Virus record (IMG/VR): IMGVR_UViG_3300031758_000123
Location: 1-49,367 of that record
Source of the DNA: a virus
Direction: 5' to 3' (one strand)
Length of the DNA: 49,367 bases
Position numbers and translations under genes: made by a program. Of the stretch, positions 1 through 49,367 are shown one piece after another (within the stretch, counting starts at the first letter, position 1; every line of letters begins with the position of its first letter). The notes beneath the pieces were generated by a model. The model was not told where the DNA came from, made no database searches, and saw only the letters and a list, made by a program, of their open reading frames with translations.

Positions 1-3000
1 TATTTGTAGAAACATCTTTAATGAGACCGGTATGTTTAAGAGTATCACTTTCTATATAATGTGCAACAAAACCAATATCGAGTGCATTACCTGTGTTATT
101 GTTTGCAAGAAGAATAATAGGATCATTGATAACAACATTATTTGAAGTATAAGTTGTTGTGTTTCCAGAAACAAATAAATTTCCTGTAACTGTTAAGTCA
201 CCTGAGATTGTACCACCAGAAGAATTTAATTTTGTATTGGCAGTATTGAATGAAGCTTGTGCAAGAACATTTGCAGAATTGGCCTGAGCATATGCACCAA
301 AGGAATAATTATTAATTGCATCTAATCTGGTATTCTGAGTGTTATCGACACCTTGAATTATGATTGTGTTGGACGATGCTGAGTTTGCTGTATTTCTGGC
401 ATATTGATCAACAGAAGAACCTACATTAATATTATTTGCAGCATTAAAAGCAGCTTGCGCTAATGAATTTGCAGAGTTGGCTTTGTCATAAGCATTTTGA
501 GCAAGCGTTGCAGTTGGAGACCAAACAGATAAAGCATCGGATGCAACCGCATATGCCAAATTTGCCTGAGCATATGAACTATTAGCGTAAGAATTTATGG
601 CTATAATTCTGGTATTTTGCCAAGTATCTACACCTTGAGTATAAATTGTGTTTGCACTTGCTGAGTTGGCTGTTAATCTAGCAACGTTGTCAATTGCATA
701 TTCACCACCAGTATTTGCTTTATTAAATGCGGCTTGTGCTAGTACATTAGCAGAGTTTGCTTTATCAAATGATGCCTGAATATAGGTATTTTGTGTTATA
801 TTGACTTCTGCTAATTTTGATGCCAATATATCAGCGGCTTCTGCCATGTTGTAAGCAGAATTGGCTTTATCAAATATTGTTTTACCATTAAATGTGATGC
901 TCTTATATGGTGTATCAGACGGATTGGTTGTTATTACAATACCATTTGCACCATTGATACGGATAATATCATCACCAACCGCATTAAGATCACCTTGACC
1001 AACAACATTCCATGTTGAGAATGTACTGCCTAAAGAAATCTTTACATTACCTTCTCCCATATCATAGACATGGAAACCAGTAAATGTATCAAATGCAATT
1101 GTAGAAACATTAGAAACAATATTACTATAAACATTTGAACTGTCTATAGAAGCAACTTTGAGCATTGGACTGGCATTATTTGCCTTATCAAATGCAGCTT
1201 GTATTCTGGTGTTTTGTGTGGTGTCTACACCTTGTATTACGGCAATATCAGCTGCATTTGTATTTGCTTTATTGAAAGCAGATTGTGCCAAATTGTTTGC
1301 AGCATTGGCCTGTGTATAAGCACCGCCTGCATATGAATCTACTGCTGTAATCCTAGTATTCTGTGTCGCATCTACACCTTGAGTGTAAACGGTATTTGAA
1401 GAAGCAGAGTTGGCTGTATCTCTAGAGTACTGATCTATTGCATTATTGGCTTTATTAAATGCAGACTGTGCTAAATTATTCGCTGCAATTGCTTGAGTGT
1501 ATGCACCATCAGCATATGAATCTACTGCTGCAATTCTGGTATTTTGCCATGTATCAACACCTTGAGTATAGATGGTGTTAGATGTTAGAGAATTTAATTT
1601 ATCGGTTAAATCGATACCATTTACAATGACAGATGTTGCAATTAAATTGCCTTTAAAATAATCTGCTTGAATATTTGCACGACTAAAACTACTGTCGTTC
1701 AAATCAATTAAAGAATTAGAAGTTACACCTGGTGTGTAACCATCAAAAAATAAAAATTCTTTTAAATTTGGATCTCTAAATAATCCTGCTTTACGAACTG
1801 TACCATCATTATATGTTCCAACAAAACCAAAATCTATAGCATCACTTAATGTATTGTTGTTTGCAAGAAGTAATAGTGATGCATCGATGTCTATACTTGC
1901 TGTATTTAAAGTTACTTCGGTACCAAGAACTGTTAAATTTCCTGTTACAGTCAAATTTTCCGTTATTGAAACATCACCGTTAATGGTGCCACCATTGTTA
2001 ACAAAATTATTGCCTACATTCGCCGCAGCAAAAGCAGCATTTAATCTTGTTGTTGTGGAAGATATTATATTGTTTTGATATGCATCTACGCCTTGTGTAT
2101 AAACAGTATTAGCCGATGCTGTATTTGCAACAGAAAATACGGTTTGTATTACATTATTTTGATGTAGATCTACACCCCGATTGTAAACGGTATTAGAAGA
2201 AATTTGATTCAGAAAATCTAATATATTTACGCCAGCAACAGTTGCCGTTTCAGAAATTAAATTTGCTTTAATGTAACCAGCAATTAAATTGGCTTTTATA
2301 AAAGACGCATCATTAATATTAATTAATGTATTTGCTTGAACTGTTTGTGTGTAATCTCTGAATAGAAAATATTCATCTAGATTTGGATCTCTAAACAAAC
2401 CAGTATAAGAATTTGCACCATTATTATAGAGTCCAACAAATCCAATATCAAAAGTATCACCTAAAACATTGTTGTTTGCTAAAAATATTATTGGATTATC
2501 AATCTGTAAACTGTTGGTATTTGTATATGTGGTGTTACCTTCAATTATGAAATCATCACCTACAGTTAAAGTACCAGTTATAGTAACATTTCCTGTAACT
2601 GTGCCGCCAGAACTTACAAATGTATTACCAACATTGGCTGCAGCAAATGCCGCATTGATTCTTGTATTTTGTGCCGCATCAACACCTTGTGTATAAACAG
2701 TATTGGCTGCAATTGTATTTGCAATGTCTCTTACAATCTGATCTATATCATCAGAAAGAGCATTGATGGTTATTGTTTTTGATGATGAGTTTGTTGAGAT
2801 GCTTACATTATTACCTGCAACAATACTTAAAGTATCTGTTGGTGAAGTTGCAAGTATTAATGTTGAGTTTGAATTGATCGTGGCAAAAGAGTCTGGTTGT
2901 ATGCCAACCAGATCCAGATCAAATGATGATATTTGATTATTAGCTCTCTTAAAAAATAATTTACCGTCAGCATAGTTAAGAGCTAATTCTCCAAACTGTA

Positions 3001-3061
3001 GACTTGACGGTATATTTCCTGTTACGCCAGAGCTTTTTAAACGAATTTTTGTATTTGCCAT
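1..3061 (-). CDS. Giant repetitive tail fibre protein (partial, C-terminus outside window)
   Basis: The first 1020 residues are visible, starting MANTKIRLK; the stop lies beyond base 1. An N-terminal virion-anchor type segment is followed by three copies of a roughly 100-residue module (near residues 157-263, 367-470 and 940-1020) with the signature 'LxVxGNLTVxG ... LxLANNN ... DIGFV ... GLFRD'. These are separated by Ala/Asn-rich coiled-coil stretches with recurring 'QGVDxxQNTRI' and 'AQAAFNKANSA' units. This layout predicts a long, thin trimeric fibre with beta modules interspersed. The same module occurs in the 554- and 643-residue fibre genes nearby. A TATAAATA box lies 36 nt upstream. 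Its role as a long or distal tail fibre is inferred from repeats and position; no receptor-binding tip is visible because the 3' end is missing. Confidence 0.8.
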   Translation of the reverse strand, partial: MANTKIRLKSSGVTGNIPSSLQFGELALNYADGKLFFKRANNQISSFDLDLVGIQPDSFATINSNSTLILATSPTDTLSIVAGNNVSISTNSSSKTITINALSDDIDQIVRDIANTIAANTVYTQGVDAAQNTRINAAFAAANVGNTFVSSGGTVTGNVTITGTLTVGDDFIIEGNTTYTNTNSLQIDNPIIFLANNNVLGDTFDIGFVGLYNNGANSYTGLFRDPNLDEYFLFRDYTQTVQANTLININDASFIKANLIAGYIKANLISETATVAGVNILDFLNQISSNTVYNRGVDLHQNNVIQTVFSVANTASANTVYTQGVDAYQNNIISSTTTRLNAAFAAANVGNNFVNNGGTINGDVSITENLTVTGNLTVLGTEVTLNTASIDIDASLLLLANNNTLSDAIDFGFVGTYNDGTVRKAGLFRDPNLKEFLFFDGYTPGVTSNSLIDLNDSSFSRANIQADYFKGNLIATSVIVNGIDLTDKLNSLTSNTIYTQGVDTWQNTRIAAVDSYADGAYTQAIAANNLAQSAFNKANNAIDQYSRDTANSASSNTVYTQGVDATQNTRITAVDSYAGGAYTQANAANNLAQSAFNKANTNAADIAVIQGVDTTQNTRIQAAFDKANNASPMLKVASIDSSNVYSNIVSNVSTIAFDTFTGFHVYDMGEGNVKISLGSTFSTWNVVGQGDLNAVGDDIIRINGANGIVITTNPSDTPYKSITFNGKTIFDKANSAYNMAEAADILASKLAEVNITQNTYIQASFDKANSANVLAQAAFNKANTGGEYAIDNVARLTANSASANTIYTQGVDTWQNTRIIAINSYANSSYAQANLAYAVASDALSVWSPTATLAQNAYDKANSANSLAQAAFNAANNINVGSSVDQYARNTANSASSNTIIIQGVDNTQNTRLDAINNYSFGAYAQANSANVLAQASFNTANTKLNSSGGTISGDLTVTGNLFVSGNTTTYTSNNVVINDPIILLANNNTGNALDIGFVAHYIESDTLKHTGLIKDVSTN

Positions 3062-3064
3062 TTA

Positions 3065-3571
3065 CTAAAAACTTCCACCGTCTTTCGTATTTTCTTTATT
3101 TATAGATGATTCTTCAACAACTTCTTTTGCTTTTGGAGAATCAACTTTACGTCTTTGAGCAGGAGTTAATTGTAAATATTCAATTTTTTTATTTAATTTG
3201 GCAATAACTTCATCTTTTTCTTCAATGGTCTTTTGTGCTTTAGATAATTCAGACCTAAAAGTTTTAATATGTTCTACTTGATGTTTTGTTTTATCATATT
3301 CAGTTTCTTTATCTTTGATAGCTTCAAGTTTTTTTGTTAACTCATTAACAGCATCTTTTAAAGATTTTATTTCTTGAGTTTCAAAATTGTTTTTATTTGT
3401 TTTTAGTGTTTGAAGTTCTTCATCAAAGTTTTTTAACTGAAATTCATATGTTTCAATTACTTCTTTGCTAATTCTTTCGTTAGCTTGTAATGATATATTT
3501 CTCAACAAAGCATCATTTAAAGTACTAGCCAAAATATCAATGTAATAATTAATATACTTATCATTTTCCAT
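3065..3571 (-). CDS. Coiled-coil structural or assembly protein ending DGGSF
   Basis: This 168-residue protein is almost entirely alpha-helical, with heptad-like Leu/Ile/Lys/Glu spacing from about residue 25 to 145 and no recognisable enzymatic motif. The start is well supported by an AGGAG ribosome site 8 nt upstream of ATG. It lies between two giant fibre genes and ends with DGGSF, a C-terminus like those of the three genes upstream of it (EGGTF, DAGTF, DSGRY). A fibre-associated linker, a trimerisation partner or an assembly scaffold would all fit; the sequence cannot distinguish them. Confidence 0.6.
   Translation of the reverse strand: MENDKYINYYIDILASTLNDALLRNISLQANERISKEVIETYEFQLKNFDEELQTLKTNKNNFETQEIKSLKDAVNELTKKLEAIKDKETEYDKTKHQVEHIKTFRSELSKAQKTIEEKDEVIAKLNKKIEYLQLTPAQRRKVDSPKAKEVVEESSINKENTKDGGSF
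3097..3104 (-). promoter_or_regulatory. T4-type late promoter box TATAAATA
   Basis: Exact match on the minus strand to the T4 late -10 element TATAAATA, inside the end of the coiled-coil gene and 36 nt upstream of the giant fibre start at 3061. The phage carries a gp33 coactivator gene, so gp55/gp33-type late promoters are expected. No experimental support. Confidence 0.55.
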
Positions 3572-3602
3572 AACAAACTCCTATTCATTAAACAATTATA
3601 TA

Positions 3603-5267
3603 TTAGAATGTTCCACCCTCTAATGTTGTGGACCAAACAGGAGTTCCAGAAGAATTTACGGTTAATATTTGACTTGACCAATCTTGATCAGCGCCTTCAG
3701 CTCCTGCAGCTGCTGTAACTTGTAATGCTCCTGTTCCATTTCCATATATGATACCTTTTGTAGTTGCAGATGCAAATCCTGTACCACCTTGTGGAACTGT
3801 TAAACCTGATATTGCTGAACCTGTTGCAGCAGTTAATCTACCATAAGCATCAACAGTTACAGAAGTTATTGTATTGTTTGTGGCAAGAGAACCTGTTAGT
3901 GTATAAGTTGTGTTTGCAAGAGAAGAAAATCCTTCTGCGCCAGCAATTAATATACCACCTGTAGTATAAGAAGAAGAACCGGTACCACCACGAGCATAAG
4001 GAAGAACACCAGAAATTAATTGAGAGGTGTCAATTGCAATATTTTCTACAGTTGCGGATGTAGCTCTACCATAATCATCAACTGTTAATGCCGATATTGT
4101 TCTGTTATTTCCTAAAGTTGGTCCTGTTAGTGTGAATAAAGAATTGGCTAAAGACTTTAATGCATTAGTTCCATCACCAATAACAATTTGTCCAGCTGAA
4201 AATGTATTTGTTCCTGTACCACCAGACCCTACAGGTAGTGCTGTGCTTAAAGCTAAAGAACCAGAAGAAATTGTTGTTGCAATTACATTACCTTTGAAGT
4301 AATTGGCATTGACATTTGCCTTTGCAAAAGTAGCGTGTGAAGTGTCAATTGTATTATTTGAATTTATTTCTGGATCATAGTCAGCAAATACATAATATTC
4401 TTGGTTTGTGGCACTTCTAAAGAAACCAGTATGTGAATTTACTCCTATGCCACCATGGTGAGCAATAAAGCCAATGTCTACTGTGTCAGTAGTATAATTA
4501 TTGCCAGCTAAAAATATTAATGAATCTTCAAGTCTTAATGTACTTGTTTCAATTACTGTTGAGTTACCCAATACGGTTAAGTTACCAGTAACAACTAAAT
4601 CTTTATCTGCGGCAATTCTTAAACTAGTATTGATTATCTGTTCGCCACCTGAAGTGTTTGCACGAACAACGGTATTATCAACACTTAATGTTACATTATC
4701 AAGACCAACATTACTTGTAATACCTTCACCACCAATTACAGTAAGTGTATCGCCGCCAGAAACTTCACTTGTTCCTGAGTCACCATTCAAAGTAAAGGAT
4801 GTTGAAATTGGATTTGTTGTAACACTTGTAATACGACCATTTGCAGCAACAGTAATTGTTGGAATCGATGTGCCAGAACCAAATGTTCCTGCGGTTGTTA
4901 CATTTGAAAGATTTGCAGAAAGTGCTACGGCTCCTGTACCATCAAATGATACAGCTGATGCAATAACTTCACCACCTATGGAGAAGTTTCTGCCTGTTTC
5001 TAATGCAGTTGCGGTGTTTGAATTACCATATAATCTACCATAAAATGCACCATTTGCATCTCTTTTAACTAATGTATTAAATGCATTTGCAGCTGTTGCC
5101 GTTCCAATGTCTGCTATAGAAGTACCACCAATCGCTATTGGACCACCACCGGTAGTACCAATAAACAAGGTATTTGAAGCATAGGAATACGCCAGTTCAC
5201 CAGGTGATAAAGATGTGGGTGTACTAGTGACTAGTGATCGTTTTATCTGAATTCTTGTATTGGCCAT
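3603..5267 (-). CDS. Tail fibre protein with beta module and GGTG repeats
   Basis: The protein has 554 residues and starts MANTRIQIKRS, like the neighbouring giant fibre (MANTKIRLK), which suggests the same attachment point on the virion. Residues about 225-330 form the 'GNLTVLGNSTV ... DIGFIAHHGG ... GFFRS' module shared with other fibres. The C-terminal part has three 'GGTG-x(n)-GxxxxG' units typical of phage tail fibres (near residues 350, 430 and 490). It ends LEGGTF. An AAGGA ribosome site precedes the ATG. A late-promoter-like AATAAATA lies 27 nt upstream. Role inferred: a structural fibre of the adsorption apparatus. Confidence 0.75.
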   Translation of the reverse strand: MANTRIQIKRSLVTSTPTSLSPGELAYSYASNTLFIGTTGGGPIAIGGTSIADIGTATAANAFNTLVKRDANGAFYGRLYGNSNTATALETGRNFSIGGEVIASAVSFDGTGAVALSANLSNVTTAGTFGSGTSIPTITVAANGRITSVTTNPISTSFTLNGDSGTSEVSGGDTLTVIGGEGITSNVGLDNVTLSVDNTVVRANTSGGEQIINTSLRIAADKDLVVTGNLTVLGNSTVIETSTLRLEDSLIFLAGNNYTTDTVDIGFIAHHGGIGVNSHTGFFRSATNQEYYVFADYDPEINSNNTIDTSHATFAKANVNANYFKGNVIATTISSGSLALSTALPVGSGGTGTNTFSAGQIVIGDGTNALKSLANSLFTLTGPTLGNNRTISALTVDDYGRATSATVENIAIDTSQLISGVLPYARGGTGSSSYTTGGILIAGAEGFSSLANTTYTLTGSLATNNTITSVTVDAYGRLTAATGSAISGLTVPQGGTGFASATTKGIIYGNGTGALQVTAAAGAEGADQDWSSQILTVNSSGTPVWSTTLEGGTF

Positions 5268-5293
5268 TTTCTATCCTTGCATAGATTCTATGG

Positions 5294-5301
5294 TATTTAT
5301 T
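5294..5301 (-). promoter_or_regulatory. Late-promoter-like box AATAAATA
   Basis: One mismatch from TATAAATA on the minus strand, 27 nt upstream of the 554-residue fibre start, the same spacing as the exact matches elsewhere in the window. It overlaps the stop region of the 1002-residue fibre gene. Confidence 0.35.
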
Positions 5302-8300
5302 AAAAAGTCCCTGCATCAATTATGCCACCATAATCTGTGGAATATAATGATCCTGCGAAAATTGCACCAGCCACACCAGCTCCACCAGCGAGTATTAAAT
5401 CTCCAGAATTTGTATTTACAGATGGAAAACCACCAGCTATTCTCAATGTTCCGGTCATTGTATCACCTGGTCTTTGAACAGCATTTGTAGTCTGACTTAA
5501 TGCTGTTGTTGCATCAATTAAGGCTTGTGCAGCATAACCGTATGCCACATTTGCACTATCAAAAGCTGCGGCCGCATAGTTAAAGGATGAGTTTGCAGTA
5601 TTTCTTGCATACTGATCAACATTGTTTGGTAAAGTGGCATCAATTGCTTGTTGAGCTAAGGCTAATGCTTGTGAGATTCTATTATTCTGTGTACCATCAA
5701 CATTAGATTGATATTGTATCTGACTATTGATATCATTAATGGTGCCTGCAAAAGACTCTACTGTAGAGATTGCAAGATTTGCTTTATTGAAAGCGGAATT
5801 AATTGCTGATTGTTGAGAATTGGCTTTATCAAAAGCTAATTGTGCCGTTACTTGTACAGTATTGGCTTTATTAAACGCAGCCTGTGCATGAGAAAATGCA
5901 GAATTAGTTCTGCTGAATACCAAATCAGTATAAGTTATTGCAGAGTTTGCTCTATCATAAGCACCATTAGCTTTTGATCTTGCGTAACTATCTGTAGAAG
6001 ATATGGTAACATTAGCGGAATTAGCTTTGTCAAATGCTGCTTGAGCTAATATTGTTGCATCATTAGATTTTGAAAAACTTGCTTGAGAATAATTAGTTAG
6101 ATAAGCAATGTCTGTTCGTGCAACAGTATCTATTTGATAAACACTATTTGATTTTGCATATGCAGCTTGTGCAATATTAAGTGCCGAATTTGCTGTTATA
6201 CTTGTTGCATTTACTCTTGATCGAGCCCAAGGGTCAACATTATAAACAGTAACATCAACGTTTGCCAATGCACCAGAAGAAACAACAATATTATTTGCAT
6301 CAACCCATCTTAATGTTCCAAAACCATCTGTCGATAGAATTTGGCCCATTTGACCAAAAGAACCATCAGCATATATTCCACCATCAATATAAAGATTATA
6401 CCAATGATGTGATATGTCACCTAAATTTTGGCCTAGTACCTTTGGAGATATATCACCATCAAGTTCAATACTTCCATCAATGTTGAGCATTCCTGAACCA
6501 ACATTAATATTTGGAACAAATAATGTATTTGTTGAAGAATCAAATCTTAAATTTGCAGAACTACCAAAAATACCATTATTGTTATATTGAACCCAAGTAT
6601 TATTTCCTGTAATTGTTGTTACGCCATTTGCTTTATTGAAAGCGGCTTGCGCTAATGAATTTGCAGAGTTGGCTTTATTAAATGCTGATTGTGCTGAATC
6701 TGTGGCTGCATTTGCTTTATTGAAAGCAGCTGGATTATATGTGTAATTGTTTGCATAATCATATGCGGCTTGTGCTATACCTCTTATATGAAGAATTTCA
6801 TCATCTTGTATAATATTTTGTGCTTGAGCTTCAAATGCTTCTGTAAGTGCAGTATTAGCTTGTCCAAAAGCTAATTGTGAATATGTTATTGTAGAGTTTG
6901 CTCTTGCGTATGCCGACTGTGAATAATTATCAATTGCTGATATTCTGGTATTCTGTGTTGTATTAACGCCAGCTTGATATGATATAGAAGAATTGGCTGT
7001 GTTTAATGCACCTTGTAAATACTGACCTTTTAAAGAAGCATCTATAGCGGTATTGTCTGCACCAAAAGCAAGAAGGAACGCATCGTTGGCACGGTCAAAT
7101 ACTGTAGATACTCTAGATGATACTGCATTAATATTATTGTTTTGTGTGGTATTAGTAGCAAACAATATAGAAATATTTGCATTTGCAGCATTGATCGCAC
7201 CTTGCAAGTAAGAAATATTTGCAGATACATTTGTTGCATTGGCTGCATTAAATGCCAGTTGAGATATTGTTTGTGCAGTATTGGCTGCTGCATAGGCCGC
7301 ATCTAATCTGTCTGATAGACCAGTTACACGGGTGTTTTGTGAAATATTTATTAATGAAACAACATCAATATTTGCATTAGCCGTATTCAATGCACCTTGT
7401 AAATAGTTTGCCAAATTGGCTGCACTATTGGCTTGATTGAAAGATGCTTGAGAAATTGAAGATGTGGAATTTGCTTTGGTGAAAGCTGCATCTAATCTGG
7501 TACTAGTTTGGCTTATCTGAGTGTTCTGCCAGTCATTTAGATTGTTTAATCTTTCTATGTTGACATTCGCACGGTCTAAACCACCTTGTAAGTACAATGT
7601 ATTTGCCGATGCGGTATTAGCCTTATCAAATGCAGATGCAACAGATGGCTGAAGTGCAATAGTATTGGCTGAAGCAGAGTATGCAATCGTATTTGCAGTA
7701 TTTGCTTGTGTATAAGCATTGGCTGCGGCTAGTTCTACATGACCTAGTCTGGTGTTCTGTGTTGCATCGATGCCATACAGAACAGTTATGTCTGATACTG
7801 CACCAGACACCAGAGGTTGTAATGTTACTGTGTTGGCTGATGCAGAATATGCAACTGTGTTAGCTGCATTTGCAATAGATAGTGCGGCTTGTGCGGCTAC
7901 ATTTGCAGATATTCCATTGGCTGCAGCCGAAGTTGCAAGAATGTTGGCTGCATTGGCCAAATCGTATGCAGAATTTGCTTTGTTGCTGGCAAAAGTAATG
8001 CTATTATTTTGAGTTGTTTGTATGCCAAAAAGATAACCTATATTGGCTTCAACTGCATCAACTTCTACTTTTAATGTTACTGTGTTAACTGAAGCTAGAG
8101 TTGCAGTATTTTGTGCATTATTGGCTGCATTGAATACTATCTGTAAATCTCTGGATATATCAGAATCAATAATCTCAACAACAGAATTGACACCATTTAC
8201 AGATTTACCAATGTATAGTGTATTGGATACAAAAGAATAAGCTAACTGGCCATCTTCTAGAAAAGCTGGTGCTGTATTACTATATGAACGAAGAATCTGA

Positions 8301-8308
8301 TCGGCCAT
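5300..8308 (-). CDS. Long coiled-coil tail fibre with 14-residue repeats
   Basis: The protein has 1002 residues. After a short N-terminal anchor (MADQILRSYSNTAPAF), almost the whole chain is built of Ala/Asn-rich helical repeats such as AFNKANSANSLAQA, with a 14-residue (two-heptad) period best seen near residues 520-570, mixed with 'TQNTRI' units. A beta-rich island lies around residues 575-670 (NTWVQYNNNG, SFGQMGQILSTDGFGTLRW). It ends GTF (DAGTF). This composition suggests a trimeric coiled-coil shaft. Its ATG overlaps the TAA of the upstream 84-residue gene, so the two are translationally coupled. Function as a fibre shaft is inferred from repeats and neighbours. Confidence 0.75.
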   Translation of the reverse strand: MADQILRSYSNTAPAFLEDGQLAYSFVSNTLYIGKSVNGVNSVVEIIDSDISRDLQIVFNAANNAQNTATLASVNTVTLKVEVDAVEANIGYLFGIQTTQNNSITFASNKANSAYDLANAANILATSAAANGISANVAAQAALSIANAANTVAYSASANTVTLQPLVSGAVSDITVLYGIDATQNTRLGHVELAAANAYTQANTANTIAYSASANTIALQPSVASAFDKANTASANTLYLQGGLDRANVNIERLNNLNDWQNTQISQTSTRLDAAFTKANSTSSISQASFNQANSAANLANYLQGALNTANANIDVVSLINISQNTRVTGLSDRLDAAYAAANTAQTISQLAFNAANATNVSANISYLQGAINAANANISILFATNTTQNNNINAVSSRVSTVFDRANDAFLLAFGADNTAIDASLKGQYLQGALNTANSSISYQAGVNTTQNTRISAIDNYSQSAYARANSTITYSQLAFGQANTALTEAFEAQAQNIIQDDEILHIRGIAQAAYDYANNYTYNPAAFNKANAATDSAQSAFNKANSANSLAQAAFNKANGVTTITGNNTWVQYNNNGIFGSSANLRFDSSTNTLFVPNINVGSGMLNIDGSIELDGDISPKVLGQNLGDISHHWYNLYIDGGIYADGSFGQMGQILSTDGFGTLRWVDANNIVVSSGALANVDVTVYNVDPWARSRVNATSITANSALNIAQAAYAKSNSVYQIDTVARTDIAYLTNYSQASFSKSNDATILAQAAFDKANSANVTISSTDSYARSKANGAYDRANSAITYTDLVFSRTNSAFSHAQAAFNKANTVQVTAQLAFDKANSQQSAINSAFNKANLAISTVESFAGTINDINSQIQYQSNVDGTQNNRISQALALAQQAIDATLPNNVDQYARNTANSSFNYAAAAFDSANVAYGYAAQALIDATTALSQTTNAVQRPGDTMTGTLRIAGGFPSVNTNSGDLILAGGAGVAGAIFAGSLYSTDYGGIIDAGTF

Positions 8309-8562
8309 TAGTATCTTCCAGAATCCGTGCCACTAATCTGTGACAAGAATGTTGACACAGGAATGGTTTCAAACTTACCTGTGTTTGCATTGTATACAAT
8401 TACGGAATTATTGGCCAGTTGAGTTGTGTCCATATCAGTCAGAGATTTCAATGTTCTACTGCCATATGATATGGTAGATACCTTTGCCTTGGTATCTTTA
8501 ACTTCTACTTTTACGGTAGATAAACTAGTTGGTGTGATTTTGACACGAATGTTTGATGACAT
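8308..8562 (-). CDS. Small virion protein ending DSGRY
   Basis: This 84-residue protein contains 'LTDMDTTQLANNSVIVYN-x-NTGKFE', a motif known from structural proteins of aquatic T4-like phages, where it recurs in tail fibres. It lies between an Ig-like protein and the 1002-residue shaft, overlapping the latter by one base (TAATG). The C-terminus DSGRY resembles the EGGTF, DAGTF and DGGSF ends of the following genes. Probably a small fibre-base or connector protein; exact role unknown. Confidence 0.55.
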   Translation of the reverse strand: MSSNIRVKITPTSLSTVKVEVKDTKAKVSTISYGSRTLKSLTDMDTTQLANNSVIVYNANTGKFETIPVSTFLSQISGTDSGRY

Positions 8563-8565
8563 TTT

Positions 8566-8904
8566 CTACCTTGTGACAGCTGGAGAAACCTCAAAGATTC
8601 CCTCCAAGATCCTAGTTGTTGTATTATTTGCACTTTCTCTAATGATAGTGTCATAAACATAACGACCAGGAGCAATATTTGCTGTCACAGTTGCAGGTAG
8701 TGTAAGTGTAATGGTACCTTCAGACACATTTATAGATGTCGAAAAGGTTGCTGTTGCGTTTGCAGAGTAATATGACTTACGAATCTGGCTATTTGCTGTA
8801 TAACCAGTCAAGTCATAATTTTGATTGTAGGCGTCATCGACCGTTATTGTTATTGTAAAAGTCGAGCCTTGTTCGGCGAATAGGTTGGAGTATGCAGCTG
8901 GCAT
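8566..8904 (-). CDS. Ig-like/BppU-type beta-sandwich virion protein
   Basis: A protein of 112 residues with a single predicted beta-sandwich. The order 'GSTFTITITVDDAYNQNYDL' then 'TGYTANSQIRKS', 'GTITLTLPATVTANI', 'PGRYVYD' and 'RILEGIFEVSPAVTR' matches small baseplate/tail proteins of aquatic myoviruses that resemble the N-terminal domain of upper-baseplate (BppU-like) proteins. A GAGG site precedes the ATG, and an ACTAAATA late-type box lies 30 nt upstream. Likely a fibre-attachment or decoration subunit. Confidence 0.6.
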   Translation of the reverse strand: MPAAYSNLFAEQGSTFTITITVDDAYNQNYDLTGYTANSQIRKSYYSANATATFSTSINVSEGTITLTLPATVTANIAPGRYVYDTIIRESANNTTTRILEGIFEVSPAVTR

Positions 8905-9031
8905 TGTTTCCTCATTAAAAAAACCTTCTGGACTATTTAGTTGCCATTAGGACGCCAGGAGTAAAATCGCTTTTTTAAGACCAGGAAAGCGTCCGGAGTT
9001 TTTTTGGGCCGGAACGAAAATTTTCGAAATT
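8905..9031. other. Structured intergenic region between fibre-cluster genes
   Basis: About 127 nt without a gene, unusually long for this block. It holds an inverted repeat GGACGC (8950-8955) / GCGTCC (8989-8994), two copies of CCAGGA inside it, a T run after the right arm on the plus strand, and a near-palindrome around 9017-9033 (AAAATTTTCGAAATTTT). On the minus strand it contains an ACTAAATA box. It could combine a transcript end or pause for the 223-residue gene with a new promoter for the fibre genes. Confidence 0.35.
8934..8941 (-). promoter_or_regulatory. Late-promoter-like box ACTAAATA
   Basis: The minus-strand motif shares TAAATA with the T4 late element and sits 30 nt upstream of the Ig-like gene start at 8904, within the only sizeable gap in the fibre cluster. 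Confidence 0.35.
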
Positions 9032-9703
9032 TTAGGTTTCTTGAGTTTCTATCCAGGAATGAAGATTTGCCAAATGTTCTTCATTCAAACATAATAACTG
9101 TGGAAAAACATTTAACCACAAGTAATCGACACCTGGTACGGTTGCTTTAATTGACAAAGCAGCTGGTCCTTCTCTTAGTAGATCAAAAGTACAAGTAGCA
9201 CCATTTACCACATATGTTGATTTTTGAGATGCACCTAGACCATTGATAGAAATGGTATCAGAATTGTCACCTGTTGTGTTGTTTTTAATTCTTATATTTT
9301 GAATTTCTTCACAAATATTATGGTTTTCATCATAAACACCAACTTTCAAGGTAATGCGATTGTTTTCACCATATATCTTCTTCAGGTTTGTGTCATAATA
9401 TGTGTGGTCAAGCAATTCTACCTGTAATTGTTTTAAATGCACAGTTCTATTGTCATTATCTAAAAAAGCCATCATTTCTTTATTGTTAATACTCATACTT
9501 AACATAGTATATTCTTCTTTTGTTAAGTTCTGAAGGTGGTATGAAGGCCATCCAGCACCATCGTTCAGTCCTTCAACAGGAACAATGAAACCAACAAAAC
9601 CAGTAATATGTCTATTTTCTGGATTAACATATACAGTATAATTTTTTCTTGGATCATACTGTTGTTCAACAGCAATTTCCGTAACTTGTTCAAATTGTGA
9701 CAT
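9032..9703 (-). CDS. Unknown protein paired with the U32-like enzyme
   Basis: This 223-residue protein is not recognised. It is predicted beta-rich, with no signal peptide or membrane segment, and contains a stretch of alternating hydrophobic residues (RITLKVGVYD, SLSIKAT-like near the end) compatible with beta-sandwich domains. It starts 3 nt after the stop of the U32-like gene, with its AAGGT ribosome site inside that region, so the two are almost certainly co-expressed. It could be a substrate, partner or fibre tip acted on by that enzyme, or a tail-fibre assembly factor. Confidence 0.5.
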   Translation of the reverse strand: MSQFEQVTEIAVEQQYDPRKNYTVYVNPENRHITGFVGFIVPVEGLNDGAGWPSYHLQNLTKEEYTMLSMSINNKEMMAFLDNDNRTVHLKQLQVELLDHTYYDTNLKKIYGENNRITLKVGVYDENHNICEEIQNIRIKNNTTGDNSDTISINGLGASQKSTYVVNGATCTFDLLREGPAALSIKATVPGVDYLWLNVFPQLLCLNEEHLANLHSWIETQET

Positions 9704-9706
9704 TTT

Positions 9707-10717
9707 TTACCTTTTTAACCTTGGAAACAATTTAATTAATACATCATCACATAAAGTACATTCTGTACCACAAACATTTTTACAATTTTCTGTAACTTTA
9801 TTAAATCCTACATCAGTCAATTCATCCGCAGAAGTGTTCATCAATATATTTGGCGGTTTAGTTGAAAATAGGTCTTTTAATTGAGCACTACTATCTTCAT
9901 ACATATAAGCTTTGGTCAATTTAAGCCATTTTTCAATTGGAACACCACGACCAGCAAGTTTATATATATCAACTAAATCATCAAACTTCTGTAAATTATT
10001 TGGTAGAGTAAAAGCAGTTTTTAAGTATTGCTGAGGCTTTTCCTCAAAGTAATCCGTACAACCTAACTTTTGGTGTACAATATTGATGACTTTCATATTT
10101 GATTTCTCATTGGTTTGAGCAATCATCATGTCATCTATATTCTTCCACAAACAATCCACAATACAACCTTCATTTATCAACATGGTAATTGGTATATTCA
10201 GACTATTACAATATTCTCGGATCTTTTTCAACTCATCTAAATTACGGTTAAGTGAACGATCTACAATAATACTGCGAATAGACAAAACTTCAACCAAAAA
10301 CATCACATCTTTAAGTGTTCTTGGTATGTTATTAACTGAATTCTTTACTTCTAATGGTTTACCATCATTTCTCACATTCCTGAGAGCGCTCATAAAAAGA
10401 TGATCTCTCATTACATAAGTGTTGTTCATGCAAACTATGTCAGGATCAACTTGTTTTATGTGAGCAAGAACTTTATCTAATTCTTCATAAAACTCATTCG
10501 AATAATAATTACCATTAATTAAATATTGTAACTTGATACCATATTTTTCTCTAAGTTCATAAAGCTCTGAATAATTTTCAGGCTTAAGTGATAAAGCTCT
10601 GGCTGAGCCAAATGCATTATCAGAGAAATATATGTCATTAATTCTTTTTGTTGGTAATTCTTCAATAACATCAATTATGCCAGGTGTGTATGGCAACGAA
10701 AACATCCTATTTTTCAT
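9707..10717 (-). CDS. Peptidase-U32/TIM-barrel-like protein with cysteine clusters
   Basis: The protein has 336 residues. The central part 'IIVDRSLNRNLDELKKI ... IPITMLINEGC-IVD-C' (residues about 150-189) resembles the second half of the U32 TIM barrel, where a strand is followed by an 'RElsl-eI' helix and then by a cysteine-bearing loop. Cysteines fall at 185 and 189, and in a C-terminal CX3CX3CX2C cluster (312, 316, 320, 323) suited to Fe-S or zinc binding. Characterised U32 proteins (UbiU/UbiV, RlhA, TrhP) carry out hydroxylations and bind 4Fe-4S clusters. There is no secretion signal. The gene sits among tail fibre genes in tight linkage with the following 223-residue gene. An enzyme modifying a fibre protein, a tRNA or rRNA is possible. 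Family assignment is by motif only. Confidence 0.5.
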   Translation of the reverse strand: MKNRMFSLPYTPGIIDVIEELPTKRINDIYFSDNAFGSARALSLKPENYSELYELREKYGIKLQYLINGNYYSNEFYEELDKVLAHIKQVDPDIVCMNNTYVMRDHLFMSALRNVRNDGKPLEVKNSVNNIPRTLKDVMFLVEVLSIRSIIVDRSLNRNLDELKKIREYCNSLNIPITMLINEGCIVDCLWKNIDDMMIAQTNEKSNMKVINIVHQKLGCTDYFEEKPQQYLKTAFTLPNNLQKFDDLVDIYKLAGRGVPIEKWLKLTKAYMYEDSSAQLKDLFSTKPPNILMNTSADELTDVGFNKVTENCKNVCGTECTLCDDVLIKLFPRLKR

Positions 10718-10734
10718 AATGTACTTTCAATCAA

Positions 10735-12666
10735 TTATGGATTATAACCTAAATTCAAATATAAGTTTCTTTTCTTGGTTGCAAGTCCAAACCAACGGGC
10801 ACCAATATTTGCATTGTGGTATGTAGCAACTGCATACACATTACATTCAATATTGTAGTGACCCCAATAAGGACTTGTAAAATCTGTTGTAACTGGTGTC
10901 ATATTAACATAAAATGCCATAGTTGCGCCTGTACCTTTTGTAGAACTTCCTGGTGAAGAACCGCTCAACCATGGATAATCCCAAAAGTTAATTTCGTATA
11001 TTTTAAACAATGCAGAGAAAGCTTGGAAATCGTAATTGCCTTTCCAATCTGGTCTTGTATTTGCTTCATTTTCAACTCTACCAGCAATATATCGTGTATT
11101 TGATAGACCGGCTGCATTGGCAACATCTATACGCATTGTAATTATAGCTCTATAACCACCGCCACCCGTTGTATTATATGTAGAATTAATGACGCTATAA
11201 TTTTGGCCAATTGTGTTTGCTTGACCGGTGATGCTGGCATTAGTTTGATTGTAAATATATGATGGTGCGCCTGCTTGTGTAACACTTCCATCTAATGCAT
11301 TTGTAGCAGTCAGCTGAATATCAAGAGAACCTAATACATTGATAAACAAATCAGAAGGTAAAGAAACAAGATCAGATAAACGAACAGCAGAATTTGCACC
11401 TAATGGTTCTGGAATATTAGATAATGCAGTTATAATTGCACTATTAACATAAGTAACAACTGTTGTTGGTGGTGTGTTACCAGTAATCAATTGACTGGTT
11501 ACATTTGTAATATTTACACCATTTGAAAAAAGATTTCCTGATGCGTAAATATTTCCTGCATTAATATTAGCTGATCTAAAAGAAGCATGATTAATGTCAA
11601 TATTATTATTTGAATCAACTTCTGGTTCATAATTATAAAATGCATAAAAATCTGTAGTTCCAGATTTTCTAAAAAAACCAGCATGACGATTTGTTGCGCC
11701 ATCATTATAGTTACTTACAAATCCAATATCATGTGTGTCTGAATAATAATTATTTGCACCAAGATACATCAATGTGTCATTGGCTGTAATTGATGAAGTT
11801 AGAATTTCTGTTGTGGTGCCTTCAACAATTAAATTTCCTGTTACATTGAGATCACCAATTTGTAATGCGGCATTGTCAATTTTTATAGAACCGTCAACTA
11901 ATTTGATAGCTGCATTTCCAATATAAACAGATCCGGGACCAACATAAACAGAATGAAAAGGACTATTTGCAGAACCTAAATCATAAGTATTGGCAGTTGT
12001 TGGTAAAACATCACCCGAAACATAACCAGCATAATTGAAAACAGAACTTTGTGATATCCATGTATTACCATTAACGGCAGAATACATCAGAATATTGTTT
12101 GCAGCACCAGGTGTTACTTCTTTTAATGGATTTAAACCATTACCAACTAACACCGAATCAGGTGTTGCATTAATAACTTGTCGTGCTAATAATGTGTTAT
12201 ATGCTGTTACTATTCTTACAAAATCATTTTCTCTGGCCGGTACTTGAAGAATTATATTTTCACCATCAGAAGCTTGATAATCTAGATTGCCTAATTGAAC
12301 ACCGTTAACATAAACATCAACATAACCTAAATCATACCTTTGAACTGGAAAAAGTGTTTGTCCAGAAGTGGCATAATATTCAGCTACTTGTCTAAATGTT
12401 TTTGGTGCTGCGATGCCTGAAGCTGGAATAGCAAGGTATCTTATTTGAATATTACTTGTGCCAGCTGCAGGTGGTGTGGCAAATTTTATATAAGTTCCAT
12501 CGAAATAATAATCTTCTGGACTGATAACAGCTCCATCTATAACAACGATAGCTGAAACAGGAGAACCAGGTTCAATTGTTGTCACAAATGAATCTAATAC
12601 GCCGTTTCCACTAAAAGAATCGTAGTAATATTCTGCTATTAATGGTTTTGCGCCGATGTAACTCAA
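10735..12666 (-). CDS. Tail fibre protein (MSYIG N-terminus, TTG start)
   Basis: The protein has 643 residues. It begins MSYIGAKPL, as does the 470-residue fibre (MSYIGNSNI), but from a TTG codon preceded by AAAGGAAC. Residues 10-115 form an attachment domain ('FSGNGVLDSFVTT ... IQIRYLAIPASG'). Residues about 170-200 hold the 'PGAANNILMYS' unit. Residues about 270-375 are the shared 'GNLIVEG ... DIGFVSNYND ... GFFRKSG' module. The C-terminal 230 residues look like a beta-rich tip domain (YHNANIGARWFGL). Probably a receptor-facing fibre or a half-fibre. Confidence 0.75.
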   Translation of the reverse strand: MSYIGAKPLIAEYYYDSFSGNGVLDSFVTTIEPGSPVSAIVVIDGAVISPEDYYFDGTYIKFATPPAAGTSNIQIRYLAIPASGIAAPKTFRQVAEYYATSGQTLFPVQRYDLGYVDVYVNGVQLGNLDYQASDGENIILQVPARENDFVRIVTAYNTLLARQVINATPDSVLVGNGLNPLKEVTPGAANNILMYSAVNGNTWISQSSVFNYAGYVSGDVLPTTANTYDLGSANSPFHSVYVGPGSVYIGNAAIKLVDGSIKIDNAALQIGDLNVTGNLIVEGTTTEILTSSITANDTLMYLGANNYYSDTHDIGFVSNYNDGATNRHAGFFRKSGTTDFYAFYNYEPEVDSNNNIDINHASFRSANINAGNIYASGNLFSNGVNITNVTSQLITGNTPPTTVVTYVNSAIITALSNIPEPLGANSAVRLSDLVSLPSDLFINVLGSLDIQLTATNALDGSVTQAGAPSYIYNQTNASITGQANTIGQNYSVINSTYNTTGGGGYRAIITMRIDVANAAGLSNTRYIAGRVENEANTRPDWKGNYDFQAFSALFKIYEINFWDYPWLSGSSPGSSTKGTGATMAFYVNMTPVTTDFTSPYWGHYNIECNVYAVATYHNANIGARWFGLATKKRNLYLNLGYNP

Positions 12667-12689
12667 AATAGTTCCTTTATTTTCTCAAA

Positions 12690-12697
12690 TATTTATT
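12690..12697 (-). promoter_or_regulatory. Late-promoter-like box AATAAATA
   Basis: On the minus strand, 24 nt upstream of the TTG start of the 643-residue fibre, one mismatch from TATAAATA. Confidence 0.35.
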
Positions 12698-12917
12698 GTG
12701 TTTTTGGAGGAAAGGGTTTTACTACCGCTTCAACCGAATCATAGTAAGATGTGCCTGGATGTGTTGAACTTAAACATTCAATCCAGAAAAGAGGTTCTCC
12801 AACAGGAAATTCTTGTCCATCTTCTACAACTTGAACAACTCTTTTTCCAATTACTGGTGGATTTTCTTGTACTCTAGGATCTTTAACAACTTCATTAGGT
12901 GATATTAAAGCTTTCAT
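12693..12917 (-). CDS. Small fibre-associated protein
   Basis: The protein has 74 residues. The core 'VVQVVEDGQEFPVGEPLFWI' followed by 'ECLSSTHPGTSYYDS' resembles small phage proteins with the pattern 'FPVxxpLfWvdC....YYDp' found next to tail fibre genes. Its ATG overlaps the stop of the 295-residue gene (TAATG), implying coupled translation. It may be a cap, linker or chaperone for the adjacent fibres; function unproven. Confidence 0.5.
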   Translation of the reverse strand: MKALISPNEVVKDPRVQENPPVIGKRVVQVVEDGQEFPVGEPLFWIECLSSTHPGTSYYDSVEAVVKPFPPKTQ

Positions 12918-13804
12918 TAGTTATACTCCGCCCAAGATACTACTGATGTGTTTCCAGCATTGTTAGTGACTATAGAATATGTATTTGATGCTGGGACAAG
13001 AAATGATATTGATTGTCTATCTCCAGAATTTCTTATGGTATTACTTGCAATAGTTACGGCACCAACGTTAGCAGTAACAGTTATTGCGGAAGCACTTGTT
13101 GTTGATGCCCAAACAAAACTAACAATCATTGGTTTGTTTGTAGAATTTGTATACGATGTGCCGAGTGCTCTAACACCAGTTCTATCAGTTAATGTTTGTT
13201 GATAACCAAATAATCCTTGATTGTACCAATCAAAATAATCATATGTTCTAGAAATCCATGCTGTTCCATTTGAAACATATGTGCTGTTTGCTGTGCCTGG
13301 ATGTAAAAACAATCCGTAAGATGGATAACTGATCCAATCATTGCCAGTATCTACAAGGATATTATTAGCAGCTGCAGGTCTTGGAATAATACCAATGCCA
13401 CGGGTTGTGGCATTTGCCGAATACCATTTTGTACCATCAGAAACAATCACATTATTTGGTGATCCTGGAGCAATGGTATCTACCGGATTGAGGCCTCTGC
13501 CAATTAAAATACAATTGTTTGCTAACTCTGAACCGCCAGTCCCTCCAGAAGTGACAGGAAGTGTGTTGGATGTCAAACTGCCTGTTGTCAGAGCGTAGAT
13601 CGCACCGCCGACATTGAAAGACGCCAGGCCTGTTCCTCCAATATTTGTTGGTAATGTTCCAACTTGTATAATATTGTTGCCTGTGGTAAAGTGCAAAGCA
13701 CCATTTGCATGATAGGCATCTCTACCAGTACCACCACGCCAGATATTTAAAATACCAAAATTTGTATTACTTGCTAAATTGGCTAGATTTGCTGCTTTTG
13801 TCAT
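12917..13804 (-). CDS. Tail fibre/tip protein with GGTG units
   Basis: The protein has 295 residues. Residues about 18-110 contain three 'GGTG' units, then 'APGSPNNVIVSDGTKWYSAN' and 'TGNDWISYPS' units shared with the 470-residue fibre. The last 90 residues (from DRTGVRALGTSYTN) form a compact beta domain that is probably a tip or cap. An AAAGG site precedes the ATG. It lacks its own long shaft, so it may be a distal segment that docks on another fibre. Confidence 0.65.
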   Translation of the reverse strand: MTKAANLANLASNTNFGILNIWRGGTGRDAYHANGALHFTTGNNIIQVGTLPTNIGGTGLASFNVGGAIYALTTGSLTSNTLPVTSGGTGGSELANNCILIGRGLNPVDTIAPGSPNNVIVSDGTKWYSANATTRGIGIIPRPAAANNILVDTGNDWISYPSYGLFLHPGTANSTYVSNGTAWISRTYDYFDWYNQGLFGYQQTLTDRTGVRALGTSYTNSTNKPMIVSFVWASTTSASAITVTANVGAVTIASNTIRNSGDRQSISFLVPASNTYSIVTNNAGNTSVVSWAEYN

Positions 13805-13814
13805 TTATTTGCCT

Positions 13815-15227
13815 TTAGTATTCTATCAGAACCATTCCATCAGGTATAGATGCTGCATCTGGCCGATGATCACCTTGACCATAAGAGAACAATGAACCAG
13901 CAGGTTTGAATGATTGTCCTGTTATATTGAAATCTCCTGTGGCACCCAATCCATCTCCGCCATCTTGAGCAACACCCCAATAATCATAATAACCACCAGA
14001 ACCACCAGTTGCAGTACAGTATGCACCGAAAGATGTTGTGCCTCCGGTATTTGCTGTTCCAGAGTATGCATTGATTGATGCACCTTTTGTGCCAATCGTA
14101 ACAACAACATTTTCACCACCATTTAAACCTGTAATATATTTAACAGCTATTCCACCGTTACCTCCACGGGAACCATATAATAGATTAGGTGAAACTGCAA
14201 AACCTCCACCACCACCAACGCAAGTAACTTTTAAGTTTCTGATACCTTGTGGTACGGTATATGTTGTGCTTGATGTTATTTTTGTTCCTCGGCCACCACC
14301 AGCAAGTTGTGTTGTTGCAATTCCGTAATCTAGCACATTGCCTGATACCCAATTTGTTCCATTTGAAACAAGAATATTGTTTGCTGTGCCTGGTGCAACA
14401 GTAGAATAAGGACTTGCACCATTTGTGATTACAACAGAATTTGCAGTTGGGCTACTTAATCCTGTTCCACCTGCAACAGAAGGTAGTGTGCCGGTTGTTA
14501 ATGTTGAACCATTAATTGCATATAGAGCTGTGTTTGCAACGAAAGATGTTAAACCTGTTCCACCATTTGCAGTTCTTAGTGTACCACCTAGTGTAACATT
14601 TCCTATTGTTGCAACCAAAGGTGTTAAACCTGTATTGCCACCACTAAAAGATGTTTGCAAAAGATATCTATATGTTGAAGCACCCGTTAAATATGTATCT
14701 CCGTTTGCGGTACCTGTTCCAAGGACAGTTGGACTAACAATGTTGTGATCAATGCTCTCTGCATTAATGCCTGTTAATGTATATGCATTACCATAATAAT
14801 ATCCATCGATGTAGATATTCGAATTTGCGTGTAATACATTTACATTTGCCCAATTACCATAAACGGTAAAATTCCTTAGAATATTAACATCACCTTGAGA
14901 ATTCCATTCTGGTGCACCAATAGCTAGAGATCTATAAGAAACTGTGCCTTGAGCAGGAGCAATTAAAGATGTTTGTCTAGAAAGATAACGAACAACAATA
15001 TTATTTGAACCATTTGTTGGTGCAGTATAAAATGTTAGTTCATTTGTTCCTCTATTAATATAGTACGTTGCTGGATTACCAACAAGACCATTAACAACCA
15101 CTTGAACATCATTTTCAGATTCAACATATCGTGTGAGTTGAAATCCTGTTCTTACACCATTACCAGAAAAAAATTCTATTCCAGGTGTAATCCAGTTTTC
15201 TATATTAGAATTGCCAATGTAACTCAT
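13815..15227 (-). CDS. Tail fibre with glycine-rich tip (candidate adhesin)
   Basis: The protein has 470 residues. The N-terminal attachment domain (MSYIGNSNIENW, then FFSGNGVRTGFQLTRY) parallels that of the 643-residue fibre. The middle carries 'GGTGLTSF' and 'GGTGLSS' units and 'VAPGTANNILVSNGTNW'. From residue about 310 the chain becomes a glycine-rich domain: 'TYTVPQGIRNLKVTCVGGGG', then 'GSRGGNGGIAVKYI', 'TGGSGGYYDYWG' and a terminal DGMVLIEY. Such polyglycine-loop domains form the receptor-binding tips of some T4-like adhesins and other phage fibres. This is the best candidate in the window for a host-range determinant; that role is inferred. Confidence 0.7.
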   Translation of the reverse strand: MSYIGNSNIENWITPGIEFFSGNGVRTGFQLTRYVESENDVQVVVNGLVGNPATYYINRGTNELTFYTAPTNGSNNIVVRYLSRQTSLIAPAQGTVSYRSLAIGAPEWNSQGDVNILRNFTVYGNWANVNVLHANSNIYIDGYYYGNAYTLTGINAESIDHNIVSPTVLGTGTANGDTYLTGASTYRYLLQTSFSGGNTGLTPLVATIGNVTLGGTLRTANGGTGLTSFVANTALYAINGSTLTTGTLPSVAGGTGLSSPTANSVVITNGASPYSTVAPGTANNILVSNGTNWVSGNVLDYGIATTQLAGGGRGTKITSSTTYTVPQGIRNLKVTCVGGGGGFAVSPNLLYGSRGGNGGIAVKYITGLNGGENVVVTIGTKGASINAYSGTANTGGTTSFGAYCTATGGSGGYYDYWGVAQDGGDGLGATGDFNITGQSFKPAGSLFSYGQGDHRPDAASIPDGMVLIEY

Positions 15228-15238
15228 GTCAACCTTTA

Positions 15239-15574
15239 TTATTGGTTAGTTGGTACAACTTCTAAAATTGATAAAAATACATCGCAGGCACTATTTGCAG
15301 AAGGTTTAACTTTAACCGCATCTCCTGCCTGAAGAACTAATTTTTGTTCTAGACCTGCGACAACAAGAGAACCACCAACAGGAATTGTGGCATTAGCAAC
15401 CATGTAGTAATCGATTGATTCACGGGTAATAAAAACGTTTGCTTCATATGGTGTTCTTGATGTATTTGCAATAATCAAACCAACGCCTATTGTTTGTGTC
15501 GATGCAGGCACAGTATATACTGTTGCACCTGATGTTGTAACATTTTTTGAAGGATATGATTTAAAAGTATTCAT
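15239..15574 (-). CDS. Small beta-rich virion protein
   Basis: This 111-residue protein has alternating beta strands (VYTVPASTQTIGVGLIIANT ... NVFITRESIDYYMV ... GGSLVVAG) and looks like a single-domain virion decoration or fibre-linker protein. An AGGAAT ribosome site is present, with ATG inside ATAAATG. Similar small proteins accompany fibre genes in aquatic T4-like phages. Role not established. Confidence 0.55.
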   Translation of the reverse strand: MNTFKSYPSKNVTTSGATVYTVPASTQTIGVGLIIANTSRTPYEANVFITRESIDYYMVANATIPVGGSLVVAGLEQKLVLQAGDAVKVKPSANSACDVFLSILEVVPTNQ

Positions 15575-15587
15575 TTATATTCCTATA

Positions 15588-15965
15588 TTAACTTAAAGCA
15601 ACTGAAACTGCTAAAGCATCATCTAAAATTCTTTGTCTAAATTGTATGATTGCGGTACCACCAACAGACCCCGTTATGACAAGATTATTTCCTGTTATTG
15701 TATCTGCAACAGTCAAATCGTTACCAACATTTGCACTATTTGTAACTTGTAATGATGTTCCTGGTCCTGTCATCAATACATTACCAGTAAATAATGCGGT
15801 ATTAGAAACTTGCAGACCTACACCAGAACCATTCAGTACAAGTGTACCTTCCATTGTGTAGGTACCTTTGCTAAGACGATTTAGTTCGTTAGCAATGTCA
15901 TTGGTGTTAATCATCCAATCGCCAAATGTATTGGCGTAACTTAGAACGGATACGGTATTTGCCAT
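15588..15965 (-). CDS. Short fibre-like protein
   Basis: The 125-residue protein has an N-terminus 'NTFGDWMINTNDIANELNRL' that matches a conserved fibre-base motif in aquatic T4-like phages. A short beta-repeat segment follows (GTLVLNGSGVGLQVSNTALF, then NVLMTGPGTSLQVTNSANV), two imperfect copies of a 'LQVxNxAxxxxNxL' unit. The C-terminal helix is FRQRILDDALAVSVALS. Its ATG overlaps the TAA of the upstream 73-residue gene. Likely a short tail fibre or connector. Confidence 0.55.
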   Translation of the reverse strand: MANTVSVLSYANTFGDWMINTNDIANELNRLSKGTYTMEGTLVLNGSGVGLQVSNTALFTGNVLMTGPGTSLQVTNSANVGNDLTVADTITGNNLVITGSVGGTAIIQFRQRILDDALAVSVALS

Positions 15966-16186
15966 TATTGTTTATCTATCAGTAGACGTATTAAGGATTT
16001 GATTTCACCAATATCATTCTTTAATTCTGTAATTTCACTATTCATCTTATTTATCTGCTCTTTTTGTGCTCTCAAAAGTTTGACTTTATTATAATATTCA
16101 TTCTTCTCATTAACATCTGTATTCATAATAGCCATACTTTTTGTGTCACGAATAAAATTGGTTCCGGTTACTTTTACCAAGGCCAT
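15965..16186 (-). CDS. Small coiled-coil protein of the baseplate block
   Basis: The protein has 73 residues. The N-terminal 'VKVTGTNFIRDTKSMAIMNT' is followed by one long charged helix with heptads (LLRAQKEQINKMNSEITELK). Comparable small proteins lie immediately downstream of the DUF4815 giant in aquatic T4-like phages, and here the start is 2 nt past the giant's stop. It is probably a structural accessory; function unknown. Confidence 0.55.
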   Translation of the reverse strand: MALVKVTGTNFIRDTKSMAIMNTDVNEKNEYYNKVKLLRAQKEQINKMNSEITELKNDIGEIKSLIRLLIDKQ

Positions 16187-16187
16187 A

Positions 16188-19100
16188 TTATAGTCCTATT
16201 CCTGAAGGTAGAGCAAGTGCTCGGATGTCTGATAAAAATGGTACATTTGTTCTGTCTGATGTTGCAAGGACAATCTTGATTGCAAACTGACTGAATTCTG
16301 TATATACTTGACCATTTGTACTTGTATAAGAAATATTATTATTTGCACCAAAACCCCACATACCAGGTCCAACCTCATATTCAATCATATTTGTTCTATC
16401 TTTTGAATATGAAGTTGTCAGATTTACTGGTGCCATGAGCTGCCACTCTTGTGCTTCAAATTGCTCTGTGTCATTACGGTTTTGTATTTTGTAATACACA
16501 TAAACTTCTGAACCTAATGGTTTGTAAGCAGTATAGTAAACTCTTAAATCGCCAGAATCATTTTCTGGTGTGAGAATGACTTTCTTGGTGAAATATTTTG
16601 CAAATGCAGGACCACCGTCTGGTGAAGTTTCACCAACAACAGTTACTATCGCATTTGAACCATTTCCTGATGCATCAACTAAAGAAACTGTAGGTGTTTT
16701 TGCATATCCTGAACCAGGGTATGTTACAAATACAGTTTCAATGGCACCTGTTGATGTATTTGTTGTAAAGTCGAGCACAGCACGGTCTATACCAAAATCT
16801 GGTGCGCTTACTGTAATCGATGTTGCATTTGCGTTATAATTTGCACCACCATTAACAATATTAATTAACGAATCACTTTCAATACCAAGATTGTTAACAT
16901 ATTGTTGAATATTGAACAGAGATAGTCCGTCATCTGCCAACAATGGGCTTAAATTTGGATCTGAAGAAGAAAGTGTTGCAAACAATTGGAAAGAATTGCT
17001 TGAAGATTTTTTCAGAATACGTTCACCAAGGCCATCTGAGAAATAGATGTTATCTTGTAATGGTGTTCCCATTTTACCTGGTGTAACAGATGTTGGTGCA
17101 GTTACACTCAAATCACTCGACAATGTTGTACTGTAAGTATAATTGATATTTGTAAATGTTGGTACAAAATCAGTTGTACTTAAATTAAAAGCGTGCATCG
17201 GACTTGTTGGTGCACCATTCTGATTAACAGCATTTGAAATTAATTCTTTGTCAATTGAAGAAAGAACATCACTTGAACCTAATTTGTTTGCTGGTAAACC
17301 TTCTGGTGTAACAAACTGCAATCTTGGTGTTTTTGTTGTATCAAATACACATTGCTCAATTACAAACATCAAGTCTTTAGATTGATCAGCAGTCCATGTC
17401 ATGGAGTTCTGTGATTCAAATAGAGCACCAATATATGGTGAACCACCAATTTTGGTTGGTTGACTTGGTGCTGCATCTGTTGGCAAAGCTTTTGCAGTAG
17501 AAGAAATAGCAACTTGATTTTGTTGTGCATAGTACACATAGTAATCAGATGTACCAGCAGAAATCAATATTGCATAGAGAACACCAGACTGCACATAAAC
17601 TGGAGCTGGGAATTTAAACTCAGTATATGATGTTGGATCCAAATAATGTGGATTGTTTGAAGTTACAACATCGTCTGCATCTAATGTAACTCTAGAATAA
17701 TCTAGAGTATTTCCGTTTGGTTGACCATTTAATGTATTGACAATACCAACTGTGATTGGAAGTATTGGTCTTACGTTACCAGGGAATGGCGAAAAGAACA
17801 GTTTAACAGAGCTTAAGAAAACACCGTTTGGATAGTTTTCTTTAGATATGATAAATGTTTGTGCAATTGGATCATTAGGTGATTGTGATTCAACAACATT
17901 GTATGTCTGCAAACTTAGTGGTGTAAATTTCTTAGAAGAAGAATCTACAGATGGAGAGAAGTTTGAAGAATTTGTTGTTTGTATTGCACCTGCAACAAAT
18001 GTTGATTCAGCATATGTTGTTGCTGTTTCTGGTGCACCTGCACCACTTCTGTTGTCTATGCGGAATACACGGGAGCCAATATGAAATACGGAACCTGGTA
18101 TATTAAAGATTGCAATAAACTGACCTTTTTCATCCGTTGTCAAAGAAGCAGGACGATCACCTTCACGAATAACATCTGCATAACTTGCAGCCTGACCTTT
18201 GACAGAATACTTTGCAGTAATATTACCAACAGAAGCACTTCTACCAAAAGATATCTTTAGTGCTTTATTAACTGTTACTGTGCGGGTTTCGCCATCATAT
18301 TCTGTAACTGTTGCATAATCAGTATCAACAGCACTTAAAATAAGTGTTTTGTCTTTAATTGATTGTGCCGCATCGTAAATTGGTTGCCAAGTTGCCATTT
18401 GTGTACGCCACAATGCTACCCAGCCTGCGTCACCATCACCGCCTATCGTTGGTCTTGGTGGAACATAAATTGCACCAAACTTATATTCATACAAATAAGT
18501 AGATGTCACAGTAATTGTTGCACCAGTATAATATGCATCAATATTACTTGCAGCTTTGTCTAACTGAAACTTTGTAACGCCGATGAAATATGACCCACCA
18601 TCAGGCATCTTGTATTCTGTACCAATCGCATCAAAATTCAAACCATTTGGTGTTTGTGTATTCCAAAACATTGTTCCATCAGGTCCGGTTATTGTCATTG
18701 CAAAACCTGCAACGGATTCTGCATTGTTAATAGACCAAGTTAAAGTTTTTGTTCCTACTGTTGCGGTATAGTTATAAGTATATTCTGTATTTCTTGCTGC
18801 AACGTTTATGATTTGTGTGCCATTGATACTTACTGTTCCTGTACCTGTTGCGTATACTCTGACAGTATAAACACCTGCTGTTTCTATCTCAAGTGGATAT
18901 GTTGGAGCATATGGGTTTGCATTACTTTGATTACCCCAAACAGAATATTGATTAAACCATGTTGGTTTTCCGTTTAGATTGGCTGTTTTAAATATGTTTT
19001 GAGCAACAGCAGAAACGGATGAAGTAAATGTTCCACCAACACCAGCTACTGTTCCTGAATTATGTGTACTTGTGAAACTTCCATTCTCAAATACAATTGT

Positions 19101-22100
19101 TCCTCTTGCAGAAGAACTAATGTAATTTCCAGCAATATCAAAAGTTGCGTTGATTAGAATGTCAGATGTTACATACTCTGGTGGATTTACAATTTCTCCA
19201 ACATACAAACGAACACTTGTTCCATTTGGATATTTGTAAACACCAGCTACACGACAAATTGGGAAGAATTGATCTGCATTGTCATCATAAACACCAACAA
19301 TATCATCTTCAAAGAATTTGCCTGTCACATTGATTAATTCAATTGTATTTGGCAATGTCATGTAAGAATCTACATTATATCCATCAAACCAACAAGAAAC
19401 TGGAGTATTAATCTTCATGCCTTTTGCACGAACAATAATTTCTTGTGGTTGTATGTGTGGAAGAACTGCGTTATTTGTTATATAACCTTTGTTCTGTGCA
19501 AGACCTTCTGCCGCTGAGGAAGATGCATCAGCAGCCATTAGTCCTTGTGTTTGTTTTACATAAGAATCTTCGATGGCCTTTTTAGTTTCATTTACGGATG
19601 CTGTTGTACCTATAACTGATTGCCAATCACCAGCATTTAATAAATTAATACCACCATATTGTTGTTCAAATTGCATATTTGGATTTGCAATTGTAATTTG
19701 TGGTGGTTGATTGGTATTAACCCAATTGTCCATTGGTGGGTTAAGTGTCATAACACCTTCATATAAAGCAACATCAAATGGGTTACAACTAATTGCACCA
19801 CTTGCTAATTGTTGCTTTACTAGGCTTCTCTGTGTATATGGTAAAGTATATACGTTGGTACGACCACCTGCCATGCTATGTGCAGTATATGTGTTTGTTT
19901 TCTTTATTGTACCAAATGAATTTATTGTAGAAGGATCTTGCAATGCAAACTTGTCAACATAATTTAATGCGGTCATCTGCTTCTTGCGGATATTGATGTT
20001 TGCAGAGAAGTTTTTGGCTGTACTGTCTGCTGTACCAAAAGATGAGAAGTCATCAACAAGAATACCGTTTTTGAAACGATTTAATCCATTTTCATCTGGA
20101 ATCTGTAGTGCTTGTGCATTTGATTCTAACAGATTTAATGATGTATAGTATTCAAGATTATCAACTTGATTCTGTAATCTTGTAATATCTTCTTTTGCCC
20201 AACGTTTATGAAGAATCTTATTGATGGAAATATTTGAAGGAGATGTTCTTAAAACAACACCAAAACGACCTTGTCCTGGAATATAATTTGGTCCTTCATT
20301 TGGAACATATGCAGTATATGGATCATATGTAATGTTTGCAAGAACCAATGCACCATCTGGTTCAGCAGGCAATAAAGGATTGAGAGAAGGTGTTCCTCTT
20401 ATTAACAAGAATTTACTATCTTTTGTTAGAACAAGTTTGTCTTTTCTACCAAGATAATAAGAATAATTACACAAATAATTTGTTAGTGCATTAGGTATTA
20501 ATGTACCCTTAATGTTAACGTTATTTGAATTGGTTATTGTTTTGTACTCCCAAACATAACCAGTTTGTAGATTTGAACGGCATGGTCTAAAGTCTAAACA
20601 ATCTCTCAGATTGTAGATGATACCATTCTTTGCAACATATCTTGGAATTTCTGGATAAGTTTCTGGTAATGCAGAACTTAAATATGAATTAACGCTAAAG
20701 TATCCATCGCCGCCAGAGTGTTGATAATAATCAAAAATAACAAGAATGTTGCCTTTTGGTTTTGTAACACCGGGTTGCATTTTTAGTGTTGAATGGTCAT
20801 AGAAGTTATCTCTTTGTCCATTATCCAACAAGAATGATGTTGTAATATCTGTATAATTTGCAAGAGATATTGCATTGTTTGGTGTTGCAGAACCAACATC
20901 TAAAATTGCTTTAATTTTCTTAACATCATTGACATACAAACTCATTGGAGTTGTTGTGATGCCTTCATTTTTAATTAATATTTGTGCGCTTTCTAAATCA
21001 ACTAAAGTATTTGCAACAACTGTAGTAAATGCAGAACCAGCGTGAGTTGTGTTACCTTGAATTAAGTCTTTATTCTTTAATATAAGGTTAGTATTGTTTC
21101 CGTTAGAAACAAATACAGATGCATAAACATCAATACCATAAGTGATATTTGCAAATGCAGCAGATGTGAAGACTGCACTAGTTGAAGATGTTAATGTAAC
21201 ACTATTTGCAGTTGTGTTGAATGGTAGAATTTCTCCAGTTGAACGGTTGACAACAGTAAACAATTGTTTAAATGTGTCACCATAAATTGGTGTGTTTAAT
21301 GAACCATGAAACTGTATTGGAGAAATTGTATTAATTGTAAATGTATTACTTACAGGGGAGAAACCAACATTTCTGAATATCTGTGTAGAATAGTAGGACG
21401 AATCATTTACGTTGGCTGTGTAATCATAACCAACTTTGAAAATTAATTCTGGTGCTTCTGGTGCTTCAAATACAGTATCACCTGTACCTTCTATCTTACC
21501 ATCTGGACTTATATTTGCCCACGAAGTTAGATCCCAATTGCTTGTGTTAACTTGTGTTAGAGATTCGACATCTTTTGTTTGAAAGTCTAATGCAAATGTG
21601 CTTGTGTTATCTGGTGTAATATTCCATTCAGTATCTACAGTAAATGTTTTTGTTGAACCATTATAATCTGTAACATATCTAAAGTCGCCAGAGTTTGTTC
21701 CACCAGTAATAACTAACTTAACACCAATATAAGCATTATTTGATGTAGAAAATTTGCTTGTTGCATCTAAAATTTGCAATGTTGTGGTAGTTGCTGTGTT
21801 TGCAACTCCAGTCAAAGTATAAAGATTAACATCACAAACATGAGCATTAAATGTATAATTTGCAGTATTAGAACCTGTTCCAGATACAAAATCAAATGAA
21901 CGAATTAATGCTTTACCAATTAATGTAGAATTATATCCTGCTTGATTTGTTTCATTAACCAAATCTGCTTCAACACAATGCAGATCAACATATTCCATTT
22001 GTGTTGAATTAAATAAATTGTTTGCATTATCGACAATAAAATAACTTCCATAATTAATAAAAATGGAAGCTGGGTCTACTAGTTTTGTATCTCTTGCACG

Positions 22101-23192
22101 GTCACCGACAAGTCTTAATTGAGATTGATTTTCAATACGATAACCACGAACATAAGCAATACCTTTGCTAATAGTTAAGTCGTATTTTGAACCATCACCA
22201 TCTTCATTTGGTTCTGGTATAAGTTTAAAATCTTCAACAACATAATCACCATTTGATTCATAATCACGCTTTGCAAAATAATCATCGATTGCAGAGTAAA
22301 CAGTAGAATCGGTTTGCTTTAGAATTTTACCATCTTCAATACGCATTAATTCAATAAAGTTATCATCGTTGCCAGGTGTTAATTCAATTGCAGTTAATTC
22401 TAAGTTAATTTGATAACGGTCTGCACCTGGTGCTTGATAATTTGAGTAACCTGATGCTGGATCTAGTAAAGATATGTCATCTGAACTTGTAATTGTATTT
22501 TCAACAATTAATAAACCAACACGATATGATGGTGTATTGTCGTATTTTTCTAGAATAATTGTCTGTGGTTGTACATTTACAAAATTACCAATTTGATATT
22601 TTGAGGTTGTACCATCAGCATTTTCGACATCGTTATATCCATTAACAACATAAAAGACACCTTCTGAGATAGATGCAACAGAAGATCTACCAATAGATGT
22701 AACTCCACCAGCAACTCCAATTGTGGTTGCTAAAGGTGCGGTAACAGATAAACCACCAGAGTTGATTCGAACATTCATTGCATCAGAGAATTTTCCACCA
22801 GATGTATATGATACAATAAGAGTTGGTGGATCACCAGGAGTTATAGCATTTCCTGTGGCTTCAGCATATGCAATAACTTTTGCAGAAACGGTTCCGGTGT
22901 CATCAGTAATTGTTTTACCTAAGAACTGGTCTAAAACAATAGAAGAACCTTCAATGAATTGATTTAACTTGATATATTCACAAATAAGGTTTGTGGTAAT
23001 TTTACCACCAGTAACGGGTGTATTTTGTGAATAAATTGCAGAAGCAAACTTTGAGATTTGATTCTGAAGAATCGTTTGAGATTGTGTTAACTCTCTTGCT
23101 TGAACTGCAACACCAGGTTTGAATAGAATCCTATGATAGTTTTTATTAGGATCGTAATCGTCATAGTAAGGTTCTACATTGTAATTTTTCAT
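16188..23192 (-). CDS. DUF4815-type giant baseplate-associated protein
   Basis: The protein has 2334 residues. The N-terminus (YYDDYDPNKNYHRILFKPGV, then ARELTQSQTILQNQISKFA) is the signature of DUF4815 proteins in aquatic T4-like myoviruses, where they lie downstream of gp8. A PA14/beta-sandwich-like insert is visible near residues 1430-1510 (AGVYTVRVYATGTGTVSING ... TKTLTWSINNAESVAGF). Near the C-terminus there is a 'GGANYNANATSITVSAPDFG ... YPGSGYAKTPTVSLV' repeat also present in gp7-like and gp8. An AAGGTAG site precedes ATG. It probably forms the outer baseplate rim to which fibres attach, in the position taken by gp9-gp12 in T4, which are absent here. Confidence 0.75.
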   Translation of the reverse strand: MKNYNVEPYYDDYDPNKNYHRILFKPGVAVQARELTQSQTILQNQISKFASAIYSQNTPVTGGKITTNLICEYIKLNQFIEGSSIVLDQFLGKTITDDTGTVSAKVIAYAEATGNAITPGDPPTLIVSYTSGGKFSDAMNVRINSGGLSVTAPLATTIGVAGGVTSIGRSSVASISEGVFYVVNGYNDVENADGTTSKYQIGNFVNVQPQTIILEKYDNTPSYRVGLLIVENTITSSDDISLLDPASGYSNYQAPGADRYQINLELTAIELTPGNDDNFIELMRIEDGKILKQTDSTVYSAIDDYFAKRDYESNGDYVVEDFKLIPEPNEDGDGSKYDLTISKGIAYVRGYRIENQSQLRLVGDRARDTKLVDPASIFINYGSYFIVDNANNLFNSTQMEYVDLHCVEADLVNETNQAGYNSTLIGKALIRSFDFVSGTGSNTANYTFNAHVCDVNLYTLTGVANTATTTTLQILDATSKFSTSNNAYIGVKLVITGGTNSGDFRYVTDYNGSTKTFTVDTEWNITPDNTSTFALDFQTKDVESLTQVNTSNWDLTSWANISPDGKIEGTGDTVFEAPEAPELIFKVGYDYTANVNDSSYYSTQIFRNVGFSPVSNTFTINTISPIQFHGSLNTPIYGDTFKQLFTVVNRSTGEILPFNTTANSVTLTSSTSAVFTSAAFANITYGIDVYASVFVSNGNNTNLILKNKDLIQGNTTHAGSAFTTVVANTLVDLESAQILIKNEGITTTPMSLYVNDVKKIKAILDVGSATPNNAISLANYTDITTSFLLDNGQRDNFYDHSTLKMQPGVTKPKGNILVIFDYYQHSGGDGYFSVNSYLSSALPETYPEIPRYVAKNGIIYNLRDCLDFRPCRSNLQTGYVWEYKTITNSNNVNIKGTLIPNALTNYLCNYSYYLGRKDKLVLTKDSKFLLIRGTPSLNPLLPAEPDGALVLANITYDPYTAYVPNEGPNYIPGQGRFGVVLRTSPSNISINKILHKRWAKEDITRLQNQVDNLEYYTSLNLLESNAQALQIPDENGLNRFKNGILVDDFSSFGTADSTAKNFSANINIRKKQMTALNYVDKFALQDPSTINSFGTIKKTNTYTAHSMAGGRTNVYTLPYTQRSLVKQQLASGAISCNPFDVALYEGVMTLNPPMDNWVNTNQPPQITIANPNMQFEQQYGGINLLNAGDWQSVIGTTASVNETKKAIEDSYVKQTQGLMAADASSSAAEGLAQNKGYITNNAVLPHIQPQEIIVRAKGMKINTPVSCWFDGYNVDSYMTLPNTIELINVTGKFFEDDIVGVYDDNADQFFPICRVAGVYKYPNGTSVRLYVGEIVNPPEYVTSDILINATFDIAGNYISSSARGTIVFENGSFTSTHNSGTVAGVGGTFTSSVSAVAQNIFKTANLNGKPTWFNQYSVWGNQSNANPYAPTYPLEIETAGVYTVRVYATGTGTVSINGTQIINVAARNTEYTYNYTATVGTKTLTWSINNAESVAGFAMTITGPDGTMFWNTQTPNGLNFDAIGTEYKMPDGGSYFIGVTKFQLDKAASNIDAYYTGATITVTSTYLYEYKFGAIYVPPRPTIGGDGDAGWVALWRTQMATWQPIYDAAQSIKDKTLILSAVDTDYATVTEYDGETRTVTVNKALKISFGRSASVGNITAKYSVKGQAASYADVIREGDRPASLTTDEKGQFIAIFNIPGSVFHIGSRVFRIDNRSGAGAPETATTYAESTFVAGAIQTTNSSNFSPSVDSSSKKFTPLSLQTYNVVESQSPNDPIAQTFIISKENYPNGVFLSSVKLFFSPFPGNVRPILPITVGIVNTLNGQPNGNTLDYSRVTLDADDVVTSNNPHYLDPTSYTEFKFPAPVYVQSGVLYAILISAGTSDYYVYYAQQNQVAISSTAKALPTDAAPSQPTKIGGSPYIGALFESQNSMTWTADQSKDLMFVIEQCVFDTTKTPRLQFVTPEGLPANKLGSSDVLSSIDKELISNAVNQNGAPTSPMHAFNLSTTDFVPTFTNINYTYSTTLSSDLSVTAPTSVTPGKMGTPLQDNIYFSDGLGERILKKSSSNSFQLFATLSSSDPNLSPLLADDGLSLFNIQQYVNNLGIESDSLINIVNGGANYNANATSITVSAPDFGIDRAVLDFTTNTSTGAIETVFVTYPGSGYAKTPTVSLVDASGNGSNAIVTVVGETSPDGGPAFAKYFTKKVILTPENDSGDLRVYYTAYKPLGSEVYVYYKIQNRNDTEQFEAQEWQLMAPVNLTTSYSKDRTNMIEYEVGPGMWGFGANNNISYTSTNGQVYTEFSQFAIKIVLATSDRTNVPFLSDIRALALPSGIGL

Positions 23193-23201
23193 TTATCTAC
23201 C

Positions 23202-24572
23202 TTAAAAACTTAAAACGAGTCTGAGTTGTTCATTACCATTTGGTGATCTTTGCACAGGACTTCTATTTTCGACATACATTAGATATCCGGAGCCTATCGC
23301 AATTTCGGTTGGATCATATTGAACGGATACTCTTGTGGTACCAGAAGTTGCACCAATAATTGCTTCACCCAATGTATGTGTACCTTGTGTATTTATTAGA
23401 TGTAATATATTGTTTGATGAGTCCCAAGAACAAACTTTTCCTATAAATGATGCTTGATATAGGTTAGCACCTTGATATACTTGTTCACCCACACTATAGT
23501 TTCCTGCTCCAAAGGTTACATAACACAAATCTGTTGTATTATATATTGTTCCAGTAGGAATACTACCTGTTTTTAATTGAGGGTTTACAACAATTCCAAC
23601 CTGTCTAAAAGAGATGTCTGTTGGTATTTTTTCACCTTCCGTACCATTCAGTTCAACCGAAATCATCAATCGGTCACATCCTAATTCCGAAATTGGATCT
23701 GAACCATGGCCACCGACTGGAGAAATTATAGGAATTGCTGTTGCGTTTGCACCAGGATAACCAGCGGGTACTGTTATTGTTGCTGTTGCATAAGTGTAAT
23801 TGTTTCCGGTTTCAGTAACAATAATGTCTTGGACTTGACGGTTGTATACATTTGCATATGCTTTTGCACCTTGGCCGTCACCAGTTATTGTTACTACAGT
23901 AGAATCTGTTCCATTAGTATAATTGTTGCCTCTGGTGACAACATTAATAGCATTAATCTCACCCAAACCGGCTGGTCTTGTAGAATCTGCTCTGGCTTGA
24001 CCTACGGTTAATGGCATCCATGTGTCATCAAAAAAGTTTTTCTTCAATCCTTTGTCAATTGTGGTTACATATATCCATTTGTAACCATCTGCAAGAATTA
24101 GTGTTTGTCCTGGTTGTGTTGTTCCAGGTTGTAGAATTGGTTCTACTGTTGAATTTCCATCGTTATTATTATAAAGACATTTAAAAATTTGATCAAAACG
24201 ATTTCTAACATAAAATTTTTGAATTAATTTTTTATACTCATCTCTAGCAAACATATCTTCATAATCTTTGTAATAGTCATAGACTGTTCCTGTCGTCCAA
24301 TCAATTCTTTCAACTACTGGACACATATTTGAAGATGTGATGAGTTTAGCTGCAATCATATTCTTTAGAATACCTTTGACTACAACCTGATTTTGTGTTG
24401 GTGCTGGTGGATCAGTATCATCCAACCAAGGATCTACGCTACCAATAAACATATAAGAACTGGTATCGTGTTTTGGTGAATAACCTGAACCAGAAACAAC
24501 GAAGAAATAACCTGATTCGACCTGTGCTGTCGAAGCGTAAGTTGTTAGTAATCCTTTAACGACATTTGCCAT
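23202..24572 (-). CDS. 8: Baseplate wedge protein gp8
   Basis: The protein has 456 residues. Features matching T4-like gp8 of aquatic phages are the N-terminal 'SGYFFVVSGSGYSPKHD' ('YYFFVG'-type) segment, 'WTTGTVYDYYKDYEDMFA', 'GYKWIYVTTIDKGLKKNFFD' and the following W-M-P. A 'GNNYTNG ... ITGDGQGAKAYANV ... TGNNYTYATATITV' insert at residues about 207-271 is a beta repeat shared with the neighbouring wedge protein. In T4 gp8 joins gp7, gp10, gp6, gp53 and gp25 in the wedge. It lies directly downstream of gp7-like, as expected for a wedge operon. Confidence 0.8.
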   Translation of the reverse strand: MANVVKGLLTTYASTAQVESGYFFVVSGSGYSPKHDTSSYMFIGSVDPWLDDTDPPAPTQNQVVVKGILKNMIAAKLITSSNMCPVVERIDWTTGTVYDYYKDYEDMFARDEYKKLIQKFYVRNRFDQIFKCLYNNNDGNSTVEPILQPGTTQPGQTLILADGYKWIYVTTIDKGLKKNFFDDTWMPLTVGQARADSTRPAGLGEINAINVVTRGNNYTNGTDSTVVTITGDGQGAKAYANVYNRQVQDIIVTETGNNYTYATATITVPAGYPGANATAIPIISPVGGHGSDPISELGCDRLMISVELNGTEGEKIPTDISFRQVGIVVNPQLKTGSIPTGTIYNTTDLCYVTFGAGNYSVGEQVYQGANLYQASFIGKVCSWDSSNNILHLINTQGTHTLGEAIIGATSGTTRVSVQYDPTEIAIGSGYLMYVENRSPVQRSPNGNEQLRLVLSF

Positions 24573-24584
24573 AATTTTTACTTA

Positions 24585-27344
24585 TTAAGTGTTTAGAGAA
24601 CTTATCCAAATGTTACTTGACATAACGTTTTGTTTAAATGTCAAGCTGGTTGTTAAATTGTTTGCATATGCAGAATTTACACGAATTCTTAATGGAGGTA
24701 TTAATTCACCCAAAACATACTGTGGTTGATCAACAGAAGTTATGGTTTTATATGTATTACCACCATCAAGTGAAACAAAATCATAAGGATGCATGAAATC
24801 ACTAAAGAATATTACTCCATTTCCTGTTGCGATATTCCATGCCTCGGTTAAGTTGGTAATATTTATGTAGTCTGAACCAGAGATTACATTAGCGGTTGCA
24901 ACATTTGGTACAATAGTTGTCCAATTATCTTGTATAGTTATAGTATTTGCAGTTGCAGATCTAATTTTAGAATACAAAATTTCATTTCTTCTATTATAGA
25001 GTGTCACATAACTATTAGAAGTTAAATATATTGAATTTCGTACATTGGCCGCACCAATATTTGTGAAAACAATGGTGTTGGAACTTCCATTTGCCAAATC
25101 TGCAACATACGAACTGGTACCAATTAAGGTACTTAATGCATTTACTCTATAGTCCGATTGTTGTACCGTCATACTATAACTATTTGAATTTCTTAAAATG
25201 TTATAGGTCGAATAATTTAAACCAGAAGGATGTAAGAAACCGAGAACTTTTTCTTTATATTTGGCCAAAGCTTCTTCAACTTGAAGCATATAGGTGTATT
25301 CATTGTATATTTTATTTTGCAATACGGAATACGAAGATGGAAATCCGTCTTGATTTGAGTATTGGCCTTCATCAAGGTTGATACCTTCTAAGAATACTGC
25401 ATCGGCCTTTGCATTTCCATTACCATATATTTTTCTGCCGTTTGTAAATTTTGTATCTGTTATGGTATTTGCAAGTCTGACCTGTGTTGAAACATCTTCA
25501 CCACCACGCCATATTGAAAAATTATTTGCACTATTTAAAATACCATCATAATCATATGTTCTTAAATTATATACAGCCAACATAGTGTTTGCATTTGCTG
25601 TATAAGTAGAAATTGAATCTACGTTCGCTCTAAAGTATAGATTTGTAAATGTATTTCCTTGATAAATTATATCGCCACTTTGCGGCATAACATTAATATT
25701 TGTAATTAATAAATCTTGTACTCTAAGAGAAACTTCAGGAGTTTCAACATAATTTAAACCAGGATTTGTTATTGTTACTTCTAAAATTTCACCATAAGGA
25801 GAACCAGTAACAGCAAATTCTGCATCACCACCAACCAACTGTCTGACAGTTAAAACTGAACCACCTCCAGTATTACTACTAACTTCTATATCTGGTAAAA
25901 ATTTATTATAACCCATGCCGCCTAATGGATAAATTGCACGACCAGCTGGATCATCAACATAGGTAATTTCAGTTATAGCACCTGTTTCTGGTTGAACCGC
26001 TGTAACATTTGCGTATGCACCATATCCTGAACCTCCTACAAATCTTATTTGATCACCAACAATATAATTTTCTCCTCCATCTATAATAATAATTGGTGGG
26101 AGAATACCTATAGTTGGCAAAGCTGATCTTGAACCTGATTCTGTTGCATAGAATCCTGTTGCGGATGCAATTGTTGTGCCGTCATATCCTGTACCAGCAG
26201 AAGTGATAGTTGTTTCTTCAATACCGTAAGTAGTTAAAACGGGGAAAGTTAATGCTTCTGCAATTACAGTATTGGCATTTGCAAATTCATTGTTTGCAAA
26301 ATTATAAACACTATTTCCAATTGGATTTGCACCCCAACTAAATGTGGTGTTACCGAGATATGTGTTAGCTTTAGATTGTATTTGATCTTCTGGAACATAA
26401 TATACAATCAAAGGTTCATCATTTAACTTTGTCAATATACTTTTTGCACCAAATCCTGTTCCAGGTGGAGAAAGTAGATTGATTTCTGTAAATGAACCTG
26501 CACGATAACCGTGTCCAGGATAAATTGGTGTTGTACCTTTAATTGTTGCACTTGTTACTTTTGAAATATAAGCATTAGCTGCAACAGGTGGGTCAACTGT
26601 TGGGTCCAAACCACCATAAAACACCACAGGATCACCAACATCATATGAAACACCACGACTTCTTTTATTTAATTTTACTGTTGCAACTGATCCAATAATA
26701 CGAGCTCTAGGTGTATAATTGTTAAATGAATGAATTCTACCATGAACATCAACAATTTTTACATATTCACCTGCTTCAAATGTTCTTTCAATATTAGATA
26801 AAACAATTTTAGTTTCTCTATCACTTGTTATAACATTTTGAACAGTTGCATATGCTTTAGACGTTTCACCAAAAACTCTATATCCTATTGTTTGTGTCCA
26901 AACTGGTGAAGTGTTTGATACTCGAATTGAACGAGTGGCAACCCATTTACCATCAGATGCTTTAAGAATGTAATCTTTTGTATTGTATAAATTGACATCA
27001 GAATTGTAAAGAACTCTGAATAAAAATTGAAATGATGCTGGTATACCTTTAGATTGGTATAATTCTTTTGCAATCTTGATTAATCGTCTTTCATCAACCA
27101 AAGCATCTTTTGGAAAAAAAGACAAGAAATCATTTTTAAAATACTCTAAAAATTCAGAAATCGTTGTATCTATATCCCAATATTCAGATATACTTTTTGA
27201 ATCGTACAAAACTCCACGATTTTCTTCCATCCACTCATAGTAGGATTTTAAGAATAAAACAAAATTGGTATAATCTTCACTACCACGAATAAAATCGGGT
27301 AGTTGATATGGTATTAATAAAGATGTTTTGTTATTAGCCAGCAT
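24585..27344 (-). CDS. gp7-like baseplate wedge protein
   Basis: The protein has 919 residues. The first 110 ('LPDFIRGSEDYTNFVLFLKS', then 'YYEWMEENRGVLYDSKSI' and 'GIPASFQFLFRVLYNSDVNL') are the characteristic start of a wedge protein always found between gp6 and gp8 in aquatic T4-like phages, hence gp7-like. Residues about 245-560 contain several 'GxGY ... GYGAYANV' beta repeats. Its ATG overlaps the stop of gp6. T4 gp7 is about the same size. The assignment to gp7 rests on position and size more than on sequence identity. Confidence 0.6.
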   Translation of the reverse strand: MLANNKTSLLIPYQLPDFIRGSEDYTNFVLFLKSYYEWMEENRGVLYDSKSISEYWDIDTTISEFLEYFKNDFLSFFPKDALVDERRLIKIAKELYQSKGIPASFQFLFRVLYNSDVNLYNTKDYILKASDGKWVATRSIRVSNTSPVWTQTIGYRVFGETSKAYATVQNVITSDRETKIVLSNIERTFEAGEYVKIVDVHGRIHSFNNYTPRARIIGSVATVKLNKRSRGVSYDVGDPVVFYGGLDPTVDPPVAANAYISKVTSATIKGTTPIYPGHGYRAGSFTEINLLSPPGTGFGAKSILTKLNDEPLIVYYVPEDQIQSKANTYLGNTTFSWGANPIGNSVYNFANNEFANANTVIAEALTFPVLTTYGIEETTITSAGTGYDGTTIASATGFYATESGSRSALPTIGILPPIIIIDGGENYIVGDQIRFVGGSGYGAYANVTAVQPETGAITEITYVDDPAGRAIYPLGGMGYNKFLPDIEVSSNTGGGSVLTVRQLVGGDAEFAVTGSPYGEILEVTITNPGLNYVETPEVSLRVQDLLITNINVMPQSGDIIYQGNTFTNLYFRANVDSISTYTANANTMLAVYNLRTYDYDGILNSANNFSIWRGGEDVSTQVRLANTITDTKFTNGRKIYGNGNAKADAVFLEGINLDEGQYSNQDGFPSSYSVLQNKIYNEYTYMLQVEEALAKYKEKVLGFLHPSGLNYSTYNILRNSNSYSMTVQQSDYRVNALSTLIGTSSYVADLANGSSNTIVFTNIGAANVRNSIYLTSNSYVTLYNRRNEILYSKIRSATANTITIQDNWTTIVPNVATANVISGSDYINITNLTEAWNIATGNGVIFFSDFMHPYDFVSLDGGNTYKTITSVDQPQYVLGELIPPLRIRVNSAYANNLTTSLTFKQNVMSSNIWISSLNT

Positions 27345-29176
27345 TATTTTGTTGTTACTGTAACTGTAATTGCATATGGATCTAATTCATCCAATGTTAT
27401 GATTCTATTATATGTGGAGGAAACGATTCTTTTTGCTGGATATGCAACAATACGCATCATGCCGTCAGTACTAGCCAATGCAGTTGGTGCAAAATTTTTG
27501 AGTGTTACTGTACCAGAAGAATAATCAACTACACCAGCATTTGTATCTGCTGTTGAACTAACCAACATATTTTTTACACCATTCTCAAAGTAATATGTTT
27601 GTAGTGTTCCGTGGTTAGTATCAGATTCTTCAAAATAAACAGCAGGATAGAAGTTAACTTTTGCATCATATTGTGAAAAAGACGGTGTAATTGTTACTCT
27701 TTTCTCACCAAATCCTTTTTCCAATTGATTACCAAAATTAATAATATAATCTAAGTTTTTATTAAATGTTGGTATAAGTCTCTTTTGTAGATAAAGATCA
27801 AAATCAACTGCAACAATAGAAGCATTTAATCCTTTAACATATGTTATTAAATCTGAAAGAATAAATGTTGAATTGAATGTATTTAAATTTGCGTTACAGA
27901 AAGTGATGATACCTTGTCTAACTAAAGTTTTAATTTGTGCAGCAGTCAATGTTGTTTTGTTTTGATCGTACAGAATGTCACTCTTTAGAATTAAATAAAC
28001 ATAATCAACTTCTACCAATTCTGGTGTTACTGTTACCACAGAAATTGGTTTAATAACATCTTCAAGTATAACTTGTTTTTCATAGTCTGTCAAATTGTAC
28101 GCACCTTGTGGTTTGATTGCAATTAAGACTTGACCGTAACGAGGTGGATTATTTTCTTCACCACCCCAAACAGAAACAGCTTGAATTGGTATATTAAATT
28201 TATTTTGTTGAATAACTGTCATGTAATCATTTTTTGTAACTGCACGGCCTTGAGCTGCGTATGCTTTTGGTGCCTGAAATTTAATAGAATCTACACTTTC
28301 TCTGTTAGATCCAAAAGAAGCTTTTTGTAAAGGTGTTATTGTTGGGTTGCCGTAACCACTCACACTTTGTGTTATAGTAAAATTATTTGCACCTCTGGAT
28401 GATGTACCTCTTGTAACAATGTATGAAATGTATACAATGTTTCCATTATCTAATTTTTTACCTAATACTCCATCGCCAAATTGAATTTCGTATTTTCCAT
28501 CAATACTTTCTTGCAAGAAAAATACTTTACTTGTATCTTCTAATGTTAGATGGTTTGTTGCAAGTGTGTAAGTATCAGAAGTGTTATCGATTGATGATTT
28601 TTGTACGATAACAGAAATTGATGATGTGTCTACCGTTACTTCTGGTATACTAAAAAGAAGTTTTGGATTTGTTGACAAATTAACAACGTATGTCAAACGA
28701 GCTGGTATACCTTGTTTTAATGTTACATTTGAAAATAAAGCGATATTATTTGAAGTGTTTACTGTAGTTTCATCAACCGTTACAAAGTTATAGTTGATAC
28801 TGTTAACAGCTTCAGAAATAAAATTGGTAAATTTTGGTAATGTTAATGAACCTTCTACCACATTATTAAATTGAATATTTACTTTGGCTGTTGGTGCAGT
28901 ATAAGATTGTGGAGAATAATTTAAAAGTTTTGCATGAGAAACAACTGATGCTCTTTGAGTAGCTGTATCTAAAAACATCTCATTTGCAACCATATTTAAA
29001 TAATAAGCATTGTATTGTGTATTATACGCCAATATGTCAATTAATGTTGCAAGTGCAGAACCTTCATAGTTATAGTCATTTAATACGTTTTGAGATTTTA
29101 AATAAGTTTTTAGATTTTGTTTTATCGTATCAAAATCTAATTCTGTTATTTTCATTTCTGAGTTTGCGCCAGCCAT
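27344..29176 (-). CDS. 6: Baseplate wedge protein gp6
   Basis: The protein has 610 residues. 'FDTIKQNLKTYLKSQNVLND' followed by 'YNYEGSALATLIDILAYNTQ' and 'YYLNMVANEMFLDTATQRAS' is diagnostic of T4 gp6, the protein that closes the hexameric ring of the baseplate (homologous to phage P2 gpJ). Around residues 290-330, 'AYAAQGRAVTKNDYMTVIQQ' is the second conserved gp6/J motif. It is encoded right after gp25, whose stop is two bases before its start, as in other T4-like wedges. Confidence 0.9.
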   Translation of the reverse strand: MAGANSEMKITELDFDTIKQNLKTYLKSQNVLNDYNYEGSALATLIDILAYNTQYNAYYLNMVANEMFLDTATQRASVVSHAKLLNYSPQSYTAPTAKVNIQFNNVVEGSLTLPKFTNFISEAVNSINYNFVTVDETTVNTSNNIALFSNVTLKQGIPARLTYVVNLSTNPKLLFSIPEVTVDTSSISVIVQKSSIDNTSDTYTLATNHLTLEDTSKVFFLQESIDGKYEIQFGDGVLGKKLDNGNIVYISYIVTRGTSSRGANNFTITQSVSGYGNPTITPLQKASFGSNRESVDSIKFQAPKAYAAQGRAVTKNDYMTVIQQNKFNIPIQAVSVWGGEENNPPRYGQVLIAIKPQGAYNLTDYEKQVILEDVIKPISVVTVTPELVEVDYVYLILKSDILYDQNKTTLTAAQIKTLVRQGIITFCNANLNTFNSTFILSDLITYVKGLNASIVAVDFDLYLQKRLIPTFNKNLDYIINFGNQLEKGFGEKRVTITPSFSQYDAKVNFYPAVYFEESDTNHGTLQTYYFENGVKNMLVSSTADTNAGVVDYSSGTVTLKNFAPTALASTDGMMRIVAYPAKRIVSSTYNRIITLDELDPYAITVTVTTK

Positions 29177-29177
29177 T

Positions 29178-29567
29178 TTATCTATTTCTCTCTAAAATAA
29201 GTTGCACTTCTATAGGTGTTGTTGAATTTTCCATGTAGAATGACAAGCTCAATGAATATGCGTTTTTATCTGGTTGTGGGTTTACGTGTAAACTTTTTAT
29301 GATTGCTCTAGGTTCATATTTTTCCAACATTGATCTACATTCTTTTTCTAAAGCTATACCAGTCAAAGGTGATATCAACTCAAATAAGAGTGCGTCAAGA
29401 TTGGATCCTAGGTCAGGATTAAAAGGTCTTTCAAATTTTCTGGTAGACAATAAATTGCGAATAGACCTAAGAACTGCTTTTTCGTTATAACTTAAAGCAA
29501 TATCTTTGGTTACCGGTTTTTTGGTAAAAGTAAAATCTATATCGGAATATATTATTTCGGTTGCCAT
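29178..29567 (-). CDS. 25: Baseplate wedge protein gp25
   Basis: The protein has 129 residues, typical of the family. Conserved features are 'DIDFTFTKKPVTKDIALSYN', 'AVLRSIRNLLSTRKFERPFN' (with the 'GERPFxPxxGs' type signature), and 'LGSNLDALLFELISP'. gp25 belongs to the gpW/gp25 lysozyme-like fold; in T4 it nucleates sheath contraction and binds gp6. The gene precedes gp6, the conserved gp25-gp6 pair. Confidence 0.92.
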   Translation of the reverse strand: MATEIIYSDIDFTFTKKPVTKDIALSYNEKAVLRSIRNLLSTRKFERPFNPDLGSNLDALLFELISPLTGIALEKECRSMLEKYEPRAIIKSLHVNPQPDKNAYSLSLSFYMENSTTPIEVQLILERNR

Positions 29568-29577
29568 CTGTTATTTA

Positions 29578-30396
29578 TTACCCTATCCTATCAAGTAGTT
29601 TATCAGATCCTACATAATTCTTCAATAAAGCAGATTCTGAGTTACCTATATCTTTGAATTGAATGACATTCTGTACTTTGTCTACTGTAGTTTTAACATT
29701 TGTGTAATAAGTAATATCGTGGGTTTGTCTGGTTGACAAAAAGGTATTGATATTTGTCATTAATGTGTTAAGAGTGGTTTTTATGGAAGATGAAAGGTTT
29801 GAACTTTTACTTGTAGAACCAAATTCATCAGTACTAACCGATACAGAATTTTGCACCGTACTTGAATATGGTGCAAAAGAAACTGCGTTAGCACCAACCT
29901 GTGGTCCAACTAAAACACTAGTAAAAGAACCCATCATAACCGAAGTATTAGTAATGTCATCAGTTTGATTTGAAATGTATACAAGTTGTTTTGAATAATT
30001 AACTGCAGGTCTATAATAAGGATTTACCGTATCATTTGGATCCCATGCAGTTACACCAGAAATTCTATTTGTATGTGCCAAAAAGTTTGTTGATGTCTGC
30101 AACAAAGCATAAGACACATTGGCTACAGTTTCTAATCCAGAACAACCATTGGCCCAATAGTAAATATTATTTGCTGTGTTTATAATTGTTGATGTATTGG
30201 TTGAACAAGGATTTTTAAAATAACCTCCAACAGTATTGTTTGTAACATCCTGTGCCATCCAAGAATCCATAAATGGAGGCATTTTGTCCAACATATTTAA
30301 AGTATTTTGTGGATATTCTTCTACTGCACCATTTGGATCATCAAAGTTGTAACCCAATGTATCATAAAATCCTTCTGCATTTTCAATTTTTGCCAT
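29578..30396 (-). CDS. Unknown baseplate-cluster protein
   Basis: The protein has 272 residues from the ATG at 30396, chosen because GAGGTTAATA precedes it; a longer frame to 30426 would overlap the spike gene and lacks a good ribosome site. The chain starts MAKIENAEGFYDTLGYNFDD, is Ser/Thr/Asn-rich, and ends in a helix-rich section (SIKTTLNTLMTNINTFL). No enzymatic motif or membrane segment is seen. It lies between the spike beta-helix and gp25, so it is probably a baseplate hub or wedge structural component. Confidence 0.5.
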   Translation of the reverse strand: MAKIENAEGFYDTLGYNFDDPNGAVEEYPQNTLNMLDKMPPFMDSWMAQDVTNNTVGGYFKNPCSTNTSTIINTANNIYYWANGCSGLETVANVSYALLQTSTNFLAHTNRISGVTAWDPNDTVNPYYRPAVNYSKQLVYISNQTDDITNTSVMMGSFTSVLVGPQVGANAVSFAPYSSTVQNSVSVSTDEFGSTSKSSNLSSSIKTTLNTLMTNINTFLSTRQTHDITYYTNVKTTVDKVQNVIQFKDIGNSESALLKNYVGSDKLLDRIG

Positions 30397-30406
30397 TATT
30401 AACCTC

Positions 30407-31264
30407 TTAAACCATTGGTGGGCCAATTAATGGTGTTGGTGCACCAAGATTGCCCGTGTGTACATGAGAATTATACATAGATACGTTTATCACATCAGTC
30501 ATCCAAATTGCCTGCATAACAGAAAATAGTCCTAATGGTGCAACCACACTACCTATTGGTGCAAAAATACTACCAATAACATGAATACAACCTGGAACGG
30601 CTACAGGTGTTGCTGGTGTTGGCCAACCGAGTGACAAACCACCAGTTGAAGAACAGAAACCATATGGTCCTGCATACACACCCATGTTTGCATTGATACG
30701 ACTTTCTGCTGTCAATGAATCACATACAATTGAACCATTTACATACATATCAGAGTTTACATCAAGCGAAAAAGCACCAGATAATCTTACTGCACCGCCA
30801 AAGTTTTCATTTGCTTTGAGTGCAATATCCATGTCACCAAGAAATTCCATTTCACCTTTTGCTCTGAGATTATAATCACCTTGAACAATCATGTTATAGT
30901 CACCGTCAACCCTAGTTGACATATCACCTTTTACGTGCATATTTGCATCGCCATGTATGGTAATATTGCAAAAACCTTTGATTTCTACGTTATTTTTGCC
31001 TGCAATAATCTGATAATTGTCACCAAAGACTTTATACACCTGGTCACCGTTAGTATGCATCTCAATAAAGTTTTTTGATTTGCCGTGCTGCAGGCGAATA
31101 CGTTCTCTGGATGGCGTATCATCCATTTCAAACTTATGACCAGATTCCGTTTGTGTTACACGATTATATGGGTATAATGCAGGAAACTCTGGTGATTGAG
31201 ATTCTGGTTCTTGCCATAAACTAGTATCCCTAGGTTCTTTGGGATTTTGCACATCATCAGCCAT
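30407..31264 (-). CDS. gp5-type beta-helix cell-puncturing spike (C-terminal part of gp5 as separate gene)
   Basis: The protein has 285 residues. After an N-terminal segment (YPYNRVTQTESGHKFEMDDT), residues about 75-150 carry octapeptide-like repeats ('NITIHGDANMHVKGDM', 'STRVDGDYNMIVQGDY') as in the triple beta-helix of T4 gp5 and the VgrG/gpV spikes. The C-terminus has a His-x-His (H267, H269, 'SHVHTG') near a GAPTPLIGPPMV tail; HxH motifs in P2 gpV and phi92 gp138 bind iron at the spike tip. Its ATG overlaps the upstream stop. The OB-fold and lysozyme parts of T4 gp5 are encoded elsewhere. Confidence 0.75.
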   Translation of the reverse strand: MADDVQNPKEPRDTSLWQEPESQSPEFPALYPYNRVTQTESGHKFEMDDTPSRERIRLQHGKSKNFIEMHTNGDQVYKVFGDNYQIIAGKNNVEIKGFCNITIHGDANMHVKGDMSTRVDGDYNMIVQGDYNLRAKGEMEFLGDMDIALKANENFGGAVRLSGAFSLDVNSDMYVNGSIVCDSLTAESRINANMGVYAGPYGFCSSTGGLSLGWPTPATPVAVPGCIHVIGSIFAPIGSVVAPLGLFSVMQAIWMTDVINVSMYNSHVHTGNLGAPTPLIGPPMV

Positions 31265-32148
31265 TATGCAGGACCTTTACTGTCACTTGGTGAAAAATTT
31301 TGAATTATATTTTGTTCTATTTGTGCAGGAGTTGGTATAGTTGATCCAACTTTCTTCAATATTTGATCAGAAGCTCTAAGATCAGCTGCACTTGTTGGTG
31401 AAGTTAAACCTGTTGTTGCAGCACCTGCAATTGCAACCGTATTTGTAACAACTTGTTGAGCACCAACCAAAACTTGTTGAGCTGCTGTAAAAACTTCTCC
31501 TGCGGCGCCGATTAAATCTTTATAACTTCCAGGTGGATCTCCTACACCAAATTGATCAAAAGCTCCGGTAGCATCACCGGCAGCTGCTGCTTCTTCTGCT
31601 AAAACTTCCGACCAAACATCAGCAAATAATGATCCTATTGCTTTTAATATTTGGCCAATACAACCTTTAAACCACGATAATACTCTAGCTGGTAAACTAA
31701 GAATCCATTGTAAAATGGCTTTTAATCTAATGATAACAGCAAGAACATATTTTTGAAAATCTAAAATTGGTTTAATGTATTCTTTATATATTGTCTTTAT
31801 TTCTTGCGCTATTTGTTTAAGTTTATTAATCAATGCTGATGGTACACCAGAAGGATCTCCTAAACCCAAAAATCTTTGAATTGCTCTAATACCAGTTCGA
31901 ACAGCTTGAGCGATTGCTTTTAGAAACTTTTTAACACCTATGTTTTTCTTTAACTCCAAAGAAAAGTCACAAGAATGTGCTCTAGATGCATTTGTTGCAG
32001 ATGTACTACTATTTGCAACACGACCTACGGCTGGTGATGGTATTGTTGGTATTCCAACTACTTGAGAATCGTATGTATAATTTGGTCTAGGTGCATTGGT
32101 TTCTATACCAGATGCATTTGTTGGAGCTAATTTTGCATCACTTGCCAT
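31264..32148 (-). CDS. Hub-associated protein with amphipathic helices, between split gp5 parts
   Basis: The protein has 294 residues. The N-terminus (60 residues) is unstructured and Pro/Ser/Thr-rich. Residues about 66-190 are strongly helical with alternating hydrophobic and Lys/Arg faces: 'KKFLKAIAQAVRTGIRAIQR', 'LDFQKYVLAVIIRLKAILQW', 'LPARVLSWFKGCIGQILKAI'. The rest is Ala/Val-rich helical. No known domain is recognised. It is co-encoded with one-base overlaps between the OB-fold gp5 gene and the beta-helix spike, replacing the linker and lysozyme position of T4 gp5. It could be a hub linker or a membrane-active component released or deployed during injection. Confidence 0.5.
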   Translation of the reverse strand: MASDAKLAPTNASGIETNAPRPNYTYDSQVVGIPTIPSPAVGRVANSSTSATNASRAHSCDFSLELKKNIGVKKFLKAIAQAVRTGIRAIQRFLGLGDPSGVPSALINKLKQIAQEIKTIYKEYIKPILDFQKYVLAVIIRLKAILQWILSLPARVLSWFKGCIGQILKAIGSLFADVWSEVLAEEAAAAGDATGAFDQFGVGDPPGSYKDLIGAAGEVFTAAQQVLVGAQQVVTNTVAIAGAATTGLTSPTSAADLRASDQILKKVGSTIPTPAQIEQNIIQNFSPSDSKGPA

Positions 32149-32609
32149 TATGCGTCCCTCTCAGCGTTTGATTGATTAACATAAATTGATTCACCGTAAA
32201 AGTTTTCTTCACCTTGTACATCTGCATCAGTTGATGATTGTGTGCCACCAACAGATGATGGTGTCAAGTCAAACGATTGTGAACTCGATGTGCCAGATCC
32301 TGGTCTAGAAGATGCACCTCTTTTTATACCAGGCAGAACACCCATCATGACAGGAAACTGTGCTGCATCACCATCCATGAAAAACCCCACAACCCAATCA
32401 CCAATTCTAGGTGTACTAAAGGTATCAGCGTTATTTATTGGATGCATAGCAGATGCCCAAGGCAAATCTTTGGTTGGTAATTTTTGTTGATTGTTATCAT
32501 GCCAACCAAATATTCTAACTTGACAGCGAGCGAGGCCCAATGGATCAACTCTAGTCTCCACAACACCAACCCACCAACGAAAACCATCTTTACCTAAAAA
32601 ATTTTCCAT
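32148..32609 (-). CDS. 5: Baseplate hub protein gp5, OB-fold domain only
   Basis: The protein has 153 residues. 'FRWWVGVVETRVDPLGLARC' followed by 'QVRIFGWHDNN', 'LPWASAMHP' and 'DWVVGFFMDGDAAQFPVMMG-VLPGI' is the OB-fold of T4 gp5 (its residues about 1-129), which sits on gp27. The lysozyme and beta-helix domains of gp5 are missing: the chain ends at residue 153 with 'DADVQGEENFYGES' and a short tail. This is a real end rather than a frameshift, since the next gene overlaps by one base. The same peptide is present twice at the C-terminus of the upstream gp27-like protein. Confidence 0.85.
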   Translation of the reverse strand: MENFLGKDGFRWWVGVVETRVDPLGLARCQVRIFGWHDNNQQKLPTKDLPWASAMHPINNADTFSTPRIGDWVVGFFMDGDAAQFPVMMGVLPGIKRGASSRPGSGTSSSQSFDLTPSSVGGTQSSTDADVQGEENFYGESIYVNQSNAERDA

Positions 32610-32749
32610 TAAATCGATTCACCATAAGTATTGTTTCCGTAAAAATCTTCATTGCCTTGTATATCTGCATCTGCGTTAACATTATTGTTAACAACATTGA
32701 CATTTATGGCTTCACCATAAAAGTTTTCTCCACCTTGAATATCTGCATC
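32185..32749 (-). repeat. Three dispersed copies of an encoded DADxQGxExFYG peptide
   Basis: DNA segments at 32185-32228, 32635-32671 and 32711-32749 are similar to each other over 35-40 bases. They encode DADVQGEENFYGES (end of gp5), DADIQGNEDFYGN (very end of gp27-like) and DADIQGGENFYGEA (slightly upstream in gp27-like). Confidence 0.8.
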
Positions 32750-34144
32750 ACCAAAGCCAGTTCGTAAATTTGAAATGTCATTGTAAAAATCTGTTATGCC
32801 AGATAAAGACCTATTTTGTGCAGTATCTTGATCGATATCTGCATGGTCTTGTATAGAACTGTCTTTAGCAACCTCTAAAACTGTTTGATATACTGATGGT
32901 GCAACAATAACGTGCCGCACGGCATTTACCAAATATCTTCCAGAGAAAAATTTATCAAGTTCTTTATTAGTTCCTGTTGATAAAGAATATAAATTAAATT
33001 CAATTACTTGACCTGGAGTAATATTTGGATCTCCTGGTATTGTCATTTTTAAAACATTATAATTTGCCATAGCCAACTCTGCGGTTCTATGTGGCACAAA
33101 TTTTTCTATTCTTATATCTTCACCAAGAGTTTCTTTTGATCCATTTATAAATGGTACATTATTTTGATCTTTATTTGTAACTACTAATTTAAGTTTACCT
33201 TCAGGTGATTGTGTCTGAGTTGCGCCTTTTTTATTTCTTTTAAAATTTACTGCATCACCAGGATTTAAACGTTTTTTATAATTTTGATTGTAATTGTAAT
33301 CAGTTACATTAAAGTTTCTTGTTAAAGGATCTATTGAAATTAATCGATTTGAAAAAGTTCCAGAATCAATATCTTCTAACATATCATGTGTTTTAATAAC
33401 TTCAAAATTTAATACACTTATCATGTCAGATTGAAAATTTTGATATTGATCTGGTAAATTTAAAGCTTGATATTTGTATTTTGCGTATGATTTTTGTCCC
33501 ATCATACGTGATAACGAATCGAATTGAAAGCCATTTTTATTCTCAAAAAATATCATATCAGCAGTTTCGCCACCGTTGTATAGTGGTCGAGCATAGTTTG
33601 ATAACCAACTGATTGCTTCGATAGGTTTTGCTCTTGGTATTACAAAATCATACAAACCACTTGTAGGTAATATGTTTAGTTTTGATGTTGGTATTCTTAA
33701 CTCTAAATTTAGAATTGTTGCAACCATTTCAGATATTGGTTTGTCTTTAAATACTCTCACAACCTTTGACTGTTCAGACAATAACAATTCTTCTGAACAA
33801 AAATATAAAGTATAGAATTCCACCATCATATTGCCTGAAGGTGTTCTTGGTCCAATCTTGTATACTCTAAATTTTTTCTTTACTCCAGAGTTACCACCAG
33901 AACCTAAACTCTTATCAAATTGCACCTCTATAATTTCATTACCACTTAGTTGTAACTTTTGTATAAGACCTAAAGCATCTGAAATTGTAACAAAACCAGA
34001 AGTTACAAAACCATATAAATCTTCATAATATGAAAACTCATACATTAACTGTTTAATGTCTATTTGTACATTATTTCCAGTAATTAAATTTAATTTTTCA
34101 AGAGAAAAATCTTGTGCAAAAGCTAATCCTGAACCAATAGCCAT
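32609..34144 (-). CDS. 27: gp27-like baseplate hub protein
   Basis: The protein has 511 residues. 'LNLITGNNVQIDIKQLMYEF' then 'YYEDLYGFVTSGFVTISDA', 'PISEMVATILNLEL', 'YDFVIPRAKPIEAISWLSNY' and 'FFENKNGFQFDSLSRMM' fit the hub (gp27/phage protein D) family, which in T4 forms the trimeric tube adapter carrying gp5. The last 55 residues are an Asn-rich tail with two copies of the DADIQG...FYG peptide. It abuts gp5 (shared base) as in other T4-like hub operons. T4 gp27 is 391 residues, so the protein here is longer, partly because of this tail. Confidence 0.7.
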   Translation of the reverse strand: MAIGSGLAFAQDFSLEKLNLITGNNVQIDIKQLMYEFSYYEDLYGFVTSGFVTISDALGLIQKLQLSGNEIIEVQFDKSLGSGGNSGVKKKFRVYKIGPRTPSGNMMVEFYTLYFCSEELLLSEQSKVVRVFKDKPISEMVATILNLELRIPTSKLNILPTSGLYDFVIPRAKPIEAISWLSNYARPLYNGGETADMIFFENKNGFQFDSLSRMMGQKSYAKYKYQALNLPDQYQNFQSDMISVLNFEVIKTHDMLEDIDSGTFSNRLISIDPLTRNFNVTDYNYNQNYKKRLNPGDAVNFKRNKKGATQTQSPEGKLKLVVTNKDQNNVPFINGSKETLGEDIRIEKFVPHRTAELAMANYNVLKMTIPGDPNITPGQVIEFNLYSLSTGTNKELDKFFSGRYLVNAVRHVIVAPSVYQTVLEVAKDSSIQDHADIDQDTAQNRSLSGITDFYNDISNLRTGFGDADIQGGENFYGEAINVNVVNNNVNADADIQGNEDFYGNNTYGESI

Positions 34145-34145
34145 A

Positions 34146-34748
34146 TTATGCCATCAATTCCAAAAGTTCTTTTTCCAACTGGTCTGCATATGCAGCATTG
34201 ATTAATTTTATTTTTCTCTTTTTTTCATTTAAATTATACTCATAATCATATACAGAAACGGATCTTTTTGTTATTACAATTTCTACTTGGCCTGTTGCTG
34301 TTGTAACAATCGATTTTGATTCTACGGTAGAATCCCATGTTTCTTGATCAACCCGCACAGAAAAAGTAACTTTTCTATTTGTTGTTAATTCTGTTTGAGT
34401 TATTACTTTTTCATAATGATTTAAAAGATTTTGTGTATTAACATTAGGATATTTTGATTCCATGTAATTTTTAAAAACAATAGACTCTAAAGGCCAACCC
34501 CATTGTGCATCTAATATATTGTTTGGCAATAAAACCATCCAAAACCTAAAAGGATCATCATAATATTTGGCTGCAATAATTTCTGGTGTATCCGATTCTT
34601 GTATATCATATTCATAGTAGATTGATGAATTTTGTAATATTGCAGGTCTAACACTTGCTCTTGCTAATAAATTGGTATAAAGTATGGAATTACCATTCTT
34701 TGTATAAACAACTGTTGGAAGAGTATCAAAATATCTTAATGAACCCAT
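34146..34748 (-). CDS. 53: Baseplate wedge protein gp53
   Basis: The protein has 200 residues (T4: 196). 'YYEYDIQESDTPEIIAAKYY', then 'DDPFRFWMVLLPNN' and 'QWGWPL', is the conserved LysM-like core of gp53, matching T4 'LANAIYGNPQLYWVLL ... YGW'. gp53 bridges adjacent wedges during baseplate assembly. It starts next to the gp48-like stop and ends two bases before the gp27-like start. T4 has gp53 next to gp5 and gp4 as well, and both are near here. Confidence 0.88.
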   Translation of the reverse strand: MGSLRYFDTLPTVVYTKNGNSILYTNLLARASVRPAILQNSSIYYEYDIQESDTPEIIAAKYYDDPFRFWMVLLPNNILDAQWGWPLESIVFKNYMESKYPNVNTQNLLNHYEKVITQTELTTNRKVTFSVRVDQETWDSTVESKSIVTTATGQVEIVITKRSVSVYDYEYNLNEKKRKIKLINAAYADQLEKELLELMA

Positions 34749-34749
34749 T

Positions 34750-35730
34750 TTAATATCCTTGATTAATCATGTTTTTATCTATGAGTTCTATTTCTTTAAA
34801 ATTCATAGTCAATGTTGTTTGAACCGGAGCTCCATCACTATGAGCAGACCATCCATTAGGTGCATAATTAACATCAATAGATGTTATAACACTTTCTGCA
34901 ACTTTTGTAATGTGTTTATTTCTTACACCATTAAATAAAAAATCTACTTCAAAAGTATTAGGTATGTCATATAACATTCCAGCCACTCCACTACGAATCG
35001 TTGGTGCAGCTGCACTTCTAAATTCTTTTACTATATTTCTGACTTCTATAGCTTCTTCTCTTGAAGTTGGTGTAAATGTAAATGCTAATTGATAGTCTCT
35101 AAATGTTATGCCATCAAATAAAACTTGTTCTCTTGGATTTATAGCCAAACCACCAGTATTCAATAATAATTTTGTTACTGGTGAGTTTACAATAGATCCT
35201 ACAGTTTGAGATAGTTTTCCTAAACCAGGTACGGCACTAGATGCTGCCAGAGCTACATCTTTTAAACTGGTTGCTCCATAACTTGGAGTATAAGGAAATG
35301 CAACAGTATCTGGCATATATAACGCTATAGTTTTAATTGGTGTTTTTTTTCTTTGTACAAAACTTGCATCTTTTAAAGCCGCTCGGCCACTTTCTGCAAT
35401 TCCAGTAGCAACTTGGCCAGCTGCACTCCAAAGTTTTTCAATTCGATCCGTCGCAGATTGATTTTCGCCACCTACAGCGCTCGAAGCAGTTTCAAAGGCA
35501 CCTGATACAGATTTGGCAGTATTTGTAGCGAGTTGAGAAGGTTCGATTTTATTAATCGTAAAATGAATATAATGACCTTTTGTTGCAGAACTTAAATCTT
35601 TTGGATATTTGTAACCAGCAAGATCATATCGAGAAGTTCCGAATAAAACACCTAAAGGTCCACCAGGTACATTAGTTATTCCAGGTATGGCAACTCCACC
35701 AAGAGAATCGGGGATAGAAATGATGGCCAT
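34750..35730 (-). CDS. 48: gp48-like baseplate tail-tube cap protein
   Basis: The protein has 326 residues (T4 gp48: 364). 'YKYPKDLSSATKGHYIHFTI' is a typical gp48 start in aquatic T4-like phages. The C-terminal half 'DGITFRDYQLAFTFTPTSRE', then 'EAIEVRNIVKEFRSAA' and 'TFEVDFLFNGVRNKHI', is the tail-tube-like domain shared by gp48, gp54 and gp19. It is the first gene of the long minus-strand structural operon, with TATAAATA 30 nt upstream. Confidence 0.75.
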   Translation of the reverse strand: MAIISIPDSLGGVAIPGITNVPGGPLGVLFGTSRYDLAGYKYPKDLSSATKGHYIHFTINKIEPSQLATNTAKSVSGAFETASSAVGGENQSATDRIEKLWSAAGQVATGIAESGRAALKDASFVQRKKTPIKTIALYMPDTVAFPYTPSYGATSLKDVALAASSAVPGLGKLSQTVGSIVNSPVTKLLLNTGGLAINPREQVLFDGITFRDYQLAFTFTPTSREEAIEVRNIVKEFRSAAAPTIRSGVAGMLYDIPNTFEVDFLFNGVRNKHITKVAESVITSIDVNYAPNGWSAHSDGAPVQTTLTMNFKEIELIDKNMINQGY

Positions 35731-35759
35731 GAGATTGTCTTTCTAAGGTTGAATATACA

Positions 35760-35767
35760 TATTTATA
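35760..35767 (-). promoter_or_regulatory. T4-type late promoter box TATAAATA for the baseplate operon
   Basis: Exact minus-strand TATAAATA, 30 nt upstream of the gp48-like start. It overlaps by one base the ATG of the divergent gp4 gene on the other strand, so the promoter lies within the 36-nt gap between divergent genes. It is the expected place for the main late promoter of the structural operon. Confidence 0.65.
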
Positions 35768-36201
35768 TGGCATACCAAGGATTATTCAAACCAAGAAACC
35801 CACAAAAGTATGTGGGTGATACTAAAAACATAGTTTATCGCTCTTCATGGGAATGTAGGGTGATGGATTGGCTCGACCGCAATGATGATGTGATATCGTG
35901 GGCATCTGAAGAACTTTTTATACCTTATATGTCACCAGTTGATGGTCGTAGACATAGATACTTTCCAGATTTTTTAATCAAAATTAGATCAAACAATGGT
36001 ATCAGAACAGAACTATTAGAGATCAAACCTAAAAAACAAACACACCCACCAGAACAAAGAAAAAGAGTAACAAAGCAATATATTCAAGAAGTTGCAACTT
36101 GGGGTGTCAATCAAGCCAAATGGAAAGCAGCAGAAGAATACTGTAAGGACCGTGGCTGGACCTTCAGAATCATCACAGAAGATCATTTGGGTCTCAACTA
36201 A
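35767..36201 (+). CDS. 4: Head completion nuclease gp4
   Basis: The protein has 144 residues from ATG 35767 (T4: 150). 'YQGLFKPRNPQKYVGDTKNI', then 'YRSSWECRVMDWLD', 'ISWASEELFIPYMSP', 'HRYFPDFLI', 'LLEIKPKKQTHPPEQ' and 'NQAKWKAAEEYC' are the gp4 signature; the E...PDF...EIKPK arrangement is that of a TnsA-like PD-(D/E)XK nuclease. In T4 gp4 completes the packaged head before tail joining. An upstream in-frame TTG at 35749 would add six residues, but homologues begin near MAY-x-G. The ribosome site is weak for either start. Confidence 0.88.
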   Translation: MAYQGLFKPRNPQKYVGDTKNIVYRSSWECRVMDWLDRNDDVISWASEELFIPYMSPVDGRRHRYFPDFLIKIRSNNGIRTELLEIKPKKQTHPPEQRKRVTKQYIQEVATWGVNQAKWKAAEEYCKDRGWTFRIITEDHLGLN

Positions 36202-36209
36202 ATAGTGAG

Positions 36210-36806
36210 ATGGCATCAGCACTTAAAACACTATCATCTGGATTAAAAGAGGCACAGGTTCAACCTATGTCTAGTGATTCTATGAGATGGTTAATGACTA
36301 AAATTGCTGAACTTAGAAACCCACTTAAAGTCGCAAGTGATATAAACAAAGATACTGGTCGTAAAGTCACAAGATTTGGTCCAGGAAAATTGTATTGTTT
36401 CTATTACGATCCAAAAGGTAAGAGTGAAATGCCATATTATGACAGATTTCCTTTGGTATTGGTATTACAAAAAGATGTGGATGGTTTCCTAGGTTTAAAT
36501 CTACATTATCTACCAATAAATTACAGAATTGCCTTTTTAGGTAAGCTTTTAAAATTTGCGATCCTAGACGATGAGAACAATGTTGAACGTCTGAGAGTGT
36601 CTTATGACATTCTGAGTGCCTCCAGACGCCTAAAAGAGTTTAAACCGTGTTTAAAAAAGTATTTGACTGGTCATATCCAGTCAAGATTACTTGCCATCCA
36701 ACCTGATGAATGGGAAGTGGCAGCTATGTTGCCTATGCAGCAGTTTAGGAAAGCTACCGTTCAAGAAGTTTGGCAAGATTCCACAAGAAAAATAAGGAAA
36801 GATTAA
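36210..36806 (+). CDS. Conserved T4-like protein, candidate gp2 (DNA end protector)
   Basis: The protein has 198 residues. The central region 'FGPGKLYCFYYDPKGKSEMP', then 'YYDRFPLVLVLQKDVDGFLG', and 'LNLHYLPINYRIAFLGKLL' is a strongly conserved family in T4-like phages, often labelled DNA end protector (gp2) and placed next to gp4 as genes 2 and 4 are in T4. The C-terminal part is rich in basic residues (RKATVQEVWQDSTRKIRKD), suited to DNA or head-portal contacts. No catalytic motif is apparent. Identity with gp2 is not certain from sequence alone. Confidence 0.5.
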   Translation: MASALKTLSSGLKEAQVQPMSSDSMRWLMTKIAELRNPLKVASDINKDTGRKVTRFGPGKLYCFYYDPKGKSEMPYYDRFPLVLVLQKDVDGFLGLNLHYLPINYRIAFLGKLLKFAILDDENNVERLRVSYDILSASRRLKEFKPCLKKYLTGHIQSRLLAIQPDEWEVAAMLPMQQFRKATVQEVWQDSTRKIRKD

Positions 36807-37760
36807 ATGGCCTGGATAGATGATCTATTTTCAGTACCAGAAAGAATAACGAATCAAATCAATCAAGCTGTAACAGGTGCGATAGGTATTCCAAATTCCA
36901 CAAAAGGAAGAATTTCTGATTTCAAATCTAGTTTTGTCAAAGACCTTGCAAGACCAAGCCGATTTGATATTCTTCTTCCAATACCTTTTGCCATGACACC
37001 ATATATTTCTTCTTCTAGAAGTTTACAATATCGATGCGAAGCAACACAATTGCCAGGAAGAACTTTTGCAACTACAGAACAAAAGACTTATGGTCCAATA
37101 GAAAAACATCCATATCTAACAACATTTAATGATATAGATTTAACTATCATTGTTGACGATGATATGAATCAAAAGATATTTTTTGATGCGTGGTTAAATT
37201 ATATTAACCCACAATACAATAACAATTTTAGATATCGTGATGATTATGCTTCCACATTAACAGTTAATCAATATGATGTAACAAATCAATTATCATATTC
37301 GATCAATTTGTACAATGCATATCCAATTGCAATCAATCAAATGGATTTAAATTGGAATGACGATGGTTATCATAGACTATTGGTAACATTCTCATACACA
37401 TATTGGAAAAATAATTCATTACAAGCAATTGGTATGGAACTGATAGATCAAGGCCTTGCAGACTTTTCCAGCATTTCAGACGGCCTTGGTCCAATAGCCG
37501 CTATTGGTGGTGCAGACAGAGGTTCTATGCCTATAGTAGATTCTCCAACAACTGAAGGTTGGATTGATCCAACGTTATATGAAGGTGGTTTGGATAATTC
37601 TGACTTAATGGGTGATATAGACAATTGGGATCTAATGAATCCAATTGGCGGCGATACACCAAATGAAGTTTCGTTTGAAAACCAAAACACAGAAGAAAAT
37701 AACTTTGGTTTGGATAATTCGGAATTGATAGGTGATATAGATAATTTTGATCTACAGTAA
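36807..37760 (+). CDS. Tail-tube-fold baseplate protein (gp54/gp19-like) with repeated acidic C-terminus
   Basis: The protein has 317 residues (T4 gp54: 320). 'LARPSRFDILLPIPFAM', then 'LQYRCEATQLPGRTFATTEQ', 'IEKHPYLTTFNDIDLTIIVD' and 'FFDAWLNYINP' match the tail-tube domain of gp19/gp54. gp54 initiates the tube on the baseplate; gp48 is on the opposite strand just upstream. The C-terminal 60 residues are acidic and have two copies of 'GLDNS-(D/E)-L-(M/I)-GDIDN-(W/F)-DL' (DNA near 37587-37640 and 37707-37757). A function for these copies, for instance docking of hub partners, is unknown. Confidence 0.65.
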   Translation: MAWIDDLFSVPERITNQINQAVTGAIGIPNSTKGRISDFKSSFVKDLARPSRFDILLPIPFAMTPYISSSRSLQYRCEATQLPGRTFATTEQKTYGPIEKHPYLTTFNDIDLTIIVDDDMNQKIFFDAWLNYINPQYNNNFRYRDDYASTLTVNQYDVTNQLSYSINLYNAYPIAINQMDLNWNDDGYHRLLVTFSYTYWKNNSLQAIGMELIDQGLADFSSISDGLGPIAAIGGADRGSMPIVDSPTTEGWIDPTLYEGGLDNSDLMGDIDNWDLMNPIGGDTPNEVSFENQNTEENNFGLDNSELIGDIDNFDLQ

Positions 37761-37798
37761 CCAGATGGTGATTAATTTTTTAATGGAGTGAAAATAAA

Positions 37799-38524
37799 AT
37801 GGCTTTACCTAAAATTGATGTACCAACTTATGAAGTTGAATTGCCGGTTTCTAAAAAGAAAATTAAATTTAGACCGTTTCTAGTCAAAGAACAAAAAAAT
37901 TTACTGATGGCTATGGAATCATCGGATTCCATCACAGTACAGCAAGCAATTTCTGATATACTCAATAATTGTACACTAACAGACAATATCAATATTGACA
38001 AACTTCCAATTGTTGATATTGAATATTATTTTTTACAACTGAGATCAAAATCTGTTGGTGAGGTTGTTGAATCAAAATATCGATGCAACAATGTTGTTGA
38101 CGATAAAGAATGTGGTAATATAATGGAACACAATCTTGATTTGACACAAATCAAAGTACAACAAGATGAATCTGTTTCTCCAGAAATTCAATTAACAGAT
38201 AAATTAATGATAAAAATGAAATACCCACAGTTTGGCATAGTAAAGGACTCTTTAATGTTGGAAGATATTAATGAAGTTACCTTTAATATGATTTCACAGA
38301 GTATAGAATATGTTTATGATGGTGAACAGTTTTACTATGACCACGAAGCACAACCAGGTGAAATGTTGGAGTTTGTAGAAGGTATGAATCAAGAACAATT
38401 TACAAAGGTTGAAAAGTTCTTTAATAATCTTCCAAAATTAAAAAAAGATATAGATTTAACTTGTAGTAAATGTGGTTTTAAACATAAAATTGCAGTAGAA
38501 GGCTTAGAAAATTTTTTCGGTTAA
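37799..38524 (+). CDS. 26: Baseplate hub assembly protein gp26, frameshift donor
   Basis: The protein has 241 residues. 'VPTYEVELPVSKKKIKFRPF' followed by 'LVKEQKNLLMAME' is the start of the T4 gp26 baseplate-assembly family (PF12322-type). Cysteines C96/C105 and C222/C225 make a likely zinc site. In T4 gp26 is required for hub assembly. A GGAG site lies upstream. The last codons are GAA AAT TTT TTC GGT TAA, containing the slippery heptamer A-AAT-TTT at 38509-38515; the -1 frame stays open for 63 codons past it into a gp51-like sequence. Confidence 0.8.
   Translation: MALPKIDVPTYEVELPVSKKKIKFRPFLVKEQKNLLMAMESSDSITVQQAISDILNNCTLTDNINIDKLPIVDIEYYFLQLRSKSVGEVVESKYRCNNVVDDKECGNIMEHNLDLTQIKVQQDESVSPEIQLTDKLMIKMKYPQFGIVKDSLMLEDINEVTFNMISQSIEYVYDGEQFYYDHEAQPGEMLEFVEGMNQEQFTKVEKFFNNLPKLKKDIDLTCSKCGFKHKIAVEGLENFFG
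38509..38515 (+). other. Slippery heptamer A AAT TTT for probable -1 ribosomal frameshift
   Basis: In the gp26 zero frame the heptamer reads A AAT TTT (X XXY YYZ). A second overlapping heptamer T TTT TTC follows at 38512-38518. Slippage here moves ribosomes into the frame of the gp51-like ORF, which has no stop before 38704. A stem ACGAA/TTCGT lies at 38560-38572, rather far downstream. No pseudoknot was identified by eye. Confidence 0.6.
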
Positions 38525-38706
38525 CTTTTCGTCATGACAATCTGAGAAATTATTACAAAACGAACTTTTCGTTAATGCAGCACCACAAATATAGTTTGAC
38601 CGAACTTGAAAATATGTTACCATGGGAAAGAGATATTTACATAGCTCTGTTGATTTCGTTTATTGAAGAAGAAAATCAAAAAATACGAGAGAGACAGAGA
38701 AAATAG
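38515..38706 (+). CDS. 51: gp51-like hub-assembly extension, read by -1 frameshift
   Basis: The open frame runs from the slippery site to TAG at 38704-38706. It encodes FRLTFRHDNLRNYY, then MQHHKYSLTELENMLPWERD and the helix IYIALLISFIEEENQKIRER. An ATG at 38575 would allow a separate 43-residue protein. The 'HH-x-x-SL-x-EL-x-x-MLPWERDIY' pattern is of the second-frame or gp51 type, like 'WERdiYi' sequences in tail-assembly chaperone extensions. In T4 gp26 and gp51 are hub-assembly catalysts; here they seem to form a gp26/gp26-51 pair comparable to lambda G/GT. Homology is by short motif only. Confidence 0.65.
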   Translation, partial: FRLTFRHDNLRNYYKTNFSLMQHHKYSLTELENMLPWERDIYIALLISFIEEENQKIRERQRK

Positions 38707-38709
38707 TAA

Positions 38710-40152
38710 ATGCCTAAAGAAATTGGTGAACAAATCAAAAAGACCGTTGGCGTCTTATTAGGAGGTAGTGGCGTAAATGCCAGTACCACTAAAGTCAATT
38801 CCATTTCACCAAAAATAACTACTGCTAAAAAAGTTGATGCGATAGATCCTTCTTTGGCTGGACTATCTGCTGTTCAATTACTTGGTTCAATATATGAAGA
38901 ATTAAAAAAACAAGAAACAGCAAGACGATTCGAATCGGAGTTGGATAGTCGTTTTCAAGAAGAAATAAATCTTGAAGAAGATTTAAGACATAGAGAATTG
39001 ATAAAAGCTTTAACAGGTAGAAGACCAGAGAAAAAGGTACAAGATTCAAAATCAAGAGCCAGAAAAGAAGAAGTTACAGAAGTACCTAAACCAAAAGTAG
39101 AACCAAAGCCAAAAGTCACTAAAAAAGCTCCTGCAAAAGGAAAAGTCACTAAAAAAGCTCCTGCAAAAGGACGTGCAGCAGAGGCACCAAAAGCACCTGA
39201 AGCAAAACCGCCGGCAGCACCAGCACCTAGAGCACCAGAAGTAAAACCTCCTACACCAAAAGCACCAGAGGTTAAACCACCGCCTGCTCCAACACCTAGA
39301 GCACCTGAGGTTAAACCTCCTGCAGCACCAGCACCAAAGCCTACAGCAAGGCCTGCACCTAAAAAAGAAGTACCTAAACCAACAGCAGAAAAGGTGCTGA
39401 AACCAACACCTAAACCTCCTGCAGGAACAGATACAGCAGTAAAGCAAATGATTCGAAAGAACGAAGGTTTTGTTCCATATCCATATAAAGATTCAAGAGG
39501 TCTTTGGACAATTGGTGCTGGTCACCTTCTTGGTAAAGATGGTAAAACATTGCCGCCAGAATATGCACAATATAAAAACAATGGTGCTGCCAATGCAAAA
39601 GGTAACAACAGAACACCAGCAATGTCACAAGAAAAACTAGAAGAATTATTTGATAAAGACTACGAAAAACATAAAGCCATTGCCATGAAAGGTCCTGGTT
39701 GGAATTTAGCCAATGATGATGGTAAAGCTGCATTAATAGATTTAGCTTTCAACATGGGTGAATGGTGGAAAAAGTTTCCAGGTGCAACCGAAGCACTCAA
39801 TCAAGGAAATTTTGAACTTGGAGCCGATGAATTAAAATATAAAAACGGAAAAACTAAAAAAGAATATAGTGATTATTATAAACAAGTTGGTAATAGAGCA
39901 GAACGAACAACATCGATGTTAAGACGAGGAAAGTCAACAGAAAGTCAAATAGCTTCTACTGTGCCTCCACAACCAAATAGTGGAACAAAAATTGATAAAT
40001 CATCTACTGAAAATTCACAATTACATGAAAGTTTAAATAATAAAAAACCTGCTGTTATTGTTAATGAAACAACAGAAACCAATTCAAAGATTAATAAAGT
40101 GCAAGACAAATCTATGCCACAAGACGACAGACCTGCTTGGAAGAAAAAATAA
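38710..40152 (+). CDS. T4-lysozyme-type muramidase fused to a long Pro/Ala/Lys linker
   Basis: The protein has 480 residues. Residues 1-115 are helical, including 'EEINLEEDLRHRELIKALTG'; residues about 120-240 are a Pro/Ala/Lys-rich linker with 'KVTKKAPAKG' and 'APEVKPP' repeats. The lysozyme domain runs from about 245 to 410: 'MIRKNEG' (E252), 'YPYKDSRG' (D261), 'WTIGAGHLL' (T267, H272) align with E11, D20, T26 and H31 of T4 lysozyme, and 'NRAERTTSMLRRG' (from N395) with its C-terminus. All catalytic residues are kept. It lies in the hub-assembly island, not next to gp5, so a virion-associated tail lysozyme relocated from gp5 is plausible; an endolysin is also possible. Confidence 0.75.
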   Translation: MPKEIGEQIKKTVGVLLGGSGVNASTTKVNSISPKITTAKKVDAIDPSLAGLSAVQLLGSIYEELKKQETARRFESELDSRFQEEINLEEDLRHRELIKALTGRRPEKKVQDSKSRARKEEVTEVPKPKVEPKPKVTKKAPAKGKVTKKAPAKGRAAEAPKAPEAKPPAAPAPRAPEVKPPTPKAPEVKPPPAPTPRAPEVKPPAAPAPKPTARPAPKKEVPKPTAEKVLKPTPKPPAGTDTAVKQMIRKNEGFVPYPYKDSRGLWTIGAGHLLGKDGKTLPPEYAQYKNNGAANAKGNNRTPAMSQEKLEELFDKDYEKHKAIAMKGPGWNLANDDGKAALIDLAFNMGEWWKKFPGATEALNQGNFELGADELKYKNGKTKKEYSDYYKQVGNRAERTTSMLRRGKSTESQIASTVPPQPNSGTKIDKSSTENSQLHESLNNKKPAVIVNETTETNSKINKVQDKSMPQDDRPAWKKK

Positions 40153-41415
40153 ATGGACTACTACGAAGCCAGAAGAATAAGAAAACAAGGATTCACCTCA
40201 CTACTAGCACGAAAACTAGCAGAAGGTGATAAAGGCATTTTTTCTTCAATAGGTGCCACATTAAGTGAAAGACAAAAAGCAAGAATGACTGGATTAAAAG
40301 AAAAATTTGATCCACTCAATATTGCAAAATTTCTTACTGGAGGATCTAAATTAGGTCCAGCCATACTTGGCAATCTGTTAGGTAGAACAAAGAGTGATAT
40401 ATCATATTTTACTGGTCAAAGACCAACATCAACCAAAATTAATAGATTGGAATCAGATGATAGCGGTCTAAGCGATATACTAAGTAAAATGCTCACCTAT
40501 ATGAAAAATGTGAATGAAGAAAACCAAAAAAATAAACAAAAAGAAAATAATTTTAAAGAAGAATTGGAATTAGAAAGATTAAAGAGACACAAAGAACTTA
40601 TTGCTGCTCTAACTAATAGGCAATATGAAGGTACTGCAACTGCTGTAAAAATAGAACAACAAGGTCAATCTCTTTTTGATATGATAACCGATTTATTTGG
40701 TGTTGCTGGCGGTGCTATAACTGCATTTAAATGGCTTGGCAGATTAGGTGGATTCTTGGCCAGTCCACTTGCATTAGGTGGTTTAACTGTTGTTGGCATT
40801 GCTTATGCCATGTACAAGATGTTATCTGATCCTAGTGGTTACGATAACGATCCAGATTCAGATTTTAATAGAGGTTTAAGAGCAACACAAAGAGTTGGTG
40901 GTATTGCTGGTGTTAGAGAAATGATGGAAAAACGTGAGAAGTTACCTGAATATGAAAGAACAATGGAAGATATAAAAGACTTTCAAAGGTTAAACAATCT
41001 AGGTGAACCAGCAACTGATGCACAACTATCTGGATTTTCAAAAAGAGGAACGGAATCAGCAAAAGCGGTTGAAGATTATAAAAAGATGCGTGATCGTGGT
41101 GAAATACCTGTGGTTGACCCAGAGTTCGTTGGACGTCCGCCTTCTCAGCAGGACCGGTCTTCAATAGAATTTGGAACTACACCACCAGCAGTTGAATCTG
41201 CTCCAGCGTCAGGCCAACAATTAGAAAGATCTCAAGCAGATAATTTAAATTTGAAAGTGCAAGATAAAGTTTCTCAACAACAAGATGTAGTTAATACAAG
41301 AAGAATTGACAATGCTGTAAGTGAACAAGTTCCAACACCTAAAAATTTACCTGCTGTTCGTAATTTGGAACCGACATTTGAATCTATGATACTAGACAAT
41401 ACAAGAACAATATAA
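40153..41415 (+). CDS. Tail hub/tape-measure-like protein with membrane helices
   Basis: The protein has 420 residues. Start ATG directly follows the TAA of the lysozyme gene. Residues 120-160 (ELELERLKRHKELIAALTNR) resemble residues about 80-105 of that neighbouring protein. Residues about 176-225 have two hydrophobic helices (DLFGVAGGAITAFKWLGRLG, LASPLALGGLTVVGIAYAMY), a tape-measure-like or membrane-inserting feature. The C-terminal 100 residues are polar and disordered and include 'KVQDK', as does the end of the lysozyme protein. It occupies the place of T4 gp28/gp29 relative to gp26, but clear homology is not visible; a role in hub-to-membrane passage is inferred. Confidence 0.5.
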   Translation: MDYYEARRIRKQGFTSLLARKLAEGDKGIFSSIGATLSERQKARMTGLKEKFDPLNIAKFLTGGSKLGPAILGNLLGRTKSDISYFTGQRPTSTKINRLESDDSGLSDILSKMLTYMKNVNEENQKNKQKENNFKEELELERLKRHKELIAALTNRQYEGTATAVKIEQQGQSLFDMITDLFGVAGGAITAFKWLGRLGGFLASPLALGGLTVVGIAYAMYKMLSDPSGYDNDPDSDFNRGLRATQRVGGIAGVREMMEKREKLPEYERTMEDIKDFQRLNNLGEPATDAQLSGFSKRGTESAKAVEDYKKMRDRGEIPVVDPEFVGRPPSQQDRSSIEFGTTPPAVESAPASGQQLERSQADNLNLKVQDKVSQQQDVVNTRRIDNAVSEQVPTPKNLPAVRNLEPTFESMILDNTRTI

Positions 41416-41444
41416 AAACCCACCTTTCGGTGGGTTTCTTTTTT
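41416..41444. terminator. Bidirectional rho-independent terminator
   Basis: Perfect 9-bp stem AAACCCACC (41416-41424) / GGTGGGTTT (41429-41437) with a TTTC loop, followed on the plus strand by CTTTTTT. On the minus strand the A run upstream of the stem gives a U tail. It ends the plus-strand island, directly after the 420-residue gene stop, and the convergent minus-strand permease unit. Confidence 0.9.
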
Positions 41445-41451
41445 CTACTAA

Positions 41452-41610
41452 TTACTTCTTAGCAGGTTCTTTCTTAGCTTCTGCCTTTGGTGCATCTTTC
41501 TTAACTTCTGCTTTTGGAGCATCCTTCTTTGGCTCTTCTTTCTTAGCAGGAGCTTGTGCATAAACGGAAGTTGCGAAAAGTGCGGTTGCGAGAATTGCGA
41601 TTGCTTTCAT
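41452..41610 (-). CDS. Small secreted Lys/Ala/Pro-rich protein
   Basis: The protein has 52 residues. A signal peptide MKAIAILATALFATSVYA is followed by a likely cleavage before QAPAKK, then a repetitive KKEEPKKDAPKAEVKKDAPK tail with two 'KKDAPKAE' units. A strong AAGGAGA ribosome site supports the start. Small AQAPAKKEEPKK-type periplasmic proteins occur in proteobacteria; here the gene lies just downstream of the permease and before the shared terminator, so it could have been acquired with it from a host. Function unknown; a periplasmic charged peptide or envelope modifier is possible. Confidence 0.7.
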   Translation of the reverse strand: MKAIAILATALFATSVYAQAPAKKEEPKKDAPKAEVKKDAPKAEAKKEPAKK

Positions 41611-41620
41611 GTAAATCTCC

Positions 41621-42649
41621 TTAGATTATAAAAGTAAAAATAAATCCAGTTACTATCAATATTCCACACCAAGAACCCAAAGCTTTATAGTATGTTGTCA
41701 ATGGCGTACCAAAATAACGATTGCCTATCATCACACACTTATGCGTTGGACTTAATAGATAAGCAGCATAATCTAATGCAAAGAACCATAAGAAGTACTC
41801 TGTACCAAAAACCTGAGCCATCAATACGGCGATTGCAACAAATTTACCACTAGAACCCATTAAGAAACTTGCTATAAAACCGATAGCACTTATTACTGCC
41901 ATGCCGACAAAGGTAGATGGATCAACCAACGTATCTTTAATCATAGTGGCAAAAGCTTTATCATAGGACTTAAAATAATTTCCTAAAATAATTACTACTG
42001 CAACAATAACAAGAACATCCCACTTAATATAACCAAGTAACTTCTTGATGTTCCATTGTTGTGTCAAAAACACATAATATAATGCCAAAAATCCAAAACA
42101 AGCGATCATTAGCTTCTCATCGTAAATGTATAAACCAATTGCAGCAAACATTGGCAATACATTTCTGATGACTGAACTTATTTTAAAATTTGTAGGAGTA
42201 ATTGCAACATCTTCTTCTTTGATTTGATACCAGAGATACCAACCAAGAAATACAATACTTGCAATTACAAGAGGTGCTATCATTCCGATAAAAGCAGCAT
42301 ATGTTATTCCAAACGCTGCAATAGGAATAAGAACTGTTTTTTCTAACGGCGACCACAGATAGTAGTGGTGTGTCGATAGATAATCAACAATTCCCATTTT
42401 TTCACGGCCTTTACCATCTTTAGGTGCAACCGTATCTAATAGACCTGCTGATACAGTAACACGACCTTCGATTGGTAAAATACCACCAATAGCACTTAGG
42501 AGAACTACAACGAATCTATTACTACGAAATGTATTTCTAATATAAGAATACGCTGGGGCAAAAAGAGAATACTCTTTTGCTAGTCCAGCAGTAATCATAA
42601 TGAAAAATATCATCCATAGATACGATAGATTTTTAAATAAAAAATCCAT
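41621..42649 (-). CDS. DUF401-like integral membrane permease
   Basis: The protein has 342 residues and about ten hydrophobic segments, beginning LSYLWMIFFIMITAGLA and ending ILIVTGFIFTFII. 'LLSAIGGILPIEGRVTVSAG' and 'LDYAAYLLSPTHKCVMIGNR' resemble the two conserved loops of DUF401 membrane proteins, a transporter-like family (related to ion/citrate permeases). Such genes are unusual in phages. A GGGAG site precedes the ATG; the upstream gp32 terminator ends only about 18 nt before the start. It is probably a host-derived auxiliary gene that changes uptake or export in the infected cell. Substrate not predictable. Confidence 0.6.
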   Translation of the reverse strand: MDFLFKNLSYLWMIFFIMITAGLAKEYSLFAPAYSYIRNTFRSNRFVVVLLSAIGGILPIEGRVTVSAGLLDTVAPKDGKGREKMGIVDYLSTHHYYLWSPLEKTVLIPIAAFGITYAAFIGMIAPLVIASIVFLGWYLWYQIKEEDVAITPTNFKISSVIRNVLPMFAAIGLYIYDEKLMIACFGFLALYYVFLTQQWNIKKLLGYIKWDVLVIVAVVIILGNYFKSYDKAFATMIKDTLVDPSTFVGMAVISAIGFIASFLMGSSGKFVAIAVLMAQVFGTEYFLWFFALDYAAYLLSPTHKCVMIGNRYFGTPLTTYYKALGSWCGILIVTGFIFTFII

Positions 42650-42666
42650 AATATACTCCCATTACA

Positions 42667-42697
42667 ATAAAAACCACTCTCTTTTTAGGGAGAGTGG
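42667..42697 (-). terminator. gp32 terminator, just upstream of the permease
   Basis: Stem CCACTCTC (42674-42681) / GAGAGTGG (42690-42697), 8 bp, followed on the minus strand by TTTTTATT. A second hairpin ATATGGT/ACCATAT (42704-42724) precedes it. Since the permease ATG is at 42649, its expression probably depends on readthrough. Confidence 0.8.
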
Positions 42698-42741
42698 GCC
42701 TCTATATGGTCCAACGAACCATATTCTTAAAAGTTGACAGG

Positions 42742-43620
42742 TTATTCTTCGTCTGCCAACTTTGCAAAGTATGCCATGTCATCATCTTCTTCAGATACTT
42801 CAGGCATCTTTGGCTCAGACTTTGCTTTCTCCTTGATCTGTTCTACGGTTGTCTTTGGTGCAGGTGTTTCACCATTCAAACCAAGAACTTTATCTAGGCG
42901 TTTCTTCAATTCATCATACGATTTGAATTCTTTGTCTGAAAGCAATTCTTTCAATGAGAATTCAGATTTCCAGATTTTCTCCAACTCATCGTCATCATCC
43001 AATAATACAGATGAGGATTCGAATTCAGATTTATCGTAGTTCTGATATCCATCAACTTTACGAATCTTCAGTTTGAAGTTTGCACCTTTCCACATATCAA
43101 ATGGATTAACTGCACTCTCATCTTCAAATTGTGGGTTCATTGCTTCAGAAATCTTATCAAAGATTTTCTTACCAAACTTAAACAGTTTTACTTTGCCTTC
43201 ATTTTCAGGATGCTTTGGATCAGATACGATATAAACATTCGCAACATAATTTAGTTTACGCTTTTGCTTACGAACTACATCTTTATTGGCTTCAATGCCA
43301 GAATTCCACAATGAAGAATTGTGTTCGCAAACAGGACATTGTTCATTCTTTGTTGTTAAACAATTATCGATTAACCATCCACCAGGACCTTGGAATCCAT
43401 GTGAGAACACTTTAACCCAAGGTAATGCATCATCACCATCGGTTGCAGGTGCAGGTAGAAAACGAATAGTAGCCATGCCGTTGCCAGCTTTGTCTACTTC
43501 TGGTTTCCAATAATTGTCGGATTTTTCTGCGCCTTCAGATGATTGACTGATTGCTTCAATTGCTTTGGCGAGTTTGTCGAGATTGCCAGATTGGCGTTTG
43601 AGGTTTTGAAAACTACTCAT
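42742..43620 (-). CDS. 32: Single-stranded DNA-binding protein gp32
   Basis: The protein has 292 residues (T4: 301). The N-terminal 'SFQNLKRQSGNLDKLAKAIE' is the cooperativity region. 'SDNYWKPEVDKAGNGMATIR-FLPAP' opens the OB-fold core, and the zinc site is H74, C87, C95, C98. The C-terminus is acidic (PEVSEEDDDMAYFAKLADEE), which in T4 interacts with replication partners such as gp59. It is coded near gp59 and gp33 as in T4. Confidence 0.95.
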   Translation of the reverse strand: MSSFQNLKRQSGNLDKLAKAIEAISQSSEGAEKSDNYWKPEVDKAGNGMATIRFLPAPATDGDDALPWVKVFSHGFQGPGGWLIDNCLTTKNEQCPVCEHNSSLWNSGIEANKDVVRKQKRKLNYVANVYIVSDPKHPENEGKVKLFKFGKKIFDKISEAMNPQFEDESAVNPFDMWKGANFKLKIRKVDGYQNYDKSEFESSSVLLDDDDELEKIWKSEFSLKELLSDKEFKSYDELKKRLDKVLGLNGETPAPKTTVEQIKEKAKSEPKMPEVSEEDDDMAYFAKLADEE

Positions 43621-43634
43621 GGTATTTCCTTTCG

Positions 43635-43664
43635 TATTAACGGAGTATAACGGTATATAAACGG
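43635..43664. promoter_or_regulatory. Three direct repeats before gp32
   Basis: On the plus strand TATTAACGG (43635-43643), TATAACGG (43646-43653) and TATAAACGG (43656-43664) are spaced 10-11 bases apart, in the leader of gp32 (start 43620). They may be an operator for a DNA-binding regulator, or in the mRNA an A/U-rich repeat for autogenous gp32 binding, as is known for T4 gene 32. The rest of the 88-nt gap is AT-rich and includes TATATAAAAG on the minus strand. Confidence 0.5.
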
Positions 43665-43708
43665 TGTATATTTCACAAAAAGATCATAATATACTTTTAT
43701 ATATCCAA

Positions 43709-44194
43709 TCACAAGTACATATTGAGAATGGATATGGTAGAAGGCCAATCAGTATGTAAAATACCAATGCCTCCTGCTTCGTCCCATTGTTTGATTACAC
43801 TTGGTGTGTCATCAATAATGATAGAAGTTGGTGTTGCATATTTCCATTTGTGTCTTTTGCCTGGTACAAAAAGAGGATTGAATGTAATCCCGTGAGTTTG
43901 TAACCAAACCATTTTCTGTTTGGAAATAGCATCATATCTTTCTTCATTCGCTGTTGAAGAAAGAATCTGTGTTGGTGCAGGAAACTTTCTTAGATATTCA
44001 ACGCCTTGCATGGCACCAGGCATCAAATCTAATGTTGCAAAATTTCCACCTTCGATGAATTCTTGAAACAGATGATCAAATTTTTTTTGTTTCTCTGCTT
44101 CTCTTGGTTGCATACCATGTAAACTAACATATCGTTTATTAAAGTCTGCAATGACACCATCCATGTCAAGGTAAATATGTGTGATCTTAAGCAT
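43709..44194 (-). CDS. 5'(3')-deoxyribonucleotidase-like HAD phosphatase
   Basis: The protein has 161 residues. The HAD motif I is 'IYLDMDGVIADFNKRY' with D10 and D12; motif II lies at 'TQILSSTAN' (S79/S80), motif III Lys near K113/K116, and motif IV is 'IIIDDTPSVI' (D128, D129). This matches the NT5C family that dephosphorylates (deoxy)ribonucleoside monophosphates. In phage it could alter dNMP pools or recycle nucleotides during DNA synthesis. It overlaps the gp59 gene by eight bases. Confidence 0.75.
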   Translation of the reverse strand: MLKITHIYLDMDGVIADFNKRYVSLHGMQPREAEKQKKFDHLFQEFIEGGNFATLDLMPGAMQGVEYLRKFPAPTQILSSTANEERYDAISKQKMVWLQTHGITFNPLFVPGKRHKWKYATPTSIIIDDTPSVIKQWDEAGGIGILHTDWPSTISILNMYL

Positions 44195-44801
44195 ATTCTT
44201 TAATTATATCTTTTGTCAAATTTTTAAATGTGTCTGTGTCATAGTGTAGAAATGGTTTGTATCTCAAATATTTTCTTTTCAATGTTGGCCATACAATATC
44301 ATCTGTAATCTTTTTACTCCAACACTTCTCAATAAAATTCATTTGATTATCTAGTATCAATACCGTTTCAATTGATACCTTGCCATGCATTACTTCTTGT
44401 AGGAGATTTGGATAACTTCCACTTTTAACACCAAAGATTGCATCATCTTTAATGCCATATTTCTCCAACAGATATATCATATCATTTTTGAATGTGTATG
44501 TCAATGCTTGGTTGGTTTTTTGCCACTTCTTGTATGTTTCTTCGGCATTTGGCCCCATCAGGTCGCCAACCCACTCAACATCACCAGCAAGAAAATTAGA
44601 TACCAAAAAGTCTTTTAGTTCTTGTACATCATATTTTCTAGACAATCTATAGAATGTATATTTGTCTTTTCTTGTGCTGAATGTCTGTTTAGAAACATTT
44701 GTTTTGCCATTATATTTCACATAATCATAACTGTCGCTTGTGAAGTGTAGTTTTAAAGCATGAAACATGGCATATGTTGCAAAGCCGGTATTATCTGTCA
44801 T
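44187..44801 (-). CDS. 59: Helicase loader gp59
   Basis: The protein has 204 residues (T4: 217). 'FATYAMFHALKLHFTSDSYD', then 'YVKYNGKTNVS', 'RKDKYTFYRLSRKY' and 'FLAGDVEWVGDL' are conserved gp59 features; in T4 gp59 loads the gp41 helicase on gp32-coated forks. The genomic context with gp33 and gp32 agrees with T4. It overlaps the upstream Mom/DUF4338-like gene by four bases (ATGA). Confidence 0.88.
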   Translation of the reverse strand: MTDNTGFATYAMFHALKLHFTSDSYDYVKYNGKTNVSKQTFSTRKDKYTFYRLSRKYDVQELKDFLVSNFLAGDVEWVGDLMGPNAEETYKKWQKTNQALTYTFKNDMIYLLEKYGIKDDAIFGVKSGSYPNLLQEVMHGKVSIETVLILDNQMNFIEKCWSKKITDDIVWPTLKRKYLRYKPFLHYDTDTFKNLTKDIIKEYA

Positions 44802-45373
44802 AGACTTCTAATAATAATAATTTTACGATTTTCACCTGTAGGTTTTACAAATAATTCTTTTAATTGTTCTCCTGTATGCCATTTCATACTAGAAGATTTG
44901 TGTGCAGGAAGACCAGATGTTTCTCCAATCTTTGTCCAATTGTCTGCAAGATATACGGCACCATTTTTGCCTGCACCAACAAATGTAATGATATGTTTTA
45001 GATCATCACCATATTTTTCTTTCCACGCAGTTGGAGCTTTTTCTCTTAGTTGTTTCAACACTTGGGAACCAGCATTTTTAACTGATCTATTAAAACAAAA
45101 TCTCCAATTGTTTGCTATTGTATTGAATACTCCTTTGTATTCTTCTTTAGATACACCGAGATATTTTAAAATATCTTTTGGTGGTGGATATACAGAAGAA
45201 CCAATACCTATCATGCCAATACATTCACCTAACAAACCATTATCTAAGTAAATCAACCAATCTATTCTTCTGCCTACCGAAGAATTGGATGCAACATAAG
45301 AGTGGTGCGTTTCAATAATATCTTTGACAATCTCTTTTTGTTCTTTGGTCGTTACTTTTACCAATTCAATCAT
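44798..45373 (-). CDS. Mom/DUF4338 (DruA)-like GNAT-fold protein
   Basis: The protein has 191 residues. 'SSVGRRIDWLIYLDNGLLGE', 'CIGMIGIGSSVY', 'NNWRFCFNRSVKNAGSQVLK' and 'IITFVGAGKNGAVYLADNWT-KIGETSG' reproduce the order of motifs in DUF4338/DruA proteins and in Mom-type acyltransferase-fold DNA-modifying proteins: 'GR-x-x-x-Lv', 'GfGSp', 'lnR', 'G-x-vY-x-A-x-NW-x-x-iG-x-T'. Mu Mom modifies adenine to block restriction; DruA is part of a defence system. In this phage the first is the more natural fit (protection of its own DNA), and the gene lies among DNA replication genes. The choice between families is not settled by eye. Confidence 0.55.
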   Translation of the reverse strand: MIELVKVTTKEQKEIVKDIIETHHSYVASNSSVGRRIDWLIYLDNGLLGECIGMIGIGSSVYPPPKDILKYLGVSKEEYKGVFNTIANNWRFCFNRSVKNAGSQVLKQLREKAPTAWKEKYGDDLKHIITFVGAGKNGAVYLADNWTKIGETSGLPAHKSSSMKWHTGEQLKELFVKPTGENRKIIIIRSL

Positions 45374-45591
45374 ATAGGCAATTTAGATGTTTTCTTCAAT
45401 AGATTTAGTTCTTGTGCTTCTTCTCTAATTTTAGATTTGAGTGCGGCAGAGATTAATGTTGCGGCCATTTCAACTTCAAGTCCAGTTTCATTGCAATGAT
45501 GGCAAATGGCATCCATGTAACCAATGCTTTCTTCCTTTGCCATATCTTCAATTAAACCACTAAATTGTTTTATTTCACTTTGCGTAGGCAT
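45370..45591 (-). CDS. 33: Late transcription coactivator gp33
   Basis: The protein has 73 residues. 'IEDMAKEESIGYMDAICHHC', then 'EVEMAATLISAALKSKIREE' and 'AQELNLLKKTSKLPI' is a clear gp33 signature of aquatic T4-like phages. T4 gp33 binds the beta flap of RNA polymerase and couples gp55-dependent late transcription to the gp45 clamp. It overlaps the next gene by four bases and is in a cluster with gp59 and gp32, as in T4. Confidence 0.85.
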   Translation of the reverse strand: MPTQSEIKQFSGLIEDMAKEESIGYMDAICHHCNETGLEVEMAATLISAALKSKIREEAQELNLLKKTSKLPI

Positions 45592-46115
45592 TAAATGTCC
45601 CTATAAAAAATATGATTACCAATTCTACTTACAACAAACTTTTTATTCCAACCAGGATTAACATAGTTGGCATGATAATACAATGCGTTTGTTTTAGCAA
45701 TCATATCATGTAATATAGGTTCGGTCAATGCTCTACGAGCAATTAATACCGATTCTTCCCAAGCATATACATCCTTTACTACCATATTTTTAAAACAAGT
45801 CCAAGAAAACTGGCAGGTTGTTTTTTGATTGTATTTTGTTTTCTGATATACAACTTCACATACATCTTTTGGAAAGTCAGGATCGTTTACACGATTCATA
45901 GTAACCTGTGCTACTGCAAGTTTACCCTCATATTTTTCTTTTGCAGCTTCATGGTAAATATTTTTAGCCATGCATTGCAATTGTTTATTAAAATCACCAC
46001 TAACTTGCATTTGAATTGCTTTTGTTGTAGTGAATGAAAAAGTTGGTAAAGAAAGAACCAATATTAGTAAACCAAAAATGATTACGATTATGGGAAAATT
46101 CTTGATTGTTTGCAT
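45591..46115 (-). CDS. SleB/CwlJ-type cell wall hydrolase (endolysin)
   Basis: The protein has 174 residues. A signal-anchor helix lies at residues 7-27 (FPIIVIIFGLLILVLSLPTF). The catalytic domain contains 'CMAKNIYHEAAKEKYEGKLA' (Glu56), 'AVAQVTMNRVNDPDFPKDVC', 'TTCQFSWTC' and 'HDMIAKTNALYYHANYVNPG', the Hydrolase_2/SleB family order. It has a strong AAGGAG site, with an 8-bp hairpin directly upstream. An anchored export signal would place it in the periplasm; this is a common lysis enzyme of aquatic T4-like phages. Confidence 0.85.
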   Translation of the reverse strand: MQTIKNFPIIVIIFGLLILVLSLPTFSFTTTKAIQMQVSGDFNKQLQCMAKNIYHEAAKEKYEGKLAVAQVTMNRVNDPDFPKDVCEVVYQKTKYNQKTTCQFSWTCFKNMVVKDVYAWEESVLIARRALTEPILHDMIAKTNALYYHANYVNPGWNKKFVVSRIGNHIFYRDI

Positions 46116-46129
46116 CTTATCTCCTTGAC

Positions 46130-46151
46130 GGGGATGGACGAATCCATCCCC
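46130..46151 (-). promoter_or_regulatory. GC-rich hairpin next to the endolysin ribosome site
   Basis: Perfect 8-bp stem GGGGATGG (46130-46137) / CCATCCCC (46144-46151), loop ACGAAT, ending 3 nt from the AAGGAGAT site of the SleB gene. No U run follows on either strand, so it is not a standard terminator. A role in mRNA stability or timing of lysis-gene translation is possible. Confidence 0.6.
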
Positions 46152-46158
46152 AACCCAA

Positions 46159-46434
46159 TTACGAATTAGATTTTTTAATCTTTGTTTCAGTTTGTGGGAT
46201 TTGTGATACGAATCCGTTTAATGCGTTTGCTTTTGCAATGATTTCGGATTCACTTGGATATGCTGGAAATCCAGGGTGATCTGGAATTGTTCCGCCATTC
46301 AGTTTAGCAACTTCTATCTTGGTTGACCAATCGTTGCTAATTACCTCACGCTTACCATAATATTCTTCTGAAAGCATATCTTTCGCCATTTTTAAAAGTT
46401 CTAGGCGAATCTCGAACGGTGTCATATTACTCAT
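46159..46434 (-). CDS. Conserved phage protein, unknown function
   Basis: The protein has 91 residues. 'NMTPFEIRLELLKMAKDMLS' at the N-terminus is recurrent in small proteins of aquatic T4-like phages. The middle (NDWSTKIEVAKLNGG) is hydrophilic and the C-terminal third is Lys/Ser-rich. No membrane or signal segment is apparent. AGGAG is present 8 nt before ATG. It lies between the tmRNA and the endolysin and is co-oriented with both. No role can be given. Confidence 0.6.
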   Translation of the reverse strand: MSNMTPFEIRLELLKMAKDMLSEEYYGKREVISNDWSTKIEVAKLNGGTIPDHPGFPAYPSESEIIAKANALNGFVSQIPQTETKIKKSNS

Positions 46435-46491
46435 AGTATTTCTCCTGTGTTTGTGTGTAATTACCAGCGGTTTGTGTGTATGCTGGTCTAT

Positions 46492-46499
46492 TATTTAGT
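46492..46499 (-). promoter_or_regulatory. Late-promoter-like box ACTAAATA
   Basis: Minus-strand ACTAAATA, 58 nt upstream of the 91-residue gene and just after the end of the tmRNA hairpin. Same box as at 8934-8941. Confidence 0.3.
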
Positions 46500-46556
46500 A
46501 AAATGTGGTGATTGATTCTGTTGCCAAGTTCAATCACCGAAAACTCCGGTCAGCGA

Positions 46557-46589
46557 TTAAGCTGCCAGTGCGAACTTTTCATCGTTTGC
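46557..46589 (-). other. tmRNA tag reading frame, ANDEKFALAA
   Basis: The frame GCA AAC GAT GAA AAG TTC GCA CTG GCA GCT TAA encodes ANDEKFALAA. It has the ANDE...ALAA plan of bacterial ssrA tags with a C-terminal LAA/ALAA degron recognised by ClpXP-type proteases. The resume codon GCA is preceded by GTAAAC. Confidence 0.92.
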
Positions 46590-46678
46590 GTTTACTTTGT
46601 TTTGATTATTACGCCTTGTCATGGCGATTCTCCAATTGCCTATTAGCCACGCTGTCGAATCTATTTCAGGCCCATCAG

Positions 46679-46759
46679 AAGCATACTGCCTACACCCACT
46701 TACGATTGGCGTAACCAGCGGTAGTGCAAAACCTGCTCATGCGTTCTTACAGTATGCTT
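46679..46759. repeat. Inverted repeat closing the tmRNA spacer
   Basis: AAGCATACTG (46679-46688) and CAGTATGCTT (46750-46759) are perfect 10-nt reverse complements. In the minus-strand precursor they lie just outside the CCA end and just before the GGGCCTG start, so they extend the acceptor stem and hold the two mature ends together until the spacer is removed. Confidence 0.85.
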
Positions 46760-46825
46760 ATGGTGGACCTGACCGGTACTGCCCCGGTGTCCAACGCATC
46801 GTTCAACAACCTTCAACGAATTCTT

Positions 46826-47140
46826 TTAACTTTTTTTCTTGCTTTCAATGTATGGTTGCATCTTACTTCCGACAGATGTAATACAATACATATTTTCAGA
46901 TGTTATTTCAACAAGTGTCCAAGATCCTGTTTTTGAATTAACAAACATAACAGCAGGATGAAAAACTTTGGTGTCTCCTGAAACTCTATGGCCTACACCA
47001 GTAGCAAAAGGTTCTTCATTATTATCAGATAAAACCTTTTGCATCGTTTCACGATCAAGACACATTGCTTGAAATAATACTAATTCATTTGCAAATGCAA
47101 TTGTTGGTAAAAACAATAAACTGATTAATAGTTTTTTCAT
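46826..47140 (-). CDS. Small secreted phage protein
   Basis: The protein has 104 residues. A clear signal peptide MKKLLISLLFLPTIAFA is followed by NE, and the mature part contains two cysteines in 'QAMCLDRETMQKVL' and 'SENMYCITSVG', which could pair in the periplasm. The sequence 'FHPAVMFVNSKTGSWTLVEI' is seen in similar small periplasmic proteins of aquatic phages. Its ATG follows the stop of the thermonuclease gene (TAAATG). Function unknown; a co-exported partner of the nuclease or lysis apparatus is possible. Confidence 0.65.
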   Translation of the reverse strand: MKKLLISLLFLPTIAFANELVLFQAMCLDRETMQKVLSDNNEEPFATGVGHRVSGDTKVFHPAVMFVNSKTGSWTLVEITSENMYCITSVGSKMQPYIESKKKS

Positions 47141-47605
47141 TTAGTCGCACCAACTTGTCTTTGCTTCACCATAATATTCACGAGCAAATCCATTATTAAT
47201 TAATAGTGTACGCAATGAATGACCATTTAGCAATACATCACCAAGAACTCTACCACCATATTTGTCCCAATCCATCAGAATAATTTGTGTGGTCTTGGCT
47301 TGTGCAATCATGGTTTTGGTGAATTGTGTTGCCAACTGTCCCTTTTGATCTTCTTGTGGACATTTTGCACGATGCCCTTTCTCTGGCGTATCAACACCAA
47401 AAACACGGACAGATAATTCTTTTTTCAATGGATCTGGCAGCCATTTTGCTTCAAATGCCACCGTATCACCATCAATAACTCTTGTCAATTTAACATCATA
47501 TGTAACGCCAGGTTTTTGTTTTTGTGCAAATGCTTTTACTCCAACAAAGCACGCCATCACCACCAGAACAATGACTAGATATTTAACTTGATATTTTGGA
47601 TTCAT
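47141..47605 (-). CDS. Secreted thermonuclease (staphylococcal nuclease-like)
   Basis: The protein has 154 residues from the ATG at 47605, preferred because AAGGATC precedes it; an earlier in-frame ATG (47647) would place 14 extra residues before the signal. The signal/anchor YLVIVLVVMACFVGVKAFA is followed by the SNase core: 'RVIDGDTVAF' (44-52), 'VRVFGVDTPE' (66-75), 'DKYGGRVLGDV' with the catalytic Arg. All expected catalytic residues are present. The N-terminal export signal points to the periplasm, where it could cleave incoming or released DNA, for example in superinfection exclusion. It overlaps the preceding nuclease gene by 23 nt. Confidence 0.8.
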   Translation of the reverse strand: MNPKYQVKYLVIVLVVMACFVGVKAFAQKQKPGVTYDVKLTRVIDGDTVAFEAKWLPDPLKKELSVRVFGVDTPEKGHRAKCPQEDQKGQLATQFTKTMIAQAKTTQIILMDWDKYGGRVLGDVLLNGHSLRTLLINNGFAREYYGEAKTSWCD

Positions 47606-48254
47606 TTTGATCCTTGTAGAATTTAATTGCTTTGACCAAACCTTCAATATGATCGGATGTTTTCTCTTTGAAGATTAGTGGTTTCTCATGTGATACTGCC
47701 ATTATGATTACCAAGTTATTTATAGGTTTACCAATTAATTCTTCATACATCAATGCATATGCGGTGGTTTGCCAAAAATAGTCTTCAATCCATTCTTTCT
47801 TCTTTATCTTTCTTGATGTTTTAAAATCAATGACAGATAACTCACCTTCATACTCAGCAATACAATCTACACGACCAGCCATTTCTAGTTTTTTTGACCA
47901 TAATGCGGCTTCTTGATAGTGTATATTATTAATATTTTTCAAGTGTGGTTTAATTGACAGAAACAACTCTAGTGCATCTGGCATACATTTGCCAAGTTCT
48001 TTGTTATTGAGGTATTGTTCACATAGTGTATGCATACCTGTACCACGACCTGCGGCCACACTCGATATCTTGTTGGCCTGTTCTTCACCGACACGCTTCC
48101 TCCACTCTAGGATCGATTGTCTTTTGACTGCACCTAATACTGTAGTCACAGATGGCAGGCGTGTTCCATCATCTAAGGTGTAGTACCTTTTGCCATCTGG
48201 AAATGTTTCAGATTTTAGGTTTTGAAGATTTTTTGGTGGGCAATAAACGAACAT
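47583..48254 (-). CDS. PD-(D/E)XK nuclease (RecB/Cas4-like exonuclease)
   Basis: The protein has 223 residues. 'GTRLPSVTTVLGAVKR', 'AAGRGTGMHTLCEQYL' (H75), 'YQEAALWSKKLEMAGRVDCI' (E115, D130), 'ELSVIDFKTSRK' (D143-x-K145) and 'DYFWQTTAYALMYEE' (Q162) follow the PD-(D/E)XK order with the QxxxY motif of RecB-family nucleases. Aquatic T4-like phages commonly carry such a gene, with presumed roles in recombination or DNA processing. Its ATG overlaps the stop of a small gene by one base. Confidence 0.8.
   Translation of the reverse strand: MFVYCPPKNLQNLKSETFPDGKRYYTLDDGTRLPSVTTVLGAVKRQSILEWRKRVGEEQANKISSVAAGRGTGMHTLCEQYLNNKELGKCMPDALELFLSIKPHLKNINNIHYQEAALWSKKLEMAGRVDCIAEYEGELSVIDFKTSRKIKKKEWIEDYFWQTTAYALMYEELIGKPINNLVIIMAVSHEKPLIFKEKTSDHIEGLVKAIKFYKDQNESKISS
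47717..47724 (-). promoter_or_regulatory. Possible late promoter box TATAAATA inside the nuclease gene
   Basis: Exact minus-strand TATAAATA about 112 nt upstream of the thermonuclease start. It could start a transcript for the thermonuclease, secreted protein and tmRNA, but such a match can arise by chance inside AT-rich coding sequence. Confidence 0.25.
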
Positions 48255-48409
48255 TATCTAGGTTTCAACAAAACAGGAATCTTTCTGTTTTTATCATCAT
48301 GTGGATATCGATAACCTTGTGGTTCTTGTGACTTCTCCACAGGTGTAACTTTCTTTTCTTTTTTCAGTCCTTTATAGGACAATATTACAGGTATTTGATT
48401 AATTACCAT
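48254..48409 (-). CDS. Small basic phage protein
   Basis: The protein has 51 residues, highly charged (MVINQIPVILSYKGLKKEKK, then EPQGYRYPHDDK), without recognisable domain. Its start overlaps the end of the FmdB-like gene by seven bases, and its TAA overlaps the nuclease ATG, forming a coupled string. It is short enough to be missed by length filters; evidence is the open frame and tight coupling. Confidence 0.5.
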   Translation of the reverse strand: MVINQIPVILSYKGLKKEKKVTPVEKSQEPQGYRYPHDDKNRKIPVLLKPR

Positions 48410-48678
48410 TCTCTCGGCATCTTTGTTTTGTGTGTTTTGTGCAATGTATTACCATGTACATTCTTTTTAATTCTACCAATTATCTCTCTTTCAAACCTTG
48501 CATCAGGTTGTCCAATGCCAGGTGTTGACATTCTTGCGCCATCACCAAATGATGGTGTTTCAGTTATGTATCTCTCTAAGTGTGGATTGGACGCCTTGAA
48601 GTTATCATATTCTGATATCTTCATTTGATGTTCTTCAATTTCACCTGTATTCAAATTCTTAAATTCATATAATGGCAT
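48403..48678 (-). CDS. FmdB-like small phage protein without zinc-ribbon cysteines
   Basis: The protein has 91 residues from the ATG at 48678, chosen for its GGAGTGG site and for its fit to relatives (MPLYEFKNLNTGEIEE); an earlier ATG would lie inside the upstream gene. 'MPLYEFKNLNTGEIEEHQMK' then 'ISEYDNFKASNPHLERYI' resembles the FmdB-like putative regulatory family of T4-like phages, but the zinc-ribbon cysteines of cellular FmdB are missing. Function unknown. Confidence 0.55.
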   Translation of the reverse strand: MPLYEFKNLNTGEIEEHQMKISEYDNFKASNPHLERYITETPSFGDGARMSTPGIGQPDARFEREIIGRIKKNVHGNTLHKTHKTKMPREW

Positions 48679-49207
48679 TGTACCACTCCGGTATGTTTCG
48701 TTTTTTCCATGATGCAAGGTGTGTCTTATTCTTTATATAGTAATTCCTGTATGAAGCAAGAGAATCACCAGGTTTCTTTACATCATCAGGCATTGCTGGT
48801 GTAGGCGGATAAAAGTCACCGCCAGGCATTTTATTTGGTGGCATATCAAGGCAGTTTAGTAAACGGCTACAGGCGTGTTTTTTTTCATAACGAAAAGTGT
48901 ATTCTTTACACAGAAATTCCCACATTGTAAACAACCACCTGTAGTTTGCAACATTGGCACGGACCCATACAGCAGATGGGTGATTTATGTGTGAGGCTTT
49001 CATTAATCTTGCTTCACGTTCATCAGGCAGGCGCCAACGCTTAATTTTCCGACCATTTGCGGTCTTATCATAGTATTCGGTACCGTCAAGAACTCGGTGT
49101 GCGGTTGACATAAGTTGTGCATACTCAATAATCATTTTTACACAATGCTTATCGTTGTGCATTTCGGCACAAACTTTTGGATCATGGTCAAGATAAAATA
49201 TATTCAT
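48665..49207 (-). CDS. Conserved phage protein, unknown function
   Basis: The protein has 180 residues. 'MNIFYLDHDPKVCAEMHNDK', then 'HCVKMIIEYAQLMSTAHRVL', is a recurrent conserved N-terminus in aquatic T4-like phages ('cDKHvvKMilE-x-aQlL-x-TAhr'). 'SAVWVRANVANYRWLFTMWE' lies in the middle. The His/Lys/Glu pattern could be a metal or nucleic-acid site, but no established function applies. Its start overlaps the stop of the upstream gene (ATGA). Confidence 0.65.
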   Translation of the reverse strand: MNIFYLDHDPKVCAEMHNDKHCVKMIIEYAQLMSTAHRVLDGTEYYDKTANGRKIKRWRLPDEREARLMKASHINHPSAVWVRANVANYRWLFTMWEFLCKEYTFRYEKKHACSRLLNCLDMPPNKMPGGDFYPPTPAMPDDVKKPGDSLASYRNYYIKNKTHLASWKKRNIPEWYNAII

Positions 49208-49367
49208 GTTAACATCCTGATTAAACCAACAGTATCAATCGTACTCAACAAAATATAATTGGCTAACATACCGGCCGATTTACGAGACCAAGCAGCCCAA
49301 GCGTACATAAGGCAACCAGCAATCCAAATAGGATAAAGAACAAGAAGTGGTGGGTTGGGGACGGTGA
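49204..49367 (-). CDS. C-terminal end of a small membrane protein (5' end outside window)
   Basis: The last 53 residues are visible: TVPNPPLLVLYPIWIAGCLM, then YAWAAWSRKSAG, and ANYILLSTIDTVGLIRMLT. There are one or two hydrophobic segments, and no family is recognised. The stop TGA overlaps the next ATG (ATGA), indicating coupling to the downstream gene. Confidence 0.5.
   Translation of the reverse strand, partial: TVPNPPLLVLYPIWIAGCLMYAWAAWSRKSAGMLANYILLSTIDTVGLIRMLT

Follow-up and report, generated by a model that had tools for sequence, protein, structure and literature searches.

A complete, well-preserved and genuine circularly permuted tmRNA gene lies on the minus strand at positions 46836-46506 of the window, the whole stretch of DNA analysed, which is a 49,367-base IMG/VR virus contig and probably a fragment. 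The gene very probably gives rise to a two-piece tmRNA that is functional, is carried by the phage and belongs to the permuted (alpha/beta-proteobacterial) kind, and it represents a well-supported further case of a two-piece tmRNA encoded by a phage.

Identity and Class of the Element

When the whole window was searched with cmscan, the RF04321 model (tmRNA_permuted) matched the minus strand at 46821-46557 with 110.7 bits (E=7.8e-21), covering model positions 1-213 of 213, where the gathering cut-off of the family is 47 bits. This match and the parts read from the sequence bear out the original prediction of a full permuted tmRNA on the minus strand, and the 391-nt gap between genes in which it had been placed is found at 46435-46825. 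As checks, that prediction had proposed an Infernal scan with further Rfam families and the presence of a CCA upstream of the tag. In the same scan, RF01849 (alpha_tmRNA) passed at 46915-46507 with 73.2 bits, above its gathering cut-off of 50, and RF00023, the standard one-piece tmRNA, gave no match at its cut-off. RF01850 (beta_tmRNA) reached 82.7 bits at 46861-46499, just 1.3 under its cut-off of 84. Regarding the order of the parts, the CCA at 46763-46761 precedes on the minus strand both GGGCCTG, which starts at 46673, and the tag at 46589-46557, as in permuted genes; the one-piece order, with the 5' tRNA half, the tag and the 3' half in a single molecule, is reversed in the window. In addition, the minus strand at 46800-46500 folds more stably than shuffled sequences (z = -4.84).

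The gene shares with the RF04321, RF01850 and RF01849 families the tRNA-like domain, the permuted order, the TTCGAC motif and the tag. It is intermediate between the alpha and beta types, as its T loop and 3' hairpin are of the alpha type, while the tag of 10 amino acids and a slightly higher score are on the beta side. Since the alpha and beta models score no more than near or moderately above their cut-offs, the gene has diverged from its bacterial counterparts.

Anatomy of the Gene

The extent of the gene (46506-46836) is an estimate based on the block shared with relatives, including the 94% identity to the related IMG/VR locus L076, and on the RF04321 and RF01850 matches. All of its parts are on the minus strand, where the T-arm, discriminator A, CCA, spacer, GGGCCTG, AGATTCGAC and ANDEKFALAA of the original prediction could each be read at the positions given for them. 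The acceptor piece (46761-46825, with an approximate 5' end) comprises the 5' strand of P2, the T-arm, the 3' strand of the acceptor stem, A73 and the encoded CCA, as indicated by the sequence, the RF04321 alignment and covariation. Its T-arm, at 46772-46788, has the stem ACCGG/CCGGT, which covaries, and the loop GGCAGTA, and it is followed at 46761-46771 by the acceptor strand CAGGTCC (46771-46765), the discriminator A (46764) and CCA (46763-46761). The loop had been described as unusual, a view that does not hold, because it agrees with the alpha_tmRNA consensus GGCgGUA and has the same sequence in 11 of the 57 phage loci retained among the matches listed, with GGCGGTA in 9 more; an aberrant T loop was thus rejected, GGCAGTA being ordinary for permuted tmRNAs of the alphaproteobacterial type.

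After an intervening spacer of 87 nt (46674-46760), which is predicted to fold as a hairpin prolonging the acceptor stem (AAGCATACTG...CAGTATGCTT), the coding piece occupies 46506-46673, as supported by the sequence, RF04321 and covariation. It starts with the 5' acceptor strand GGGCCTG at 46673 and carries TTCGAC, the tag and a 3' hairpin, with AGATTCGAC read directly from the sequence between GGGCCTG and the tag. The acceptor stem has 7 bp and includes the pair G3 (46671)-U70 (46767), in agreement with the G-U pair originally proposed, besides the discriminator A and the encoded CCA. The tag frame, at 46589-46557, reads GCA AAC GAT GAA AAG TTC GCA CTG GCA GCT TAA, with an alanine resume codon (GCA), the peptide ANDEKFALAA with its hydrophobic AA end and a TAA stop, and it differs among relatives by synonymous changes. 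The 3' terminal hairpin, at 46507-46538 with the loop CTTGGCAACAGAA, is predicted by folding and agrees with the 3' end and consensus of alpha_tmRNA. Three plus-strand open reading frames that overlap the gene (46621-46881, 46505-46714 and 46724-46936) were taken as chance frames.

Related Loci and Covariation

At least 119 IMG/VR stretches matched a pattern modelled on the beginning of the coding piece, and a strict filter for a 7-bp acceptor stem, CCA, T stem and tag retained 57 loci, including the window, among the matches listed. The filter required a paired stem, G-U being allowed, and a CCA, and it required neither a G-U at position 3-70 nor A73; both the G3-U70 pair and the discriminator A are invariant in all 57 phage loci among the matches listed. 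RF04321 scored above its cut-off in 23 of the 26 records tested.

Covariation was assessed in an alignment of 19 diverse phage loci, with the spacer taken out and 45 predicted pairs. Standard pairs make up 93.9% of the pair cells, compared to 35-44% when the partners are slid by 1-3 columns, a figure biased towards the structure, which was itself drawn from that alignment. More weight can be given to the compensatory changes, which are found at 26 of the 45 pairs, some of them in the acceptor stem, in the T stem and in P2. In the relatives the tag frame is open and shows synonymous codon variation.

Four IMG/VR loci (L060, L076, L003 and L015) share with the window the acceptor strand GGGCCTG, a T loop GGC(A/G)GTA and a tag ANDE(K/R/S)FALAA, with 79-94% identity across the aligned tmRNA block. 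The spacers of L060, L003 and L015 differ from that of the window, and the phage backbone of L076 has diverged from it. Other loci, among them L010, L028, L037, L088 and L117, have the coding-start motif together with a tag of the form AN..., and the script found no matching CCA acceptor piece upstream in them; these may be standard-order or rearranged tmRNAs.

ARAGORN, with which the published phage census was made (PMC9004378), called no tmRNA in the window. In a run on 59 phage loci, it detected 49, and those that escaped it were the window, L003, L015, L060, L076 and five others, after which its result for the window was judged a false negative. As a subgroup that includes the window escapes this program, such phage genes are undercounted.

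Spacer Replacement and Probable Two-Piece Processing

L060 and L003 match the window with 94-98% identity in their acceptor and coding parts, whereas their spacers have been replaced, with an identity to the window spacer of 57.5% in L060 and 50.5% in L003, compared to 47% and 49%, respectively, in shuffled controls; that is, at the chance level in L003 and near it in L060. Meanwhile, the spacer ends of both loci keep a stem, which in L003 is made of different letters, AAGAATTATGGC/GCCATAGTTCTT with one mismatch in place of AAGCATACTG/CAGTATGCTT of the window. A replaced spacer with a preserved end stem between conserved mature pieces is what would be expected of a spacer that is held as a hairpin and discarded, and this comparison supports a precursor that would be cleaved into two RNAs.

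The spacer is also 99% identical to that of the window in L076 and 90% in L013, where the coding piece is merely 57% identical, and from this contrast in L013 the spacer seems to be exchanged independently of the mature parts, each as a module of its own.

Genomic Setting

The contig carries T4-like baseplate and tail genes. Upstream of the tmRNA are a secreted-looking ORF of 104 amino acids, an SNase-like nuclease and a PD-(D/E)XK exonuclease, and downstream are an ORF of 91 amino acids, a cell wall hydrolase (PF07486), a gp33-like gene, a gp59-like helicase loader and gp32. The 104-residue ORF (46826-47140, minus strand) has a signal-peptide-like start and no family match, and it ends with a stop 5 nt ahead of the Rfam match, so it is probably co-transcribed with the tmRNA. 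The T4-type late promoter TATAAATA has three sites in the window, fewer than expected by chance, and for this reason no promoter is claimed. The 91-residue ORF (46159-46434, minus strand) is conserved in position in 15 IMG/VR relatives with 32-91% identity and has no PHROG, Pfam or INPHARED match. Its assignment as gp33 was rejected, as the gp33-like late promoter transcription regulator is at 45370-45591 on the minus strand (phrog_254, E=2.8e-18). The hydrolase, with a signal-like N terminus, is located at 45591-46115, between the tmRNA and gp33. The gp32 protein is nearest (54-56%) to those of marine cyanophages and of Pelagibacter phage HTVC008M.

Most of the 56 related loci in the matches listed have neighbours of this kind. 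Among them, the exonuclease was found on the same strand within 6 kb in 39, gp59 in 36, the hydrolase in 30, gp33 in 27 and gp32 in 25, counts that are held down by short contigs. In addition, tmRNA distances track the distances of gp32, gp59 and the exonuclease, with Mantel r of 0.83-0.85 and none of 5000 permutations reaching these values. A large clade of T4-like phages from aquatic habitats has the gene at the same genomic place, which points to lasting selection. At a finer scale, L076 shares 94% identity with the window over the block 46836-46506, and the flanking proteins are 43-48% identical; since the ends of this block coincide with those of the tmRNA gene, exchange of the gene as a cassette is suggested.

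A broader reading is that the permuted tmRNA became fixed in the takeover region (near gp33/gp59/gp32) of a large T4-like clade, where the mature parts and the spacer swap between backbones as separate modules and so retune ribosome rescue or tagging to the host. This reading is speculative and rather doubtful at present; if true, the tmRNA may be a dedicated infection factor and not a copy of a host housekeeping gene.

Proposed Function and Competing Explanations

Following general tmRNA biology, the spacer of the folded minus-strand transcript would form a hairpin on top of the acceptor stem, host RNase P would cut before G46673 and a 3' nuclease would trim back to the encoded CCA that ends at 46761. 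The two resulting RNAs would stay joined through the acceptor stem and P2. The alanyl-tRNA synthetase of the host would then charge the molecule via G3-U70, and host SmpB and EF-Tu would deliver it to stalled ribosomes, where translation would resume at the GCA at 46589 and append (A)ANDEKFALAA as a degradation tag of the ClpXP type. The host would presumably supply SmpB, AlaRS, RNase P and ClpXP, because smpB was not found in the 49-kb window or in 19 related contigs, all of them possibly fragments. Phage nucleases would cut mRNA during infection, and host tmRNA may run short. In such a setting, the likeliest benefit, and the weakest step of the scheme, is probably that ribosomes are kept free and incomplete proteins are cleared during infection.

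Instead of supporting host trans-translation, the permuted tmRNA could interfere with it, as a decoy or competitor, or retag host proteins. Expression of a tagless phage form (DS6A) in E. coli is reported to inhibit the tmRNA of the host (PMC11915505), and the authors of the Melnitz study proposed selective tagging of host proteins (PMC9004378). However, in the window the tag frame, the resume codon and the LAA end are intact and conserved, features that a mere decoy could do without, which leaves host interference as an unlikely, minority explanation. Host proteins may still be retagged for turnover. Even less probable is a captured host tmRNA gene that persists as a non-functional passenger of recombination. 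Prophages frequently insert at ssrA and acquire pieces of it (PMC9004378), and the lack of smpB alongside, in the contigs mentioned above, would fit such an origin; a passenger would be hard to reconcile with functional parts that are all intact, covariation across 19 loci, a tag frame kept through synonymous changes and the long association with the phage backbone seen in the Mantel comparisons. Moreover, two exact patterns searched in bacterial genome contigs found no match, one of them being the first 20-mer of the coding piece.

Misassembly or misbinning of bacterial DNA into a phage contig could be considered for an IMG/VR record of 49 kb that is probably a fragment, but it is hardly credible here, given the T4-like genes on both sides (the exonuclease on one, gp33, gp59 and gp32 on the other) and the same order in many independent contigs and in the Melnitz genome. 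A functional phage-borne tmRNA is thus the preferred reading.

Relation to Known Phage tmRNAs

The kind of gene and its setting were already known. The OM43 phage Melnitz was reported to carry a two-piece tmRNA located upstream of its late-transcription coactivator, and the same study counted 53 two-piece structures among public phage genomes, of which 50 came from marine or aquatic samples (PMC9004378, 2022). RF04321 was later described with 79 bacteriophage tmRNA sequences listed (PMC11915505, 2025). What is added here is a close group of genes that is invisible to ARAGORN and a neighbourhood that is broadly conserved.

In the record of Methylophilales phage Melnitz EXVC044M (MZ577097), the tmRNA is annotated as SsrA at 45984-46436, and the order is exonuclease, two ORFs, tmRNA, gp33, gp59 and gp32. 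Both this phage and the window thus have a permuted tmRNA in a T4-like Kyanoviridae phage, with the exonuclease upstream and gp33/gp59/gp32 downstream on the same strand. Besides these similarities, the Melnitz tag is ANDNYVPVDYALAA, compared to the shorter ANDEKFALAA of the window, a glutamine riboswitch is predicted in Melnitz (PMC9004378), whereas cmscan found no Rfam riboswitch match in the window, and the window has extra genes, the 91-residue ORF and the cell wall hydrolase, between the tmRNA and gp33.

One-piece tmRNAs such as those of mycobacteriophage cluster C1 are, like that of the window, encoded by the phage. One-piece phage tmRNAs are known with the standard gene order.

A beta-type permuted tmRNA (RF01850, 94.5 bits) was also observed in Synechococcus phage BUCT-ZZ01 (ON615601.1, approximately 116.9-117.3 kb; positions 4790-5190 of locus L122), where no RNA feature is annotated. 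Its tag is ANDETFSMALAA, many tRNA genes lie around it, and the phage was isolated on S. elongatus PCC 7942.
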